Below are positions 1-64,000 of a DNA stretch of 64,000 bases, one piece after another. The position numbers were made by a program, and so were the translations under genes. Under the pieces are notes generated by a model. That model ran no database searches and was not told where the DNA came from. It saw only the letters and a list, made by a program, of their open reading frames with translations. Every line of letters starts with the position of its first letter. The first letter of the stretch is position 1. The DNA lies in NCBI GenBank assembly GCA_030427585.1, contig JAUIBW010000008.1:69831-133830 (forward strand). The letters run 5' to 3'. Source of the stretch: Bacteroidia bacterium (GTDB lineage: Bacteria > Bacteroidota > Bacteroidia > Flavobacteriales > Flavobacteriaceae).

Positions 1-1447
1 CTTTAGCTTTGTTCATTCCAGTCTTAAGATTAGCATAAAAGTATTTCATCAACTCTGGAGTAGTTTGATCAGATATTTCCCAATTACTTAATAATAAGCT
101 TTTAGTTCCTGCATATTGAAAAGCATTTCCCAAGCTCATAATACCTTCTCCTTTAGCAATTTTTCCTGTTCCTGTATTGCATGCACTTAGGACAGTAAGT
201 TCTGCAGGGATAGTTAGTGCAAATAATTCATGGCCATATAGCTGATCGTCTTCTAATGAGTCGTTGCTTTTGGTAAAGTATAACTTAGAATTTTCCGGAT
301 GTTCATTATTTACTTCTCCATGCAAAGCCAGATGAAGAATACTATATTGAGATACATTTTCTTTAAAATTAGCTTCATTAGCTTGTGTACCGTAAAAATA
401 TTTCCCGTCAATAATATCTGCGATAGCCCTTATTTCTTTTCGAGTACCGGGTAAGTCATCAGTTCTATTTCTTAATTCTGCTAATTGCACTGCATATGCT
501 TCTTGGTGTTTGTTACCTGAAAAAGAAAAAGCAAGACATTCCTTTAATTTATTAGGAGTATGGTGTGAATAGGTATCTGTAAACAAAAGATTGGCAGAGT
601 TTGCGTAAGAAATTACATGTTTACGCAGCAGATAAGGAAAATGCTTAGGATTGTTAGAAACTTCTCTGCTAGCATTCCTAATCTGATGTACCACACATAT
701 TTGAGTAGTAGATTCAGGAAACACATTTTTTATAGTCTGTGTAAAACCATTAAGATTATCTGTTGCTGTGATAAGTAAATCCTCTACACCTCGAGCCTTT
801 ATATCGGTAAGTACACTCATCCAAAAAGCAGCAGATTCATTCTTACCCAGCCATAGGCCCAAGACCTCTTTTTTGCCGTCCCTACGCAGACCAACAGCAA
901 TATACATGGTCTTGTTGATCACCTTAGAGTTCTTCCTAACTTTGAATACAATACCATCCATCCAGGTAATTAAATATACAGGCTCTAGCACTCTGTTTTG
1001 CCATGCCACAATATCATTGGTTACTTTATCTGTGATACGAGATATGGTGGATGTAGAAATATCAAAATCGTATACCTCACGTATTTGCTCTTCTATATCA
1101 GAATTACTCATGCCCTTAGCATAGAGACTGATGATAACATTCTCTATACCATCAACCATATTAGTACGTTTAGGTACCAACATTGGATTAAAGGAAGCTT
1201 CTCTATCTCTAGGCACTTTTATACTGGTCTCTCCCAAAGAGGTCTTTACCTTTTTGGAAGTATAGCCATTACCTGAGTTTGTATTGTCTGAAGGTTGATG
1301 CTTCTCATAATCCAGGTGGGCATCAAGTTCTCCTTCAAGCATCTTTTCTATGCCTCGTTTTTGAATGGATTTTAGAAATGAGGTGAGTTCTTCACCCGTC
1401 TTGAATTGTTTTAAAAATTCGTCTTTTAATAAATCTTCTTTTTTCAT
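1..1447 (-). CDS. IS256-family transposase N-terminus fused in frame to a CHAT caspase-like domain (partial, runs off left edge)
   Basis: One open frame of 482 codons reads from an ATG at 1447 to the window edge with no stop. Residues 1 to about 261 look like an IS256/Mutator-type transposase, including two of the three acidic catalytic residues (D164 in WMDGIVFK, D230 in TATDNLNGF) and the C-V-V-H-Q-I-R-N block. Homology stops near position 665, so the third catalytic acid (E) and the C-terminal third are missing. From about residue 265 the protein looks like a CHAT domain: YLLRKHVISYANSANLL, LPGTRKEI, LHLALHGE (candidate catalytic His376) and LSACNTG (candidate Cys423). The TPR repeats that usually precede CHAT are absent. 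The transposase half should be unable to transpose; the CHAT dyad is intact. It may be a fusion formed by a deletion between an IS and a CHAT gene. Whether it is expressed is unknown. Confidence 0.8.
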   Translation of the reverse strand, partial: MKKEDLLKDEFLKQFKTGEELTSFLKSIQKRGIEKMLEGELDAHLDYEKHQPSDNTNSGNGYTSKKVKTSLGETSIKVPRDREASFNPMLVPKRTNMVDGIENVIISLYAKGMSNSDIEEQIREVYDFDISTSTISRITDKVTNDIVAWQNRVLEPVYLITWMDGIVFKVRKNSKVINKTMYIAVGLRRDGKKEVLGLWLGKNESAAFWMSVLTDIKARGVEDLLITATDNLNGFTQTIKNVFPESTTQICVVHQIRNASREVSNNPKHFPYLLRKHVISYANSANLLFTDTYSHHTPNKLKECLAFSFSGNKHQEAYAVQLAELRNRTDDLPGTRKEIRAIADIIDGKYFYGTQANEANFKENVSQYSILHLALHGEVNNEHPENSKLYFTKSNDSLEDDQLYGHELFALTIPAELTVLSACNTGTGKIAKGEGIMSLGNAFQYAGTKSLLLSNWEISDQTTPELMKYFYANLKTGMNKAK

Positions 1448-1448
1448 C

Positions 1449-1519
1449 GTGTGTAAAATTAAAATTAATCAAAAAAATATCGAGGGTTGCAACCCTCGAT
1501 ATTTTTAATCTTTACACAC
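1449..1519. repeat. Nested inverted repeat next to the transposase start
   Basis: A perfect 34-bp palindrome (arms 1473-1489 and 1490-1506, core CGAGGGTTG/CAACCCTCG) sits inside an outer 9-bp pair, GTGTGTAAA at 1449-1457 and TTTACACAC at 1511-1519. The outer pair abuts the transposase ATG, and the right-hand copy could be an IS terminal repeat. The inner palindrome could block read-through into the IS. Both roles are inference. Confidence 0.6.
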
Positions 1520-1537
1520 TTGGTGAGATACTACCAT

Positions 1538-1572
1538 TAGACCTCACAGGTTTTAAAAACCTGTGAGGTCTA
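1538..1572. repeat. 35-bp near-perfect palindrome, intergenic repeat type
   Basis: Arms 1538-1554 and 1556-1572 pair perfectly around a single A (core GACCTCACAGG/CCTGTGAGGTC). It lies downstream of the convergently read secreted-protein gene and could act as its terminator. Similar palindromes recur in flavobacterial intergenic DNA to my knowledge, which I cannot check here. Confidence 0.65.
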
Positions 1573-1643
1573 GATAATATACTTATTGAATCAAGAACGA
1601 TTATTTTTTGTCTTGTCTATAGAAATTTTTGATTGATTTGTAC

Positions 1644-3488
1644 TTATTTACTAATCTTATAGGTTTTTGTACTGTTTTTGATGATATAAAAACCTTTGGG
1701 TAACTGTTTGATGATTTCTTTTTCTTCGGTTTCATTATGCACAGTATGACTTGATTGTAAATTACCATATATACCATAGATTGCTATAGTGTAAGGTTTT
1801 CCCTCTTCAGGGTTAGATTTTACAAGCTCCTGTTGCTTAGAACAAGTAATACATCTAACATAGGTTGGAATATTTACAAAATTATTACTTCTGTTTTTGT
1901 CTCCTCCCCCCGGCTCTACATCTATTACAATATAATATGGCCCTTGTGCTGCTCTAAAATCATCATAATTCACATTTGCCCTCACAACATAGGTTTGGTT
2001 TACCTGTAAACTGGGAATAGTAACTGTTTTGTTATTCGCTTTTAACCCTTGCGTACTATTGTATCCCTGAGATAGATAGAAATTTACATCTACAGATTCC
2101 GAAGCAGTGTCTCCTATGTTTTCTATAGTAAAAGTCATGTTTACAGAGCCAGATGCACCACCCTGGGTAAAATCTAAAAAATGCTTTCTAAAAGGAAAAG
2201 TTCCTCCTGCAAATCCAGGATTTAATAGATTTAATTGAGAAGGACAGCTACTACAGGTACTGGTTACTATCGTATTAGATTCTGTAAGTCGTAAATCATA
2301 TTTGGCATTGTTGTCTATAGGATCACATACATCTCCTATACCATCATTATCCGTATCTAATTGGTTAGGATTATATTTGTTAGGGCAATTGTCATTGCTA
2401 TTAGAAATGCTATCACCATCACGATCAGTATCACATACATCTCCAACACCATCTCCATCGAGATCTGCCTGATCACTATTACTGTTATTAGGACAATTGT
2501 CACAAACATTTCCTTTACTATCTCCATCATTATTTGCTTGATCTGGATTGTAGTTAGTTGGGCAGTTGTCTATTTCATTAGCAATACCATCGCTATCATC
2601 ATCACAAAAAACATTAATAGGATTGGCACTAAAAAATGATCTAGAGTATGTATCTTTATCTGTGATTGGAGAGTTAATAACATCAACAATATATAAATAT
2701 CGTGTAATTCCATCTAATGTTCTCGTATACACTTTTCCTTTTGATAGAGGTTCTAATGAATCTACATTAAAATTAAAAATTTGCAGGTTATTAAAGCTGT
2801 CTGAACATAATGTTTTTTGAGCTTCTGCTTCAGAATATCCAAGATATTTCACCTTATGATGTTTATCGTATTGACCAGTACAGATTTCTATTGCATCACT
2901 ACTAAAATCGGATCGATTATAAACATCTCTATCGTTAGCAAATCTGTTAAATGTATCAGTAATTAAAATATAATTAATATTTCCATCATGTTCTCTAATA
3001 TATATTGCTCCTTTTGATAAGAAGCCGGACATTTCAATATTTGTAGATAATACCGGTAAACTTTGATGATTATTCGTATTACATAAATTTCGAACAGCTT
3101 CATTAAAAGTAGATCCTAAATTTTTATAATCATGTCTCTTGCCATAAGGAGTATCACAGATATCACCAATAAGTATAAAACTTCCATCAATATCATCTCT
3201 ATCAGTTATAGGTTCTGTTATTTCATCTACAAAGTAGTATGTAATTTTATCATTATACATTCTTTTATAGACTTTGTTTTTTTTAAGAATAGTTGAAGAA
3301 TAGATATTTACATGCCAAGTAGATAAATTAGCTATGTTATTGTTTTCTGGGCAATATTTATTTGCAGCATTGGATAATGTAGTTCCTAAATATTTCAGTT
3401 TATACCCCTTTGATATTCCTATATCCGCTTTTGATATAAAAGCATAAAATAGAAAAACGATTAATAAAAAGTACTTCAAGTTTTTCAT
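1644..3488 (-). CDS. Type IX secreted protein with three novel N-terminal repeats, TSP3 calcium repeats and a CARDB-like domain
   Basis: 614 residues. A signal peptide (about 1-21) is followed by three homologous units of about 85 residues (about 30-112, 120-204, 212-296). Each has a K-Y-L-G or N-L-G start, a conserved Cys, a G-x-(I/V)-Y-x-R strand, a Y-x-x-x-x-D strand and an R/D-x-S-F ending. Residues 296-400 carry Asp/Asn-rich thrombospondin type 3 motifs (DGDGVGDVCD and similar), which bind calcium. A CARDB-like beta-sandwich spans about 407-535. The C-terminus (about 565-614, YTIAIYGIYGN ... LPKGFYIIK) matches a type A T9SS sorting tail, so the protein is probably exported and anchored or released at the cell surface. 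I do not recognise the N-terminal repeat. Function is unknown; adhesion is a guess. Confidence 0.85.
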   Translation of the reverse strand: MKNLKYFLLIVFLFYAFISKADIGISKGYKLKYLGTTLSNAANKYCPENNNIANLSTWHVNIYSSTILKKNKVYKRMYNDKITYYFVDEITEPITDRDDIDGSFILIGDICDTPYGKRHDYKNLGSTFNEAVRNLCNTNNHQSLPVLSTNIEMSGFLSKGAIYIREHDGNINYILITDTFNRFANDRDVYNRSDFSSDAIEICTGQYDKHHKVKYLGYSEAEAQKTLCSDSFNNLQIFNFNVDSLEPLSKGKVYTRTLDGITRYLYIVDVINSPITDKDTYSRSFFSANPINVFCDDDSDGIANEIDNCPTNYNPDQANNDGDSKGNVCDNCPNNSNSDQADLDGDGVGDVCDTDRDGDSISNSNDNCPNKYNPNQLDTDNDGIGDVCDPIDNNAKYDLRLTESNTIVTSTCSSCPSQLNLLNPGFAGGTFPFRKHFLDFTQGGASGSVNMTFTIENIGDTASESVDVNFYLSQGYNSTQGLKANNKTVTIPSLQVNQTYVVRANVNYDDFRAAQGPYYIVIDVEPGGGDKNRSNNFVNIPTYVRCITCSKQQELVKSNPEEGKPYTIAIYGIYGNLQSSHTVHNETEEKEIIKQLPKGFYIIKNSTKTYKISK

Positions 3489-4047
3489 AATAAAAAAGTT
3501 TTAAAAGTTAGAATTATATTTTATACGGATTAATCCTTTTTAAAATAAAAATGTTACTGCCAAAAAGACGTTGTTAATGATTACTTAACATGGTATAAGG
3601 ATTCCTATCGTTTTAAGAGGGTTCCCCTCTTTTGGTTAAGAAAAAAACCTGGGCTTCTTTATGTTTCTATCCGGGAAATTATAAACCACTACTCTTTGAC
3701 TACAATGAAGTGTTTGTTAACGTTCTTATATAGTGACGGTTACTTTTTATAGTTTTTTTTCATTTTTTTTACCCAGTTCCGAAAAATGAAACTACTGTAC
3801 CTTATCCTTGTACCTAACAAAAGATAAAAACATAGAATGTATTGAGGTTAATATAACAGAAATCCGGGAGGCATACTCCCTTATATAAAACACGCCCCAG
3901 AATTTCGGGCACGGTTTTCCGCCTTAGGAAAGTACTCCCCGGTTTTCTGGGATAATTTTCCCCGCTGGGAAAGTGATGCCAGAAAACCAGGGGTGATTTT
4001 CCCAGGTATAGAATCATTCTAAATAGTAATAACAAATATTTACATAT
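3489..4047. other. Intergenic region with an imperfect inverted repeat
   Basis: 559 bp between divergent genes. It contains an inverted repeat with arms 3937-3950 and 3979-3993 (core GGTTTTCTGG/CCAGAAAACC, one bulge) that overlaps other GC-richer short repeats such as GGGAAA/TTTCCC between 3640 and 4010. No convincing gene is seen. The short minus-strand frame at 3814-4035 has no recognisable features. Confidence 0.5.
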
Positions 4048-4821
4048 ATGAACACATTAGTAGTAACACCACAAGTAAAGAGTTTTAAAAACGGAGAATT
4101 TTCTAAATATATCCGAACACTTCTTCAATTAAGTGAAGAAGAAGATTTGGATACCATGGAGCTTTCTGATTTTGTTAAAGAGCTTAATACAGCATATAAC
4201 AACTTTAAGAAGGTATATAAGAAAAATCGCGGGAGTATACTTACCCCCGAAATGGTACGGTATGACAACCAAAGGGATAACAGTCTTAAATTATTGCAAC
4301 GCGGTACAAAACTTATTGCAGATTTTGCCGGGGATGAAAAAGATCGTCATCAGGCTAATCTAATTTATGCCACTATAAGCAAACATGGCAAAGAAATCTA
4401 CAATATGGCATATAACCAGCAGGGCGGGGTAATGGATGAAATTATAGAGGATATAGAAGGTAGTACAGAATTAAGTGCCGCAATAGATAATTTACACCAG
4501 CGTAAATATTTTGATGAGATGCGCACAGCCCATAAAGCTTTTGACAGTGTTTTTAAAGCACGGGTAAAAGAACAACAACAAGAGCAAACCACAGTAAGCA
4601 TTACCGAGTTGCGAAAACTAACAACCCTGGCATTACGGGAGCTGTTGGATTGGGTATTTATAAGGGCTAAGACCAAAGGGGTAGACCTTTTTGAAACATA
4701 TATCGGTAACCTTAATGCACTTACTATGCAATATAACCAATCGGTAGAACGACGCCTTAATGGTAATACAAGTACCTATCAGGAACTTAATGATGACTTT
4801 GATCGGGATCAGGAAGAATGA
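4048..4821 (+). CDS. DUF6261-like helical protein
   Basis: 257 residues, predicted mostly alpha-helical, soluble, without signal peptide or membrane segment. The pattern resembles DUF6261 proteins of Bacteroidota: an N-terminal F-x-x-Y-I-x-x-L-L-x-L block, a central R-D-N-x-x-x-x-L region, a Y-N-M-A-Y-x-x-x-x-G-x-M-D-E-I-I-E-D block, then a long helix ending in R-R. The family has no known function. The gene stands alone with its own strong terminator at 4847-4874. The family assignment is from memory of the pattern, so moderately sure. Confidence 0.7.
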   Translation: MNTLVVTPQVKSFKNGEFSKYIRTLLQLSEEEDLDTMELSDFVKELNTAYNNFKKVYKKNRGSILTPEMVRYDNQRDNSLKLLQRGTKLIADFAGDEKDRHQANLIYATISKHGKEIYNMAYNQQGGVMDEIIEDIEGSTELSAAIDNLHQRKYFDEMRTAHKAFDSVFKARVKEQQQEQTTVSITELRKLTTLALRELLDWVFIRAKTKGVDLFETYIGNLNALTMQYNQSVERRLNGNTSTYQELNDDFDRDQEE

Positions 4822-4846
4822 CACCTGTTCTAATACAAAAACAAAA

Positions 4847-4874
4847 AAACACCCTCAAAAATATGAGGGTGTTT
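4847..4874. terminator. Bidirectional hairpin terminator
   Basis: Arms 4847-4857 and 4864-4874 (AAACACCCTCA/TGAGGGTGTTT) with a 6-nt loop, A-run before and T-rich after. It separates two convergent genes and can serve both. Confidence 0.85.
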
Positions 4875-4900
4875 CTATAAAGTGGCTAATTCTAAATTTC

Positions 4901-6871
4901 TTATAGGCCGGCAGACCTCCAAGTCCATGCAGAAATATCTACTTGAGTTCCTGTGTTATAAGGGTTTGTTGTAGTAGCATCTGCTCCATCAATTTGTACA
5001 TTAGATAAAGCGCCACCATCTTTCATATCAACATTTGTTGCGTACCCACTTAAGAAGATATTAGTGATAGTTGCTCCAGATTGTTTTTTAAACTGCAGTG
5101 CTGTACCATTTTGTGTAGAGATAGCAGTAAAGTTTACTAATTTAGGGTTTTCATTAGCTCCATCAGCTTCTAGAGCCGTCGAGAAACCAGCAATTGTATG
5201 AGAAACATATGTATTTGTTACTGTACCATTCCATCCTTCTGTCCAATCTACAGCATCATCAGCGTTGTTTTCTAAGTAAAGATTTGTAGCAGATACTGTT
5301 CCTCCAAAGAATTCAACTCCATCATCTGCTCCATCAACAACAGCTATATTTTCTACAACTGTACCCGATCCAACAGCATAAAAAGAAACACCATTATATT
5401 GAGAGTCAGGATTGATTTGAGCACCTGTTCCTTTGATTACTAAGTATTTTACAGATCCTGAGTTATCTGCATCATTTGTACCTCCATAAATAAATCCGCC
5501 TACTTCTGCAACTGCATCTACACCAGCTGTTGTAGTAGCTTTACCACATATAGTAAGACCACCCCAATCACCAGGATTACCATCTTTAGAAGACATGACT
5601 ACTGGGTTAGCAGCAGTACCTTGAATGTCTATTTTACCTCCTTTTAGCACTGCGATGTATACACTCACTCCTCCAGCTCTAGCAGTAATTTTTGTACCTG
5701 CAGGGATCGTTAGTGTAACTCCGTCCTGAACTAATAAAAATGATTCTAATTCGTAAGCTACAGATGCATCTAAAGTTAGATCACTTGTTAGACTTCCTCC
5801 TAATTTACCAGTAAGACTCAATTGAGCTCCAATCCAAGTCCACCCTGTAATATCTACAGTAGCTGCAAGATCGTAAGCGTTTGCAGGATCTGCAGTAGCA
5901 CCATTTAAATTCACATTAGTTAAAGCACCACCATCTTTCATATCCACAGAAGTTTTATATCCTACAAGCGAAAGTCCTGTGATAGTAGCTCCTGATTGTT
6001 TTTTGAACTGTAACGCAGTACCACTACCCCCGGTTGCTTGAAAAGTATTTACCGCAGTAAGATTATTGATCTTAGGGTTTTTGTTTTCTCCATCAGCTTC
6101 AACTACAGTTGAGAATCCATCATTTGTATGAGCAACATAGGCATCATCAATAGTACCATTCCAACCTTCTGTCCAATCAATAGAATCATCTTGATTATTT
6201 TCTAAATAAAGTTTTTTAGCAGATACTGTTCCTCCAAAAAATTCAACTCCATCATCTGCTCCATTAATTACAGCAATGTTTTCTACAACTGTTCCTGATC
6301 CAACTGCGTAAAAAGAAACTCCATTATATTGAGCATCTGGATTAATTTGAGCACCAGTTCCTCGAATCACTAAATACTTAATGGATCCAGAGTTATCTGT
6401 ATCATTTGTACCTCCATAAATAAATCCACCTACTTCTGCAACTGCATCTACACCAGCTGTCGTAGTAGCATTACCACATATAGTTAGACCACCCCAGTCA
6501 CCAGGATTACCTTTTTCAGAAGACATAACCACTGGACTAGCAGCAGTACCTTGAATATCTATTTGTGCTCCTTTTAATACAGCAATATATGATTCTGTAC
6601 CACTAGCTTTAACTAGAATATTAGTTCCTGCAGGAATTGTTAATTTAGTACCTTCTTTAACTATAAATTTACCTGTTAGTTCATAAGTTGTACTAGCATC
6701 TAAAGTAAAATTTTCCTCTAATTCTCCATTCATTTCACCTTTTTTAAGTTTATCTGCTGTAGTTTCTGCAGATGGAGGAGTAGGAGCATCATCATCACTA
6801 CTACAAGACGAAAATACAAATGCACCTAAAGCAAGAGTAATCGTGCTGATTTTTAAGATTAACTTTTTCAT
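4901..6871 (-). CDS. Beta-helix lipoprotein with two tandem homologous halves, partner of a TonB receptor
   Basis: 656 residues. A lipoprotein signal peptide ends at a lipobox Cys (FVFSSCSSDDD). Two homologous halves of about 300 residues follow (about 50-350 and 360-650). Each has a T-L-T-I-P-A-G-T strand, then GNPGDWGGLTICG, GGFIYGGTND, QYNGVSFYAVGSGTVVEN, ADDGVEFFGGTV and DWTEGWNGT, the regular short-strand pattern of a right-handed parallel beta-helix. The halves are also alike at DNA level, offset by 930 bp in the 5491/6421 region, so this is an internal duplication. It lies 39 bp downstream of a TonB receptor, presumably as one transcript, which suggests a surface-exposed substrate-binding partner that replaces SusD. 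The single-copy paralogue is at 10248-11576. The substrate is unknown; the context suggests a phosphorus source. Confidence 0.85.
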   Translation of the reverse strand: MKKLILKISTITLALGAFVFSSCSSDDDAPTPPSAETTADKLKKGEMNGELEENFTLDASTTYELTGKFIVKEGTKLTIPAGTNILVKASGTESYIAVLKGAQIDIQGTAASPVVMSSEKGNPGDWGGLTICGNATTTAGVDAVAEVGGFIYGGTNDTDNSGSIKYLVIRGTGAQINPDAQYNGVSFYAVGSGTVVENIAVINGADDGVEFFGGTVSAKKLYLENNQDDSIDWTEGWNGTIDDAYVAHTNDGFSTVVEADGENKNPKINNLTAVNTFQATGGSGTALQFKKQSGATITGLSLVGYKTSVDMKDGGALTNVNLNGATADPANAYDLAATVDITGWTWIGAQLSLTGKLGGSLTSDLTLDASVAYELESFLLVQDGVTLTIPAGTKITARAGGVSVYIAVLKGGKIDIQGTAANPVVMSSKDGNPGDWGGLTICGKATTTAGVDAVAEVGGFIYGGTNDADNSGSVKYLVIKGTGAQINPDSQYNGVSFYAVGSGTVVENIAVVDGADDGVEFFGGTVSATNLYLENNADDAVDWTEGWNGTVTNTYVSHTIAGFSTALEADGANENPKLVNFTAISTQNGTALQFKKQSGATITNIFLSGYATNVDMKDGGALSNVQIDGADATTTNPYNTGTQVDISAWTWRSAGL

Positions 6872-6910
6872 TTTGTTTTAATTTTTGTTCGTATTTAATT
6901 TTTGAGTATT

Positions 6911-9730
6911 CTAAAATGTATAATTAAGGCTTAGACTTATCGTACTTCCTTTTTTATAAGAAAGTATTGTTTCTTCTACCTCATTAACTGGATTGTTATT
7001 AGTATCAAACCTGATTCCAGCTTGATTTTCTTGAGCTATTAATTGAGTTTGTTTAATTTTTGGATTTAGCAAGTTTCTTGCTGTTAACTTGACTTTGAAT
7101 TTGTCATTGATTTGTTTACTAAGAATAAGGTCCATTGTTACAAATCCATTTTCAATGATTTCTTCGTTATACAAAGTTTCTTTATTGGCAACATCATCAG
7201 GCGAACCTAACGCAAATATTCTATCTGAAGCATAGTTTCCTGTTAAGGTAGCGATGAATTCTTTTTCTTTTTGATTAGAATAGCTCAGAGACCCATTTAC
7301 AATCCAATCTGATGCGCCTTGTAAGCCAGATTCGGTTTTGTTTTTATATCTAAACTCTTCAAATTGCCCTGCATCTCTATCTTCTCCTTTAAGGTCTTGT
7401 GAATGCCACATTCGAGTAACATTAACATTTAAATTCAGGTTAGCTTTATCTTCGATTTCAACAAGATTAATGCGGCCTTCAAGTTCAACTCCATATATAT
7501 CAGCTTTTTCTGCTGTGTTAAAATAAGAGAACACTCCTGCTGCTCCTCTGGTTTGTGCCAGGTTAATTGGATCTTCTATTTTTTTATAAAAACCTGTTAA
7601 TGATATTAGCTCCTTAGATGTTGGGAAAAATTCCCATTTTAAGTCATAATTATAATTAGTTGAAGGTTTTAAATTAGGATTTCCTCGAGTGACCCTGCCT
7701 GTAGGAGAAACATATTCGAAAGGCGCTATTTCTTTAAATTCTGGTAATGTAAAGGTTTGACTAGCCGCTAGTCGAATATTGTGTTTTTCATTAACCTCGT
7801 ACTTAAGACTCATACTAGGTAATAGATTACTATATTCATTAAAAATGAAATTATCACTCCCAGAAAAGTTGGCCACGTTAAAGAAAGGTACATCTAATTG
7901 GTCTTCTTCATATCGAATACCTAGATTAGCAACTAATTTTTTAATTCGTATATCAAAATTAAGGAAGGCTGCTTGTTCTTCTAATAAAGCTTCATAAGTA
8001 TCATTCTGATCTCTAGGAATAAAAGTTCCATTATCTACATTTTGAAAATTCAAACCTTCATCCAGATTGTCAAAAGAATTAATAGACAAGCCTACACTAC
8101 TTCTAGAAAGTGCCAAACCATTAAATCTGGATTCAAAATCTCTTTCTTTTTTTCTATAATTGATTCCAATATCAAATTTTGCAGAATAGAATTCACTATC
8201 GGTCATTACCCTGTTATACTTAAGGAATCCATTTATTTCTTTATCTTTAATTTCTTGAGATGATTTTCGTTGCTGAAAACCTCCCGTATTACCAAACCTA
8301 ATATCATTTACTCCATAAATATTAAGTTCATTTCTAATACGATTAGGTTCGTCAGCATTTACCACATTATATCCTATACCCCAGTCTATTTCATCTTTTT
8401 CTGTAATACTATGATCACCGAATAATTGATTGATAAAAAGAGTAGTTTGTCTAAACAATTGATCTCTTACAAATTGAGATGCATTATCAGCAATTGGTGT
8501 TTCTTCAAAAATACCAGCTCTACCTCCTCGACCAAATTCATTAAGTTGATCTTCTCCTTTATTAATAAATAAAGAATTGAATTTCAACTTAGTGTTACTG
8601 CCTATCCTATATGCTAAATTTAGAAGACCTGTTGTATTGGTAGTACTTATAAAACGCTCGGCATCCGGAATGGTGTCATTAACAAAGTTTGCTCTGTATT
8701 CTTTAAATTCTCCAATCCTTTGTTGATGAGACTTTGAATATGATCCTGTAAAAAACACGGATAAATTATTCCCAAACACTTCTACTTTTTCTCCTGCTGT
8801 AACAGAAATACCAAAATTGGCCGGAGTATTTGATGTCTCTGGATTCCAGCTCTCTTGTGTTAGAGCTGTTTCCGTATTTAGGTTACTAGAATAAAATCCT
8901 AAAGTTGTATTATTAGTGTTTTGCGTACTCCTAAAATTGTTCCATGTATCACCATCGATAACATTAGTATTTACACCTCCACTTACACTTATAGTTAGTT
9001 CTCCATTCCCAGAATATTCCTTAGAGACTATATCAACATTTCCAGAAGCTTGATCCCCATAAAACAATGAAGAATATGTTTTACTTACTCCAATATTTTG
9101 AATAATATTTGCAGAAAATAAACCTAAATCTATGTTTTTTCTTTCTACATCTTCAGAAGGAACAGGTAATCCATTCATTGTTGTAGAAAGGTAGCGGTCT
9201 CCAAGACCTCTAATAAAAATATCTCCTGAGCCCTCTACTTTGTTAACTCCTGATATTTTTGCCGTAGCGGCAGCGGCATCAGATACTCCTTGTTTTGACA
9301 ATTGTTCTGCTCCAATACTTTCTTTAATTTGTACTGCTTGTTTCTGTTCTAAAAGCAACGCTTCTTCGCGTTCGCGATTAGTAACTACTTTTATCACAAC
9401 TTCTTCTAATGCTGCTGCAGTAGCTCCCATAGTAGCATCTACCACGGCTACTTTATCTGCTTCTACTACTACATTGGGTATTTCTACTGTTTGATACCCT
9501 GTAAAGCTAAATGATAGCGTATATGTCCCCACAGGAACTCCTGTAATCTCATATAATCCATCAAAATCTGTAGACGCTCCTTTAGCTGTTCCTCCTACAA
9601 TTACATTAGCAAAAGGAAGGGGTTGATTGTTTGATTCTTTATCTAATAATTTTCCGGCAATAGTCCCGGTTTCTTGTGCAAAAATGGCTCCTATAAAAAA
9701 TAGTGCCAATACTGTAAATGTTTGTCTCAT
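6911..9730 (-). CDS. TonB-dependent outer-membrane receptor with N-terminal carboxypeptidase-regulatory-like domain
   Basis: 939 residues. Signal peptide about 1-18; CarboxypepD_reg-like beta-sandwich about 22-100 (GTIAGKLLDKESNNQPLPFANV, FDGLYEI, GYQTVEI); plug domain about 130-235 (SKQGVSDAAAATAKISGVN, FIRGLGDRYLSTTMNGLPVPS); then a beta-barrel ending with the aromatic LSLNYTF. It is paralogous to the receptor at 11618-14428, with the same N-terminal architecture. It is first in a two-gene operon with the tandem beta-helix lipoprotein. No SusD neighbour is present, so this is not a classical glycan locus. A weak phased TAACA array lies at 10011-10037, implying a long (about 270 nt) leader if real. 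Confidence 0.92.
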   Translation of the reverse strand: MRQTFTVLALFFIGAIFAQETGTIAGKLLDKESNNQPLPFANVIVGGTAKGASTDFDGLYEITGVPVGTYTLSFSFTGYQTVEIPNVVVEADKVAVVDATMGATAAALEEVVIKVVTNREREEALLLEQKQAVQIKESIGAEQLSKQGVSDAAAATAKISGVNKVEGSGDIFIRGLGDRYLSTTMNGLPVPSEDVERKNIDLGLFSANIIQNIGVSKTYSSLFYGDQASGNVDIVSKEYSGNGELTISVSGGVNTNVIDGDTWNNFRSTQNTNNTTLGFYSSNLNTETALTQESWNPETSNTPANFGISVTAGEKVEVFGNNLSVFFTGSYSKSHQQRIGEFKEYRANFVNDTIPDAERFISTTNTTGLLNLAYRIGSNTKLKFNSLFINKGEDQLNEFGRGGRAGIFEETPIADNASQFVRDQLFRQTTLFINQLFGDHSITEKDEIDWGIGYNVVNADEPNRIRNELNIYGVNDIRFGNTGGFQQRKSSQEIKDKEINGFLKYNRVMTDSEFYSAKFDIGINYRKKERDFESRFNGLALSRSSVGLSINSFDNLDEGLNFQNVDNGTFIPRDQNDTYEALLEEQAAFLNFDIRIKKLVANLGIRYEEDQLDVPFFNVANFSGSDNFIFNEYSNLLPSMSLKYEVNEKHNIRLAASQTFTLPEFKEIAPFEYVSPTGRVTRGNPNLKPSTNYNYDLKWEFFPTSKELISLTGFYKKIEDPINLAQTRGAAGVFSYFNTAEKADIYGVELEGRINLVEIEDKANLNLNVNVTRMWHSQDLKGEDRDAGQFEEFRYKNKTESGLQGASDWIVNGSLSYSNQKEKEFIATLTGNYASDRIFALGSPDDVANKETLYNEEIIENGFVTMDLILSKQINDKFKVKLTARNLLNPKIKQTQLIAQENQAGIRFDTNNNPVNEVEETILSYKKGSTISLSLNYTF

Positions 9731-10010
9731 TATGTGTTTTCAAAATCTGATACAAATAAATACGGTTTTACAGTAATTAGCTTTACCCCACTATTATGGT
9801 TAGTTTAAGGGATTGTGATGTAGGAAAAATGAATAAAAAGGCGAAATCTGTAAGATTTTCAGGGAATTTTACGTCTAAAATTTCATACTATTAAATTCGC
9901 AATAAACAATTGAATTATAAGGTTTACCTATATCAATCGAGGATAGTTTATCTATACTGTTTTTTGGGTCTCGAATATCGACGGTTATACAAAATCTGTT
10001 TTTTACAAAT

Positions 10011-10037
10011 TATTAGAGAATTGTTATGAAGATGTTA
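10011..10037 (-). promoter_or_regulatory. Weak candidate Pho-type array (minus orientation)
   Basis: On the plus strand TATTA, TGTTA and TGTTA start at 10011, 10022 and 10033, exactly 11 bp apart. On the minus strand a TTTG core starts at 10009, 17 bp from the second TAACA, against 18 bp at the stronger sites. It could drive the 9730 receptor operon. Only two good units, so tentative. Confidence 0.35.
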
Positions 10038-10188
10038 AACCAGATAAATTCACAGAACCTGTCTTAACAATAAGATAAAATATGATACCAAAATATTGGA
10101 TAACAAGGTAAGTTTTCTTTATGTTTTTAATCCTTCAACTTGATTATTAATAATTTACAAATTATCTATTCTGAAATAAGCTAAAAAA

Positions 10189-10215
10189 AGAAGCCTGGCA
10201 ATTAGCCAAGCTTCT
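10189..10215 (-). terminator. Hairpin terminator of the 14428-10248 operon
   Basis: Arms 10189-10199 and 10205-10215 (AGAAGCCTGGC/GCCAAGCTTCT, one mismatch), followed in the minus direction by a T-run. It lies just beyond the lipoprotein stop. Confidence 0.7.
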
Positions 10216-10247
10216 ACAATTCAAATACTTAAATATGGGATATTATA

Positions 10248-11576
10248 TTATTGACGAGTCCAATCTGATGTCCAGTTATCACTCTCTTGTAATGCTCCTG
10301 CATAGTTAGCAGCATCAAAAAATGCTCCTAGTGTAGAAGGATCAAAATTATCTACGCCATCTACCGCAGTAGTATATGTATAAGTCCCTCTGAAACCTGT
10401 AATTTCAAAACCAGCTGGTACAGCGGTACCTGCACTATTAAAAGGAGCTCCAGAACCATCTACAGTAAAATTATTAAAGGTAGAAAAATCTGCAAGGTCA
10501 ACGGTTGCACCGCCATGATCTAAATCAAATGATTTTGCATTATCGATGATAGAATTTCTAACAATTACTTCGTTATTATTAAGGTTGGTTAATGTTTGAT
10601 CATCATCTACTTCAATTCCTTTTCCTGGGAAAGCTTTGATGATAGCATTATACATTTTTACTTTGGTTCCTGCTCTAAACTCAATTCCTTTATTTTCTCC
10701 ATCACCATCTTCTGCACCGATTAGCGTAATATTAGATAAGGTAGGATTAGAAAATGGTGCTGCATCTGGAGCAGAAGATAAATTATCTGCCTCAATTCCT
10801 TTATCTCCGGCTGCAGAAGTTTGTTGTGCAATCCAGAATTGTCCATTTCCAACCCAACCATCTGTCCAGTCAAAGGAATCATCTCCAGCACCAGTTACAA
10901 TAGCATACTTTAAGTTTACAGTTCCTCCAAAAAATTCTATTCCATCATCATTTCCATTAAAAGCCTGGATATACTCTAAAGTAGTTCCGTTACCCACACC
11001 ATATAATGAAAGTCCGTTATATTCTGCATCATCATTAATTTTTCCTCCTGTATACTCTAAACGTACATAACGTAATATTCCTGAGTTATCTGCCGGATCG
11101 GTACCTCCATAGGTAAGATTTGCAACTTCTGTAGTTGCTGTAGTACCTCTATTGATAGGGGCTTTACCAGCTAATAATAATCCTCCCCAATCTCCAGGAT
11201 TAGGAGTAGACTTATTAGAGGTAAATACAATAGGTTGTGCTGCAGTACCTTCTGCGATAATTTTTGCTCCTTGTTCTATAGCTAAATATGAGAATACTCC
11301 TCCTACATCACCTGCGATAATTTTTGTACCTGCTTCGATCGTTAATGTAACTCCATCTACCACCGATACACCTCCTCTTAGCTCGTATACCTCGCTTGAT
11401 TTTAATGTAGTATTTTGTGTAATCTGACCCTCTAATATTTCGGTTCCTGAAGTATCACCACCAGACCCCCCCTGGTTGATTGTAATATCCCCTATATTAT
11501 CTTCTTGTATGGTACAAGCACTAAATAAAATTGCTGTTCCGATTACTATTCCCGTAAGTAAATTTTTAGTTTTCAT
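10248..11576 (-). CDS. Single-copy beta-helix lipoprotein, partner of a TonB receptor
   Basis: 442 residues. Signal peptide with lipobox (AILFSACTIQED), then one copy of the beta-helix module found twice in the 4901-6871 protein: TLTIEAGTKIIAG, NPGDWGGLLLAGKAP, LTYGGTDPADNSGILRYVR, EYNGLSLYGVGNGT, NDDGIEFFGGTVNLKYA and DWTDGWVGNGQF. A further Asp/Asn-rich helical-turn region (about 270-400) and an aromatic-rich C-terminus follow. It lies 41 bp downstream of the paralogous TonB receptor. The conserved receptor-lipoprotein pairing suggests the two form one uptake unit, but no substrate can be read from sequence. Confidence 0.88.
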   Translation of the reverse strand: MKTKNLLTGIVIGTAILFSACTIQEDNIGDITINQGGSGGDTSGTEILEGQITQNTTLKSSEVYELRGGVSVVDGVTLTIEAGTKIIAGDVGGVFSYLAIEQGAKIIAEGTAAQPIVFTSNKSTPNPGDWGGLLLAGKAPINRGTTATTEVANLTYGGTDPADNSGILRYVRLEYTGGKINDDAEYNGLSLYGVGNGTTLEYIQAFNGNDDGIEFFGGTVNLKYAIVTGAGDDSFDWTDGWVGNGQFWIAQQTSAAGDKGIEADNLSSAPDAAPFSNPTLSNITLIGAEDGDGENKGIEFRAGTKVKMYNAIIKAFPGKGIEVDDDQTLTNLNNNEVIVRNSIIDNAKSFDLDHGGATVDLADFSTFNNFTVDGSGAPFNSAGTAVPAGFEITGFRGTYTYTTAVDGVDNFDPSTLGAFFDAANYAGALQESDNWTSDWTRQ

Positions 11577-11617
11577 TTTATATAATGATTAATTTTAGTT
11601 GTGTTTTCCGTTTATAA

Positions 11618-14428
11618 TTAAAGTTTAAAAGTAACTCCAAGGCTAAAGTTGATACCGTTATCGAATTTATAGGTGGTAAATTCCTGACCTAAGTCTTCTT
11701 GATCCTGGTATCGTTCTATTGATGGGTTTAATAAGTTTTTAGCTTTAAGGCTTATTTCTACATGCTTTCCAATCTCATCTTTGAAATTAAAATTTAGCAC
11801 TCCAAATCCTTTTTCAAAAATATCTCCTACTCCATTTCCACCGGCAGAGTATACTCTATCTCCAAAAATGTTAAAATCTAAAGCTGAAGTAATTTTGTGA
11901 TTGCCAAATTCTTTAGCATATACTACATCTGCATTTACAAGAAAAGGAGAAGCTCCTTGTAATTGCCTTTCTACATTAGTGGGTGCAATATTAGAACCAT
12001 TAAATGTGGTAATCGTTGGGTCAATCTCTACTTTTGTATACATTATTGTAGTATTAACGCCAAAGTTTAGGTTGTTCCAGATTGTTTCTTCTGTGTTAAA
12101 GAGATTACCCAGATTCTTTCTATATTCTAATTCTGCTCCAAAGATTATTGCATTATCAGAATTGATAAACGTATTTACATTTGAGGCCGATGCTACAAAC
12201 ACTTTTTCGATTGGGTTTTCGATATATTTACCAAATAGCGTAGCCGCTACCAATTCACCGGTCTGCTCAGGAAAGTGCTCCCATTTGATATCTACATTAT
12301 AGTTATCAGAATTACTTAGAATAGTATTTCCCAAAGTAGCTTCGGTAACATCTTCATCTAAGAAAGGTGCTATTTCTGTAAATTTTGGTAGTGTAACGGT
12401 CTTACTGGCTGCGAAACGAAGGTTTGATGTTGAATTTAATTCATACTTCAAGCTTATACTAGGTAGAATAAAAGTTTCATCAATTTTTCTGGTTCTAAAA
12501 GGAGATGTTTCTAAGTCTTGTTGTTCTCTATAGAATATATTTTGCTCAAACAATTCTGCACGAATACCTCCATTAAAGGTTAGTTTCTCGGTAAACGCAT
12601 ATTGCAAATTTGCATATCCTGCAATAGTTGATAAATCGGCCTCATAAATCCTTGTTGGATTAAGGTTTTCTAAAACAATGTATTCTCCATTAAGAAAATT
12701 AGTTTCATTTAATAATGCATCCGGATTATTAAAATCTACATTTTGGTTTACAAGGCTATTAAGGTTATAGTTTAATTGATTAGACTCAAAATCCCTATCT
12801 TTTGATCTTCCTGCCAATCCAAAAGTAAATTTGTTTTTAAAATTATCGTCTTCACCCTTTCCAAAATTAATGTCAAAATCAATATTTCCAGAATAATCAT
12901 TTTCATTTAGTTCCTGATAAAAACGTTGGTTATTTGCCAAATCCGGACTTGTTCGGTTTCCTAAAACAAGGTTTCCATTTTGTAATTCTGTAAACACCAA
13001 TTGACGTCTGTCGGGTATTAAGCCCTTTGCTTTATTATATGCAAATCCCCAATTTAACTGGTACTTTCTTTCGCTGAATCTGTGTTCTCCGGTAAGTTGT
13101 TGTGTAAACAGGTTATTTTGTTCGTAGGTTCCTCTTCTTAAACGAATACCTACATCTGTATCTTCACTACTTACACCATCTGTAAACTCTCTAAGTTCAT
13201 CTTTGGTATCATTAACAAACAAGGTAGTAGCAAGAATCTTATTGTTACTGTTCCATCGATACCCTATACTTCCTAATACTGTAGTATTAGTAAAATATTC
13301 GTATCGATCTACATTTTTAAAATTACCTATTCCAGTAATACTTTCTCCTTGAGAGTTAAAAGCGGCCTGGTTACCTCCCAAAGCGGTTCTGTGGTTTTGA
13401 TCAAATGATGCCGTAACCAATACATCTAATTTTTGATCTTCTGCAACTGTAAAGGTTTTACCGCCAGTTATACTCATACCTCCATCAGGGGCATTAAATC
13501 TTTTTACCGGATTAAAAGAAGTATCAAAAGGATAGTAATCTATTTCTGTACTATTATAATTGTAATTCGGAATATCTAAGAAAACAGGAACTCTTCTAGA
13601 TCCATCATCTAATCCCCATTCATCGTATTGCCCACCATTAAGTAAGAAAAAATCATTACTAACGGCATTAGAATTTACTCCCGAACTAAAACCAACTTCC
13701 AAAAAACCTTTTCCTGGTCGATCTTTGGTATCGATATTTACACTTGCTCCGGCAAAATCACCATATATATTAGGGGAATATGTTTTATAAATCCCTAAAT
13801 TCTCAACTATATCGGTCGGAAAAATCCCAAGATCAATAAGTTTTAATTTTGGGTTTAATGACGGGATAGGCAGCCCATTTAAATAGGCATTGTTATAACG
13901 ATCTCCTAATCCACGAACATATAGTTTATCACTCTGTCTAGAAATACCAGTTGCTTTAGTTAAACCTGTAGCAACATCACTCACTCCTTTTTTAGAAAGT
14001 TCTTGCGCTCCTATCTTTTGTTGAATAGTCACTGCATTTTTCTGTTCTAACAAAATAGCAGCTTCAGATTCTTTTTTGGTAGTCGTTTTAATTACAACCT
14101 CATCTAGTGCAGCTGCACTTGCCGCCATTGCAGTATTAACTGTAGTAGCTTCATTTGATTTTACGATTACATCTTTAATGTCTAAAGTTTCATACCCTAC
14201 AAAACTAAACTCTAGTACATATGTTCCTGGCTCTACGTTTTCAATAGTATATAAACCATCAAAATCTGTAGTTGTTCCTTTTGTTGTTCCTTTAATTAAT
14301 ACATTAGCAAAAGGTAAAGGTTGATTATTAGATTCCTTATCTAATAATGTTCCGGTAATCGAACCGGTTTCTTGCGCGAAGAGTATTCCTACAAAAAATA
14401 ATGTAAAAAGTGTAACAATTTTTCTCAT
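11618..14428 (-). CDS. TonB-dependent outer-membrane receptor, Pho-linked paralogue
   Basis: 936 residues. Signal peptide about 1-18 (FTLFFVGILFAQETG), CarboxypepD_reg-like domain about 22-100, plug about 130-235 (SKKGVSDVATGLTKATGI, YVRGLGDRYNNAYLNGLPIPS), barrel to the C-terminal LGVTFKL. The first 150 residues closely match the receptor at 6911-9730; the barrels are more diverged, so the two may import different ligands. Upstream is the best regulatory array of the window: six 11-bp-phased positions (14469-14528) and a GTTCTTTG -7-like element. This ties the operon to the adjacent phosphate genes. Confidence 0.92.
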   Translation of the reverse strand: MRKIVTLFTLFFVGILFAQETGSITGTLLDKESNNQPLPFANVLIKGTTKGTTTDFDGLYTIENVEPGTYVLEFSFVGYETLDIKDVIVKSNEATTVNTAMAASAAALDEVVIKTTTKKESEAAILLEQKNAVTIQQKIGAQELSKKGVSDVATGLTKATGISRQSDKLYVRGLGDRYNNAYLNGLPIPSLNPKLKLIDLGIFPTDIVENLGIYKTYSPNIYGDFAGASVNIDTKDRPGKGFLEVGFSSGVNSNAVSNDFFLLNGGQYDEWGLDDGSRRVPVFLDIPNYNYNSTEIDYYPFDTSFNPVKRFNAPDGGMSITGGKTFTVAEDQKLDVLVTASFDQNHRTALGGNQAAFNSQGESITGIGNFKNVDRYEYFTNTTVLGSIGYRWNSNNKILATTLFVNDTKDELREFTDGVSSEDTDVGIRLRRGTYEQNNLFTQQLTGEHRFSERKYQLNWGFAYNKAKGLIPDRRQLVFTELQNGNLVLGNRTSPDLANNQRFYQELNENDYSGNIDFDINFGKGEDDNFKNKFTFGLAGRSKDRDFESNQLNYNLNSLVNQNVDFNNPDALLNETNFLNGEYIVLENLNPTRIYEADLSTIAGYANLQYAFTEKLTFNGGIRAELFEQNIFYREQQDLETSPFRTRKIDETFILPSISLKYELNSTSNLRFAASKTVTLPKFTEIAPFLDEDVTEATLGNTILSNSDNYNVDIKWEHFPEQTGELVAATLFGKYIENPIEKVFVASASNVNTFINSDNAIIFGAELEYRKNLGNLFNTEETIWNNLNFGVNTTIMYTKVEIDPTITTFNGSNIAPTNVERQLQGASPFLVNADVVYAKEFGNHKITSALDFNIFGDRVYSAGGNGVGDIFEKGFGVLNFNFKDEIGKHVEISLKAKNLLNPSIERYQDQEDLGQEFTTYKFDNGINFSLGVTFKL

Positions 14429-14760
14429 TTAACTTGTTCTGAAATTCCCGGCAAAGAACGACAGGCAGTGTTAAATGTGTGTTATTCAAAAATTAATTAT
14501 GTGTCATATTAATGTTAGAAAATTGTTATCTATCATTGTTTATAGAATGTTTTCTCAATATTAATCCAGTGTTAGATCTAACCATAAACTACTGTAAATG
14601 AGAAATTAATCCTGATAAAAATCTTCTTAAAAAAGATCGGTTTTATTGTTAAGAAAACATACAACAAATCGGTAATGTAAAAAAAAATTAAACCTTTCTT
14701 AGATTGAAAAATCAAATTACAAAAGTGATGTCATTCTTTTTTGACAGTTTTGGAAAACAA
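14429..14760. other. Intergenic promoter region of the TonB operon
   Basis: No gene seen. The promoter-proximal half carries the phased TAACA array and a TTCTTTGC element. The distal half is AT-rich and unremarkable. Confidence 0.6.
14452..14528 (-). promoter_or_regulatory. Putative Pho box array plus -7 element of the TonB operon
   Basis: On the plus strand TGTTA, TGTTA, AATTA, TGTCA, TGTTA and TGTTA start at 14469, 14480, 14491, 14502, 14513 and 14524: six positions exactly 11 bp apart, five of them matching TGT(T/C)A. In the direction of transcription the TAACA nearest the gene is followed 18 bp later by the TTTG of GTTCTTTGC. The porin promoter has the same 18-bp distance and the same GTTCTTTGC. 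Eleven bp is the period of known Pho boxes. PhoB binding is inference. Confidence 0.7.
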
Positions 14761-14787
14761 AAAAGACCTCCTATCCGGAAGTCTTTT
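14761..14787 (-). terminator. Hairpin terminator of the MORN-like gene
   Basis: Arms 14761-14771 and 14777-14787 (AAAAGACCTCC/GGAAGTCTTTT, one mismatch), just past the stop of the 14811-15170 gene. Confidence 0.65.
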
Positions 14788-14810
14788 CTGTTTATTTTTT
14801 GTAGTAGAAT

Positions 14811-15170
14811 CTAATTCTTATAATTCACAACTACATTGTCTTTACCAGACCAAGTTGTTACATCAGCAATTTGATTTTTATCATAATTTACTTCGGATAA
14901 TTTATCTGCATTCCAGAAAAACCATTTCCCAGTTTTTACTCCATTATCATATTGCCCCATGGCAATTTTCTTTCCGGTAGCATCATACGATTTCCATTCT
15001 CCATGAAGCTTACCTTCTTTATTATAGAAACCCTGCTGTCTTACTGTTCCATCTTCAAAATAAAATGTACCCTTAATCTTATCTCCTTGCTTTTCAAAAG
15101 TCGGTTTTACATCCTGAGCCATTGCTGTTGCAGAAAATAAAATGGCCATTGCTACTATTATCTTTTTCAT
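14811..15170 (-). CDS. Small secreted MORN-like (YwqK-type) repeat protein
   Basis: 119 residues. Clear signal peptide (MKKIIVAMAILFSATAMAQ), then MORN-like units of the form G-x-F-Y-x-x-G-T-V-R-Q-Q-G-F-Y, G-K-L-H-G-E-W-K-S-Y, G-x-x-x-A-x-G-Q-Y and G-V-K-T-G-K-W-F-F-W. Such proteins are often labelled YwqK-family antitoxin, but there is no toxin next to this one. It is probably periplasmic or outer-membrane associated. An 11-bp-phased array lies 50-98 bp upstream of its ATG, in the orientation opposite to its transcription, so Pho control is possible but not secure. Confidence 0.85.
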   Translation of the reverse strand: MKKIIVAMAILFSATAMAQDVKPTFEKQGDKIKGTFYFEDGTVRQQGFYNKEGKLHGEWKSYDATGKKIAMGQYDNGVKTGKWFFWNADKLSEVNYDKNQIADVTTWSGKDNVVVNYKN

Positions 15171-15219
15171 GATTTTAAATATTTTAGATTATTTGGGATG
15201 TCGACTTATATTATAAAAG

Positions 15220-15268
15220 TAATATTTATTTTACATTTAAACAACATTTTAGTAACATTAAATTAACA
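15220..15268 (+). promoter_or_regulatory. Phased TAACA array between the MORN-like gene and the chrA remnant
   Basis: TAATA, TTACA, CAACA, TAACA and TAACA start at 15220, 15231, 15242, 15253 and 15264, all 11 bp apart. The orientation points toward the chrA pseudogene, about 170 bp away; no TTTG element stands at +18 or +29. It may instead serve the divergent gene at 15170, as the reversed array upstream of phoB would. Confidence 0.5.
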
Positions 15269-15437
15269 TTAATCTCGCAATTACCTATATATCATGTTTT
15301 TATATTATTATAAATATTTTTACGTAATGTTCAAAATCATCAATTCTACCTTACTTTTATTATCATGACCAATATTATATTTATACTTTTGATCACGTTA
15401 AATTATCTGTGTCATTTTATATATCTATTATATTTGA

Positions 15438-16174
15438 ATGAATAACAAGAAAAGACTTATTGAGGTTGCTATTCTTTTTTTAAGCTAGGTTGTTTTGTTT
15501 TTGGTGACCCGGCAGCACATATCTCCATGATGAAAAACCAAGTAGTTGATAAAAAAATGGATAGATAAGCAACATTTTCTGGATCTTATCGGAGCCACCA
15601 ACTTAATTCCTGGGCCCAATTCTACTGATATGATTATGCATTGTGGTCATGAGCGTACAGGGATCGCTGGTCTTTTATTACCAAAGCCTGTTTTATTTTT
15701 CCTGAGGTAATCACCACAGAAACCTTAATTTGGTTTTATACTTCTTATGAATAACTTAGCTTCTCGAGGTAACTCCTTCTATTTCTAGTATCAAATCTGC
15801 CGTACCCACTATTATTTTATCAGCCACAATTATTGGTTATCAATTAGCTGGATTTTGAGGGGCTGTAGCGGCTACATTGAGAATCTTTTTCCATTCTTTT
15901 TGTATTTGTATTACTTCTTAATCCATTAGTCCCTAAAATGAGAAAATCAAAAATATTTAGTTATTTTCTCGATACTGTCAATATTGCCGCAGTTGCTATC
16001 ATGTTATCGGTATCTTTTGTAATGTCTTTAGATACCTTAATCGACTGGAAAGCAATACTTATTGCTTTGATGGGTATTATTATAATTGGATTTAAAAAAG
16101 TAAATCCCATATGGATTGTACCAGGAGGATCACTTTTGGGATACGTGTTAAGTCTTATATCGAGACACTTTTAA
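15438..16174 (+). pseudogene. chrA: Degraded chromate transporter (ChrA family)
   Basis: Reading across frames gives a ChrA-like protein: an N-terminal FLKLGCFVFGDPAAHISMM, then ATNLIPGPNSTDMIMHCGHERTGIAGL, a TIIGYQLAGF block, and a C-terminal piece IAAVAIMLSVSFVMSLDTL with PGGSLLGYVLSL. The 15438 ATG frame hits a stop after 16 codons, inside a run of T, and several more frameshifts and in-frame stops follow. Only the last 78 codons (15938-16174) stay open. ChrA proteins exchange chromate or sulfate across the inner membrane; this copy cannot make a full product. It sits inside the phosphate island and ends just before a second phased array. Confidence 0.85.
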
Positions 16175-16226
16175 CGATAGCTTAAAGTTTTGGTAACATA
16201 AAAACTCACTAAATAAAATATTTTTG
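16172..16226 (+). promoter_or_regulatory. Putative Pho box and promoter of a small RNA
   Basis: TAACG, TAAAG and TAACA start at 16172, 16183 and 16194, 11 bp apart. A consensus TAnnTTTG element, TATTTTTG, follows at 16219-16226, with TTTG exactly 29 bp after the last TAACA start, the same distance as at the PiT promoter. No start codon with a plausible frame follows before the terminator. Confidence 0.5.
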
Positions 16227-16231
16227 GCGAG

Positions 16232-16327
16232 TCGCAAGACAAATGTAGTTTCAAAAAATCATATTAGTTTTTGTCGACTTAGATTTTTGAAATGCAGGGC
16301 TAACCTAAAACGGTTAGCCTTTTTTTT
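16232..16327 (+). ncRNA. Candidate Pho-controlled small RNA, about 95 nt
   Basis: The start is estimated 6 nt after the -7 element and the end is the T-run of a strong terminator. A stem can form between TTTCAAAAAATC (from about 16250) and GATTTTTGAAA (16282-16292), followed by the terminator hairpin GGCTAACC/GGTTAGCC. I do not recognise a known RNA family. Alternatively the hairpin only terminates transcription of the old chrA gene. Confidence 0.4.
16298..16327 (+). terminator. Rho-independent terminator
   Basis: Arms 16298-16305 and 16312-16319 (GGCTAACC/GGTTAGCC), loop TAAAAC, then eight T. Textbook form. Confidence 0.88.
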
Positions 16328-16368
16328 GCATAAATACTAAAAAAAAACATTTTAATATAATTATTATA

Positions 16369-16412
16369 AAACATTAAGTTAACATTAAGTTAACATTGAT
16401 ACAGGTTCTTTG
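16369..16412 (+). promoter_or_regulatory. Putative Pho box and promoter of the porin gene
   Basis: AAACA, TAACA and TAACA start at 16369, 16380 and 16391, with near-identical 11-bp units AACATTAAGTT. GTTCTTTGC follows, its TTTG starting at 16409: 18 bp after the last TAACA start and 29 bp after the previous one. This matches the TonB promoter at 14452-14528. Confidence 0.7.
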
Positions 16413-16437
16413 CAAGCGACAAAAACTAGTATCGATT

Positions 16438-17637
16438 ATGAAATTAAAGAATACACTAACGGCGTTAGTTCTATTTACCCTTTGTTTTGTAAATGCTCAG
16501 GAAACTACTGAAACTAAATTTGGAAAAGGAATCTTAAATGTTATTGCCAAAGATAGCTCCTGGAGCATAAAATTTGCAACCAGGTTTCAATTACTTTCTA
16601 CTACCGGTTGGGATATTAACGATAATAATTATAGCAAACCAGAAACCAACTTCCTCGTAAGAAGAGCGCGTTTAAAATTTAGTGGTTTTGCTTATAGCCC
16701 AAAAATTAAATATAAAATAGAATTGGGGTTATCTAATAGGGATATTTCTGGTGCTTCAGAATTCACTAGCAATGCTCCACGTTATATTCTAGATGCTGTT
16801 ATAAAGTGGAATTTCTACAAAAACTTTACACTTTGGGCAGGACAAACAAAATTGCCTGGCAATGTAGAACGTGTTATTTCTTCGGCAAACTTACAACTAG
16901 TAGATCGTTCAAGATTAAATAGTCGTTTTAATATAGATCGTGATTTAGGAATACAGTTACGACATCACTTTAAATTATCAGATAAATTTATCGTTAGAGA
17001 AGCTTTCGCAGTTTCCCAGGGTGAAGGAAGAAATATTACCAGTGGAAATTTAGGTGGCCATCAATATACAGGAAGATTAGAATTATTACCTTTTGGGAAA
17101 TTTAAAAGTAAAGGAGATTATAAAGGAGGGGATCTTAAGAGAGAACAAACTCCTAAGTTAATGCTGGCGGCAACTTATGATTTTAATGCAGATGCCGTAA
17201 AAAACAGAAGTAATCAAGGTTCTTATATGCAAACCAGTACTGGTTTTTATGAGACAAATATTTCTACCATATTTGTAGATGCTATGTTTAAATATAAAGG
17301 TTTTTCTTTTATGGGAGAATTTGCAGATAGAGAAGCGGATAAAGCAATTGCAGTAGAAGAAGATGGAACGCCAACCGGAGATATAGTTCAGGTGGGTAAT
17401 GCGTTAAATCTTCAAGCTGGATATTTGTTTAAAAGTAATTGGGAAATCGCAGGACGTTATACCAACCTTAATTATGATGCAATTGTTGGAAAAAGTCTTG
17501 AAGAACAATATACCCTTGGGGTATCAAAATATGTTGCTGGTCATAACTTAAAAGTTCAATCTGATATAAGTTATACTACTGAATACGGTAGTGGCAGTGG
17601 GTTAATGTATAGATTACAATTTGATATACATTTCTAA
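16438..17637 (+). CDS. Phosphate-selective porin (OprP/OprO family)
   Basis: 399 residues from the ATG at 16438. An upstream in-frame start would overlap the promoter and lacks a signal peptide at its N-terminus, so it was not used. Signal peptide MKLKNTLTALVLFTLCFVNAQ, then a beta-barrel with alternating strands, including FLVRRARLKFSGFAYSP, LDAVIKWNFYKNFTLWAGQTKLPG and RDLGIQLRHHF. This R-R-A-R and W-A-G-Q-x-K-x-P pattern is typical of the porin O/P family, which lets phosphate or polyphosphate through the outer membrane. It lies 77 bp before the PiT transporter gene and shares its type of promoter array, which fits phosphate uptake. Anion selectivity itself cannot be shown from sequence. 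Confidence 0.88.
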   Translation: MKLKNTLTALVLFTLCFVNAQETTETKFGKGILNVIAKDSSWSIKFATRFQLLSTTGWDINDNNYSKPETNFLVRRARLKFSGFAYSPKIKYKIELGLSNRDISGASEFTSNAPRYILDAVIKWNFYKNFTLWAGQTKLPGNVERVISSANLQLVDRSRLNSRFNIDRDLGIQLRHHFKLSDKFIVREAFAVSQGEGRNITSGNLGGHQYTGRLELLPFGKFKSKGDYKGGDLKREQTPKLMLAATYDFNADAVKNRSNQGSYMQTSTGFYETNISTIFVDAMFKYKGFSFMGEFADREADKAIAVEEDGTPTGDIVQVGNALNLQAGYLFKSNWEIAGRYTNLNYDAIVGKSLEEQYTLGVSKYVAGHNLKVQSDISYTTEYGSGSGLMYRLQFDIHF

Positions 17638-17653
17638 ATCACAGGCCAATACA

Positions 17654-17697
17654 TAACAGTTTGGTAACATTAAGCTGAGAATTGATTATAATATTTG
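17654..17697 (+). promoter_or_regulatory. Putative Pho box and promoter of the PiT gene
   Basis: TAACA starts at 17654 and 17665, 11 bp apart (units TAACAGTTTGG and TAACATTAAGC). TATAATATTTGC follows, its TTTG at 17694, 29 bp after the second TAACA start. The gene therefore seems to have its own promoter rather than relying on porin read-through. Confidence 0.6.
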
Positions 17698-17714
17698 CAC
17701 CTTAAACAAAAAGT

Positions 17715-20105
17715 ATGGATAATATTTATTTATTAATGGTAGTCGCATTAGCTATATTAGCGATTGCCGATCTTGTTGTGGGAGTTAGCAATGATGCTGT
17801 TAACTTCTTAAATTCTGCTATTGGTTCTAAAGCAGTTTCTTTTAGAACAATTATGATTGTTGCCAGTATTGGTATTGCAGCTGGAGCTGTTTTCTCTAGT
17901 GGATTAATGGAAGTAGCAAGAAAAGGAATTTTTAATCCTGGTGAATTCTATTTTGATGAAATCATGATCATTTTTATGGCGGTTATGATAACCGACATTC
18001 TCCTTCTCGACTTTTTTAATACGTTGGGGATGCCAACTTCGACAACAGTATCTATCGTATTTAACCTTTTGGGAGCAGCAGTATCTATCGCATTAATTAA
18101 AATTGGAGCAGACCAAGGGTTAACTTTTTCTGATTTAGGAAACTACATTAATACCAAGACAGCAACTAAAATTATTAGTGGTATTTTGCTCTCGGTAGTG
18201 ATAGCATTCTCGGTAGGTGCCATTGTGCAATTTATAACTCGTTTATTACTATCCTATAATTTTCAAAAGAAAGCTAAATGGGTTGGTGCTTTATTTGGAG
18301 GAATTGCATTAACTGCATTGTTGTATTTCATTTTCATGAAAGGAATTAAAGGAACCAATTACGCCAAAGCTATAGTTGATATTGTATACAATGGCGGCCC
18401 TGAAGGGTTATTAGATTGGGCCAATACTTATTTTGGTAGTGCATATGAAAATGTAAAGGAACTGGCAAAAGCTCAGAAAGACCTTTTCAAGATAGATGGT
18501 GATGCAGGAACAATCAAAATGACTTTAAGAGGATTTTTAGAAACTTATGTATTTCAGATCGTAGCTGCCGGTTTTGCATTGTGGTCAGTATTATCGTATA
18601 TACTTATTAATTTCTTTAAAGTAAATATTTATAAGCTTATTATTATTGTTGGTACATTCGGATTGGCATTAGCTTTTTCGGGTAATGATTTGGTAAATTT
18701 TATTGGTGTACCAATAGCGGGTTGGCAATCTTATGAAGCCTGGGTAGCTTCTGGGGTTCCTGCTGCAGAGTTTTCTATGGATGTTCTAGCCAAAAAAGTA
18801 GATACTCCAACCTTACTATTATTGGGTTCAGGAATAATAATGGTGCTTACATTATGGTTTTCGAAAAAAGCTCGATATGTTGCCGATACCGAAATTAACC
18901 TTTCTAGAGAAGGGGAAGCTAAAGAACGTTTTAAACCAAATTTTCTATCAAGAGGTGTTGTAAGAGGTACCGTTTTGATATCTCAGGGACTAGGTATTAT
19001 TACTCCAAAACCTGCAATGGAATTCATAGAAAAAAGATTTACCAAACCTGTCATAGACTTGCCAAAGAATAAAAGCTACGAAATGCCTGCATTCGATATG
19101 GTAAGAGCTGCTGTAAATCTTATGGTTGCAGGAGTTTTAATTTCTATTGCAACTTCTATGGGATTACCACTTTCTACAACCTATGTTACTTTTATGGTAG
19201 CAATGGGTACCTCATTAGCAGATAGAGCATGGGGAACAGAGAGTGCCGTATATCGTGTAGCAGGAGTACTTAATGTAATTGGTGGATGGTTCTTTACTGC
19301 TATAAGCGCATTTGTAGCAGCCGCAACGGTAGCATTTTTAATCAATCTAGGAGGGCCAATAATGATTGCCGTACTGTTACTCGTTGCTGTATTGCTTTTG
19401 GCAAGAAATACTATTAATTATAGAAAGAGAGTTAAAGCAGAGAAAGCAGAAGATAGTCTTAAAAATTCTGAGAGCAGCTCGGTTCAAGGAGTTATCGAAG
19501 AAAGTGCAGATAATATCAAATCCTTTGTAAACAGAGGAAACAAAATTTACACAAGCACAATAGAAAGCCTTGTGAAATATGATTTAATCGCCTTAAAGAA
19601 AAGTAAAAAAGGAATTGCTAAACTAGATGAAGAAGTTGAAGAACTAAGAGATAATATTTTCTACTTTATCAAAAATCTAGATGAATCTAGTGTGGGTGCC
19701 AGTAATTTTTATATTAATATTTTAGGGTATCTACAAGATATGTCTCAATCTTTGGAATATATCACCAAAGCAAGTCACAAACATGTAAACAACAATCATA
19801 AAAAACTTCGATTTAATCAGATTAAAGATTTAAAAGAAATCGAAGAACAATTAAATGAGTTGTTTGGACAAATCAAAAAAGCATTTAGTGATAGAGATTT
19901 TGATCATATTGATACCATTATTAATGAAAAACAAGAACTCTTTAATAAGGTAAATCAAAAAATTGATAAACAAGTTTCAAGAACAAGAACTGAAGAAAAT
20001 AGCCCAAAAAATACAACCTTGTATTTTGGGTTACTATTAGAAACTAAAGATCTTATTACAGCAACAATGAACTTACTAGAAACCTATAGAGAAAATAAAT
20101 CGTAA
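17715..20105 (+). CDS. pit: PiT-family inorganic phosphate transporter with PhoU-like C-terminal domain
   Basis: 796 residues. Both PiT signature regions are visible: DLVVGVSNDAVNFLNSAIGSKA near residue 20 and FSGNDLVNFIGVPIAGW near residue 334, with N-D-x-V-N-F conserved in each. Hydrophobic segments fill residues 1-570. From about 600 the protein is soluble and helical (NIKSFVNRGNKIYTSTIES ... LLETKDLITATMNLLETY), resembling a PhoU or DUF47 bundle. Bacterial PiT proteins are usually 400-550 residues; fused PhoU-like tails occur in Bacteroidota. It should import phosphate with a proton or sodium gradient, the tail probably acting as a regulator. It lies between the porin and phoBR. Confidence 0.92.
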   Translation: MDNIYLLMVVALAILAIADLVVGVSNDAVNFLNSAIGSKAVSFRTIMIVASIGIAAGAVFSSGLMEVARKGIFNPGEFYFDEIMIIFMAVMITDILLLDFFNTLGMPTSTTVSIVFNLLGAAVSIALIKIGADQGLTFSDLGNYINTKTATKIISGILLSVVIAFSVGAIVQFITRLLLSYNFQKKAKWVGALFGGIALTALLYFIFMKGIKGTNYAKAIVDIVYNGGPEGLLDWANTYFGSAYENVKELAKAQKDLFKIDGDAGTIKMTLRGFLETYVFQIVAAGFALWSVLSYILINFFKVNIYKLIIIVGTFGLALAFSGNDLVNFIGVPIAGWQSYEAWVASGVPAAEFSMDVLAKKVDTPTLLLLGSGIIMVLTLWFSKKARYVADTEINLSREGEAKERFKPNFLSRGVVRGTVLISQGLGIITPKPAMEFIEKRFTKPVIDLPKNKSYEMPAFDMVRAAVNLMVAGVLISIATSMGLPLSTTYVTFMVAMGTSLADRAWGTESAVYRVAGVLNVIGGWFFTAISAFVAAATVAFLINLGGPIMIAVLLLVAVLLLARNTINYRKRVKAEKAEDSLKNSESSSVQGVIEESADNIKSFVNRGNKIYTSTIESLVKYDLIALKKSKKGIAKLDEEVEELRDNIFYFIKNLDESSVGASNFYINILGYLQDMSQSLEYITKASHKHVNNNHKKLRFNQIKDLKEIEEQLNELFGQIKKAFSDRDFDHIDTIINEKQELFNKVNQKIDKQVSRTRTEENSPKNTTLYFGLLLETKDLITATMNLLETYRENKS

Positions 20106-20122
20106 ATCACATCTCTTAATAA

Positions 20123-20168
20123 AACTATAAAAAGGCTTAGTATAATAATATTAAGCCTTTTTATAGTT
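20123..20168 (+). terminator. Terminator after the PiT gene
   Basis: A 17-bp perfect stem (arms 20123-20139 and 20152-20168, core AAAAAGGCTTA/TAAGCCTTTTT) with a 12-nt loop. It isolates phoB from upstream transcription, so phoBR needs its own promoter. Confidence 0.8.
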
Positions 20169-20202
20169 AATTTTCAGCATGTGAATTTTATATAAAAAAT
20201 CA

Positions 20203-20251
20203 CGTTAAGCAAATGTTATCTACTCATACCATTAATGTTAGCTTATCGTTA
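20203..20251. promoter_or_regulatory. Phased TGTTA array upstream of phoBR
   Basis: CGTTA, TGTTA, TGTTA and CGTTA start at 20203, 20214, 20236 and 20247: spacings of 11, 22 and 11 bp, so four of five phased positions are filled. The array lies 74-122 bp before the phoB ATG and is inverted relative to the porin and PiT sites. It could mediate autoregulation of phoBR. Confidence 0.5.
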
Positions 20252-20324
20252 CCAAATCTATATAAATATGTATACTTCGTATTAAGTGGTATATTTATCC
20301 AATGTTATGTAATGCTATACTATA

Positions 20325-21008
20325 ATGAACAAAAAAGATATTACGATACTATTAGTTGATGACGAACCTGATATTTTAGAAATTGTCGGGTATAACCTTA
20401 CTGCAGAAGGATATACAGTAATAACTGCAGAAAATGGTGTTGAAGCTGTAAAAGCTGCAAAAAAGAAAAAACCACATCTAATTATTCTTGATGTAATGAT
20501 GCCAGAGATGGATGGTATCGAAGCCTGTGAACATATAAGAAAGTTACCAGACTTGCAAAATACAATCATTACCTTTCTTACAGCACGGGGTGAAGATTAT
20601 TCGCAAGTTGCTGGATTTGATGCAGGAGCAGATGATTATATCACAAAGCCAATTCGACCAAAAGTTTTGGTAAGTAAAGTAAAAGCCCTATTAAGAAGAC
20701 TTAAAGAAGAAGAGTCTTCAGACAATGTGGTTAAAATAGGAAATTTAGTCATTAACAGAGATGAATACAAAATTGTTAAAGACAAAAAAGAAATTGTATT
20801 GCCAAGAAAAGAATTCGAATTACTATCTTTATTGGCCTCTAAGCCCGGCAAGGTTTTTAAGCGAGAAGATATTCTTGACAAGGTTTGGGGTAATGAGGTC
20901 ATTGTAGGTGGTCGTACAATTGATGTGCATATTAGAAAATTAAGAGAAAAAATCGGCGATAATAGTTTTAAAACTATTAAAGGAGTAGGATATAAGTTTG
21001 TAGTTTAA
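20325..21008 (+). CDS. phoB: PhoB-like response regulator
   Basis: 227 residues. Receiver domain about 5-120 with acidic pocket D12-D13, phosphoacceptor D56 (LIILDVMMPEMDG), T87 region (TFLTARGE) and lysine in DYITKPIRP. A winged-helix OmpR/PhoB effector domain spans about 132-227 (PRKEFELLSLLASKPGKVFKREDIL, GGRTIDVHIRKLREKIG, IKGVGYKFV). It overlaps the next gene's ATG by one base, so the two proteins are made from one message. The adjacent PiT and porin genes support PhoB identity rather than another OmpR-type regulator. The 11-bp repeats in this island are the natural candidate binding sites. Confidence 0.9.
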   Translation: MNKKDITILLVDDEPDILEIVGYNLTAEGYTVITAENGVEAVKAAKKKKPHLIILDVMMPEMDGIEACEHIRKLPDLQNTIITFLTARGEDYSQVAGFDAGADDYITKPIRPKVLVSKVKALLRRLKEEESSDNVVKIGNLVINRDEYKIVKDKKEIVLPRKEFELLSLLASKPGKVFKREDILDKVWGNEVIVGGRTIDVHIRKLREKIGDNSFKTIKGVGYKFVV

Positions 21009-22087
21009 TGGCAGAAAACTTTAAAAAGTCGTATAGATTTGCATATCTATCTTCTTTATATATAACCGTATTATTAACGCTCGCATTGAGCGTTTTTTTA
21101 TACACTCAATCCCTGTTTAATCCTTTTTTTATATTGGGTTTTACACTAGGGTGTTATTTAATTTGTTTCCTAATTATTCAATATAGAGTAGAAAAGTTTA
21201 TTTATCGTAGAGTACGCAAAATCTATGATGATATAGAAATGTTAGAAGTAGATACCATTGGAGGAAATCCGGTTACTACAGATATGAGAACTCTTATCAA
21301 AGAAGTTGAAAAATTTGCTCAACAAAGAAAAACAGAGATCGAAACCCTAAAAATTAGAGAAGCGTATCGTAAAGAATTTATGGGTAACGTTTCTCATGAG
21401 TTGAAAACACCCCTATTTACTGTTCAAGGATATATTCTTACTCTCCTCGATGGAGCAATGGATGATCCCGAAATTCTAAACAAATATTTAAATCGCGCAA
21501 ACAAAGGAGTTGAACGCCTAATTTATATTGTAAATGATCTGGACATGATTACTAAACTTGAAGTAGGTGATCTTAATCTTAATTATACTAATTTTGATAT
21601 TGTAGAATTAGTACAAAGTGTGTTTGATTTATATGAAATGAAAGCTGCAAAAAAGAATATTGCGCTTACATTTGATATGAATTATGAAGAACCTATACTT
21701 GTACATGCCGATAAAGAACGTATACAACAAGTACTTTCTAATTTGATTGTAAATTCAATAAAATACGGAAAAGAAGATGGTACTACAGAAGTAAGCATCG
21801 AAGATTTGATCCGCAATAAAACTATTATTAGAATTACTGATAACGGTGAAGGAATTGCACAAGCGCATATCCCACGATTGTTTGAGCGTTTTTATCGTGT
21901 AGATAAAAGCGGGTCGCGTAAAGAAGGTGGATCTGGTCTTGGGTTAGCTATTGTTAAACATATTATCGAGGCACATCATGAGCGAATCTATGTAGAAAGC
22001 GATTATCGAGTGGGAAGTGAATTTTCATTTACTTTGGAAAAAGTGAAAAAGTTCCCTATAATCAATGTCGGTACTAAAACTACTTAG
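21008..22087 (+). CDS. phoR: PhoR-like sensor histidine kinase
   Basis: 359 residues. Two transmembrane helices (about 13-31 and 38-58) with almost no periplasmic loop, a short linker without an evident PAS domain, a HisKA domain with H130 (FMGNVSHELKTPLFTVQGY), and a HATPase domain with N box (NLIVNSIKYG), G1 (ITDNGEGI), F (LFERFYRVD) and G2 (GGSGLGLAIVKHI). The small periplasmic part fits PhoR-type kinases that sense through the transport machinery. It overlaps phoB by one base, and its last 63 bp overlap the convergent glycosyltransferase gene. Confidence 0.9.
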   Translation: MAENFKKSYRFAYLSSLYITVLLTLALSVFLYTQSLFNPFFILGFTLGCYLICFLIIQYRVEKFIYRRVRKIYDDIEMLEVDTIGGNPVTTDMRTLIKEVEKFAQQRKTEIETLKIREAYRKEFMGNVSHELKTPLFTVQGYILTLLDGAMDDPEILNKYLNRANKGVERLIYIVNDLDMITKLEVGDLNLNYTNFDIVELVQSVFDLYEMKAAKKNIALTFDMNYEEPILVHADKERIQQVLSNLIVNSIKYGKEDGTTEVSIEDLIRNKTIIRITDNGEGIAQAHIPRLFERFYRVDKSGSRKEGGSGLGLAIVKHIIEAHHERIYVESDYRVGSEFSFTLEKVKKFPIINVGTKTT

Positions 22088-23080
22088 CCCTCTGTATGCA
22101 TTTAAATCCCTTAGTTTTGTTAATGTAAACTCGTTCTGATTACAACTAGGAACCAGCTTATTAACAGTTAAACGCTCTGCAAGATATTCTTGTTCAAACT
22201 GTCCGGGAGTAGGTATAAAGAAAGCTTTTTTCTTCAGTTTTGCAAGATCCATTACTGTTGTATACCCGGATCTTGAAATAATAAGATTGCTACTATTAAT
22301 AGTATCTTCCAGATCTTTTCCGGCTAAATAATTATGAATAGTAATATTATTTTTCACAAACGTCTGTTGGGTCTCTTCAATAAGTCCACGTACAAATACT
22401 ATCCTCTTGTCACTTTGTTCAAACTCATAAAACAATTTTTGTTCTAATAATGTACGTTGTGGCTCTGGTCCAGAAAGTAGCACCATGATATCATACTTTT
22501 TTGGAACAATCTGATATTCGAACCTGCTTAACGGCCCAAGATAAGTCACTGGTATACTATTTTTTCTAGGATGCCCTAATTCACCACTAAGATTAGGATC
22601 ATCTGCCATATCAGGCACCCAGCATACATCAAATTTTTTGATATACTTGTTATGCAACTTAGTACTTATAGAAGTAGTTTTTCCGCTCAATACAGTAAGC
22701 TGATGTGTAATAAATACAGAAGGAATACTCTTATGCCGTACTCCCATTCTGTTATCAGAAATAATACCACAAAATTTTTCCTGCTCAATGATTTTTTTTA
22801 TTGCTTTTTTTTCAGCACTAATTGCATGAGCAATTTTAGGGCTGTTTAGCAGCATCTTTAATTTAAAATTACTTCCTTTTTTAGAATATTCTATATTATA
22901 GGAGGGAAGTTCTTTAGTAAGTAGCATAGGAAACTCCTTCTTTAATAATGATAAGGCAACACCGTCTGAAGCAATAACAGGCTCCAGACCTTCTGCTAGT
23001 AATGCATTGATAATAGGAATACATCGGGTTGCATGACCTAGTCCCCAATTAAGAGGAGCAACAAGTACTTTTTTATTCAA
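22025..23080 (-). CDS. MurG-like glycosyltransferase
   Basis: 351 residues. The N-terminus VLVAPLNWGLGHATRC has the G-H-A-T-R nucleotide-sugar fold start typical of GT28/MurG-like enzymes. The C-terminal half has LLSGPEPQRTLLEQ and the ISRSGYTTVMDLAKLKKKA acceptor/donor loop followed by PTPGQFEQEYLA, matching the G-G-x-T-x-x-E and P-x-x-x-x-Q-x-x-N-A pattern in modified form. It probably transfers a sugar from UDP-sugar to a lipid or envelope acceptor; this is not MurG itself. Its 3' end overlaps phoR tail to tail by 63 bp. Confidence 0.8.
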   Translation of the reverse strand: MNKKVLVAPLNWGLGHATRCIPIINALLAEGLEPVIASDGVALSLLKKEFPMLLTKELPSYNIEYSKKGSNFKLKMLLNSPKIAHAISAEKKAIKKIIEQEKFCGIISDNRMGVRHKSIPSVFITHQLTVLSGKTTSISTKLHNKYIKKFDVCWVPDMADDPNLSGELGHPRKNSIPVTYLGPLSRFEYQIVPKKYDIMVLLSGPEPQRTLLEQKLFYEFEQSDKRIVFVRGLIEETQQTFVKNNITIHNYLAGKDLEDTINSSNLIISRSGYTTVMDLAKLKKKAFFIPTPGQFEQEYLAERLTVNKLVPSCNQNEFTLTKLRDLNAYRGLSSFSTDIDYRELFHFFQSK

Positions 23081-23407
23081 ACGTTCTAGTATTTAAGTTG
23101 TTATAGTAACTATCAATTTGATTCTTAATAATAAAAGTAATCCTATTTTCTTATGCATATATTTCCTTAATTTTACCAAAAAATTATCTTAAGTGAAATT
23201 TTATATTCAAAAACAAGAGTATATTGATTATTTAATTGAATCTGAATGATAAAAAACATATGTATTTCTCGTAGTAAGATGAGGTATAATGCAAATATTC
23301 GATGTAAAAAACTACTTCAATCATATTAAAGAAAGCTGTATCGAGAAGGGTTCGTGTAACACAAATCGAATTTAAAAGACAAGTAAATAAAGAAATTAAG
23401 AAGATCA
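23081..23407. other. Intergenic region, nothing recognised
   Basis: 327 bp of AT-rich DNA between divergent genes. No gene, RNA family or clear hairpin was identified. It must hold the two divergent promoters. Confidence 0.4.
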
Positions 23408-24082
23408 GTGGGTAGTAAGAATAAATTAAAACGATTTAACGAAAACAAAACCTTTCATAATGTAGTAGAACCTACTAGAGAAGATGTAATCAATAATACA
23501 TCGGGATATAAAGGAAAATGGAATGATAAATTTTTCAAAAATCAAAATCCAATTGTTCTAGAGTTAGGTTGTGGTAAAGGAGAATATACGGTAGGATTAG
23601 CCGAAAAATATCCCAATAAGAATTTTATTGGTATCGACATTAAGGGAGCTCGTTTTTGGAGAGGAGCAAAAACCGCAATAGAAAATGAGATGTCTAACGT
23701 AGGGTTTATAAGAACTCAAATAGAATTAATCGATCACATTTTTGAAGAACATGAGATTGATGAAATATGGATTACTTTCCCAGATCCGCAAATCAAATAC
23801 AAACGTACAAAACATCGGTTAACCAATCATGATTTCTTACAACGTTACAAAAAAATCCTGAAACCAAATGGCATTGTACACCTTAAAACAGACAGTGAAT
23901 TTATGCATGGATACACACTAGGGCTATTGCATGGCGAAGGACATAATATACTCTATTCTAATCATAATGTGTATCATAATGAAGGGTCTCCAGAAGTTGT
24001 AACTTCGATTCAAACTTTTTATGAAAAACAATATTTAGAACAAAATAAACCTATAACTTACATCCAATTTAAGATCACGTAA
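23408..24082 (+). CDS. trmB: tRNA (guanine-46-N7)-methyltransferase
   Basis: 224 residues from a GTG start. SAM-binding motif LELGCGKGEYTVGLAEKYP (about 52-70), FIGIDIKGARFWRGAKTA, and the signature IWITFPDPQIKYKRTKHRLT with the catalytic/tRNA-binding D-P-Q-x-K-x-x-R. It makes m7G46 in tRNA variable loops. Length is normal for the family. It heads a + strand run with the LysE exporter and the alkyltransferase-like gene. Confidence 0.95.
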   Translation: MGSKNKLKRFNENKTFHNVVEPTREDVINNTSGYKGKWNDKFFKNQNPIVLELGCGKGEYTVGLAEKYPNKNFIGIDIKGARFWRGAKTAIENEMSNVGFIRTQIELIDHIFEEHEIDEIWITFPDPQIKYKRTKHRLTNHDFLQRYKKILKPNGIVHLKTDSEFMHGYTLGLLHGEGHNILYSNHNVYHNEGSPEVVTSIQTFYEKQYLEQNKPITYIQFKIT

Positions 24083-24096
24083 TTACCTTAGTAATT

Positions 24097-24726
24097 TTGG
24101 AAACTACCAAACTATTTTTAGTTACATTTTTTGCATCGCTAGTTGGAGTCATTCCTCCTGGATTGGTAAATATGACAGTAGCCAGAACTTGCCTAGAAAG
24201 AGGTAAAAATAATGGAATCTTAGTTGCAATTGGCGCATCGATAGTTGTAATATTTCAGGCATTAATAGCAATTCTTTTGGCCAAGTATATTTTCTTTAAT
24301 CCGTATGTTAGAAATATATTACTTCGTACGGGAGCAGTGATCTTTTTTTTTATGGCTATCTATTTTTTTGCAAAAGCAAAGCAAAAAAGTACAAAAATAA
24401 AAGTATATCGAAATAATGACACCAGAAGCTTTTTTAAAGGTGTTATGATGTCTGCAATTAATGTATTACCCATACCCTATTTCTGTGCTATTGCTGCGGG
24501 AATGAGTGTTAGTGGAAAAATAGAATACGATACCTTGCGAATTACTGCTTTTATCATAGCAGCTGGAGCAGGAACCTTTGTAACTCTCTATTTCTATGTA
24601 TTTTCTTTCCTTAAAATCGAAAAGAAAACTGCATCTATTGCCAAATACTCTAATTATTTTATGGGAATATTAATGTTGATTCTAGTAGTGATAACCTTAG
24701 CAAGAATTATATATACATGGGAGTAA
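24097..24726 (+). CDS. LysE/RhtB-family exporter
   Basis: 209 residues from a TTG start 14 bp after trmB. About six hydrophobic segments; the N-terminus FLVTFFASLVGVIPPGLVNMTVAR carries the P-P-G-x-x-x-M region of LysE-type amino acid and metabolite exporters, and INVLPIPYFCAIAAGM the second conserved loop. It probably exports an amino acid or related small molecule. The substrate is unknown. The start codon is uncertain because no ATG fits the signature. Confidence 0.8.
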   Translation: METTKLFLVTFFASLVGVIPPGLVNMTVARTCLERGKNNGILVAIGASIVVIFQALIAILLAKYIFFNPYVRNILLRTGAVIFFFMAIYFFAKAKQKSTKIKVYRNNDTRSFFKGVMMSAINVLPIPYFCAIAAGMSVSGKIEYDTLRITAFIIAAGAGTFVTLYFYVFSFLKIEKKTASIAKYSNYFMGILMLILVVITLARIIYTWE

Positions 24727-25079
24727 AGAAAAATGATATAGATACCGGATCAGAATCTGACACAAATTTTTTTGAAAGAGTATATGAAGTTGCCAAAGGT
24801 ATTCCATACGGCAGAGTCACTTCTTATGGAGCTATCGCAAAATATTTGGGTGCCGCACGTAGTGCCCGAATGGTAGGTTGGGCTATGAATGCCTGTGGAG
24901 GCCGTGAAGATGTTCCTGCCCATCGTGTTGTAAATAGAAAAGGAATTCTTACCGGAAAACATCATTTTCAAGGGACTAATCTGATGCAACAGTTATTAGA
25001 AAATGAAGGTGTTGAAGTTATAGATAACCAAATTATAAATTTCGAAAAATTGTTTTGGGATCCTATCAAAGAGTTATAA
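24717..25079 (+). CDS. Alkyltransferase-like protein (MGMT fold, no acceptor cysteine)
   Basis: 120 residues, overlapping the previous gene by 10 bp. It has the MGMT DNA-binding helix-turn-helix (IPYGRVTSYGAIAKYLGAARSARMVGWAMNA) and the PxHRVV active-site loop, but reads PAHRVV: the cysteine that accepts the alkyl group in PCHRV is Ala. Such alkyltransferase-like proteins bind O6-alkylguanine and hand the lesion to nucleotide excision repair rather than reversing it. The missing Cys is therefore expected for this subfamily. Confidence 0.9.
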   Translation: MGVKKNDIDTGSESDTNFFERVYEVAKGIPYGRVTSYGAIAKYLGAARSARMVGWAMNACGGREDVPAHRVVNRKGILTGKHHFQGTNLMQQLLENEGVEVIDNQIINFEKLFWDPIKEL

Positions 25080-25184
25080 TATTTCCTAATTTTTCAAAAA
25101 TTTACAAATATTAGGATATAATCAATAGCGATATAGCTATAAATCATTTCAATTTATAGGCTTTATAATCTTAACTTTTCGACC

Positions 25185-25192
25185 TATCTTTG
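25185..25192 (+). promoter_or_regulatory. TAnnTTTG promoter element for the Mrp-nfu operon
   Basis: TATCTTTG matches the Bacteroidota -7 consensus exactly and lies 54 bp before the ATG. Confidence 0.55.
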
Positions 25193-25245
25193 TGCTTAGG
25201 ATCAATCTGAATTGATCAAATTAGTTAGAAAAAGAAATAATACTC

Positions 25246-26385
25246 ATGAAGTTAGAGAAATCAGATATCTTAAAAGCATTAGAGACTATCACCGTGGCTG
25301 GCGAAGGTAAGAACATGGTAGAAAGTGGTGCTGTAAAAAATGTAATTACTTTTGGCGACGAGGTTATTGTAGATTTAGTTTTGACTACCCCGGCATTACA
25401 TATTCGTAAACGTGCAGAAGTAGATGTAATGAAAGCTATTCATGAAAAAGTATATGAGAAAGCAAAAGTTAAAGTTAACCTTAAAGTAGAAGCACCTGCT
25501 GCTCAGCCTCAAAACAACGAGATTAAAGGGAAGCCTATCCCGGGAATTACCAATATTATTGCAGTAGCTTCTGGTAAAGGAGGGGTTGGTAAATCTACTG
25601 TAACCTCTAATCTTGCTGCTACTTTGGCCAAAATGGGATTTAAAGTTGGTGTATTAGATGCAGATATCTACGGCCCTTCTGTTCCTATAATGTTTGACGT
25701 AGAACGAGAGCGTCCTCTTTCTGTAAAAGAGGGTGGAAAATCTAAAATGAAGCCTATAGAAAATTATGGGGTTAAGATTTTATCTATAGGATTTTTTACA
25801 CAACCTAATCAGGCGGTCGTTTGGAGAGGTCCAATGGCAGCAAAAGCATTAAATCAAATGATTTTTGATGCTGCATGGGGAGAGCTCGATTTTATGTTAA
25901 TAGACTTGCCACCTGGTACGGGAGATATACATCTGTCTATTATGCAATCGCTGCCGATAACGGGAGCAGTGATAGTTAGTACTCCTCAAAATGTAGCATT
26001 AGCAGATGCCAGAAAAGGAGTAGCTATGTTTCAACAAGACAGTATTAATGTACCTGTCCTGGGGATTATAGAAAATATGGCATATTTTACACCAGAAGAG
26101 CTTCCTAACAATAAATATTATATCTTTGGTAAGGAAGGAGCCAAATACCTTTCAGAGGATCTTGATGTTCCTTTTTTAGGAGAAATTCCGTTAGTTCAAA
26201 GTATACGTGAAGCCGGAGATGCTGGTAGACCTGCTGCTTTACAAACAGCAACCCCAATTGAACAGGCTTTTGAAGAATTAACAAAGAATGTAGTTCAGGA
26301 AGTGGTTAACAGAAATGAAAACCTGCCTCCTACCGAAGCAATTAAAATAACAACAATGGCAGGATGTTCTGCCGTAAAAAAATAG
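25246..26385 (+). CDS. apbC: Mrp/NBP35-type iron-sulfur cluster carrier ATPase
   Basis: 379 residues. N-terminal MIP18/DUF59-like domain (about 1-95), then a ParA/MinD-like P-loop ATPase with the deviant Walker A ASGKGGVGKSTVTSNLA near residue 108, VLDADIYGPSVP and LIDLPPGTGDIHL. It binds and delivers Fe-S clusters. A short Cys-poor tail ends in AGCSAVKK. It is followed after 3 bp by an Nfu-type scaffold, a sensible functional pair. Confidence 0.93.
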   Translation: MKLEKSDILKALETITVAGEGKNMVESGAVKNVITFGDEVIVDLVLTTPALHIRKRAEVDVMKAIHEKVYEKAKVKVNLKVEAPAAQPQNNEIKGKPIPGITNIIAVASGKGGVGKSTVTSNLAATLAKMGFKVGVLDADIYGPSVPIMFDVERERPLSVKEGGKSKMKPIENYGVKILSIGFFTQPNQAVVWRGPMAAKALNQMIFDAAWGELDFMLIDLPPGTGDIHLSIMQSLPITGAVIVSTPQNVALADARKGVAMFQQDSINVPVLGIIENMAYFTPEELPNNKYYIFGKEGAKYLSEDLDVPFLGEIPLVQSIREAGDAGRPAALQTATPIEQAFEELTKNVVQEVVNRNENLPPTEAIKITTMAGCSAVKK

Positions 26386-26388
26386 AAA

Positions 26389-26628
26389 ATGACTTCTGAA
26401 GAATTAAAAATTAATGTAGAAAAGGCACTAGATGAAATAAGGCCATTTTTGGAAAGTGATGGAGGAAATATTTCTTTGGTTTCTATAGAAAATGATAAAA
26501 TTGTTAAAGTTCAGTTAGAAGGTGCATGTGTAGGGTGTAGTGTGAATCAAATGACTCTTAAATCTGGGGTAGAAATGACGATTAAAAAATATGCGCCTCA
26601 AATCGAATCGGTACTTAATATAGAATAA
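26389..26628 (+). CDS. NifU C-terminal domain (Nfu-type) iron-sulfur scaffold
   Basis: 79 residues, a stand-alone NifU C-terminal domain with the cluster-binding CxxC in EGACVGCSVNQMTLKSGVE and the family start IRPFLESDGGNISLV. It holds a 4Fe-4S cluster bridged between two subunits and passes it to client proteins. Cotranscribed with the Mrp-type carrier. Confidence 0.93.
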   Translation: MTSEELKINVEKALDEIRPFLESDGGNISLVSIENDKIVKVQLEGACVGCSVNQMTLKSGVEMTIKKYAPQIESVLNIE

Positions 26629-26653
26629 AAAGTATATTACTTAATAATACAAA

Positions 26654-26692
26654 ACCCCTATATGTAAGGATAAATTCCTTACATATAGGGGT
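26654..26692. terminator. Bidirectional terminator overlapping the acyltransferase stop
   Basis: A 17-bp perfect stem (26654-26670 with 26676-26692, core CCCCTATATGTAAGGA) and 5-nt loop, with A-run and T-run flanks. One arm encodes the last residues and stop of the convergent acyltransferase gene. Confidence 0.85.
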
Positions 26693-27806
26693 CTTTTAGT
26701 CCAAAAAATGGGTGTACGGCAGGTATTCTTAAAATGATGAAATGATAGATCATCCAACTTCCTAAAAATGTACCAAGAATTAATACTGAGAACTTAGATA
26801 AAAATCCCCAATCGAGATTCATAATATAATACCCTATGGCAATCATAATGGTTTGATGTAGAATATAAAAAGGATACACTGCTCGGTTACAATATACTAA
26901 CTTTTTACTCTTCTTATTTAAGAATTTGGCTCCATACCCAAATAATACCAAAATCCAGGACCATACATTAATAACTTTGACCAACGCTTCAAAGAAATGT
27001 ACAAATGTGCTATCTTCTAATTGTAACCATATCCAAATTTGTGTGCTAAATGTAATAACCCCTATGGTTAGTGCTTTAGATTTTATTCGATTTATACTAT
27101 TCCAGAATTCTTTTCCCGCTGTAATGAGAATAAATCCATAAAAAAATAAAATAAGGCAATTCACAAAATTAAACCAATCATCAATTAAGGCATGAGTAAC
27201 GGGAAAAAAAGGTTCTAAAAATGCTTCGGTAAGATATAATGGTATGACAAAAAGATATAATCCATACTTTTTTTGCACTTTTTTCCTAACCCAAACAACC
27301 AATTTGTTCGGTTTTTTTTTGATCCGGATAAATACAGGTGAAAGCACTAATGAAAATATCAAAAGATAAGGTAAAAACCAGAGGTGATGCCAACTAAAAT
27401 TGCCTTCTGGATATATCCCGGCATAGGCTACGGTAGTAAAATAATCTACTAACGAACCCGAAAACTGATGATTTGCCATACGTTCAAAATATACCTGCGG
27501 AGGGACAATAAACAACATCCCAAAGAGTAATGGAATTGCCAGTCTTTTAATACGTTCTAGATTGAATTGCCATAAATTTCTTGATGAGAGCGCATAGTAA
27601 GTTCCCATACCAGATATCACAAACAATATGGGCAGACGCCACTGGTTTAAAAAAAGCATAGGCCAACGAAGCCAATCATAAATTATGTTGTTTTTAATAT
27701 GAAACCCCCAGGGCACAAAAAACATTCCTACATGATAAAAAATCAATAATCCAAAGACAATAACTCGCAACCAGTCGAGATCATATCGACGAATTTGTTT
27801 CTCCAT
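26679..27806 (-). CDS. Membrane acyltransferase (acyltransferase-3 family)
   Basis: 375 residues, about ten hydrophobic segments. The N-terminus RRYDLDWLRVIVFGLLIFYHVGMFF has the R-x-x-x-L-D-x-L-R and catalytic-type His (YH) of acyltransferase-3 proteins, and FSWHHLWFLPYLL a second conserved block. These enzymes O-acetylate or O-succinylate extracellular glycans. The MdoC-like layout (LDWLR, HLWFL) suggests a glucan or surface-polysaccharide target, but nothing nearby identifies it. The coding end is inside the terminator hairpin. Confidence 0.85.
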   Translation of the reverse strand: MEKQIRRYDLDWLRVIVFGLLIFYHVGMFFVPWGFHIKNNIIYDWLRWPMLFLNQWRLPILFVISGMGTYYALSSRNLWQFNLERIKRLAIPLLFGMLFIVPPQVYFERMANHQFSGSLVDYFTTVAYAGIYPEGNFSWHHLWFLPYLLIFSLVLSPVFIRIKKKPNKLVVWVRKKVQKKYGLYLFVIPLYLTEAFLEPFFPVTHALIDDWFNFVNCLILFFYGFILITAGKEFWNSINRIKSKALTIGVITFSTQIWIWLQLEDSTFVHFFEALVKVINVWSWILVLFGYGAKFLNKKSKKLVYCNRAVYPFYILHQTIMIAIGYYIMNLDWGFLSKFSVLILGTFLGSWMIYHFIILRIPAVHPFFGLKDPYM

Positions 27807-27923
27807 AATACTTATAAAATTTGTTTTGCCAAAAGTGAAGTATTTTACTTATAACCAGGTATTAAAAAAAGAATATTGCGTTTAGAATTATAATTTTAGA
27901 CACTTTTTGGCTGATGTTTAGTC

Positions 27924-29105
27924 TTAAGAAATAGATTTTTGAAATTTCACAAATGCTTTTGGAGACATTTCTACATGTTTTTTAAAAGCGTTATAGAATG
28001 TGGCTTTTGATTTAAAACCAACAGAATAACCAATAGCTTCAATGGTGAGATGATTATAATTTTGATCTAATAACCTTTTTTTCGATTCTTCAATTCGATA
28101 TTGATTTATAAAATCATTAAAATTCAGATTAGTATTTGCATTTATAATTTGAGAAATATAATTAGAATTAGATCCTAAGCTTTTTGCCAAATCTTTTAAT
28201 GAAGCTGTAGGTAACAAATAGTATGCTTCATTATGGATATATGCTTTTATCTCTTTTATAGAATTTTGATTATTCTTAATTTTTGAAGTCTCATACTTAT
28301 CTGCTATCCACGAATTTTCAAAAAATCTCGATTCTGAAAGTAGAACAAAAGTAGTGATTAGAGTAAGTATGGTAAGCAAGATAAAAATATAATGATCACC
28401 TGCATCATCTTCAAAATTGAGAAATACTAAAAACACAAGAATAAATGTTGCTAAAAATCCAATAATCATATTTCTGGAAAAATCATATTTATTAACCCTT
28501 ATATTACTTGCATTTTTAGTTTCACCAGTATAAAAATGTTTTATTATAAGCCTTATAGATAGTATAATATAAAGGATAAAACTGAACAATACGAGCCATC
28601 TAAACTCATCTTTTATCCACAGGTAAGAATAATTGGTATCATCTGAAACAGGTATTCTTTGTATTTCTGAAAAATATGCTCCCAAATAAGCATTAATCTT
28701 AACAGAAACTGGCTGAACATAATATGTTATCTGAGTCAAAAAATATACCACAGATGGCAAAATATGAATCCAATACTTCTTAAAAGTAATTGAATTTCGT
28801 TCGAGAAGTGCATAAATAAACAAATATATCGATGGCCCCAAAAGCAATACCAGAGGTTCTGTACTGTCATTTACATGGGGTATATATTTTAACAACCCAG
28901 TATAACACAAAAAAACATCAATTGCAATAATAGATTGCAACAATAAAGACCATCCATATATTCTAAAAGCAGTATTTTTTGAAGTTCTAAAAAGAATTAC
29001 CAAACCTAGTAGTATTCCTAAAAATACACCTAAAAACATAAAATACGATGCCGGATTATGACGTATCGGGATTTTATCAATTATGTATTGAATACTTTCC
29101 ATCAA
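27924..29105 (-). CDS. AraC-family regulator with N-terminal membrane domain
   Basis: 393 residues. Seven or so transmembrane segments in residues 20-265, then a cytoplasmic AraC DNA-binding domain (about 285-393): LKDLAKSLGSNSNYISQIINANTN, FNDFINQYRIEESKKRLLD, TIEAIGYSVGFKSKATFYNAFKKHVEMSPKAFV. Such flavobacterial proteins are thought to couple a membrane or ligand signal directly to transcription. The target is unknown. The start codon is the second of two Met within 3 bp at most; it lies 10 bp from the 29116 gene stop, so cotranscription with it is likely. Confidence 0.88.
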   Translation of the reverse strand: MMESIQYIIDKIPIRHNPASYFMFLGVFLGILLGLVILFRTSKNTAFRIYGWSLLLQSIIAIDVFLCYTGLLKYIPHVNDSTEPLVLLLGPSIYLFIYALLERNSITFKKYWIHILPSVVYFLTQITYYVQPVSVKINAYLGAYFSEIQRIPVSDDTNYSYLWIKDEFRWLVLFSFILYIILSIRLIIKHFYTGETKNASNIRVNKYDFSRNMIIGFLATFILVFLVFLNFEDDAGDHYIFILLTILTLITTFVLLSESRFFENSWIADKYETSKIKNNQNSIKEIKAYIHNEAYYLLPTASLKDLAKSLGSNSNYISQIINANTNLNFNDFINQYRIEESKKRLLDQNYNHLTIEAIGYSVGFKSKATFYNAFKKHVEMSPKAFVKFQKSIS

Positions 29106-29115
29106 GTAAGATCAT

Positions 29116-30012
29116 CTATTCTGTAATAAACTCAGTAAGTTTTTGAGGCCCTTCTAGAGGGACTCTAATGATTTTTAATGTCCCGTCTTCTGTAGTAGAA
29201 ATTTGCCATTTAATTAAGGTAATACTACCATTTTCGATTTCTATTCCGGTAATAGTTCTGGGATGTACACAACTCCCATCATTAAATAAAGCTAATTCTC
29301 CTGCCTCTGGAAACCTTGGTCGGTGAGTATGACCAATAATAGTTAATAAATTCTTGTTATTGGCAATCCATTTTTTGATTCTACGTTCTATTCGTATAGT
29401 TTCTTTGTAGTTTTTTGCAGGGCTTGTTGGATCTGCAATTCCTACTACCTGAAGCGGTTTCCATAAAACCCGTACAAGAAACCTATTTATTCTCCAACCT
29501 ATATAATTCATAAAATCTGCCTGGTGACCATGAATCAGGAAAACTTCCTGTTCTGTATTCTTATGTTTCAATACAATAGCTTCATTGTATTTTATACCAG
29601 GAAATAAAGGAACTTCTGTATCTGTTTTTTGATCAAAATAAGAACTAAGATGTTTTTTTACATATTTTGGATCCCGATATACCATATCATGATTACCCCA
29701 AATCAAATTTAATCTATAGTCTGCGTGAAATAATTGTAATAATTCATATATATCTTTATGTGCTCTAAATATGGTTTCGAAATTTAAGTTCTCCCATAAT
29801 TCATCACCATCACCTAATTCACAATAAGTAAACCCTTCGATGTAATAATGTTTTAAAGCATGAAAATAAATATTTCTGTTATTAGCAAAATCATCTGCAA
29901 AACTATTATCTCCCCGATGACAGTCACTAAAAAAAATAAATTTAGAAGAATCATCAAACAGAATTACTCTGGCATTTTTATAAGCACGATCCAAACGAGA
30001 TTGAGAAGACAT
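29116..30012 (-). CDS. Calcineurin-like metallophosphoesterase
   Basis: 298 residues. All metal-binding motifs are present in order: FFSDCHRGD (D-x-H), LGDGDELW (GD), IWGNHDMV (GNHD), IHGHQAD and IGHTHRPRFP (GHxH). The S-D-x-H-R-G-D and L-G-D-G-D-E-x-W pattern resembles LpxH-type or UDP-diacylglucosamine pyrophosphohydrolase-like members, but substrate is not determinable. It is the promoter-proximal gene of a probable two-gene unit with the AraC regulator. Confidence 0.85.
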   Translation of the reverse strand: MSSQSRLDRAYKNARVILFDDSSKFIFFSDCHRGDNSFADDFANNRNIYFHALKHYYIEGFTYCELGDGDELWENLNFETIFRAHKDIYELLQLFHADYRLNLIWGNHDMVYRDPKYVKKHLSSYFDQKTDTEVPLFPGIKYNEAIVLKHKNTEQEVFLIHGHQADFMNYIGWRINRFLVRVLWKPLQVVGIADPTSPAKNYKETIRIERRIKKWIANNKNLLTIIGHTHRPRFPEAGELALFNDGSCVHPRTITGIEIENGSITLIKWQISTTEDGTLKIIRVPLEGPQKLTEFITE

Positions 30013-30206
30013 ACACTCTGTTTTTAGTAAATATACAATACTATATATTTTATTTATACTTGTCTGTTTAAATAAAATATTCTTGATACATATTCTAAAA
30101 TAAAAATATCAGATTCAACACAAACTTTATTTTAAGTTCTTTGATATTTGTCATATAAGTTGATGTCATAATAAAATACATTTGAAAACATTTTATTCAA
30201 CACTTC

Positions 30207-30935
30207 ATGTTATCTAGATACCTTTCTATTTTTGTAATACTAGCTGTTTTTTCAGAAATATTAGGAACAGTAGGAGGGTTTGGTTCTTCAGTATATTTTG
30301 TTCCTATTGCTAATTTTTTTCTTGATTTTCAGTCTGTTTTGGGAATAACTGCAATATATCATTTATCAAGTAATGCTACTAAAATTGTATTTTTTAAAAA
30401 AGGGTTAGATAAAAAGATAATATTGGCTTTGGGCATACCAGCTATAGTATTTGTTTCTGTAGGAGGGTATTTTAGTAAATACTTAGACCCAAAAATACTT
30501 ACATACATTCTAGGTTTTTTTCTGATAGTATTAAGTTTATTGTTTCTTATTTTTAAACAACTTAGGGTAAAATCAAATACTAAAAGCGCAATTGTGGGAG
30601 GTTCCTTATCTGGATTAAGTGCAGGGCTCCTAGGTACAGGAGGAGCAATTAGAGGCATTACCATGTCTGCTTTCAAAATGAATAAGGATAAGTTTGTAGC
30701 TACCTCGGCAGTGATTGATATGGGAGTAGATTTTAGCAGAACAGTGGTATATTACTTTAATGGATATATACATCAACATGATATGTATTTAATTCCTATT
30801 TTGATTGTTGTGAGCATTATAGGAACCTGGATAGGAAAGAAAATTTTAAATAAAATCTCTCAGGAACAGTTTAGAAGTTTTGTGCTATTTCTGATATTAG
30901 GAATAGGAATTATAAGCGTAATGTCAAACCTTTGA
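30207..30935 (+). CDS. TauE/SafE-family membrane permease
   Basis: 242 residues, about eight hydrophobic segments in two related halves. The N-terminal GTVGGFGSSVYFVPI and the mid-protein GGSLSGLSAGLLGTGGAIRG are the paired glycine-rich signatures of TauE/SafE (DUF81) proteins, which export sulfite, sulfoacetate or similar anions. It is monocistronic. Substrate unknown. Confidence 0.85.
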   Translation: MLSRYLSIFVILAVFSEILGTVGGFGSSVYFVPIANFFLDFQSVLGITAIYHLSSNATKIVFFKKGLDKKIILALGIPAIVFVSVGGYFSKYLDPKILTYILGFFLIVLSLLFLIFKQLRVKSNTKSAIVGGSLSGLSAGLLGTGGAIRGITMSAFKMNKDKFVATSAVIDMGVDFSRTVVYYFNGYIHQHDMYLIPILIVVSIIGTWIGKKILNKISQEQFRSFVLFLILGIGIISVMSNL

Positions 30936-31029
30936 TTTTTCTGACCACTAGTTATCATTTCTTATTTCTCAAAATATTTAACCTCTGGATAACCTGATTT
31001 ATGTCATTTTTATTAGCAAATGCTACTCC

Positions 31030-31037
31030 TATCTTTG
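31030..31037 (+). promoter_or_regulatory. TAnnTTTG promoter element for the Mla operon
   Basis: TATCTTTG matches the -7 consensus and lies 24 bp before the MlaE start codon. Confidence 0.55.
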
Positions 31038-31060
31038 AGTAACATTGAAGCAGGTTATTT

Positions 31061-31843
31061 ATGACACAATCACTTCGTATAGTAGAAAGGACCAAAGCTT
31101 TTTTTACAGAAATAGGCGATTTGTCATATTTCTCGGGGCGCTTTTTTAAAGAAGTGTTTACTCGACCTTTCGAGTTTCAGGAACTATTACGACAGTGCTA
31201 TAATATGGGTAATCGTTCTTTATTTTTAGTTGGGGTAACCGGATTTATTTTAGGATTAGTTTTTACACTTCAGTCTCGACCTACTTTAATAGAATTTGGT
31301 GCAGAGTCCTGGATGCCTTCTATGGTAGGGATTTCTATTGTGAGGGAAATTGGACCGGTAATTACTGCCCTTATTTGCGCAGGACGCATTGGTTCTGGAA
31401 TCGGTGCCGAACTTGGGTCTATGCGAGTAACAGAACAAATTGATGCAATGGAGGTATCAGGAACAAACCCTTTTAAGTACCTTGTTGTTACTCGTATTAC
31501 AGCAACAACCTTGATGCTTCCTTTATTAATTATTTTTGGAGATGCAATTGCTTTATTGGGTTCTGCCATTATTGAAAATTTAAAAGGTGCTGTCTCTTAT
31601 CAATTATATTTTAATCAAGTATTTGATGCCATAAAGTATAGTGATACCATTCCTGCTATAGTAAAATCATTCTTTTTTGGATATGCTATAGGTCTGGTAG
31701 GATGTTACAAAGGATATTACTGCAAAAAAGGAACGGCAGGTGTTGGTGAGGCGTCAAACTCGGCGGTAGTATATACTTCAATGTTATTGTTTGTCATTGA
31801 TTTTATTGCAGTATTTCTGGCAGATATATTTTTTGAAATTTAA
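31061..31843 (+). CDS. mlaE: MlaE-type ABC lipid transporter permease
   Basis: 260 residues. The diagnostic MlaE region is intact: VREIGPVITALICAGRIGSGIGAELGSMRVTEQIDAMEVSGTNP (about 95-140 in the protein; quoted in part), with five or six membrane segments. The permease moves phospholipid between inner membrane and periplasmic MCE protein. Its stop overlaps the MlaF start by one base. Confidence 0.92.
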   Translation: MTQSLRIVERTKAFFTEIGDLSYFSGRFFKEVFTRPFEFQELLRQCYNMGNRSLFLVGVTGFILGLVFTLQSRPTLIEFGAESWMPSMVGISIVREIGPVITALICAGRIGSGIGAELGSMRVTEQIDAMEVSGTNPFKYLVVTRITATTLMLPLLIIFGDAIALLGSAIIENLKGAVSYQLYFNQVFDAIKYSDTIPAIVKSFFFGYAIGLVGCYKGYYCKKGTAGVGEASNSAVVYTSMLLFVIDFIAVFLADIFFEI

Positions 31844-32595
31844 TGAAATCGAAAAAAAACATAACTTCTGTTCTTGAGATCAAAGGTCTTAGAAAAAGCT
31901 TTGGCGATAATCATGTGCTCAACGGGTTTAGTTTGCAATTATTTGAAGGAGAAAACCTGGTGATCATGGGTAAATCGGGCTCTGGAAAATCGGTAATGAT
32001 CAAATGTCTCGTAGGGCTAATGCAAGCAGATAGTGGTAGTATACGAATAAAGGGACAAGATATTACTATTTTGGGACAAATAGAACTGGATCTGCTTCGC
32101 ACCGAAATTGGTTTTTTGTTTCAGGGTAGTGCTCTATATGATTCTATGACCGTTCGTGAGAATCTTGAGTTTCCTTTACGCAGGCATAAAGATAAATTGA
32201 ATATGACTGGCCATACCGAAACTTTAGTTATAGAAGCGCTCCAAAATGTAGGTTTAGCACATGCAATAGACCTAGTGCCATCAGAACTCTCAGGAGGAAT
32301 GCAACGCCGAGTAGCACTAGCAAGGGCCCTGATTCTAAAACCTAAAATTATTCTTTATGATGAACCTACAACTGGATTAGACCCAATAACTTCTAAAGAA
32401 ATTATCGAGTTAATGCGTAGTATTCAAAAAAAATACAGAACCTCGTCATTAATCATTACACATGATGTGGATTGCGCCAGAGTGATTTCTAACAGAATTA
32501 TTTTACTCGTAGACGGAATTAATTATGCAGAAGGAACATATCAGGAATTATCCCAATCAAATGACCCACAAGTAAAAGCTTTTTTCAAGCATTAG
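31843..32595 (+). CDS. mlaF: MlaF-type ABC transporter ATP-binding protein
   Basis: 250 residues. Walker A GKSGSGKSVMIK, Q-loop FLFQGSALYDSMTVREN, signature LSGGMQRRVALARAL, Walker B IILYDEPTTGLDP and switch ITHDVDCA. The V-R-E-N-L-E-F-P-L and S-G-G-M-x-x-R features are those of MlaF. It energises phospholipid transport for maintaining outer-membrane asymmetry. Translationally coupled to mlaE. Confidence 0.93.
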   Translation: MKSKKNITSVLEIKGLRKSFGDNHVLNGFSLQLFEGENLVIMGKSGSGKSVMIKCLVGLMQADSGSIRIKGQDITILGQIELDLLRTEIGFLFQGSALYDSMTVRENLEFPLRRHKDKLNMTGHTETLVIEALQNVGLAHAIDLVPSELSGGMQRRVALARALILKPKIILYDEPTTGLDPITSKEIIELMRSIQKKYRTSSLIITHDVDCARVISNRIILLVDGINYAEGTYQELSQSNDPQVKAFFKH

Positions 32596-32623
32596 AGAGT
32601 AGATAAAACTAAAGTGAAACGAT

Positions 32624-33592
32624 ATGAAAAAAACAGCATCCCAAAAGTTGAAACTCGGTGTCTTTGTTGTGATCGGCACAGCATTACTTATCGCTGCACT
32701 ATACTCTATCGGAAATCGGCAAAACCTATTTGGTAGCAATATCAGAATCATGACTCAATTTACAAATGTCAACGGTCTCGAATTAGGAAATAATGTTCGA
32801 TACTCTGGAATTAATGTAGGTACTGTAAGTAAAATTAAGATGATAGACGATACTCAAATTATAGTTGAAATGCTTATTCGTGAAAATATAGGAAAACATA
32901 TTAAAAAAGATGCCGTAGCAACTATAGGATCAGATGGCTTGGTGGGCAATATGATCGTAAACATTATTCCCAGAGAAAGCAAAAAACTTCCTGTGATTTC
33001 GGGGGATACCATACCATCTTACAATAAAACAGGAACAGATGATATGCTCACCACTCTTAACGTTACTAATGAAAATGCCGCCTTACTTACAGCAGATTTA
33101 CTAAAAATAACAACAAAAATCATTGAAGGTAATGGGATTATAGGGTTACTGATCAATGATTCTATAATGGCAAAAGATCTGAAACAAACTGTTTTTCAAT
33201 TAAAAAATACAAGTACGGGAGCATCACAAGCTATTACCGAACTTAAAGACATCATCTCTTCGGTTAAACAGGGTCAAAGTGTAGCAGGTGTTTTGTTAAA
33301 GGATAGCCTATCTGGCCAGAAAATGAAAACCATAGTAAATAACCTAGAGCAATCTAGTGTTGATATCAGTCGGATAACTACAAATCTAGATGTCGTATTA
33401 CAAGATATAAAAGAAGAAAAAGGAGCATTGCATTATCTAACTGCCGACCCAACTTTGGTTAAAAATATTGATTCTACCATAAATAATATTAAAGAAGGAA
33501 CATATCGTTTTAACGAAAATATGGAAGCTCTAAAGCATAATTTTTTATTTAGAGGTTACTTTAAAAAAGTAGAAAAAGAAAAGAAAAAATAA
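32624..33592 (+). CDS. mlaD: MlaD-type MCE lipid-binding protein
   Basis: 322 residues. A single N-terminal membrane anchor (LGVFVVIGTALLIAALYSIG) followed by one MCE domain (about 38-115, FTNVNGLELGNNVRYSGINVGTV and GSDGLVGNMIVNI) and a long helical C-terminal region that probably extends toward the outer membrane. It forms the periplasmic ring of the Mla complex. 28 bp after mlaF; same operon. Confidence 0.92.
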   Translation: MKKTASQKLKLGVFVVIGTALLIAALYSIGNRQNLFGSNIRIMTQFTNVNGLELGNNVRYSGINVGTVSKIKMIDDTQIIVEMLIRENIGKHIKKDAVATIGSDGLVGNMIVNIIPRESKKLPVISGDTIPSYNKTGTDDMLTTLNVTNENAALLTADLLKITTKIIEGNGIIGLLINDSIMAKDLKQTVFQLKNTSTGASQAITELKDIISSVKQGQSVAGVLLKDSLSGQKMKTIVNNLEQSSVDISRITTNLDVVLQDIKEEKGALHYLTADPTLVKNIDSTINNIKEGTYRFNENMEALKHNFLFRGYFKKVEKEKKK

Positions 33593-33613
33593 GAATCCTT
33601 AAAAAAAGCAGCC

Positions 33614-34102
33614 ATGAAGATTGAACATCTTGAAGAACGAGTTAATGATTATAGAAATTCTATAAAAACAGTTGTCGATAAAAGAATGCTTTGGAAAAAT
33701 AAAACCAAAGATATTCTTATTAAAACCTTACAGCAAATTATACAACAATATGACATTGGATGGAAAGTTCAGGAATTGAGCTGGATTCATAATAATGAAG
33801 CTATAAATATTACTTTTGATTCGTTTCCTCAAGAATTAATAGATTGTACAAATCTAATACCTGCATATCAATTTTTACCAGGAGGAGCCTTGATTTTTTC
33901 GCAATCCTATAATGGTGATATTTATGTTTTTATGTTATTCCCCGAGATCGAAAATAACCGTCAAGAAAATAACATGATCGAATTAGGGGTGTATGCTCCA
34001 GAATCGATAACTCAAAAATTTATTATTGAAAAAGTAGATGAATTTTTAAAAGAAATTATTAAATGGGAAGTACCTGCACTAAAGAATAAAGTAGGCTATT
34101 GA
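33614..34102 (+). CDS. Unknown protein at the end of the Mla operon
   Basis: 162 residues, soluble, no signal peptide. N-terminal helix rich in charged residues, then a mixed alpha/beta segment with YQFLPGGALIFSQSYNGDIYVFMLFPEIE. I do not recognise a family. Its position 21 bp after mlaD suggests cotranscription and perhaps a role with the lipid transporter, but this is only context. Confidence 0.75.
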   Translation: MKIEHLEERVNDYRNSIKTVVDKRMLWKNKTKDILIKTLQQIIQQYDIGWKVQELSWIHNNEAINITFDSFPQELIDCTNLIPAYQFLPGGALIFSQSYNGDIYVFMLFPEIENNRQENNMIELGVYAPESITQKFIIEKVDEFLKEIIKWEVPALKNKVGY

Positions 34103-34191
34103 TCCGATTCTTTATAATTGGTTTCGATAAGTATATTATCATATATCCAATAACCAATATTATTTCTAGAATTGTTTTTTATAAAAAATAT

Positions 34192-34866
34192 TCAATTTAT
34201 AATCCTACCATCTCCCATTTCTATAATTCGATCGGTTTTATTTGCAAAATCTATGTCATGGGTAACAACCAGAAGTGATAATCCTTCTTCATCACTTAAT
34301 TGTTTAAAAACATTGAACACATTTTCAGAATTATAACTATCCAGGTTTCCTGTGGGTTCGTCCCCCATAATGATAATAGGATCATTTATTAGCGCCCTGG
34401 CAATGGCTACTCGTTGTTTTTCTCCACCAGAGATACGTGAAGCTCTTTTTTGGGCAAGATGATCAATTTTAAGAATCCGAAGTTTATTCATAGCATCGTG
34501 CTCAATTTCTTCAATAGATTTTTCAGCTAGTTTTTTGGCAGGAAGCATTACATTTTCTAATACCGAAAATTCGGATAACAGATAATGAAACTGAAATACA
34601 AAGCCTATATGTTTATTTCGTATATAAGAAAGCTTCTCTCTTTCTTGCCCAGTGATAAGCTCATTATTGAGATACAATCCTCCTTCATAATCTGTATCCA
34701 TAGTTGATAAGATATACAACAAAGTAGATTTACCACACCCAGATTTTCCCATAATAGAAGCAAATTCTCCTTGGCTCACCTTAAAAGAAATATCTTTCAA
34801 CACATGAAAAAGTACTGGTTTTCTAAAATACTTGTTGATGTTTTTGGCTTCGAGAACTGTTTTCAT
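34192..34866 (-). CDS. LolD/MacB-like ABC ATP-binding protein
   Basis: 224 residues. Walker A GKSGCGKSTLLY, Q-loop VFQFHYLLSEFSVLENVMLP, signature ISGGEKQRVAIARAL, Walker B IIMGDEPTGNLDS and H-loop VVTHD. The M-L-P-A and G-E-P-T-G-N-L-D blocks are those of the LolD/MacB/FtsE type. It works with the neighbouring FtsX/LolC-fold permease and periplasmic adaptor. Last gene of the three-gene operon 37218-34192. Confidence 0.9.
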   Translation of the reverse strand: MKTVLEAKNINKYFRKPVLFHVLKDISFKVSQGEFASIMGKSGCGKSTLLYILSTMDTDYEGGLYLNNELITGQEREKLSYIRNKHIGFVFQFHYLLSEFSVLENVMLPAKKLAEKSIEEIEHDAMNKLRILKIDHLAQKRASRISGGEKQRVAIARALINDPIIIMGDEPTGNLDSYNSENVFNVFKQLSDEEGLSLLVVTHDIDFANKTDRIIEMGDGRIIN

Positions 34867-34873
34867 AATATTA

Positions 34874-36136
34874 TTATTGCCCCCTAATAATACGCACCGG
34901 GTCTATTTTTTTTGCTTTCTGAGAAGGTAAATACCCCGCCAAAAAAGTTGAAATCATAGCGAATGTAATACCAATACCATAAAACCAAAGATTATGATTA
35001 ATAGGATAAGTAGTAATAGTTGGTAGTGCTTCTGTTTCAAAAGGTAGTTGATCGATAAGATGAGATAGACCAAATCCGATTAACAATCCTAAAACTCCGC
35101 CAACAACACCAATGATCATAGCCTGGCTCATAAAAATCAACTGCACATCTTTTCCCGAAAAACCAGTCGCTTTTAGAATAGCGATATCATTCATTTTTTC
35201 GTAGATGAGCATATTTAGAATATTGTAAATGCCAAATCCTGCCACAATCAATAGTGTTATAGAAACAGCATAGGTAATTAGATTCCTAATCGTGGTTCCT
35301 GTTTCAAATTGTGCATTAGCAGTATTAATATCAATTGCTTTAAGCTTAAACTGTTGTTCAACTTTTTCTGCTAGTGCGATAGCTTGTTCAATATGATGAA
35401 GTTTTACATTAATATCTGTAATATAATTTTCTGCTTCCCCTAAAATACGTTGTACAGTTTTAATAGTAGTAAAACTTTGAACGTTATCAATATCAGCAAT
35501 CCCACTTTGGTATATCCCTACAATTTTTAATGGAAAAACATCTCCTTTTATGGTACTGATCTGTACTCTATCACCTATCTCTAGAGACATTTTTTTTGCA
35601 ACACCTGCGCCCAGTAAAACACCATTATCATTATGTTGCAAAGCTTGTGGAGTTCCTTTAACGATATAATCCCTGAAATTAAAAAACTCTACTTCTTTCA
35701 TAATATCTACACCTGTAAGATTACCTCCCAATTCAATAGATCCTGAGATATAAAATATTTGTGATTTAATCTGCGGTATTGCTCCTTTAACCTTAGGGTC
35801 TTTATTAAGGTATTTAATGATCGGAAGTGCATTGTGAATTCTCTTCTGACTTTGTTTTGGCTTAATCGAATGCACTACATTAAATGTATTTCGAAGTTCA
35901 TCATATAAGTCTACAGGTTGTTTTTCTGAAGGTTCAATCTCATTAAAAACATGAATATGCGGTGTCTGATTAAGAATCAAGTCATCTAGCATCTTATTCA
36001 GTCCGGTCATAAAACAAACCAAAGTAATATATGCTCCAATACCAAAAGTCACACCCAAAGCCGCAGTTGCAGTTTGTTTGATTTTGGTAACCAAGTGTGT
36101 CCTGGCAATGTTTAATATGACTTTCCAATTGGTCAT
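34874..36136 (-). CDS. FtsX/LolC-fold ABC permease
   Basis: 420 residues. N-terminal membrane segment, a large periplasmic MacB_PCD-like domain (about 45-270), then three C-terminal membrane segments containing YEKMNDIAILKATGFSGKDVQLIF and the final AKKIDPVRIIRG, both typical of the LolCE/MacB FtsX domain. It overlaps the adaptor gene by one base. Together with a HlyD-type partner this looks like a MacAB-type mechanotransmission exporter rather than the lipoprotein-sorting Lol system. Confidence 0.9.
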   Translation of the reverse strand: MTNWKVILNIARTHLVTKIKQTATAALGVTFGIGAYITLVCFMTGLNKMLDDLILNQTPHIHVFNEIEPSEKQPVDLYDELRNTFNVVHSIKPKQSQKRIHNALPIIKYLNKDPKVKGAIPQIKSQIFYISGSIELGGNLTGVDIMKEVEFFNFRDYIVKGTPQALQHNDNGVLLGAGVAKKMSLEIGDRVQISTIKGDVFPLKIVGIYQSGIADIDNVQSFTTIKTVQRILGEAENYITDINVKLHHIEQAIALAEKVEQQFKLKAIDINTANAQFETGTTIRNLITYAVSITLLIVAGFGIYNILNMLIYEKMNDIAILKATGFSGKDVQLIFMSQAMIIGVVGGVLGLLIGFGLSHLIDQLPFETEALPTITTYPINHNLWFYGIGITFAMISTFLAGYLPSQKAKKIDPVRIIRGQ

Positions 36137-37218
36137 TATTCTGGTTTATAAATCCAGGTATTTTGGGTAATTCCTGATAAGATTTCTACAGTATCCATAC
36201 TCTGAAGCCCAATTACAATTTCTATAGTTCCTTTTCCTGTTTTCACCTTAATACCATCAATTAGGTATTCTTTTGGTATAGTTAGCGCTTCTTTTTTTTG
36301 AGCTACGATAATATTTGCCTCTCCAGATAACCCTGGGTACAATACTTCTGGGTTTTTATCAAAAAGAGCTTCAACCATAAAGGTTTGATTGCGTTCATCT
36401 TTTTTAGGGTATATTTTATTCACTTTTGCAGTAAATATCTCTCCATTATATGCATCCAGAGTTATTATGGCTTTTTGGTGTTTTTTAATTTTCACAATAT
36501 CCACTTCATCAACGAGCATCTCGATAACAAAAATAGTGGCACTACCCACTGCTGCTATGGGTTCTATAGTATTTATAATTTCTCCAGGATTTTTATATAG
36601 GCCATACACCTTACCATTAATCTTACTATTAATGGTAAAATCTTTGGTGGTTATTACCGAGGTTTTATAATTGTTTTTTGCTTGTTGTAACCGAGTCTTA
36701 AGTTCTTCTCGGGTTCTATCATACTTATTTTTTAACAGACTTAAAGAATTTGTAGAAAGTTCATAGGTAAGTTTTTTGGTGTCATATTCTATTTTAGAGC
36801 CTATCTGTTGGCTCCACAGATTTTTCTGACGGCAATAATTTATAGAATCATTAGTCATTTTAAGAGTTGCCGATTTAATTTCTTCTTCTATACTACTAAG
36901 AATTGCTGCATTGCCATTATAGTTTTTTTGGGCAAGTTCAAACGACAACTTAGCATTTTCTGTATTTAACTTAGGGTTGCTATTTATAATCTGAAGTAAT
37001 GGAGTTCCTTTCTTAACCTCATCTCCTTCTTCTATAAGATTTTTATCCAAAATACCTTGTACCGAAGCATACACTTGATACAAGCTGTCTGGTTGGATCG
37101 TAACCGATGAGTAAACCAATTCTGCAATGTCTGTTACCGTAGGAAGAATTTTTTCTTCTTTATCTGCACAAGACATAAGAACAGCAGTAAAAAATACCCA
37201 TAATACATGTTTAGACAT
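36136..37218 (-). CDS. HlyD/MacA-type periplasmic adaptor lipoprotein
   Basis: 360 residues. Probable lipoprotein signal (VLWVFFTAVLMSCADKEE), biotinyl-lipoyl-like halves (QGILDKNLIEEGDEVKKGTPLLQI and INGKVYGLYKNPGEIINTIEPIAAV) flanking a long coiled-coil hairpin (about 85-200), then a beta-barrel domain (IFVIEMLVDEVDIVKIKKHQKAII). It would bridge the ABC permease to an outer-membrane channel. First gene of the operon. No TolC-like gene is adjacent. Confidence 0.9.
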   Translation of the reverse strand: MSKHVLWVFFTAVLMSCADKEEKILPTVTDIAELVYSSVTIQPDSLYQVYASVQGILDKNLIEEGDEVKKGTPLLQIINSNPKLNTENAKLSFELAQKNYNGNAAILSSIEEEIKSATLKMTNDSINYCRQKNLWSQQIGSKIEYDTKKLTYELSTNSLSLLKNKYDRTREELKTRLQQAKNNYKTSVITTKDFTINSKINGKVYGLYKNPGEIINTIEPIAAVGSATIFVIEMLVDEVDIVKIKKHQKAIITLDAYNGEIFTAKVNKIYPKKDERNQTFMVEALFDKNPEVLYPGLSGEANIIVAQKKEALTIPKEYLIDGIKVKTGKGTIEIVIGLQSMDTVEILSGITQNTWIYKPE

Positions 37219-37420
37219 ATATACATATTTTTATCGAATTTCGACGAAAAGACAGATTTTCGGAATGATATTTGTCATATTTAAAAAAAATGATAGTCTT
37301 TATTTTAGCATAGAGATTAGACCAAAATACCAGCTCTAATGAAGCTCAGAAACTATGTGAATTTTATACCAATACAGGGCAGTATAGATCTAAAAATTAG
37401 AAACCATAAAATACAAACAA

Positions 37421-37723
37421 ATGCAAATCAATATTCAATTTGTGCAAATGCCAACCAGTGAAACTATGGAAGGTTATGTACATGAAAAACTAAATAAATT
37501 ATTCAAAAAGTATGATTGGATAATTAAATCGGATGTGTTTTTTAAAAAAGAAAATGATCCAAAAGGAAAAGGTAAAATCTGTGATGTAGAATTAAGTTTA
37601 CCAGGACCAAAAATATATGCTACATCTAATGAGAAAAATTTTGAATTTGCTTTTAAAGAAACACTTAGTGATCTAGAAAGGCAGCTCAAAAAACGAAAAC
37701 AAGAAATGAAGCCATACATCTAG
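37421..37723 (+). CDS. hpf: Ribosome hibernation-promoting factor, short HPF/RaiA type
   Basis: 100 residues. HPF/RaiA fold: MQINIQFVQMPTSETMEGYVHEKLNKLFKKY start, a central beta region ICDVELSLPGPKIYATS and a basic helix DLERQLKKRKQE at the end. It lacks the long C-terminal dimerisation domain, so it is a short form. It binds 30S subunits in stress or stationary phase. Confidence 0.88.
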   Translation: MQINIQFVQMPTSETMEGYVHEKLNKLFKKYDWIIKSDVFFKKENDPKGKGKICDVELSLPGPKIYATSNEKNFEFAFKETLSDLERQLKKRKQEMKPYI

Positions 37724-37870
37724 GCATTGCATTTCTGAAATGAATCAAAAATTTAACAGTCTAAAGTTCAAAAACTGACATTTGTCATGTTTTATGAATC
37801 TTAACAGAACTACTTTAGCTAATGGTTAACAAATGATTTCTTTAAATTTTTAGTTAAAAAGAAATGAGTT

Positions 37871-38042
37871 TTGTTGTAGAAATACAACAAGTTTAAAACA
37901 AAGAAATTAACTCTATTTCTAGGCGAATAGTTCGTAAATTAGATTTAGCAATACATTAAATTAAACATTAGTGACTAGTATACCTACTAATAAAATTAAT
38001 TTCTTTGAAGAAAACAGGTAAGTGAATGCTTACCTGTTTTTG
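37871..38042 (+). ncRNA. Candidate structured small RNA
   Basis: TTGTTGTA/TACAACAA pairs around a GAAA tetraloop (37871-37890). CAAAGAAATTAA (37899-37910) pairs perfectly with TTAATTTCTTTG (37996-38007), closing an 85-nt internal region. A rho-independent terminator follows only 3 nt later. No frame of note. The pieces fit a stand-alone RNA of about 170-200 nt, or a long 3' UTR of the hibernation-factor gene. No known family recognised. The 5' end is a guess. Confidence 0.4.
38011..38042 (+). terminator. Strong rho-independent terminator
   Basis: Arms 38011-38022 and 38029-38040 (AAAACAGGTAAG/CTTACCTGTTTT), loop TGAATG, then T-rich. It lies 290 bp after the nearest upstream stop codon, which is far for that gene's own terminator. 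Confidence 0.85.
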
Positions 38043-38286
38043 TTTTATATATACCTACCTTTAAAGTTTATCAATAAAAAAAATTATTGATTATAACAAA
38101 ATAGGTAAGTATCTGTTTTTTAATGCAATTCAATTCTTCACTACAAGACAACCATAACTTCATTACGCCAAACGCTTGATTTACAGGTAAAAGAACAGAT
38201 TTCTAAATTGATCTAAATACAATATCAAGTATCTATTGATCGTTAATTTCTACATATAAACACAAATTCAACTTAAATTTTACATT

Positions 38287-39138
38287 ATGAAAACTAGTAG
38301 ATTGTTAAGCCTATCGGCTCTTACATTATCTGTATTACTATTTACCAATTGCCAAACAGAAGATGAATCTGTAACTACAGAAATTAATCAGGAATCTTCT
38401 AAATCAGAAGCTTCTGCAGAAGTTTATCCATTAACGGGAAATGAAAAAAAAGTTACCAAAATGTTTTTTGGTGAAGAAACAGAATTTAACCAAGTAGGTA
38501 ATAATCTTATCCTTGGCGATATGATATTATCTCCAGAACAGGTAAAAGAAACGAACATTTTGGAAAAGGGAGTGATCCGAAGAAACAGACATTGGCCAAA
38601 ATCGGGAAGCTATTACTATATCCCTTATACTGTTGATAGTAATTTACCAAACGAAGGGCGCGTAACTAGCGCTATTAATCATTGGGAAAGTAAAACCAAA
38701 ATACGGTTTATAAAAAGAACAAATCAAAGAGCTTATATTCGTTTTAGATCAGGATCAGGATGTTCTTCTTCTGTAGGTAGAACGGGGGGTAGACAAAATA
38801 TCACTCTAGCTTCTGGGTGTTCTACTGGAAATACTATTCATGAAATCGGACATGCGATTGGAATGTATCATGAGCAACAACATCCTAAACGGGATAACTA
38901 TGTTACTGTAAATTTTAACAATATCAAAAGTGGTAAAGCTTCTAATTTTAATAAAAGATCTTCTTCTTCAGTTAGAACCTCTACGTTTGATATTGGGTCT
39001 ATCATGATGTATGGTTCTTATTTTTTTAGTAAAAACGGAAAACCAACAATCGTAAGAAAAAACGGAAGTACTTTTAATGTACAACGTCGCGCATTAAGTA
39101 GTGGAGATCTAAGTGTAATAAGACGGTACTATAATTAA
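38287..39138 (+). CDS. Astacin-family (M12A) zinc metalloprotease lipoprotein
   Basis: 283 residues. Lipoprotein signal ending in LLFTNCQTEDE, a propeptide-like segment (about 25-95), then the astacin catalytic domain with HEIGHAIGMYHEQQHPKRD (zinc ligands H-x-x-x-H-x-x-x-x-x-H) and the Met-turn SIMMYGSYFF. The usual Met-turn is S-x-M-H-Y; here it is S-I-M-M-Y, keeping the zinc-facing Tyr. It is probably a surface-anchored protease. It ends with a very long hairpin terminator. Confidence 0.92.
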   Translation: MKTSRLLSLSALTLSVLLFTNCQTEDESVTTEINQESSKSEASAEVYPLTGNEKKVTKMFFGEETEFNQVGNNLILGDMILSPEQVKETNILEKGVIRRNRHWPKSGSYYYIPYTVDSNLPNEGRVTSAINHWESKTKIRFIKRTNQRAYIRFRSGSGCSSSVGRTGGRQNITLASGCSTGNTIHEIGHAIGMYHEQQHPKRDNYVTVNFNNIKSGKASNFNKRSSSSVRTSTFDIGSIMMYGSYFFSKNGKPTIVRKNGSTFNVQRRALSSGDLSVIRRYYN

Positions 39139-39146
39139 TACTCATT

Positions 39147-39195
39147 AAATATAGTAAGGAGGAGAATATTAAATATTCTCCTCCTTACTATATTT
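39147..39195. terminator. Bidirectional terminator with a 24-bp perfect stem
   Basis: Arms 39147-39170 and 39172-39195 are perfectly complementary around one A (core AGTAAGGAGGAGAATATT). It lies between the convergent protease and tyrS genes. The stem is far longer than needed. Confidence 0.85.
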
Positions 39196-39242
39196 TTTAA
39201 ACTAATTCGATTAGGTATTCTAAAAAATTAGATTTTACTTAT

Positions 39243-40553
39243 TTATACCACTCTAATCACAAAATAGTTTTTCTTACCACGTTGTAATAAAACAAACCTA
39301 TCGTTGATCAAATCATTATTAGATATCGAATAACCATCATTAACTTTTTCTTTGTTTACAGAGATAGAATTTTCTTTCAGTGCTCTTCTGGCTTCGCCAT
39401 TCGATTTAAGAAATCCTGTATGTTCTGCAAGTGCACCAATCATATCAATACCATTAGCAATCATATCTTTAGCGATCTCAGCTTGTGGTACCCCATCAAA
39501 AACATCTAAAAAGGTGGCTTCATCCAAATCTTTTAGATCGTCAGATGTAGATCTTCCAAAAAGAATTGCAGATGCTTTAATTGCATTATCCAGATCTTCC
39601 TGAGAATGTACAATAACCGTAACCTCATCTGCTAGTTTCTTCTGTAAAATTCGCTGATGTGGAGTTTCTTTATGAGCAGATATTAGGGTTTTTATTTCCT
39701 CTTCTGTTAAAAACGTAAAAATCTTAATGTATTTTTCGGCATCTTCATCACTGGTATTTAACCAATATTGATAGAATTTATATGGTGATGTTCGTTTGGC
39801 ATCCAACCATACATTTCCACCTTCAGACTTACCAAACTTTGATCCATCAGATTTTGTAATCAACGGGCAAGTCAAGGCATATCCTTTTCCGCCTGCTATT
39901 CTTCTAATGAGTTCGGTTCCCGTAGTGATATTGCCCCACTGATCGCTACCTCCCATTTGTAGGGTACATGTATGTGCTCTATATAAATGTAAAAAATCAT
40001 ATCCCTGAACCAATTGGTAGGTAAATTCTGTAAATGACATCCCTTCTGATGATTCTGACGAAATTCGATTCTTAACCGAATCTTTGGCCATCATATAATT
40101 TACTGTAATATGCTTACCTACGTCTCTAATAAACTCCAGAAATGAGAATTCTTTCATCCAATCGTAGTTATTAACCAATATAGCTGCATTAGGAGCATTA
40201 CTTTCAAAATCCAAAAATCTACTAAGTTGTGATTTTATAGCTTCCTGATTGTGACGAAGTGTTTTTTCATCCAGTAGGTTACGCTCGGCCGACTTCCCTG
40301 AAGGATCACCGATCATACCTGTGGCACCACCGACCAATGCAAAAGGCTTATGCCCCGCTCTCTGGTAATGCGCCAACAACATGATAGGAACCAGATTACC
40401 GATATGCAATGAATCTGCCGTAGGATCAAACCCCACATAGGCAGATCTCATTTGCTCCATTAGGTATTCTTCGGTCCCAGGCATGGCATCGTGCAACATT
40501 CCTCTCCAACGTAATTCTTCTATAAAATTTGTAGTCATTGTACTATAATTCAA
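39243..40553 (-). CDS. tyrS: Tyrosyl-tRNA synthetase
   Basis: 436 residues. HIGH-type motif [15 protein letters not shown], tyrosine-pocket QGYDFLHL and [15 protein letters not shown]-type loop [13 protein letters not shown], and a C-terminal S4 RNA-binding domain (about 365-430, [17 protein letters not shown]). Normal for bacterial TyrRS. An in-frame ATG five codons downstream could be the true start. Confidence 0.95.
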
Positions 40554-40804
40554 TTAAGAGCGACAAAGATAAAAATATGGATAATATCCAACTATGAATA
40601 TGTTAGAAATTGGGTGGTATTTATTTATTATCCTTATCAATTATAAAACACCTGTTACAATAAAATATTCTTTCCTCTTTTCTCTTAAAAAATTCTTGGT
40701 ATAATCTAAATTACACGTTTCTAGTTTTTCACTGAAAACAGGGGGAATGCAGTCTTCAAATAATAATAATTTTTATTTCTATTAATTAAAAATCAATTTA
40801 TATC

Positions 40805-40987
40805 ATGAAAAAACAAGCGAGTAATTCAAAAAAATTGAATCTTAAAAAATTAGAAATCACAAAATTAAATGGTCTACATACTATTTATGGAGGGGCGCCA
40901 ACTCTGGGGAAAAGTGATAATCAAACACCAACCACTACAGAAGAACCTGATCTTGCAACATGTAAATGTACTGATTATTGCGATTAA
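40805..40987 (+). CDS. Orphan GG-leader RiPP precursor peptide
   Basis: 60 residues. The leader KKLNLKKLEITKLNGLHTIYGG has the Bacteroidota pattern of Lys/Leu repeats, a K-L-x-x-L-x-x-I turn and a double-glycine cleavage site (G29-G30). Cleavage would leave a 30-residue core, acidic, with eight Ser/Thr and three Cys near the end (C53-x-C55-x-x-x-C59), compatible with lanthionine or thioether modification. No modification enzyme, peptidase-ABC or radical-SAM gene lies nearby. It has its own terminator. Family assignment is by leader pattern. Confidence 0.75.
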   Translation: MKKQASNSKKLNLKKLEITKLNGLHTIYGGAPTLGKSDNQTPTTTEEPDLATCKCTDYCD

Positions 40988-40994
40988 GAATATA

Positions 40995-41031
40995 AAAGAC
41001 CTCAATAAGTTTTTTAAATATTGAGGTCTTT
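40995..41031 (+). terminator. Terminator of the RiPP precursor gene
   Basis: Arms 40995-41007 and 41019-41031 (AAAGACCTCAATA/TATTGAGGTCTTT), 8 bp after the stop codon. Confidence 0.85.
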
Positions 41032-41089
41032 ATTATTTACCAAAAAATGTACATTATTTGTTTACTTTAGTATCGTAGAATTACATACT

Positions 41090-42109
41090 ATGATATTAGT
41101 TACAGGAGCAACAGGTTTAGTAGGAACACATCTACTGGTTAGACTTATTCAGGAAAAACAACAAGTGCGTGCCTTATACAGAACCGAGGCCAAAAAAGAA
41201 CATGCTAAAAAAGTATTTTCTTCTTATTTCACAAATGAAGAAAAACACCTATTTGACACCATAGAATGGGTAAATACCGATATCAATAATATTCCTGTTC
41301 TAACTCAAGCTTTTGAAGGAATTACTCACGTATATCATTGCGCTGCAAAAATCAGCTTTAACCCATCTCACTATAAAAATTTAAGAAAAGCTAATATCCA
41401 TGGTACTGCTAATATTGTAAACCTTTGTTTAATCAAAAAGGTAACCAAGCTTTGCTATGTAAGTTCAATTGCGACACTTGGAGAAAATTTATCCAGTTCT
41501 CATATTGATGAAAAAGCAGAATGGAATCCTGAAACTCCCAATTCTGTGTATTCAATCACCAAATACGGTGCAGAAATGGAAGTCTGGAGAGGAATACACG
41601 AAGGGCTTACTGCAGTGATTGTAAATCCTGGTATCATTATCGGCCCAGGTTTTTTTGATAATGGTAGTGGATATCTCTTTAAAAGAATTTATAAAGGAAT
41701 GAAATATTATACTACCGGAACCACTGGTTATGTAGACATAAGGGATGTTATCGATATTATGTATAAGCTTACTACAGGCCCCTATGGCAATCAACGTTAT
41801 ATACTGGTTAGTGAAAATTTAAGTTACAAAAGTGCTTTTGGTATGATTGCCAAGGCACTGCACAAACCATTACCGCAAAAGAGAATTTCTCCCTTTTTGA
41901 TGAAAATCGTCTATTATGCACAACGTATTAGTCATATTTTGTTTAGAACAAACAGATCTATATTTAGATCCTCTATACGAAGTGCATTTTCTACAAAATA
42001 CTATGAGAATGACAAAATAAAAAAAGAGCTTATCTACAGTTTTACTCCGATTGAAAAAAGTATAAAAGAAACTGCTACTGTTTTTTTGAAGGAGGAGGAA
42101 GGGTATTAG
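41090..42109 (+). CDS. NAD(P)-dependent epimerase/dehydratase (extended SDR)
   Basis: 339 residues from the ATG at 41090; a longer frame start would fall inside the preceding terminator. Rossmann motif VTGATGLVGTHLL (T-G-x-x-G-x-x-G), catalytic YSITKYGAE (Y-x-x-x-K) and a downstream NPGIIIGPG block. It is an extended short-chain dehydrogenase acting on a nucleotide sugar or similar; the C-terminal half is basic with IYKGMKYYTTGTTGYVDIRDV. Its last 35 bp overlap the convergent DUF4296 gene. Confidence 0.9.
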   Translation: MILVTGATGLVGTHLLVRLIQEKQQVRALYRTEAKKEHAKKVFSSYFTNEEKHLFDTIEWVNTDINNIPVLTQAFEGITHVYHCAAKISFNPSHYKNLRKANIHGTANIVNLCLIKKVTKLCYVSSIATLGENLSSSHIDEKAEWNPETPNSVYSITKYGAEMEVWRGIHEGLTAVIVNPGIIIGPGFFDNGSGYLFKRIYKGMKYYTTGTTGYVDIRDVIDIMYKLTTGPYGNQRYILVSENLSYKSAFGMIAKALHKPLPQKRISPFLMKIVYYAQRISHILFRTNRSIFRSSIRSAFSTKYYENDKIKKELIYSFTPIEKSIKETATVFLKEEEGY

Positions 42110-42584
42110 TCCTTTTTTTCTTAGATTCTTCTATCTTGTCTTCGATTACATCTTCTGTGATAACAGGTAAATCTATAAGTTTAACTGTATCTTTACTTTT
42201 TGCAATAGAATCTTCAATTTTTTTAATAGAATCTTCTTCCTTTTTCAGTTTCTCGTATTTTGCTGTTTCTTTATCCAAATTAGCTTTTACACGAACAAGA
42301 ATCGCTTCATATTTTTTTATCTGACCAGAATACCAGGCATTATTCTCTGCAAAAATAATACTATCTATACCGTGTTTTTTCAGAATAAAAGCTTCAGGAT
42401 TAATATTTTTCTCCTCAAAAGTTTTTCTATTAGAGCTTTTTGCTGCTCTTACAAAAGCAATATCAGTTAGAATCTCAACCATACGGTCTTCTTCTATAAA
42501 TGATTCTGGTTTAGGGCTTTTATCTATACTCTGGCAAGAAATAATAGTCAGAAAAGCTACAGCATATATTACATTTCTAGTCAT
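42075..42584 (-). CDS. DUF4296 lipoprotein
   Basis: 169 residues. Lipoprotein signal (AFLTIISCQSID), then the DUF4296 core (about 28-110: IEEDRMVEILTDIAFVRAA, LKKHGIDSIIFAENNAWYSGQ) and a Lys/Glu-rich tail with TLPPPSKKQ. The family is restricted to Bacteroidota and uncharacterised; its place beside dihydroorotase is commonly seen. It overlaps pyrC by 4 bp. Confidence 0.88.
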   Translation of the reverse strand: MTRNVIYAVAFLTIISCQSIDKSPKPESFIEEDRMVEILTDIAFVRAAKSSNRKTFEEKNINPEAFILKKHGIDSIIFAENNAWYSGQIKKYEAILVRVKANLDKETAKYEKLKKEEDSIKKIEDSIAKSKDTVKLIDLPVITEDVIEDKIEESKKKRTNTLPPPSKKQ

Positions 42585-43927
42585 CTGTCAAAAGTTAGTC
42601 GTTGTGCGTGTCGCACATCATAGAATTTAAAGTTTTTATATACCAAACTTCCATTAACAAAAGTATGTGTAATTCTCGATCTAAAGGTAGTGCCTTCAAA
42701 AGGTGACCATCCACATTTATATGTAATATTATCTTTATTTACTGTCCAGGGTGCATTTATATCAACTAATACAGCATCTGCATAATACCCTTCTTTTATA
42801 AAACCTCTTTTCTCGATCTGAAATAATATCGCTGGATTATGACACATTTTTTCAACAATCTTTTCTAAGCTTATTTTATCCTGGTGGTAAAATTCTAACA
42901 TAGCAGGAAGTGCGTGCTGCACCAATGGGCCTCCAGATGGTGCTTTGGTATATACATTATCTTTTTCCTCTTTAGTATGCGGAGCATGATCTGTAGCAAT
43001 TACATCTATTTTATCCTTTAGCAATGCTGCAAATAGTGCATCCCTGTCTTTTACAGTTTTTACAGCAGGATTCCACTTAATTAATGTTCCTTTTTCTTCA
43101 TAATCTGCATCAGAAAACCACAAGTGATGAATACAAACTTCGGCTGTTATTTTCTTTTCCTTAAGCGGAATTTTATTGGTAAACAGTTCTAATTCCTTTG
43201 CTGTAGAAAGATGAAAAACATGTAATCGTGCTCCCGTTTTTTTAGCCAGTGCTATCGCTTGTGACGAAGATAAATAACACGCTTTTTCACTTCTTATAAT
43301 AGGATGATATTTTACAGGAATATCGTCACCATACTCTGCCTTATATTTTGCAGTATTATTCTTAATCGTTTCTTCATCTTCACAATGCACCGCGATTAAC
43401 AAGTCTGTAGATGAGAATATTTTTTCTAATACTTCTGGATTATCGACCAGCATATTTCCTGTAGATGATCCCAGAAAAAGTTTAAGTGCCGCCACTTTTT
43501 TAGGATCTACTTTCAGAATTTCTTCTAAATTATCGTTTGTGCCTCCAAACATAAAAGAATAATTCGCATAGCTTGTTTTTGCAGCAATTTCAAACTTTTC
43601 TTCGAGTTTTTCTATTGTTGTTGTTTGCGGTACAGTATTAGGCATTTCTATAAAAGAAGTAATACCACCGGCTATAGCAGCCCTAGACTCAGTTTCTATA
43701 GTTGCTTTATGTGTTAATCCAGGTTCTCTAAAATGCACCTGATCATCAATAACCCCAGGTAATAGGTATTTGCCTTCGGCATCAAAAATGTGCACATCTG
43801 GTGATTTTGCACTTATCTGCGGTGCAATTTCTTTAAAAATACCATTTTCTATATATACGTCTCCATTAAAAACCTGCCCTTCATTAACTATGTTAGCATT
43901 TTTAATAAGCACATTATCCATAATCAT
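42581..43927 (-). CDS. pyrC: Dihydroorotase
   Basis: 448 residues. Cyclic amidohydrolase fold: LLPGVIDDQVHFREPGLTHKATI, the lysine-bearing ALKLFLGSSTG, HVFHLSTAKE, EVCIHHL, and DHAPHTKEEK with the catalytic Asp. It makes dihydroorotate for pyrimidine synthesis. The first metal-binding H-x-H reads Q63-V-H65, so one His ligand is Gln. I believe this is shared by Bacteroidota homologues. Overlaps its neighbours on both sides by 4 bp, so it is in a tight operon. Confidence 0.9.
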   Translation of the reverse strand: MIMDNVLIKNANIVNEGQVFNGDVYIENGIFKEIAPQISAKSPDVHIFDAEGKYLLPGVIDDQVHFREPGLTHKATIETESRAAIAGGITSFIEMPNTVPQTTTIEKLEEKFEIAAKTSYANYSFMFGGTNDNLEEILKVDPKKVAALKLFLGSSTGNMLVDNPEVLEKIFSSTDLLIAVHCEDEETIKNNTAKYKAEYGDDIPVKYHPIIRSEKACYLSSSQAIALAKKTGARLHVFHLSTAKELELFTNKIPLKEKKITAEVCIHHLWFSDADYEEKGTLIKWNPAVKTVKDRDALFAALLKDKIDVIATDHAPHTKEEKDNVYTKAPSGGPLVQHALPAMLEFYHQDKISLEKIVEKMCHNPAILFQIEKRGFIKEGYYADAVLVDINAPWTVNKDNITYKCGWSPFEGTTFRSRITHTFVNGSLVYKNFKFYDVRHAQRLTFDR

Positions 43928-44655
43928 ATTTCGTAGCGATTAAATAAGCTGTTAAATTTCATTTTTATAACACCAAAAACAGCTTCAGAAATAATTCCTT
44001 TGCTCATTTTTGATGTTCCCTTGGTTCTATCGGTAAAGATTACAGGGATTTCTTTTATTTTAAATTTTAATAAATATGCCTTAAATTTCATCTCTATTTG
44101 AAAGGCATATCCCACAAATCGAATTTTTTTAAGATTTATTTTTTCTAATACCTCTCTTTTATAACAGACAAATCCTGCAGTTGTGTCATGAATATCCATT
44201 CCTGTTATAAATCGAACATATTTTGAAGCTCCCCAGGATAATAAAACTCTACTCATTGGCCAGTTCACCACATTTACTCCTGTCACGTATCTAGACCCAA
44301 TAGCAACCTGAGAAGATCCTTTTGCACAAGCATTATACAACCGTATAAGATCGTTAGGATTATGAGAAAAATCTGCATCCATTTCAAAAATATACTCATA
44401 AGATCGTTCTAAGGCCCATTCGAAACCAGTAATATATGCTGTACCTAAACCTAATTTCCCTGCTCGTTCTATTAAGAAAAGAGACTCTGGATATTCTAAC
44501 TGTAACTCCTTTATCTTATCTGCAGTTCCATCTTGAGAATTATCATCTACAATAAGAATATGGAAATCACGCTGAAGCGAAAGCACATTTTTAATGATAC
44601 GCTCCACATTTTCAATTTCATTATAGGTAGGGATTATAACTAAGGCATCCACCAT
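43924..44655 (-). CDS. GT2 polyprenol monophosphomannose synthase-like
   Basis: 243 residues. GT-A fold with VIIPTYNEIENVERII, VDDNSQDGTADKI (D-D-x-S) and FEMDADFSHNP (D-x-D), then SRYVTGVNVVNWPMSRVLLSWGAS. Resembles single-domain dolichol-phosphate mannosyltransferases that charge polyprenyl phosphate with a sugar for export. First gene of the GT2-pyrC-DUF4296 operon. Confidence 0.88.
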   Translation of the reverse strand: MVDALVIIPTYNEIENVERIIKNVLSLQRDFHILIVDDNSQDGTADKIKELQLEYPESLFLIERAGKLGLGTAYITGFEWALERSYEYIFEMDADFSHNPNDLIRLYNACAKGSSQVAIGSRYVTGVNVVNWPMSRVLLSWGASKYVRFITGMDIHDTTAGFVCYKREVLEKINLKKIRFVGYAFQIEMKFKAYLLKFKIKEIPVIFTDRTKGTSKMSKGIISEAVFGVIKMKFNSLFNRYEI

Positions 44656-44728
44656 CTAAGCTATTTTTCAGGCAAATATAACTAAATAATTACTAGTTAT
44701 TTTCTTGTTTTTATGAGTTAATTGATCG

Positions 44729-44736
44729 TAATTTTG
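44729..44736 (+). promoter_or_regulatory. TAnnTTTG promoter element for DUF4271-hemD
   Basis: TAATTTTG lies only 16 bp upstream of the ATG at 44752. This puts transcription start after the alternative upstream start codon and so fixes the DUF4271 start. Confidence 0.5.
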
Positions 44737-44751
44737 ACCCCAGAACAGAAT

Positions 44752-45405
44752 ATGGAATTTATTTTACGAGAAATAACATCAACAAACTGGCTTACTATCA
44801 TAATCACAGTATGCCTGATGCTGCTAGCTGCGGCCAAAGGAGTGAATATGCTTCGCTTTGCTGATTTCATGATGCTTTTTAGTAACAGTAAATATATTAT
44901 ATCCTATCAAAAGTTAAATAAGCTTTCTTCTTTATTTAATGCGATCTTATTATTGTTTCAGGTCGTTTCGGTATCCTTATTTCTATATTTGTGTTTTGGT
45001 GTATTTGATTGGCAAGTTGTGCCTAATCAGATTACATTATATTTTAAGATTGCAATCATATATACAGTTATCGTTATTTGTAAATTACTTATAGAAAAAA
45101 TAGTTGCAACTATTTTTTCTATTGACTCTATAATTGATGAGTATTTATTTTACAAAGTATCATACCGTAATTTTATGGGAGTCATACTGTTACCTATTAA
45201 TATTGTATTTATTTATGTTTTGCAACCTTCTAAAATTGCATTTACAATACTTCTAATTTTATTAATTATTCTCAATACAATCATGCTCGTTTCTTTTTAT
45301 AAGAAAAACGAAAATATTATTTTGAACCACTTATTTTATTTTATTTTGTATCTTTGCGCACTTGAAATCGCACCCTATTTTATACTGTATAAGCTTATTA
45401 GTTAA
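44752..45405 (+). CDS. DUF4271 membrane protein
   Basis: 217 residues from the ATG at 44752. Six or seven hydrophobic segments; the N-terminal TIIITVCLMLLAAAKGVNMLRFADFMML and central YKVSYRNFMGVILLPINIVFIY fit DUF4271, a Bacteroidota family found next to hemD. Function unknown; the fixed linkage to uroporphyrinogen synthase suggests an envelope role near haem synthesis, but this is context only. Confidence 0.85.
   Translation: MEFILREITSTNWLTIIITVCLMLLAAAKGVNMLRFADFMMLFSNSKYIISYQKLNKLSSLFNAILLLFQVVSVSLFLYLCFGVFDWQVVPNQITLYFKIAIIYTVIVICKLLIEKIVATIFSIDSIIDEYLFYKVSYRNFMGVILLPINIVFIYVLQPSKIAFTILLILLIILNTIMLVSFYKKNENIILNHLFYFILYLCALEIAPYFILYKLIS
45349..45356 (+). promoter_or_regulatory. TAnnTTTG promoter element within the 3' end of DUF4271
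   Basis: TATCTTTG lies 84 bp before the hemD ATG and inside the upstream coding region, so hemD may have its own promoter. Confidence 0.45.
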
Positions 45406-45439
45406 TTAGTAGGATCTTTACAAAAAAGAAAGAAAATAT

Positions 45440-46186
45440 ATGAAAGTGAAGACAATTTTGGTTTCACAGCCGGAGCCTAAAGTGGAAAATTCACCTTATT
45501 TTGATTTAGAAGAAAAGGAAAAAGTAAAAATTGACTTTATCCCCTTCATTCATGTAGAGGGAGTTGACTCAAAAGAAGTAAGGTTACAAAAAGTAGATTT
45601 ATCATTATATACTGCTATTATCCTTACCAGCCGTAACTCTGTTGATCATTTCTTTAGAATAGCAGACGAAATGCGTTATAAAGTACCTGACACACTCAAG
45701 TATTTTTGTCAAAGTGAAGCCGTAGCGTATTATTTACAGAAATATGTTGTATATCGAAAGAGAAAGATATATGTTGGAAAACGCACTTTTCAGGAATTGT
45801 CTCCTTTGATCAAAAAATATAAGACTGAAAAGTTCTTATTACCATCTTCGGATAAGCTGAAACCTGAAATTCCGGAAACTCTAAATGAGTTAAAAGTAGA
45901 ATGGAAACAAGCTGTTTTTTACAGAACTGTAGTAAGTGATCTGTCTGATTTGAGGGATGTATTTTATGATATTTTGGTGTTTTTTAGCCCATCTGGAATA
46001 CAATCTTTATTCGAGAATTTTCCTGATTTCAAACAAAACGATACTAGAATTGCTGTGTTTGGAAACTCAACAGTTAAAGCAGCCAAAGAGCACAACCTGG
46101 TTGTTAACATTCAGGCACCGACTCCAGAGACGCCATCGATGACAATGGCGCTTCAAAAATATATTAAAGAAGTAAATAAGAAATAA
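45440..46186 (+). CDS. hemD: Uroporphyrinogen-III synthase
   Basis: 248 residues. HemD fold with AIILTSRNSVDHFF (T-S-x-N-x-V), FCQSEAVAYYLQKY, KFLLPSSDKLKPEIPETL, VFYRTV and FFSPSGIQSLFENF (S-P-S-G-x). It closes hydroxymethylbilane to uroporphyrinogen III in haem synthesis. Start supported by the SD-like purine run before ATG. No other haem genes are adjacent. Confidence 0.88.
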   Translation: MKVKTILVSQPEPKVENSPYFDLEEKEKVKIDFIPFIHVEGVDSKEVRLQKVDLSLYTAIILTSRNSVDHFFRIADEMRYKVPDTLKYFCQSEAVAYYLQKYVVYRKRKIYVGKRTFQELSPLIKKYKTEKFLLPSSDKLKPEIPETLNELKVEWKQAVFYRTVVSDLSDLRDVFYDILVFFSPSGIQSLFENFPDFKQNDTRIAVFGNSTVKAAKEHNLVVNIQAPTPETPSMTMALQKYIKEVNKK

Positions 46187-46210
46187 ATAGTTTTATTTAT
46201 TCAAAGTATA

Positions 46211-46241
46211 AAAAAAGGGATCGAATATCGATCCCTTTTTT
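46211..46241. terminator. Bidirectional terminator
   Basis: Arms 46211-46224 and 46228-46241 (AAAAAAGGGATCGA/TCGATCCCTTTTTT), loop ATA, between convergent hemD and pckA. Confidence 0.9.
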
Positions 46242-46260
46242 AGTATTATAGTAAAAAATC

Positions 46261-47817
46261 TTATTCAAATTGTTTAAAATTCTTTTTGAAAGAATTTACC
46301 AGTTCTTCAGCCTTAGCATCATAAGCTTCTTTATCTGCCCATGTATTTCTCGGATTCAGAATATCTGAAGGCACGCCAGGGCAGCTTTCTGGCATACTAA
46401 GATTAAAATGTTTATCGGTAACATAGGTTACATCATTAAGTTTGCCTTCTAAAGCTGCATTAATCATTGCACGGGTATATTTCAATTTCATTCGACTCCC
46501 TATACCATATGCTCCACCGGTCCATCCAGTGTTTACCAACCAAACATTAGCTCCTGTTTTTTCGATCTTATCCATTAGCATATTTCCGTACTCTTTAGGG
46601 TGTAATGGCATAAAAGGTGCCCCAAAACAAGCAGAAAAACTCGGTACCGGCTCAGTAACTCCTGCTTCGGTTCCTGCAACCTTAGCTGTATACCCACTAA
46701 TAAAATGATAAGAAGCTTGCTCTTTGGTTAACTTAGAGATAGGAGGCAATACCCCAAAAGCGTCTGCAGTAAGAAAAAAGATATTGGTTACCTTTTTACC
46801 TCTACTGGGCACCTTGATATTTTCTATATGATCAATCGGATAACTTACTCTTGTATTCTGAGTAATACTAGAGTCTGTATAGTCTACAACTCCGTTATCA
46901 TCTATAATTATATTTTCTAATAGTGCTCCCTTTTTAATAGCATTATAAATTTCGGGCTCTTTTTCTGAAGAAAGATCTATTACTTTAGCATAGCATCCTC
47001 CTTCAAAATTAAATACAGTATCTTCTTCTGTCCAGGCATGTTCATCATCCCCTATTAATTTTCTTTTAGGATCTGTAGATAAAGTAGTTTTACCAGTTCC
47101 TGATAATCCAAAAAACAGAGCAGTGTTACCATCTTCTCCTTCATTAGCAGAGCAGTGCATAGGTAAACAGTTACGTTCTACAGGAAGAATAAAATTTAAG
47201 GCAGAGAAAATCCCTTTCTTAATCTCACCTGTATATCCTGTTCCTCCTATTAAAGCTATTTTTTTAGAAAAATTAAGGATTGCAAAATTATGTTGTCGTG
47301 TACCATCTACTTTTGGATCTGCCATAAATCCTGGCGCATTAACGATCAACCAATCGGGATCAAAAGACTCCAATTCTTTTTTTTCTGGCCTTAAAAACAT
47401 GTTATATGCAAACATATTAGACCATGGATATTCATTAAGTACTCGAATATTCAATTTATATTCGGGGTCGGCACATGCATAGCTATCACGTACAAATACT
47501 TCTTTTCCCGAAAGGTAATCTGTTACTTTATCATACAATGCATCAAATGCATCTTGATCAAAAGGAATATTAATATCTCCCCACCACACTTTATCTTGTG
47601 TGATATGATCTTTAACAATAAAACGATCCAAAGGAGATCGCCCAGTAAACTCGCCTGTATTAATTGTTAATGCACCTGATTTAGTAATTTTCCCTTGACC
47701 TTTTCGCACTACTTCTTCCTGAAGATTTTCTGAAGGTAATTGGTAGCGCATTGTAGCATTTTCAATACCGTAATTCTTTAACGAAAACGTTTTCGTAGTT
47801 GGATACAGTGGTTCCAT
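46261..47817 (-). CDS. pckA: ATP-dependent phosphoenolpyruvate carboxykinase
   Basis: 518 residues from the ATG at 47817; the 11 extra upstream codons are not family-like. Motifs: INTGEFTGRSPLDRFIV, MHCSANEG, the kinase loop GLSGTGKTTLSTDP, DDEHAW, FEGGCYAKVIDL and NTGWTGG. It converts oxaloacetate to PEP for gluconeogenesis. Length is typical of the ATP-type enzyme. Confidence 0.95.
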   Translation of the reverse strand: MEPLYPTTKTFSLKNYGIENATMRYQLPSENLQEEVVRKGQGKITKSGALTINTGEFTGRSPLDRFIVKDHITQDKVWWGDINIPFDQDAFDALYDKVTDYLSGKEVFVRDSYACADPEYKLNIRVLNEYPWSNMFAYNMFLRPEKKELESFDPDWLIVNAPGFMADPKVDGTRQHNFAILNFSKKIALIGGTGYTGEIKKGIFSALNFILPVERNCLPMHCSANEGEDGNTALFFGLSGTGKTTLSTDPKRKLIGDDEHAWTEEDTVFNFEGGCYAKVIDLSSEKEPEIYNAIKKGALLENIIIDDNGVVDYTDSSITQNTRVSYPIDHIENIKVPSRGKKVTNIFFLTADAFGVLPPISKLTKEQASYHFISGYTAKVAGTEAGVTEPVPSFSACFGAPFMPLHPKEYGNMLMDKIEKTGANVWLVNTGWTGGAYGIGSRMKLKYTRAMINAALEGKLNDVTYVTDKHFNLSMPESCPGVPSDILNPRNTWADKEAYDAKAEELVNSFKKNFKQFE

Positions 47818-47886
47818 ATATAATATGTTGTGTTTGTTATGTATGTGCAAAATTATAAATAATAATTACACTAACCGATAAAAAAA

Positions 47887-48285
47887 TCACTTAATCTTTA
47901 CCAATGAAATTACGAAAAAACCCCATCCTAGTATCAGCAAAAGACCTCCCAAAGGGGTAATAAAACCAATACTTGACAGAGAAATTCCTAAAACTTCATC
48001 GATCACCAAAAGGTATATTGACCCAGAAAAAAGGGTTATTCCCCCTATGAAAAAGTAAAAAATACGCTTTCTGGTAACCTCTTGTAAAACAGGCATATTC
48101 CCCAAAATAATACAAACGATAGCGTGATACATTTGATATCGCACCCCAGTAGTAAAAGAATTAATACTTTCTGGATCTACTAACTTCTCTAATCCATGAG
48201 CTCCAAAGGCTCCTAATATTACTGCAAGTAATGCCATCACGGCACCGGTAATCAAAATTGTTTTGTTTGCTGATATTTTATTCAT
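47887..48285 (-). CDS. DUF423 membrane protein
   Basis: 132 residues, four membrane segments. Family hallmarks: LGAFGAHGLEKL near the N-terminus, TGVRYQMYHAI, and FSGSIYLLVI with PLGGLLLILGW. Function is not established. Monocistronic on the minus strand upstream of pckA. Confidence 0.9.
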   Translation of the reverse strand: MNKISANKTILITGAVMALLAVILGAFGAHGLEKLVDPESINSFTTGVRYQMYHAIVCIILGNMPVLQEVTRKRIFYFFIGGITLFSGSIYLLVIDEVLGISLSSIGFITPLGGLLLILGWGFFVISLVKIK

Positions 48286-48422
48286 AATTGACTATAACAA
48301 GTATTAAATTTTAAACTTTAGACAAAAATTCTTCAAGAATATAATTAATACGCAGTTATAGAGAACCTAATCTTTACGGTATTTATTACATTCGTATCAA
48401 AGTTATCAAAATATCAGAAGGT

Positions 48423-49793
48423 ATGCGAAAGATCTTAGTTATTGGTGCAGGTAAATCTACTGCGGTTCTCATTAAATATTTTCAGGATAAATCCAGTTCA
48501 GAAAATTTATATATTACTATTGGTGATATTTCTATTGAAAATGCAAAAAAACTAGCTAGTGATCATCATAATACAGAAGCAGTACTTCTGGATGTTTTTG
48601 ATCAAGATTCACGAGAAAAAGCTATTCAAAATGCAGATATTGTAGTATCAATGCTTCCTGCACGTTTTCATATCGAAGTAGCTAAAGATTGCTTGCAGTA
48701 TGGCAAATGTATGGTTACTGCATCATATGTTAGCCCAGAAATGCAAGGACTCGACACAAAAGTTCGCGAAAAAGGACTTGTTTTTATGAATGAGATTGGT
48801 GTAGACCCTGGCATTGATCACATGAGCGCAATGCAGGTCATTGATAGAATTAGAAATCAAGGTGGTAAAATAGTTTTGTTTGAGTCTTTTACAGGTGGTT
48901 TGGTTGCTCCTGAGAGTGATACTAACTTATGGAATTATAAATTTACCTGGAATCCTCGTAATGTGGTTATTGCCGGGCAAGGTGGTGCTGCAGAATTCTT
49001 ACAGGAAGGAACATATAAATATATTCCTTATCATAAATTATTTAGAAGAACAGAGTTTCTAGAAGTCGAAAATTACGGTCGTTTTGAAGCCTATGCAAAT
49101 CGAAACTCTTTAAAATATCAAAGCATCTATGGATTAGATGATATTTTAACTCTATATAGAGGAACTATTAGAAGAGTGGGCTTTTCTAGAGCCTGGAATA
49201 CTTTTGTACAACTAGGAATGACTGCAGATGATTATACTCTCGCAAATTCAGAGAACATGAGTTATCGTGATTTTACAAATTGTTTTCTTGCCTATTCTCC
49301 TTCAGATTCGGTAGAGCTGAAACTTCGTCACTATCTTAAGATAGATCAAGATGATATTATGTGGGACAAACTTCTTGAGCTTGATCTTTTTAACCCCGAT
49401 AAAAAAATAGGCATCCCTAATGCTACTCCAGCGCAGATTCTTCAGAAAATATTGATGGATAACTGGACTTTGGATGAAGGAGATAAAGACATGATCGTGA
49501 TGTATCATAAGTTTGGTTATGAAATTAACGGCAAACATAAACAGATAGATGCTACTATGGTAAGTATTGGCAAAGATCAAACGTACACGGCAATGGCAAG
49601 AACTGTAGGTTTGCCAGTCGCAATGGCTACATTACGTATTCTTAATAAACAGATCACTACTCCGGGAGTACAGATTCCTATTCAGGAAGAGGTATATACT
49701 CCTATTCTCAAAGAACTTGAAGAGTATGGTATCGTATTTAAGGAAAAAGAATGCGATTATCTTGGCTATAATCCCGATGGTGTAAAAGGATAA
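48423..49793 (+). CDS. Saccharopine dehydrogenase-family protein
   Basis: 456 residues. N-terminal Rossmann domain with ILVIGAGKSTAVLIKYF, then IVVSMLPARFHIEVAKDCL, MNEIGVDPGIDHMSA (the E-x-G-x-D-P-G-x-D-H-M block of saccharopine dehydrogenases) and a substrate domain. It probably oxidises saccharopine to glutamate and an aldehyde in lysine breakdown; in Bacteroidota an Lrp-type regulator often lies beside it, as here at 49941. Confidence 0.88.
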   Translation: MRKILVIGAGKSTAVLIKYFQDKSSSENLYITIGDISIENAKKLASDHHNTEAVLLDVFDQDSREKAIQNADIVVSMLPARFHIEVAKDCLQYGKCMVTASYVSPEMQGLDTKVREKGLVFMNEIGVDPGIDHMSAMQVIDRIRNQGGKIVLFESFTGGLVAPESDTNLWNYKFTWNPRNVVIAGQGGAAEFLQEGTYKYIPYHKLFRRTEFLEVENYGRFEAYANRNSLKYQSIYGLDDILTLYRGTIRRVGFSRAWNTFVQLGMTADDYTLANSENMSYRDFTNCFLAYSPSDSVELKLRHYLKIDQDDIMWDKLLELDLFNPDKKIGIPNATPAQILQKILMDNWTLDEGDKDMIVMYHKFGYEINGKHKQIDATMVSIGKDQTYTAMARTVGLPVAMATLRILNKQITTPGVQIPIQEEVYTPILKELEEYGIVFKEKECDYLGYNPDGVKG

Positions 49794-49830
49794 ATTGAAT
49801 TAAAAAGCATCTGTTTTTTTAATTCAATTT
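49792..49830 (+). terminator. Terminator after the saccharopine dehydrogenase gene
   Basis: Arms 49792-49806 and 49816-49830 (AAATTGAATTAAAAA with its complement), overlapping the stop codon. AT-rich stem, so moderately strong. Confidence 0.6.
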
Positions 49831-49940
49831 AGAATCCATTAAGCGGTTAATTGATCTAATTTTTCAATAATTTCTATTTTTATATTTCAATTACAAACCA
49901 TTAATTGTATTTTTAGTTAATAATTGCAATTTCACACCTT

Positions 49941-50411
49941 ATGAAAGGTCAAAACAATACCTTAAAAATTGATGGTATCGATAAAGAAATTTTACGTAAT
50001 CTTATGGAAGATGCCCGAAGACCAATTCTTGAAATCGCCAGAAAAGTAGGAATATCAGGAGCTGCAATCCATCAAAGGCTTCGTAAATTAGAAGCTTCTG
50101 GGCTTATTGCCGGATCAAAGTTTATTATCGACCCCAAAGTACTGGGATATAAAACAATGGCTTTTGTAGGTGTGTACCTCGACAAAGCAGTAAGTAACCC
50201 AAAAGCAGTAAAACAATTACGAGATATCCCAGAGGTAATCGAATGTCATTACACTACAGGAAATTGGTCTATTTTTATTAAAATACTGTGTAGAGATAAT
50301 GAACATTTAATGGTTGTATTAAATAAAAATATTCAAGCTATTGAAGGCGTATCCCGTACAGAGACTTTTATATCATTAGACCAACAAATCGATAGACAGA
50401 TTAAGATATAG
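49941..50411 (+). CDS. Lrp/AsnC-family transcriptional regulator
   Basis: 156 residues. N-terminal helix-turn-helix (DGIDKEILRNLMEDARRPILEIARKVGISGAAIHQRLRKLEASG, partly quoted) and C-terminal RAM ligand-binding domain (MAFVGVYLDKAVS, VIECHYTTGNWSIFIKILC). It probably senses an amino acid. It lies between the saccharopine dehydrogenase and the alanine dehydrogenase genes, either of which could be a target. Confidence 0.92.
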   Translation: MKGQNNTLKIDGIDKEILRNLMEDARRPILEIARKVGISGAAIHQRLRKLEASGLIAGSKFIIDPKVLGYKTMAFVGVYLDKAVSNPKAVKQLRDIPEVIECHYTTGNWSIFIKILCRDNEHLMVVLNKNIQAIEGVSRTETFISLDQQIDRQIKI

Positions 50412-50467
50412 GCTTAAGAGTTCTATACCCTAATCTGAATATTATCAAAAATATAATCTAAGTTATT

Positions 50468-51160
50468 TTAATCCCTTCTACCCATAAAGATAGAGATAAA
50501 ATACAGTAAGGTCGCCAAAGAACCTAGAGCAGCAACTACATAAGTACGTGCAGCCCATTTTAATGCATCTTTAGCACCTGCATGTTCTTGTGCAGTAAGC
50601 ATTTTATTATTTTCTAACCACGCTAATGCTCTATTACTAGCATCATATTCTACAGGAAGTGTAATAAATGCGAATAATGTAGTTACAGCAAATAGTATGA
50701 TCCCAATCAGAAAAATAGTATTTCCAAAAATCATTCCTGATGCCGAAAGAACAAGTCCTCCCATAATCACAAGATTAGAGAGCTTACTTGCGATTCCTAC
50801 CGCAGGTACAATCTTTGATCTCATGGTTAACCAACTATACGACGTGGCATGTTGTACTGCATGTCCACATTCATGGGCAGCAACTGCCGCTGCCGCTGCA
50901 TTCCGTTGATTATATACCCCTTCACTTAAATTTACTGTCTTATTTAATGGATTATAATGATCTGTAAGCATTCCGGCAGTAGAAACTACCTGTACATCAC
51001 GAATCCCGTTATCCTGTAGCATTTTCATAGCAATTTCTGCACCACTCATGCCGTTTTGCAATCTGATATTAGAATATTTCTTGAATTTACTTTTAAGTTT
51101 ATTGCTTACATAGGTACTCACCAAGAATATGACTCCCGCAATAATATAATACCCCATCAT
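50468..51160 (-). CDS. YugP-type neutral zinc metallopeptidase
   Basis: 230 residues. N-terminal membrane anchor (YYIIAGVIFLVSTYVS), then the zinc motif AAHECGHAVQHA (HExxH) and two or three C-terminal membrane segments. MSGAEIAMKMLQDNGIRDVQV and LTDHYNPLNKTVNLSEGVY are typical of the Zn_peptidase_2 family. Probably a membrane protease with an unknown substrate. Confidence 0.9.
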   Translation of the reverse strand: MMGYYIIAGVIFLVSTYVSNKLKSKFKKYSNIRLQNGMSGAEIAMKMLQDNGIRDVQVVSTAGMLTDHYNPLNKTVNLSEGVYNQRNAAAAAVAAHECGHAVQHATSYSWLTMRSKIVPAVGIASKLSNLVIMGGLVLSASGMIFGNTIFLIGIILFAVTTLFAFITLPVEYDASNRALAWLENNKMLTAQEHAGAKDALKWAARTYVVAALGSLATLLYFISIFMGRRD

Positions 51161-51206
51161 AACTATTTACTTTTTTTATTGTAATTAAACTCGGAATATA
51201 AAATAC

Positions 51207-51235
51207 AAAAACCTCGCCATAATAACGAGGTTTTT
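51207..51235 (-). terminator. Terminator of the alanine dehydrogenase gene
   Basis: Arms 51207-51216 and 51226-51235 (AAAAACCTCG/CGAGGTTTTT) with a 9-nt loop, 35 bp past the stop. Confidence 0.85.
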
Positions 51236-51270
51236 GATTAAATAAACTTGAGTTAGCCAATAAATCGAGT

Positions 51271-52386
51271 TTAATTCAAATATGCATTTACATCTTTTAA
51301 AGGAAGATTAAAAGCTTCTGATATCGCAGGGTATACAACATCGCCATTAATCACGTTTAGTCCTTTTTTAAGTGGTTCATTTTCATTACAAGCTTTTTTC
51401 CAGCCTTTATTTGCCAATTGTACTGCATATGGCAAAGTGACATTAGTTAATGCCAAAGTTGACGTATATGGCACAGCTCCTGGCATATTTGCAACAGAAT
51501 AATGCACTACATCATCAATAATATATACCGGATCCTGATGAGTTGTTGGTTTTGTTGTTTCAAAACAACCTCCCTGATCTACTGCTACATCTACAACCAC
51601 AGTTCCTGGTCTCATTTCTTTAAGCATATCTCGAGTAATTAATTTTGGTGCTTTGGCACCTGGTATTAACACTCCGCCGATAATTAAATCAGCATCTTTT
51701 ATATGTTTACGAATATTATATTCGTTAGAAAATTCTGTTTTCACATTTGCCGCCATTACATCATCTAAGTAACGTAATCTCTTCATACTGATATCCAAAA
51801 TCGTTACATCGGCTCCCATTCCTGCAGCCATTTTAGCAGCTTGAGTTCCTACTACGCCTCCGCCAAGTACTAATACTTTTGCTGGCGGAACACCAGGAAC
51901 ACCCCCAAGAAGAACTCCTCTTCCTTTTAATGGCTTTTCTAAAAACTTAGCTCCTTGTTGGATAGACATACGCCCTGCTACTTCACTCATCGGAGTTAAT
52001 AGTGGTAAGCTACGATCAGGATCTTCGACTGTTTCATACGAAACACAAACCGAACCACTTGCAATCATTGCATTCGTTAATTCTTCTCCCGAGGCAAAAT
52101 GAAAGTACGTAAATACTAACTGATCCTTTTTGATCAATTTATATTCTGGTTCAATAGGTTCCTTGACCTTAATAATCATTTCGGCAATACTATATACCTC
52201 TTCTATAGTAGGCAAAATTTTAGCACCTGCTTTGATATATTCTTCATCTTCAAAACCACTTTGAAGACCAGCATTCTGCTGTATGAAAACAGTATGACCA
52301 TGTCTAACAAGCTCCATAGTCCCGGCAGGCGTTACACCTACTCTGTTCTCGTTATTTTTGATTTCTTTGGGAACACCAATTACCAT
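51271..52386 (-). CDS. ald: Alanine dehydrogenase
   Basis: 371 residues from the ATG at 52386 (MVIGVPKEIKNNENRVGVTP); the 16 extra codons upstream do not belong to the family. Motifs: H-T-V-F-I-Q-x-x-A-G, VKVKEP region (IIKVKEPIEPEY), the NAD loop LGGGVVGTQAAKMAAGMGADV, and NMPGAVPYTSTLALTN. It interconverts alanine and pyruvate with NAD. Length is normal. Confidence 0.93.
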   Translation of the reverse strand: MVIGVPKEIKNNENRVGVTPAGTMELVRHGHTVFIQQNAGLQSGFEDEEYIKAGAKILPTIEEVYSIAEMIIKVKEPIEPEYKLIKKDQLVFTYFHFASGEELTNAMIASGSVCVSYETVEDPDRSLPLLTPMSEVAGRMSIQQGAKFLEKPLKGRGVLLGGVPGVPPAKVLVLGGGVVGTQAAKMAAGMGADVTILDISMKRLRYLDDVMAANVKTEFSNEYNIRKHIKDADLIIGGVLIPGAKAPKLITRDMLKEMRPGTVVVDVAVDQGGCFETTKPTTHQDPVYIIDDVVHYSVANMPGAVPYTSTLALTNVTLPYAVQLANKGWKKACNENEPLKKGLNVINGDVVYPAISEAFNLPLKDVNAYLN

Positions 52387-52733
52387 ATCTTTAATTTTTG
52401 TGCCGAAAATATATGTTTTTCGCAAAATACACAATTAAAAAACTCCAAAAAATACAATCTTAACAATTTTAAAGAATCATTGATTTTTTCTAAAAAAATT
52501 AGATTTTCAACAGTTTATTTCAATTTTATTGAAATTTTTATAGTAAAAATCAAAAATCAATTACAGATCAATATTTTCTGTTTTTGTATTGATAGTCATT
52601 TTTTTGAATAAAAAATAATTAAAACAATAAATTAACATCAAATCATAGTGAAATTATCATATTAAAGTAAGATTGACTATTACACTTCAATCAATAAGCA
52701 TTTTAACAAATTAACACGCTAATAATCAAATCA
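52387..52733. other. AT-rich intergenic region
   Basis: 347 bp between leuS end and ald start, both minus strand. Very AT-rich with imperfect repeats but no clear terminator, gene or RNA family. It contains the ald promoter. Confidence 0.4.
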
Positions 52734-55700
52734 TTAACCAACCACATTTACAATTTTACCAGGTACTACGATTACCTTTTTAGGCACTCTACCGGCAAGT
52801 TGTTCCTGTGTTTTTTCATGAGCCATCACTGCTGCTTCGATCTCATCTTTGCTTAGATCTAATGATAACTCCATCGTAAAACGCATTTTACCATTAAACG
52901 AAATAGGGTATTGTTTGGTACTTTCTACCAGGTGTTTCTCTTCAAATACAGGAAATGCAGCCGTCGATATAGACTCATCATGTCCTAACTTTTGCCATAA
53001 TTCTTCGGCAATATGAGGTGCATAAGGAGAAATTAACACAAGTAAAGGTTCTAAAATTGCTCTAGAGGTACATTTCTGAGCTGTTAATTCATTTACTGCA
53101 ATCATAAAAGTACTTACCGATGTGTTAAACGAGAAGTTCTCGATATCTTCTTCTACCTTTTTGATCGTTTTATGCAATGTTTTTAAATTCTCTTTGGTAG
53201 GTTCGGTATCGGTTACACCAAACGTTTCTCCATCATGATATAGTTTCCAGAGTTTTTTAAGAAAAGAATGTACTCCTGTAATCCCGGCAGTATTCCAGGG
53301 TTTTGCTTGTTCTAATGGCCCCAGGAACATCTCGTATAATCGTAAACTATCGGCTCCATACTGCTCGCAAATACCATCTGGATTCACTACATTAAACCAT
53401 CGTTTTGACATTTTTTCTACTTCTCTGCCAACAGTAAAACTACCTTCTTCAATTACTTTACCATCATCTCCAATGAAAATTGCTGTTTTAAACTCATCCC
53501 AAAATTTTAACGCCTCGAAACTCATTATTTGATCTGAATTATCAATATTATTAACATCAATCCTGATAGAATCATAGGTTATATCTAAATTATATTTTTT
53601 CTCAAGAACATCTTTAATTAAAATTGGGTCAACCTCAAACAAATTCATTAACTCTTTGGCTAGTTCTAGATTCTTTGCAGTGAAAACTAACCCTGATTCT
53701 GAAGAAGGTTTTAATTCATTACCTGAAACTGAAATTAGATAATCATGAGAGACATATATATTTGATCTAACTGAAACATATTTAAATGCATCTAAATCGG
53801 GATATGAAATATTTCCTTTAGTATCTATTTCAATATCCGATTCATCGACAACTCTAACATTTATTCTATAAACTAACGCACTGGTTCCCAAAATCATCCC
53901 CTGATTGATCAGTTTTTTAAATGGCTCATCAACAAAAACATATCCTCTGTCTTTTAAGAATTTGGTCCAGAAACGAGCATATAACAGGTGACCTGTGGCA
54001 TGTTCGCTCCCTCCTATATATAAATCTACGTTTTGCCAGTATTGCATCGCTTCCGCGGAAGCGAATTCATAATCATTATTAGCATCCATATATCGAAACG
54101 GGTACCATGAGCTTCCTGCCCAACCCGGCATCGTATTTAATTCTAAAGGAAACACACTAGTGTGATTTATAAGATCATTAGAGACCACCTCATTTTTCTC
54201 TACGTCCCATGCCCAAACATCGGCACGTCCCAATGGTGGTTCCCCGGTTTCTGTAGGCAAATACTTTTCTACTTCGGGTAATGCCAACGGTAAATGTGCA
54301 ACATCAATCATCTGTGGCATCCCGTCTACATAATACACCGGAAACGGCTCTCCCCAATAGCGTTGACGACTAAATACGGCATCGCGCAATCTATAATTGG
54401 TTTTACCCTGTCCCTGACCTAGTTTTTCTAACTCATAAATAGCCCTTTTGGTTGCTTTTTTATAGTTTAATCCATTCAGGAAATCAGAATTGGTGATGAT
54501 GGTCTTTTCTTTATCGGCAAACGCTTCTTCAGAGATATCTACCCCTTCAAAAATATTAGTGATAGCTGGCATACCCGGTTTGGCAGCAAAATATTTCGCA
54601 AAATCATAATCTCTCTGATCTCCACAGGGTACTGCCATCACAGCACCGGTACCATATCCTGCCAATACATAATCTCCGATCCAGATGGGTACGGGTTCTT
54701 TGGTAAACGGGTGCTCTGCATAGGCCCCTGTAAACACACCACTAATCGTTTTTACATCTGCCATACGCTCACGTTCGCTACGTTTGGCCGTCGCTTCGAT
54801 ATAGGCTTCTATAGCTGCTTTCTGCTCGGGAGTTGTTATTTTGGCAACCAATTCATGTTCTGGAGCTAATGTCATAAATGTAGCCCCAAAAATAGTATCG
54901 GGACGCGTGGTAAATACTTCGATAGTAGCTTCATGATCTTTCACATTAAAGGTAACACTTGCTCCTTCAGATCTTCCTATCCAATTGGTTTGAGAATCTT
55001 TTAATGGTTGTGGCCAATCAATTTTATCCAAACCATCCAGCAAACGTTGCGCATAAGCAGAGATACGCATGCTCCACTGTGTCATTTTTTTGCGAACTAC
55101 AGGATAACCTCCACGTTCTGAAACTCCGTTTACGATTTCATCATTGGCTAACACGGTCCCTAATTGTGGGCACCAGTTTACTTCGGTTTCTGCTAAATAG
55201 GTTAACCTGTATTTTAGCAGCACTTCTTGTTTTTCTTTGGGAGAAAAATTATTCCAGTCTGCAGCTGTAAATGCTGTTATATCTTCATCACAAACTGCAT
55301 TTACTTTTGCGTTTCCTTCTGAGGTAAAGATAGCTTCGAGATCATCAATCGTTCTTGCTTTATCTGTATCTTTATCATACCACGAATTAAATAGCTCTAT
55401 AAAGATCCATTGTGTCCATTTATAAAAATTAGGATCACTGGTTTTTACCTCACGACTCCAATCAAAAGAGAAGCCAATTTTATCTAATTGCTCACGATAA
55501 CGAGCTATATTTTCTTTGGTAGTTATTGCAGGATGCTGCCCTGTCTGGATAGCATACTGCTCTGCTGGCAATCCAAAAGAATCATATCCTTGCGGATGTA
55601 ATACATTAAATCCTTTATGGCGTTTATATCTTGCGTAGATATCACTGGCAATATATCCCAGCGGGTGCCCAACATGTAATCCTGCACCCGATGGATATGG

Positions 55701-55820
55701 AAACATATCCAATACGTAGTATTTAGGTTTATCACTGTTATTACCAGCTTTAAAAGTGCCATTTTCTGCCCAATATTTTTGCCACCTGGCTTCAATAGTA
55801 TTAAAATCGTAGCTCATCAT
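52734..55820 (-). CDS. leuS: Leucyl-tRNA synthetase with enlarged pre-KMSKS insertion
   Basis: 1028 residues. HIGH motif GAGLHVGHPLGYIASD, editing domain with ETEVNWCPQLGTVLANDE and TTRPDTIFGATFM, GSEHATGHLLYARFW, and KMSKS loop reading VEKMSKRWFNVVNPD. About 160 residues separate MILGTSALVYR (642) from KMSKR (about 803), against roughly 50 in the E. coli enzyme. This inserted stretch (about 650-780) is visibly more AT-rich than the rest of the gene. Bacteroidota LeuRS are usually longer than E. coli's, but this is large. It should still charge tRNA-Leu, as all core blocks are intact. Confidence 0.93.
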   Translation of the reverse strand: MMSYDFNTIEARWQKYWAENGTFKAGNNSDKPKYYVLDMFPYPSGAGLHVGHPLGYIASDIYARYKRHKGFNVLHPQGYDSFGLPAEQYAIQTGQHPAITTKENIARYREQLDKIGFSFDWSREVKTSDPNFYKWTQWIFIELFNSWYDKDTDKARTIDDLEAIFTSEGNAKVNAVCDEDITAFTAADWNNFSPKEKQEVLLKYRLTYLAETEVNWCPQLGTVLANDEIVNGVSERGGYPVVRKKMTQWSMRISAYAQRLLDGLDKIDWPQPLKDSQTNWIGRSEGASVTFNVKDHEATIEVFTTRPDTIFGATFMTLAPEHELVAKITTPEQKAAIEAYIEATAKRSERERMADVKTISGVFTGAYAEHPFTKEPVPIWIGDYVLAGYGTGAVMAVPCGDQRDYDFAKYFAAKPGMPAITNIFEGVDISEEAFADKEKTIITNSDFLNGLNYKKATKRAIYELEKLGQGQGKTNYRLRDAVFSRQRYWGEPFPVYYVDGMPQMIDVAHLPLALPEVEKYLPTETGEPPLGRADVWAWDVEKNEVVSNDLINHTSVFPLELNTMPGWAGSSWYPFRYMDANNDYEFASAEAMQYWQNVDLYIGGSEHATGHLLYARFWTKFLKDRGYVFVDEPFKKLINQGMILGTSALVYRINVRVVDESDIEIDTKGNISYPDLDAFKYVSVRSNIYVSHDYLISVSGNELKPSSESGLVFTAKNLELAKELMNLFEVDPILIKDVLEKKYNLDITYDSIRIDVNNIDNSDQIMSFEALKFWDEFKTAIFIGDDGKVIEEGSFTVGREVEKMSKRWFNVVNPDGICEQYGADSLRLYEMFLGPLEQAKPWNTAGITGVHSFLKKLWKLYHDGETFGVTDTEPTKENLKTLHKTIKKVEEDIENFSFNTSVSTFMIAVNELTAQKCTSRAILEPLLVLISPYAPHIAEELWQKLGHDESISTAAFPVFEEKHLVESTKQYPISFNGKMRFTMELSLDLSKDEIEAAVMAHEKTQEQLAGRVPKKVIVVPGKIVNVVG

Positions 55821-55846
55821 TCTGAAATTAAGACCGCAAATTTACT

Positions 55847-55880
55847 AAAACCTTCAAGGTTTAGAAAACCTTCAAGGTTT
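55847..55880. repeat. Tandem copies of a small palindrome
   Basis: The 16-mer AAAACCTTCAAGGTTT occurs at 55847-55862 and again at 55865-55880. Each is itself a near-palindrome (AACCTT/AAGGTT around C). The second copy reaches the 3' end of the ketopantoate reductase gene, so it may act as its terminator. Confidence 0.6.
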
Positions 55881-56802
55881 ATTTACGTGCTTTTGACTCC
55901 ATTACTTGCAAACAACTATATATAAAGGTATTTGCAGGTGTTGAAATACCCAATTTCATTCCTTGTTTTACGATAAAGCCATTAAAATTATCTAATTCTG
56001 AAGGTCTGCCCTCCATAATATCACGTTGCATAGAGGCCGTAGAATCATAGGGTTGTTTACCAATAAAAGCCATAATCCGAGATACGATATCTACTGGTAA
56101 CAAAACTCCTTTAGCAATACCTACTTCATAAATCTCGGTAGCTGTTTGTTCTAAAATACGATGGGTTTCCGGGTTTTCATATACCTCTCCGATTGTAGCA
56201 CGAGTAAGTGCACCAATACCACTAACTGTAGTAATAAACATAAATTTGCTCCAGATATCTACTTCAATATCTTCAGAAATTGTATTGCTAAACCCTGCTT
56301 CATCGAATACCTCTTTTACTACCTGCAGGCGATCTGTTTTATTTTTGTCTAATTCGCCAAAAACAATTTCGGGTGGGTGGCCAAAATGAGAAATGATACC
56401 AGGGCTTTCTATCTTACTATAGATTTTACATAATCCTCCCAATACATGTTTTGCATCTACTACAGCACATACTTTTTCTGCATTATCGGCTCCATTCTGC
56501 AATGGGATAACAATTGTATCTTCTTTTAAAATAGGATGAATTGATTTTGCTGCCTCGGCTACCTGCCATGATTTGGTACATATTAATACAATATCTGCTT
56601 TTTCTATAGTATCAATCTGATCGGTTGCACAAAACGGGTGAGTTACAAAATCCCCGTTGATACTTTTAACGTGTAATCCATTATTTTTAATGGCTTCGAG
56701 GTGCTTTCCTCTGGCCACCAAAGTTACTTTTTGGCCTGAATTAGCAATTTTTCCTCCAAAATACCCTCCAACCCCACCAACTCCAATAATGACTATATGC
56801 AT
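55879..56802 (-). CDS. panE: 2-dehydropantoate 2-reductase (ketopantoate reductase family)
   Basis: 307 residues. N-terminal NADP-binding IIGVGGVGGYFGGKIA, CTKSWQVAEAAKSI, PLQNGADNAEKV (the P-x-Q-N-G motif) and catalytic-lysine region WSKFMFITTVSGIGALTRA, then the helical domain with SELDNFNGFIVKQG. Reduces ketopantoate for pantothenate synthesis if it is the true PanE; paralogues of other specificity exist. Confidence 0.88.
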   Translation of the reverse strand: MHIVIIGVGGVGGYFGGKIANSGQKVTLVARGKHLEAIKNNGLHVKSINGDFVTHPFCATDQIDTIEKADIVLICTKSWQVAEAAKSIHPILKEDTIVIPLQNGADNAEKVCAVVDAKHVLGGLCKIYSKIESPGIISHFGHPPEIVFGELDKNKTDRLQVVKEVFDEAGFSNTISEDIEVDIWSKFMFITTVSGIGALTRATIGEVYENPETHRILEQTATEIYEVGIAKGVLLPVDIVSRIMAFIGKQPYDSTASMQRDIMEGRPSELDNFNGFIVKQGMKLGISTPANTFIYSCLQVMESKARK

Positions 56803-57047
56803 ATTTTAAATTTATTTTACAGCACAACACCATTTACACTTTATAATTTATTGTAATAAAATTCAAAGTACAACTGGTATAAGATTATTTTTAAGTATAC
56901 GTTATTCAAATGTAATCAAACTATATCATAAAAACAGATCCTTTTATATAATGGGGTTAACTTGAGTAATTTATTCTAAAATGAGGTACGTTTTAGAATA
57001 AAAAGTCTCGCTAACTTTATTATTTTTACGCACAAATCCATTTATTT

Positions 57048-57926
57048 ATGAGCTCATCTTTTGAAAAATACCAAAAACGACGACTAATCTCTTCTTATTT
57101 TTCTGTGGTTATTAGTATTTCTTTGGTATTATTTTTATTGGGCTTATTAGGCTTATTGGTATTAAATACTAAAAAAGTAGCGGATCATTTTAAAGAAAAA
57201 ATTGCACTCACTATTTATTTAAAAGATACCGCCAAAGATGTTGAAATCAAACAATTAGAAAAAACTCTGGCACTGGCAGAATATACTAAATCGACTGCTT
57301 TTATTTCTAAAGATAAAGCTGCCGAGGAACACAGTAAAGATATCGGAGAAAATTTTATGGATTTTCTTGGGTATAACCCGCTTCAGAATTCTATCGACGT
57401 ATATTTAAAAGCTGATTTTGTAGATCAGGCAAAAATTGAAGAAATAAATGCTTCTATCATCAAAAAAGATTTTGTAGATGAAGTAATTTACGACAAACCT
57501 TTGATCTCATTATTAAACGATAATATAAAACGTATTAGTTTTTGGGTACTTCTTATTAGTGGTATTTTTACTTTTATTGCCGTGTTGCTTATTAATAGTT
57601 CTATACGTTTATCGGTATATTCAAAAAGGTTTATCATCAAAACTATGCAAATGGTAGGAGCTACAAAAAAATTTATTCGTAGGCCTTTTGTATGGAAAAG
57701 TGTGCGATTAGGCATGATAGGAGCAATTGTAGCTTTAATTGGTGTTGGGATTGTATTATATTATCTTAATAAAACATTCCCAGAACTGGCATTGCTTGAT
57801 GACAAAATCTTACTTATTATTTTATTTGCTGGTATTTTTGGGATTGGTGTACTTATTACATGGATCAGTACATTCTTTGCTACACAACGATTCTTAAACC
57901 TAAGAACCGATGAATTATACTATTAA
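57048..57926 (+). CDS. ftsX: Cell-division ABC permease FtsX
   Basis: 292 residues. Cytoplasmic N-terminus SSFEKYQKRRLISSYFS, first membrane segment (about 20-42), a periplasmic domain (about 45-165, KKVADHFKEKIALTIYLKD), then three C-terminal segments with KRFIIKTMQMVGATKKFIRRPF. With FtsE it controls peptidoglycan hydrolases at division. No ftsE is next to it, as is usual in Bacteroidota. It heads the run to truB. Confidence 0.9.
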   Translation: MSSSFEKYQKRRLISSYFSVVISISLVLFLLGLLGLLVLNTKKVADHFKEKIALTIYLKDTAKDVEIKQLEKTLALAEYTKSTAFISKDKAAEEHSKDIGENFMDFLGYNPLQNSIDVYLKADFVDQAKIEEINASIIKKDFVDEVIYDKPLISLLNDNIKRISFWVLLISGIFTFIAVLLINSSIRLSVYSKRFIIKTMQMVGATKKFIRRPFVWKSVRLGMIGAIVALIGVGIVLYYLNKTFPELALLDDKILLIILFAGIFGIGVLITWISTFFATQRFLNLRTDELYY

Positions 57927-57985
57927 TGTAAATTAACCTGAACAGCTACGTCTACTAATTTAAAACTACTAATCTAGATGCACTA

Positions 57986-58393
57986 ATGGGTAAAATTGCT
58001 AAAATATACCTTTCGATCATTTTTGTACTTTTTGTTGCGTTTATGGTAGCAGTAATACAAACATTTCGGCCTGTACGTAATGTGCAACCCGATGATGTTA
58101 TGAAGATTGAAGGAATTGTAACCAACATACAAGAAGGACCGGGGTTTGATATTGTAATTACCCTCAAAAATGATAAACACCATTACTATATTAATCGTGG
58201 ATTACAATATCAACTAACTGTAGAACAATTACGTTCTGATATTCTTAATAAAAAAGTTACTTTGTATGGTATAGAAAGATGGACTATATTTACCCGTGAT
58301 AAAAATATGGGGCATATATCAAAATTAATAATTGATGATACTATAATATTTAACGAAATTGATAACGATGAGCATGAAAAAACAATCCAATAA
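57986..58393 (+). CDS. Small single-anchor protein of unknown function
   Basis: 135 residues. One N-terminal membrane segment (IYLSIIFVLFVAFMVAVIQTF), then a beta-rich domain (MKIEGIVTNIQEGPGFDIVITL, HYYINRGLQYQLTVEQL, LYGIERWTIF) that may form a small barrel outside the membrane. I do not recognise it. It sits between ftsX and the DUF3098 gene, overlapping the latter by 26 bp, and so is probably expressed with them. Confidence 0.75.
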   Translation: MGKIAKIYLSIIFVLFVAFMVAVIQTFRPVRNVQPDDVMKIEGIVTNIQEGPGFDIVITLKNDKHHYYINRGLQYQLTVEQLRSDILNKKVTLYGIERWTIFTRDKNMGHISKLIIDDTIIFNEIDNDEHEKTIQ

Positions 58394-58637
58394 AAACACA
58401 CCAAAACCTGATTTTATTTTTGAAAAGAAAAACTATATCGTTATGGCCATAGGGATAGCAGTAATTGCTCTTGGTTTTATCCTAATGGCAGGAGGAGGAA
58501 GTGATGATCCTAATGTTTTTAATCCAGATATCTATAATTTTAGAAGAATTCGATTGGCCCCAACCATTGTTTTAATTGGTTTTGGTATTGAAATTTATGC
58601 TATTCTTCTAGATCCCAATAAGAAGAAAAAACAGTAA
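58368..58637 (+). CDS. DUF3098 membrane protein
   Basis: 90 residues from the ATG at 58368 (58374 is an alternative; the longer frame begins at a TTG). Two membrane segments with FIFEKKNYIVMAIGIAVIALGFILMAGG and LAPTIVLIGFGIEIYAIL, a pattern of DUF3098 proteins, which lie between ftsX and uppP in many Bacteroidota. Function unknown, division or envelope related by context. Confidence 0.85.
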   Translation: MSMKKQSNKNTPKPDFIFEKKNYIVMAIGIAVIALGFILMAGGGSDDPNVFNPDIYNFRRIRLAPTIVLIGFGIEIYAILLDPNKKKKQ

Positions 58638-58663
58638 TGTATCATTTTATTTTACGGTAGTTA

Positions 58664-58671
58664 TATATTTG
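58664..58671 (+). promoter_or_regulatory. TAnnTTTG promoter element for uppP
   Basis: TATATTTG matches the consensus and lies 30 bp before the uppP ATG, so uppP-truB may be transcribed independently of ftsX. Confidence 0.5.
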
Positions 58672-58701
58672 CGTCAAATTTAAGAAATCCCAAAATTCTC
58701 T

Positions 58702-59496
58702 ATGGAAATCATCGATGCAATTATTCTAGGCATAGTACAAGGGCTTACCGAATTCTTACCGGTTTCTTCTAGTGGTCATCTTGAGCTTGGCAAAGCTATT
58801 TTAGGTGACCAAAGTGTACCAGAAGAATCTTTACTTTTTACTGTAGTCTTACATTTTGCAACCGCACTAAGTACTATTGTAGTGTTTAGAAAAGATATAG
58901 TAGAGATTGTAAAAGGACTATTGAAATTCGAAAAAAACGAAGAAACTCTCTTTTCTTTTAAAATCATTATTTCTATGATTCCTGCTGTTTTAGTAGGTTT
59001 ATTTTTTGAAGAACAATTAGAAAAACTTTTTGGAGACAATATTATGTTTGTTGGGTTTATGTTGCTCATTACAGCTGCGCTATTATGGTTTGCAGATAAA
59101 GCAAAAAGCACTAGAAAATCGGTTAGCAACTCAAATGCATTCGTAATTGGCGTTGCCCAGGCAATAGCAATGCTTCCCGGAATTTCGAGAAGTGGAGCAA
59201 CAATATCTACTTCGGTATTGTTAGGAAATGACAAAACCAAAGCCGCTCGCTTTTCTTTCTTAATGGTTATCCCCTTGATTTTTGGAAAAATTGCCAAAGA
59301 TATACTTAGTGGTGATCTTACATTCTCATCAGAAAACAATATTCCTTTGGCACTTGGCTTTCTGGCTGCGTTTATCTCAGGACTTTTTGCATGTACCTGG
59401 ATGATTTCTTTGGTTAAAAAGAGTAAGTTAACTTATTTTGCCGTATATTGTATACTTGTTGGCTTATTAGCCATCAGTTTTGGTTTTATTAAATAG
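58702..59496 (+). CDS. uppP: Undecaprenyl-diphosphatase
   Basis: 264 residues, seven or eight membrane segments. Catalytic motifs: GIVQGLTEFLPVSSSGHLEL (E-F-L-P-x-S-S-S-G-H) and MLPGISRSGATIS (P-G-x-S-R-S-G). It dephosphorylates undecaprenyl pyrophosphate so the lipid carrier can be reused for peptidoglycan. 12 bp upstream of truB. Confidence 0.95.
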   Translation: MEIIDAIILGIVQGLTEFLPVSSSGHLELGKAILGDQSVPEESLLFTVVLHFATALSTIVVFRKDIVEIVKGLLKFEKNEETLFSFKIIISMIPAVLVGLFFEEQLEKLFGDNIMFVGFMLLITAALLWFADKAKSTRKSVSNSNAFVIGVAQAIAMLPGISRSGATISTSVLLGNDKTKAARFSFLMVIPLIFGKIAKDILSGDLTFSSENNIPLALGFLAAFISGLFACTWMISLVKKSKLTYFAVYCILVGLLAISFGFIK

Positions 59497-59508
59497 CCCC
59501 CATCTATA

Positions 59509-60216
59509 ATGCTAACCGAACAAAATTACAAAGACGGTCAAGTTCTTTTGATCGATAAACCGTTGCAATGGACATCTTTCCAAGTTGTAAATAAACTTCG
59601 TTGGCTTATCCGGAAAAATTTTGGTATCAAAAAAATTAAAGTAGGCCATGCAGGAACACTAGATCCTCTTGCAACAGGATTATTACTTATCTGTACAGGA
59701 AAATATACCAAGCGCATACAAGAATTTCAAGGACAAGCCAAAGAATACACTGGTACAATAGTACTTGGCGCCACAACACCTTCTTATGATTTAGAAACCG
59801 AGATTAATCAGACTTTTCCTGTAGATCATATTTCTGAACAAAATATTCATAAAACAACATCTCTTTTTATCGGAGAAATAGAGCAGTACCCTCCGATTTT
59901 TTCGGCTTTAAAAAAAGATGGTAAACGATTGTATGAATATGCTAGAGAAGGAGAAACTGTAGAAATTAACTCTCGAAAAATTACTATAACCGAATTTGAA
60001 ATCACTAAAATCAAATTCCCCGAAGTAGAGTTTAAAGTTGTATGTAGCAAAGGGACATATATCAGATCATTGGCGCATGATTTTGGAAAAGCATTAAATA
60101 GTGGGGCTCACTTAACTGTTTTAAGAAGGACTAAAATAGGATCGTTTTCGGTTGAAGATGCGACTACAATTGAGTCTTTTAAAAACCAGTTACACCCAAA
60201 AATTGAAACTACATAA
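59509..60216 (+). CDS. truB: tRNA pseudouridine-55 synthase
   Basis: 235 residues. Catalytic region KVGHAGTLDPLATGLLLICTGKYTKRI with the active Asp in G-T-L-D-P, YPPIFSALKKDGKRLYEYAREGE and KGTYIRSLAHDFG. It makes pseudouridine 55 in the T-loop. Short C-terminus, normal for Bacteroidota. Confidence 0.95.
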   Translation: MLTEQNYKDGQVLLIDKPLQWTSFQVVNKLRWLIRKNFGIKKIKVGHAGTLDPLATGLLLICTGKYTKRIQEFQGQAKEYTGTIVLGATTPSYDLETEINQTFPVDHISEQNIHKTTSLFIGEIEQYPPIFSALKKDGKRLYEYAREGETVEINSRKITITEFEITKIKFPEVEFKVVCSKGTYIRSLAHDFGKALNSGAHLTVLRRTKIGSFSVEDATTIESFKNQLHPKIETT

Positions 60217-60249
60217 AATATTGTAGAATAAAAGTAGTTATAATTACCT

Positions 60250-60942
60250 ATGGAATTTGTAGAAAAACATAAAGCTTTGATTATCACATCGATGTTGATG
60301 GGAATCGTTGTTCTAAGTCTTTACAATATCAATATGATAAATAAGCAAAAAGAACAATCTGAAATCTTAATGGAAATCCCCGAAGAGTTTCTTTCTGAAG
60401 AAGAAGAGCCCGAAGAAGAACTAATCGCTCAGGAAGATCGACAATTAATTGCTGCCAAAAGAACACATGCCGCTTTTAATGAGGATTTTGAAGACCCGGA
60501 AGAGTTTGAGCAACGAATGAAATCCTTAACAGAAGCTGAAACTTCTGCAGAAGAAAGTGAAGAAGCTGCACCAACAGAAGGAGAGGTTGCTATTGATGAA
60601 AAGGAAGAAAATGAAGCTGAAAAAAAGGATAAACCAGAACCCGAAGGTAAAGAAACCAACAATAGAAACAGTTCTCTTACGTATAGCTTAAAAAACAGAA
60701 AATCTATAGACCTACCTAATCCTGTATATACATGTAATGGAAGCGGTAAAGTAGTAGTAAAAATCGAAGTCAATAAAAATGGATATGTCATTCATACCAA
60801 AATAGACAAGAGAAACTCTACTACACGAAACGAATGCCTTTTTGACAATGCTATGGATTATGCCAGAAAAGCCCTATTCTCTCGTTCTGATATCGAAGAA
60901 CAAAAGGGTACTATTACATATTACTTTAATTACGGGTCTTAA
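60250..60942 (+). CDS. TonB-like energy-transducer family protein
   Basis: 230 residues. One N-terminal membrane segment (ALIITSMLMGIVVLSLYNI), a long acidic Glu-rich linker (about 45-140) instead of the usual Pro/Lys one, and a C-terminal TonB_C-like domain (GKVVVKIEVNKNGYVIHTKIDKR ... GTITYYFNYGS). It may span the periplasm to touch outer-membrane receptors, though the acidic linker makes a different partner possible. No ExbB/ExbD genes nearby. Confidence 0.75.
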   Translation: MEFVEKHKALIITSMLMGIVVLSLYNINMINKQKEQSEILMEIPEEFLSEEEEPEEELIAQEDRQLIAAKRTHAAFNEDFEDPEEFEQRMKSLTEAETSAEESEEAAPTEGEVAIDEKEENEAEKKDKPEPEGKETNNRNSSLTYSLKNRKSIDLPNPVYTCNGSGKVVVKIEVNKNGYVIHTKIDKRNSTTRNECLFDNAMDYARKALFSRSDIEEQKGTITYYFNYGS

Positions 60943-60943
60943 G

Positions 60944-61558
60944 CTATAGTAGTTTCAATATATCCTCTGCAATATTTGCACCTTTGTCCTTGTTATACCA
61001 AACCTGTAAATCTTGCTTAAATTCTGGATCTAAGCTACCGTGTTGTTCTTTATAATCATTTACCATTTGTGTCGCTACAGAAGGTCTGGGACCCCATGAA
61101 TTTAATACCTCTTTGGTTTGATTATCATATACAATTAATTTAGGTATTGATTTTCCTCCATTGGTTAAAAAATTATTCATCAATTCATCGTGATCATCTC
61201 TAGAGATGATTTTTAAATCTATTCCATCATTTAATTCTGCAAGTTTATTCAATACAGGTAATACATGTGCAGCATCTCCACACCATCCCTCTGTTAACAC
61301 TACCCAGGTTACATTTAGATCAGCATTAGAAAATGAAGCGCTAATCGACTCGTCTATTTTCAAAGTCTTATCCCATCGTTTCATTCTACGGTCATTAAGC
61401 ATACTATAATTTGTTAATGGTTCAGATTGTTCATGACCAGTAGATTTATTTTCGGTTAACAAATCACTAATTAGATTTTTGTATTCCTGGTATGTGTAGG
61501 AATTATTAATTCCTTGAGTTATCAATTCGGGTATTGTCATTGTAGTAGGTTGTTCCAT
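60944..61558 (-). CDS. Thioredoxin-like protein with atypical active site
   Basis: 204 residues from the ATG at 61558; ten extra upstream codons are hydrophobic and not family-like. Thioredoxin fold about 60-170: NVTWVVLTEGWCGDAAHVLPVLNKLAE, with a single Cys (W-C-G-D-A) in place of C-x-x-C, then cis-Pro GGKSIPKLIVYD. Similar to Bacteroidota thioredoxin-family proteins of unknown substrate. The single Cys suggests it is not a normal dithiol reductase. Confidence 0.85.
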   Translation of the reverse strand: MEQPTTMTIPELITQGINNSYTYQEYKNLISDLLTENKSTGHEQSEPLTNYSMLNDRRMKRWDKTLKIDESISASFSNADLNVTWVVLTEGWCGDAAHVLPVLNKLAELNDGIDLKIISRDDHDELMNNFLTNGGKSIPKLIVYDNQTKEVLNSWGPRPSVATQMVNDYKEQHGSLDPEFKQDLQVWYNKDKGANIAEDILKLL

Positions 61559-61846
61559 AATTATAGGTTTCAAAAATAGGTAAAACAATCTTTTTATATC
61601 AAAAACGCATAGATCAAAATCGTATAACTATCAATTTTTGAAGGTTTTCTATACATAGACGATAGTTATCTTTAAAACTTACAGATATTCTATACACCCT
61701 GAAAACAGTGAGTATGTTTATACGGTTAATAGTGTACTCTGCATACGATTAGATTTGAATCTTTGTATTCCAATCTTTTTTTAGATTTTGATATAAAACA
61801 AACGTATATATTATCATAAAAAATAGCTCATAACTAATATAATTAT

Positions 61847-64000
61847 ATGGAATCTCCCGAAAATACCAGATCAAAAAACAGTAAAACAAAAACAGATAAA
61901 GATTACGCTATAGAGTTTGAATCTGCAATGAAAAACTGGGGAGAATATTATTCAGATTGGGCGGGATGCAAAAATATTTATGTTGGTGAAGATCGAGAGA
62001 TAAAAGGTAATACCATTTATCCCGAAAGTGGTGATTGGGTTGTAAATGACATAAGGGGAAAAAGTGGTACTTATGGTATAGATCATGAATCTTCCAGAAT
62101 CTATAAAGTAAAACTAAAAAAACCAGAATACTATCCCAAGGTAGATTATAAACAACAAGCATTAAAACTAAAAGTCGATGCGGTATCACTTATGGAACGA
62201 TACCATTGGTTCTCAATGCTTTTTAGGGATTGGGCACATCAAACCGAAGTAACACCCTATGGCATATGGGATACCCCCGATGACATAGATAAAGACTATG
62301 AAAATGAAAAAACCGAATTTGTAAACGATCCTCATTTAGCTTTATACTGGTTATTACATTTTGGATTTTCCTTAGATAAAAGGTACGAAGAAGTAAAAAA
62401 AATAGTGCTTGCCAATCAATTAGAAGAACAACTAGAATATTTTAAAATGGCTCTTGGTTTTTTTAATACAACCAATGCTTTTTATGATTTGCAGGTACAT
62501 GATGCATATTCTTATTGTGATGAGGAGGATAGTTTTGAAAACCTATTCTTAAGAAGACGTGCCTATTTAGTGTTTCATACCCAATCATATAAATTTAGAG
62601 GGAAAGAAGATAACATACAACAATGGTGGTTGTCTATAATTATATATCCCCATGCAGAAAAGAACACGATCAAACGCATGCGATGGCTAAAAAACAATTT
62701 AAAAAAACATAACAAATGGACTGAGTTTGATGAAATAATCAAAACAACTAAACCGCAAGAAATTAGTTTACTATCCTATACATTGGCATGCAATCCCAAC
62801 ACAAAAGACAACGTAAAATATGCAAATCGTTTTTTGGAAGAACTCCTCGACGGAAAAAAAATCTGGAAAGAAAACATACAACGTAAGTTTGCACAAATCA
62901 TGATTTGGGATTTAAAAGATCTTTTTACAGAAAAAGATATTCTTAAAAAAGTGGTCAATTTTTACTTCAAAGGAAATACTGCCTCCAAAGAATATGTAGA
63001 TGTATTAACAGTAATAGGGGAACCTGCTCCAGATCCTGATACCATTCAAAAGGTTCTAGAAGAGCTCGTAAACATTTTTAAAGATTATGATGGTTTTGAA
63101 AAGACTACAACTCAAAAAGAAAGCCTATATAAAAAAACAGACGCTGTATTCTCTTCTCTGGAAGAAAAACTACTATATCAGGTTATAGAAAATATCAATG
63201 AACATGAACTATCAAAACGGGCTTTTCATTTTCTGTATCTAAATGATCTTCCGGGTAAACAAAAAACTATTACGCAACTGTTTTCTAACTTAGGATTATA
63301 TGGTCATCATATTCCTGAAATTTTCGCAAAAGAATTTCCTCACTTAATCAAAGATGAAAATGATCCTAATATCGAAATTGTAAAATCATGGTTTACACTA
63401 CCCGAAAGTAAATTTGAAAGTAAGCGTAATGCAAAAAAAGCTCCTGGAGTTGCCTGTATGTTTTTCCTAAATGTTTTACACTTACCCGATATTTTTAATT
63501 TCGTTGTCAACACATTATTACTTGATGAAGACACCCTTCAAAAAAAACCACACTTATCAGAAGCTATTTTCACAAAATTACTTTCTAAAGAATATGACAC
63601 TAAAATAAACCCTACTAACAGCTTTAATAAAGAGCAAATTGAAACCATGCTCGAAAATACCTTTACGTTTTTAGAAAAAAACCATTCCAAAATTCCCGGA
63701 GGTAGTACAGAAGCTATCCGTACCATTTATTATTGTGAAAATCCGCTGGCAAAAGACTGGATCAAAGAACATCACAGAAACACCAGTGTCGAAAAACGTT
63801 TTGGAAATATGACCATAGATATGGACGATCTTACCGAAGAAATAAATGATGCTTTAGAAAGCGCCCTGGAATTTATTAGAGATGCAGAACAAAATATTTA
63901 TTTAGAATATAAAGATGAAAAATCAGCAAAATTCTGGAAAATAGTGCACTACCAAGAAATTTTTACTATAACTTATGGCAAAATAGGCACAAAAGGACAA
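61847..64000 (+). CDS. WGR-domain protein (partial, runs off right edge)
   Basis: 718 codons open from the ATG at 61847 to the window end. The last 35 residues, IYLEYKDEKSAKFWKIVHY then TITYGKIGTKGQ, match a WGR domain start (here Y-G-K-I-G in place of W-G-R-x-G). The preceding 680 residues are helical, hydrophilic and without transmembrane segments, perhaps a repeat array; the N-terminal region has NWGEYYSDWAGCKNIYV. WGR domains occur in PARP-related, DNA-repair and YehF/MolR-like proteins. I do not recognise the long N-terminal part. Confidence 0.8.
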   Translation, partial: MESPENTRSKNSKTKTDKDYAIEFESAMKNWGEYYSDWAGCKNIYVGEDREIKGNTIYPESGDWVVNDIRGKSGTYGIDHESSRIYKVKLKKPEYYPKVDYKQQALKLKVDAVSLMERYHWFSMLFRDWAHQTEVTPYGIWDTPDDIDKDYENEKTEFVNDPHLALYWLLHFGFSLDKRYEEVKKIVLANQLEEQLEYFKMALGFFNTTNAFYDLQVHDAYSYCDEEDSFENLFLRRRAYLVFHTQSYKFRGKEDNIQQWWLSIIIYPHAEKNTIKRMRWLKNNLKKHNKWTEFDEIIKTTKPQEISLLSYTLACNPNTKDNVKYANRFLEELLDGKKIWKENIQRKFAQIMIWDLKDLFTEKDILKKVVNFYFKGNTASKEYVDVLTVIGEPAPDPDTIQKVLEELVNIFKDYDGFEKTTTQKESLYKKTDAVFSSLEEKLLYQVIENINEHELSKRAFHFLYLNDLPGKQKTITQLFSNLGLYGHHIPEIFAKEFPHLIKDENDPNIEIVKSWFTLPESKFESKRNAKKAPGVACMFFLNVLHLPDIFNFVVNTLLLDEDTLQKKPHLSEAIFTKLLSKEYDTKINPTNSFNKEQIETMLENTFTFLEKNHSKIPGGSTEAIRTIYYCENPLAKDWIKEHHRNTSVEKRFGNMTIDMDDLTEEINDALESALEFIRDAEQNIYLEYKDEKSAKFWKIVHYQEIFTITYGKIGTKGQ

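Follow-up and report, generated by a model that had tools for sequence, protein, structure and literature searches.

The PhoP box of Bacillus subtilis is composed of TTAACA-like direct repeats that display TAACA on the coding strand. In Escherichia coli, the Pho box consists of two 11-nt direct repeats with CTGTCAT as their most conserved part (PMC4415409). Among the Bacteroidota, direct binding of PhoB to the pstC promoter region was demonstrated for Bacteroides fragilis by EMSA with a 512-bp fragment (PMC3547664); the terms "binding site", "consensus" and "direct repeat" are absent from the part of that text covered here, so that no B. fragilis box sequence was seen. In Flavobacterium johnsoniae, the PhoBR cluster PUSIV comprises genes for a TonB receptor, an FII lipoprotein, PhoBR, OprP and a glycosyltransferase (PMC8115612). 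For phosphate depletion, Table 1 of that study lists, with FC taken as log2, values of 8.02 for the TonB receptor gene Fjoh_0545, 9.91 for the FII lipoprotein gene Fjoh_0546, 9.22 for the phytase-linked TonB gene Fjoh_1368 and 12.50 for the PhoX gene Fjoh_2478; the study also gives 3.06 for phoB and 7.59 for a CARDB lipoprotein, while OprP was not induced (-1.3), and its set of depletion-responsive transcripts with a log2FC above 4 numbers 95 (PMC8115612). The words "pho box", "motif" and "promoter" do not appear in the portion of its main text considered, and no promoter motif is analysed there. Putative Pho boxes have also been computed near plcP in marine bacteria, with Bacteroidetes named as plcP carriers (PMC4796936). 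Overall, no sequence of a Bacteroidota PhoB box was found in the open-access literature searched.

The DNA analysed here is a stretch of 64,000 nucleotides, referred to as the window, from a genome of 5.08 Mb, the closest named relatives of which, as judged by this locus, are Aquimarina species. It harbors a phosphate cluster that matches PUSIV, as far as described in the part of the source considered, by gene family and order (PMC8115612). Throughout, "counterpart" of an F. johnsoniae gene denotes the same family and the same neighbourhood or order, with relatives standing in for the F. johnsoniae sequence. Promoters were compared using a soft score that combines a TAnnTTTG element with TAACA units at 18 + 11n; in each of 14 promoter sets, the offset was varied from 13 to 23 and the period from 8 to 15. 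TAnnTTTG is the consensus of the Bacteroidota -7 element. The following features were identified (window positions; scores are those of the grid):

6911..9730, minus strand: TonB2, a second TonB-dependent receptor (PF00593)
9972..10037, minus strand: distal TonB2 array with TAACA 10037, TAACA 10026, TAATA 10015 and TTCG 9975 (score 20.5)
10248..11576, minus strand: 442-aa lipoprotein-like protein, 41 bp behind TonB1
11618..14428, minus strand: TonB1, a 936-aa TonB-dependent receptor (Pfam PF13715/PF07715/PF00593)
14452..14459, minus strand: predicted -7 element GTTCTTTG (TAnnTTTG type) of the TonB1 promoter and anchor of the grid, based on sequence and promoter sets
14469..14528, minus strand: six-slot 11-bp array of the TonB1 operon (score 33.6, the window maximum)
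14811..15170, minus strand: 119-aa MORN_2-like protein (PF07661, 29.4 bits, just under the cut-off of 29.6)
15214..15268, minus strand: array of the MORN-like gene in opposite polarity, with TGTTA 15268, TGTTA 15257, TGTTG 15246, TGTAA 15235 and TTTA 15217 (+18)
16369..16412, plus strand: porin promoter array from sequence and window scan, with AAACA 16369, TAACA 16380, TAACA 16391 and TTTG 16409
16438..17637, plus strand: phosphate-selective porin O/P (PF07396), with ATG at 16438
17654..17697, plus strand: PHO4 promoter array with TAACA 17654, TAACA 17665 and TTTG 17694 (+29 from the last TAACA)
17715..20105, plus strand: PHO4-family phosphate transporter of 796 aa (PF01384)
20203..20279, plus strand: phoB upstream array with CGTTA 20203, TGTTA 20214, TGTTA 20236, CGTTA 20247 and a weak TTCG anchor at 20276 (score 23.8)
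20325..21008, plus strand: PhoB response regulator of the OmpR/PhoB family (best NCBIfam model TIGR02154)
21008..22087, plus strand: PhoR-type sensor kinase (PF00512, PF02518; NCBIfam PnpS/PhoR best, below its cut-off)

TonB1 is 34-38% identical to genes that adjoin phoB in loci of the Flavobacterium type (41% for L130) and, by its position, would be the counterpart of Fjoh_0545. The 442-aa protein had no match in Pfam or NCBIfam; in L122-L125 and L132, matches of 36-44% directly follow the TonB gene, which suggests that it belongs to the FII type (Fjoh_0546). One of these loci, L125, is labelled as a Rhizobium MAG and harbors a flavobacterial-type TonB-PhoB cluster with a PhoB that is 78% identical; it is probably a mislabelled bin. 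For the porin, the longer reading from a TTG start is probably wrong. A search for PstC in the own genome yielded one weak match (E 3.1e-18), and phosphate uptake by this organism may depend on PHO4 and outer-membrane systems. A MauG gene adjoins the PhoX gene Fjoh_2478, an arrangement also present in L148. The stretch 15490-16190, located between the porin and the MORN-like gene, looks broken and appears to resemble a chromate-transporter gene; a similar-looking open reading frame is present near the same place in L128. A further grid site with a score of 19.4 (position 16223) lies between this chromate-transporter-like remnant and the porin.

On the forward strand, the TonB1 array reads TGTTA (14469), TGTTA (14480), AATTA (14491), TGTCA (14502), TGTTA (14513) and TGTTA (14524), so the exact 11-bp step from start to start that the sequence-only reading had described holds from the first to the last position. 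Read in the direction of the gene, all on the minus strand, the slots are:

14473-14469, minus strand: TAACA, slot -18
14484-14480, minus strand: TAACA, slot -29
14495-14491, minus strand: TAATT, slot -40
14506-14502, minus strand: TGACA, slot -51
14517-14513, minus strand: TAACA, slot -62
14528-14524, minus strand: TAACA, slot -73

Within GTTCTTTGC, TTTG (T at 14455) lies 18 bp downstream of the T of TAACA (14473) on the minus strand, and the same distance separates 16391 from 16409 at the porin, a parallel that had been drawn correctly beforehand, as had the distance to phoB of about 6 kb (5.9 kb from the phoB start to the TonB1 start). The fit of five of the six slots to TGT(T/C)A was also borne out: in the 382-bp intergenic region, five matches share one 11-bp grid, and among 20,000 dinucleotide shuffles the maximum was three per grid, reached by nine shuffles, with none showing five. 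The other periods, 8-10 and 12-15, gave one. The array is thus real, and its origin by chance is excluded.

For conservation analysis, 42 named loci were fetched, from which, with the window included, an Aquimarina set of 28 unique promoter sequences (30 with duplicates) was obtained. TAACA occupied slot -18 in 27 of these 28, slot -29 in 24, slot -62 in 25 and slot -73 in 26. Slot -51 was variable (TCATA in six, TGACA in five, TGATA in four, and others). The mean information amounted to 1.8-2.0 bits in five slots, 1.2 bits in slot -51 and 0.8-1.5 bits in the spacers; all slots except -51 are strongly conserved across the Aquimarina promoters. AATTA, previously set apart as the one position that does not fit, indeed lies outside TGT(T/C)A, but it is not a failed unit, since TAATT was near-invariant in slot -40 (26/28). 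In the Flavobacterium loci L120-L124, where TonB1 is divergent from the adjoining phoB, the same six-slot frame is filled differently, with TAACA at -73, TAATC at -62, TAACA at -40 and -29, TTACA at -18, and TTTG at +18.

The combination of offset 18 and period 11 scored best in 11 of the 14 promoter sets, and the TAACA units follow an 11-bp grid in fixed register with the predicted -7 element, TTTG starting 18 + 11n bp after TAACA. Sets peaking there were TonB1 (30 sequences), other TonB (4, weak), Flavobacterium-type TonB1 (9), porin (18), PHO4a with porin (18), PHO4b without porin (13), TonB2 (17, weak), Flavobacterium PhoX (6), a beta-helix protein (12), phytase-TonB (19) and one further TonB gene. 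For the Flavobacterium PhoX, phytase-TonB and TonB1 sets, the F. johnsoniae counterparts are among the genes published as induced by phosphate depletion. No such peak was seen for the small gene and phoB when scanned in TAACA polarity, nor for 23 control-family promoters or 44 other promoters of the window. Since the rule came from TonB1 and the porin, neither of these tests it independently; offset and period were taken from the sequence-only reading, and the weights of the generic score were fixed after several promoters had been inspected. A first anchor trained on GTTCTTTGC was replaced by the generic TAnnTTTG anchor, the signal having been absent from the PHO4b, beta-helix and phytase-TonB sets. 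The use of a sequence model to search whole genomes was abandoned because the aligner shifted promoters by one 11-bp unit relative to each other.

In regard to composition, the TonB1 set holds 30 of 43 sequences (42 loci and the window); nine went to the Flavobacterium-type set, which contains a Rhizobium-labelled record and an uncultured Bacteroidetes, and four were scored separately. The Flavobacterium PhoX set consists of 6 of 14 loci, chosen as the F. johnsoniae-like type and with L149 omitted; L140, a PhoX locus outside this set, scored 19.9. Of 22 phytase-TonB loci found, 20 regions were fetched and 19 make up the set; the region left out, L294, scored 15.5. The control family comprises 23 beta-helix regions (L213-L235) first fetched as putative FIII, an assignment that was rejected, as they form a different beta-helix family without arrays. 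The beta-helix QQQPKG set contains 12 of 17 fetched regions (L236-L252) and is biased because it was picked after the upstream regions had been read. Members of this QQQPKGI...NWMNNWTNF beta-helix-like family from the Flavobacterium group (L236, L239-L241, L243-L250) carry strong grid arrays (-51, -40, -18), and the family is predicted from these arrays to be a new member of the phosphate regulon.

Among 336 other upstream regions of the fetched loci, 22 scored at least 17, and 21 of these belong to counterparts of phosphate-cluster genes. Ten were alternative starts of promoters already counted, and 11 more preceded one TonB receptor gene, seven lipoprotein-like genes directly behind TonB genes, two porin genes and one PhoX gene; FII similarity was detected in five of the seven lipoprotein-like genes, and one of the two porins was checked by Pfam. 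The last of the 22 resembles a chromate transporter. Two Flavobacterium porins scored 19.9 and two others 13.0. Orthologues exceeded the 99% shuffle level in 18/18 cases for the porin and in 17/18 for PHO4. In Aquimarina loci lacking the porin (e.g., L096, L102 and L104), PHO4 has a different promoter (TAACAtttcaaTAACA...TAACAttttTG) in which the 11-bp register is kept.

For 31 orthologues of the MORN-like gene, the best score fell at offset 18 and period 11 when the units were read in opposite polarity and TTT(G/A) was accepted as the anchor, a choice made after seeing that promoter. Upstream of phoB, 32 orthologues also revealed units of opposite polarity with a common period of 11 and no single best offset, so phoB autoregulation may differ. 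The distal array of TonB2 lies about 245-310 bp upstream of the gene, and a similar sequence was recognized by eye in L091-L095. Its proximal promoter has weak grid units only, with 17 orthologues best at 18/11 and a median score of 13.7. In the region 9730-10040, TonB2 appears to have two promoters, the distal TAACA array and a proximal, highly conserved ACTGTAAAACCGTATTTATTTG.

Scanning both strands of the window in both polarities placed the eight top sites all within 9975-20276, the 10-kb phosphate cluster; among them, site 16431 re-uses the porin array and site 16223 has no gene assigned to it. Eight sites scored at least 18 at offset 18, compared to 0-4 at ten other offsets. One correction to the sequence-only reading concerns phased TAACA. 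The bare pair TAACA-N6-TAACA showed no genome-wide enrichment (38 matches in the own genome, compared to 44 with the reversed control) and was rejected as a regulon finder; specificity was obtained only when it was locked to TTTG at +18 or +29. Six of the 38 matches lie within 7.6 kb of the cluster (binomial ~1e-7, the region having been picked after seeing the matches), and TTTG was found at +18 or +29 in 4 of the 30 matches examined, three in this cluster and one in L020. Across 52 genomes, TAACAN6TAACAN{8,30}CTTTG (TTTG at +14 to +36) yielded 65 matches versus 57 for the control, with TTTG exactly at +18 in 35 of the 65 and at most six matches at every other offset. The +29 pattern resulted in 50 matches in 47 genomes versus 18 for the control, and 36 of the 50 correspond, by likeness of the matches, to one of two PHO4 promoter sequences. 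A pattern of slots -51/-40/-18 was matched twice across 47 Aquimarina genomes (control 0); this layout is thus uncommon in Aquimarina. Finally, TWACA-N6-TWACA-N13-TTTG matched three times in the own genome, twice in this cluster (control 0), and four times versus six for the control in four genomes reached from Flavobacterium loci, where three of the four matches are the TonB1 promoter.

A test on Aquimarina PhoX promoters with preset parameters had a mixed outcome. The large PhoX type revealed no array, with 0/8 above the 95% shuffle level (the start of L373 is misplaced). Of the F. johnsoniae-type PhoX promoters, 9/15 exceeded this level, with offset 19 (12.8) better than 18 (12.4). The ten pst promoters of family f29, which we guess to be Prevotella-like, were off the grid and displayed a single conserved TAACA, again best at offset 19 (10.9 vs. 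8.9 at 18). At pst loci of other Bacteroidota outside this family, 6/27 had a site of at least 18 at offset 18, compared to 0-2 loci at other offsets. Support for the rule, as read from these promoter comparisons, is good in flavobacteria and suggestive outside them, and the rule is absent from some groups.

PhoB of the window scored 217 bits against TIGR02154, the top of all NCBIfam models, under the cut-off of 296, and shares 36% identity with E. coli PhoB. The start of its recognition helix (RTIDVHIRKLR, RTVDVHIRRLR in E. coli) is identical at 9 of 11 positions, and both changes are conservative. Its best full-length relatives with solved structures are MtrA and RegX3, ahead of E. coli PhoB. 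The arrays of TonB1, porin and PHO4 display TAACA on the coding strand, while the E. coli phoB leader has CTGTCAT; coding-strand CTGTCAT units as in the E. coli-type box were not found here, the units being TGTTA. Of the features that define a Pho box more generally, those found were at least two 11-bp direct-repeat units, a position upstream of phosphate-acquisition genes (porin, PHO4, PhoX, phytase-TonB and lipoprotein promoters) and a fixed core-promoter spacing, which in 11 of 14 sets was 18 + 11n relative to the predicted -7 element. Such a box would also be bound by phosphorylated PhoB and confer phoB-dependent induction at low phosphate; the observations bearing on these two features are the recognition-helix similarity and the induced F. 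johnsoniae counterparts, respectively. The array thus matches the testable sequence features of a Pho box and departs from the E. coli consensus and polarity.

The likeness to the E. coli Pho box concerns the 11-bp direct repeats, the phosphate genes, the nearby phoBR, the similar recognition helix and, by prediction, a downstream unit near the -35/-33 region. It differs in having TGTTA instead of TGTCA, up to six slots, a reversed polarity in front of TonB1, porin and PHO4, and a lock to a TAnnTTTG -7 element in place of a sigma-70 -10 element. With the B. subtilis PhoP box, it shares coding-strand TAACA, 11-bp repeats and several consecutive units, whereas phylum, promoter type and gene set are different. 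Direct binding of a phosphate promoter region by a PhoB of the same phylum links it to the B. fragilis PhoB regulon, as far as described in the part of the source considered (PMC3547664). The plcP work likewise deals with boxes computed for phosphorus-stress genes, in marine bacteria; unlike here, the part of that source considered gives no motif and no statement on whether a Bacteroidetes promoter was marked (PMC4796936).

We regard it as highly probable, from sequence comparison, that the TonB1 array is a Pho box for PhoB that would switch on the TonB1-lipoprotein operon at low phosphate. This interpretation, already put forward as a candidate, is supported by slot conservation and the common register at the porin, PHO4, PhoX, phytase-TonB and lipoprotein promoters, as well as by the E. 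coli-like recognition helix and the induction of the F. johnsoniae cluster as reported in the part of that study considered (PMC8115612). Binding by another OmpR-family response regulator instead of PhoB is improbable. Since direct repeats of this length (about 11 bp) are recognized by OmpR-family proteins in general, envelope genes, phosphate transporters among them, might be under the control of a paralogue; PhoB ranks top yet below its model cut-off with MtrA and RegX3 as its best solved relatives, and arrays also precede TonB2 and the MORN-like gene, which have no obvious phosphate role. However, phoBR sits inside the cluster, strong arrays precede phosphate porin, phosphate transporter, PhoX and phytase operons, several counterparts of which are induced by phosphate depletion, and a single phosphate-linked regulator would account for the strong-array genes.

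A/T-rich motifs phased at 11 bp can bend DNA, and the units here combine A/T richness with a fixed register to the -7 element, so that the array might represent promoter architecture, i.e., a periodic curved or UP-like A/T-rich stretch serving RNA polymerase or nucleoid proteins without a specific regulator. The near-invariant C of TAACA at four slots makes this very improbable, as does the lack of the phase in the 44 window and 23 control promoters, by which the phase is not a general promoter feature here. Chance, low complexity or a recent tandem duplication of an 11-bp unit has a practically negligible probability: the sequence is A/T-rich, TAACA is common and the bare pair shows no genome-wide excess, but no shuffle placed five matches on one grid, the spacers differ between conserved units, and the same register recurs in Flavobacterium with different slots filled.

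Under the preferred Pho box reading, phosphorylated PhoB would fill six consecutive 11-bp slots as head-to-tail dimers on one helix face and, under phosphate scarcity, recruit RNA polymerase to the GTTCTTTGC promoter that serves the TonB1-lipoprotein operon. The binding protein would be the window's own PhoB, units -18 and -29 may substitute for a missing -33 element, the upstream slots -62 and -73 may contribute a cooperating dimer, and TAATT at -40 could be a weak or linker slot. The array is most likely a flavobacterial Pho box of a stricter form than described before, in which six slots at 11-bp steps form a rail tied to the predicted -7 element. More tentatively, and with somewhat less than an even chance of being right, PhoB of the flavobacterial branch might occupy a maximum of six helical slots in fixed register with the -7 element, in one polarity or the other, and the filling pattern (0,1,4,5 in Aquimarina; 0,3,4,5 in Flavobacterium) would determine how strongly and in which order the individual phosphate genes are induced. 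If true, such a slot-filling code would make up for the missing -33 element and account for the large, tight induction published for F. johnsoniae. A box with fixed spacing would allow a testable regulon map to be derived from published transcriptomes and predicts new phosphate genes, such as those for the QQQPKG beta-helix-like proteins, and the array would provide a concrete case of an activator acting with a predicted -7 element of the TAnnTTTG type.
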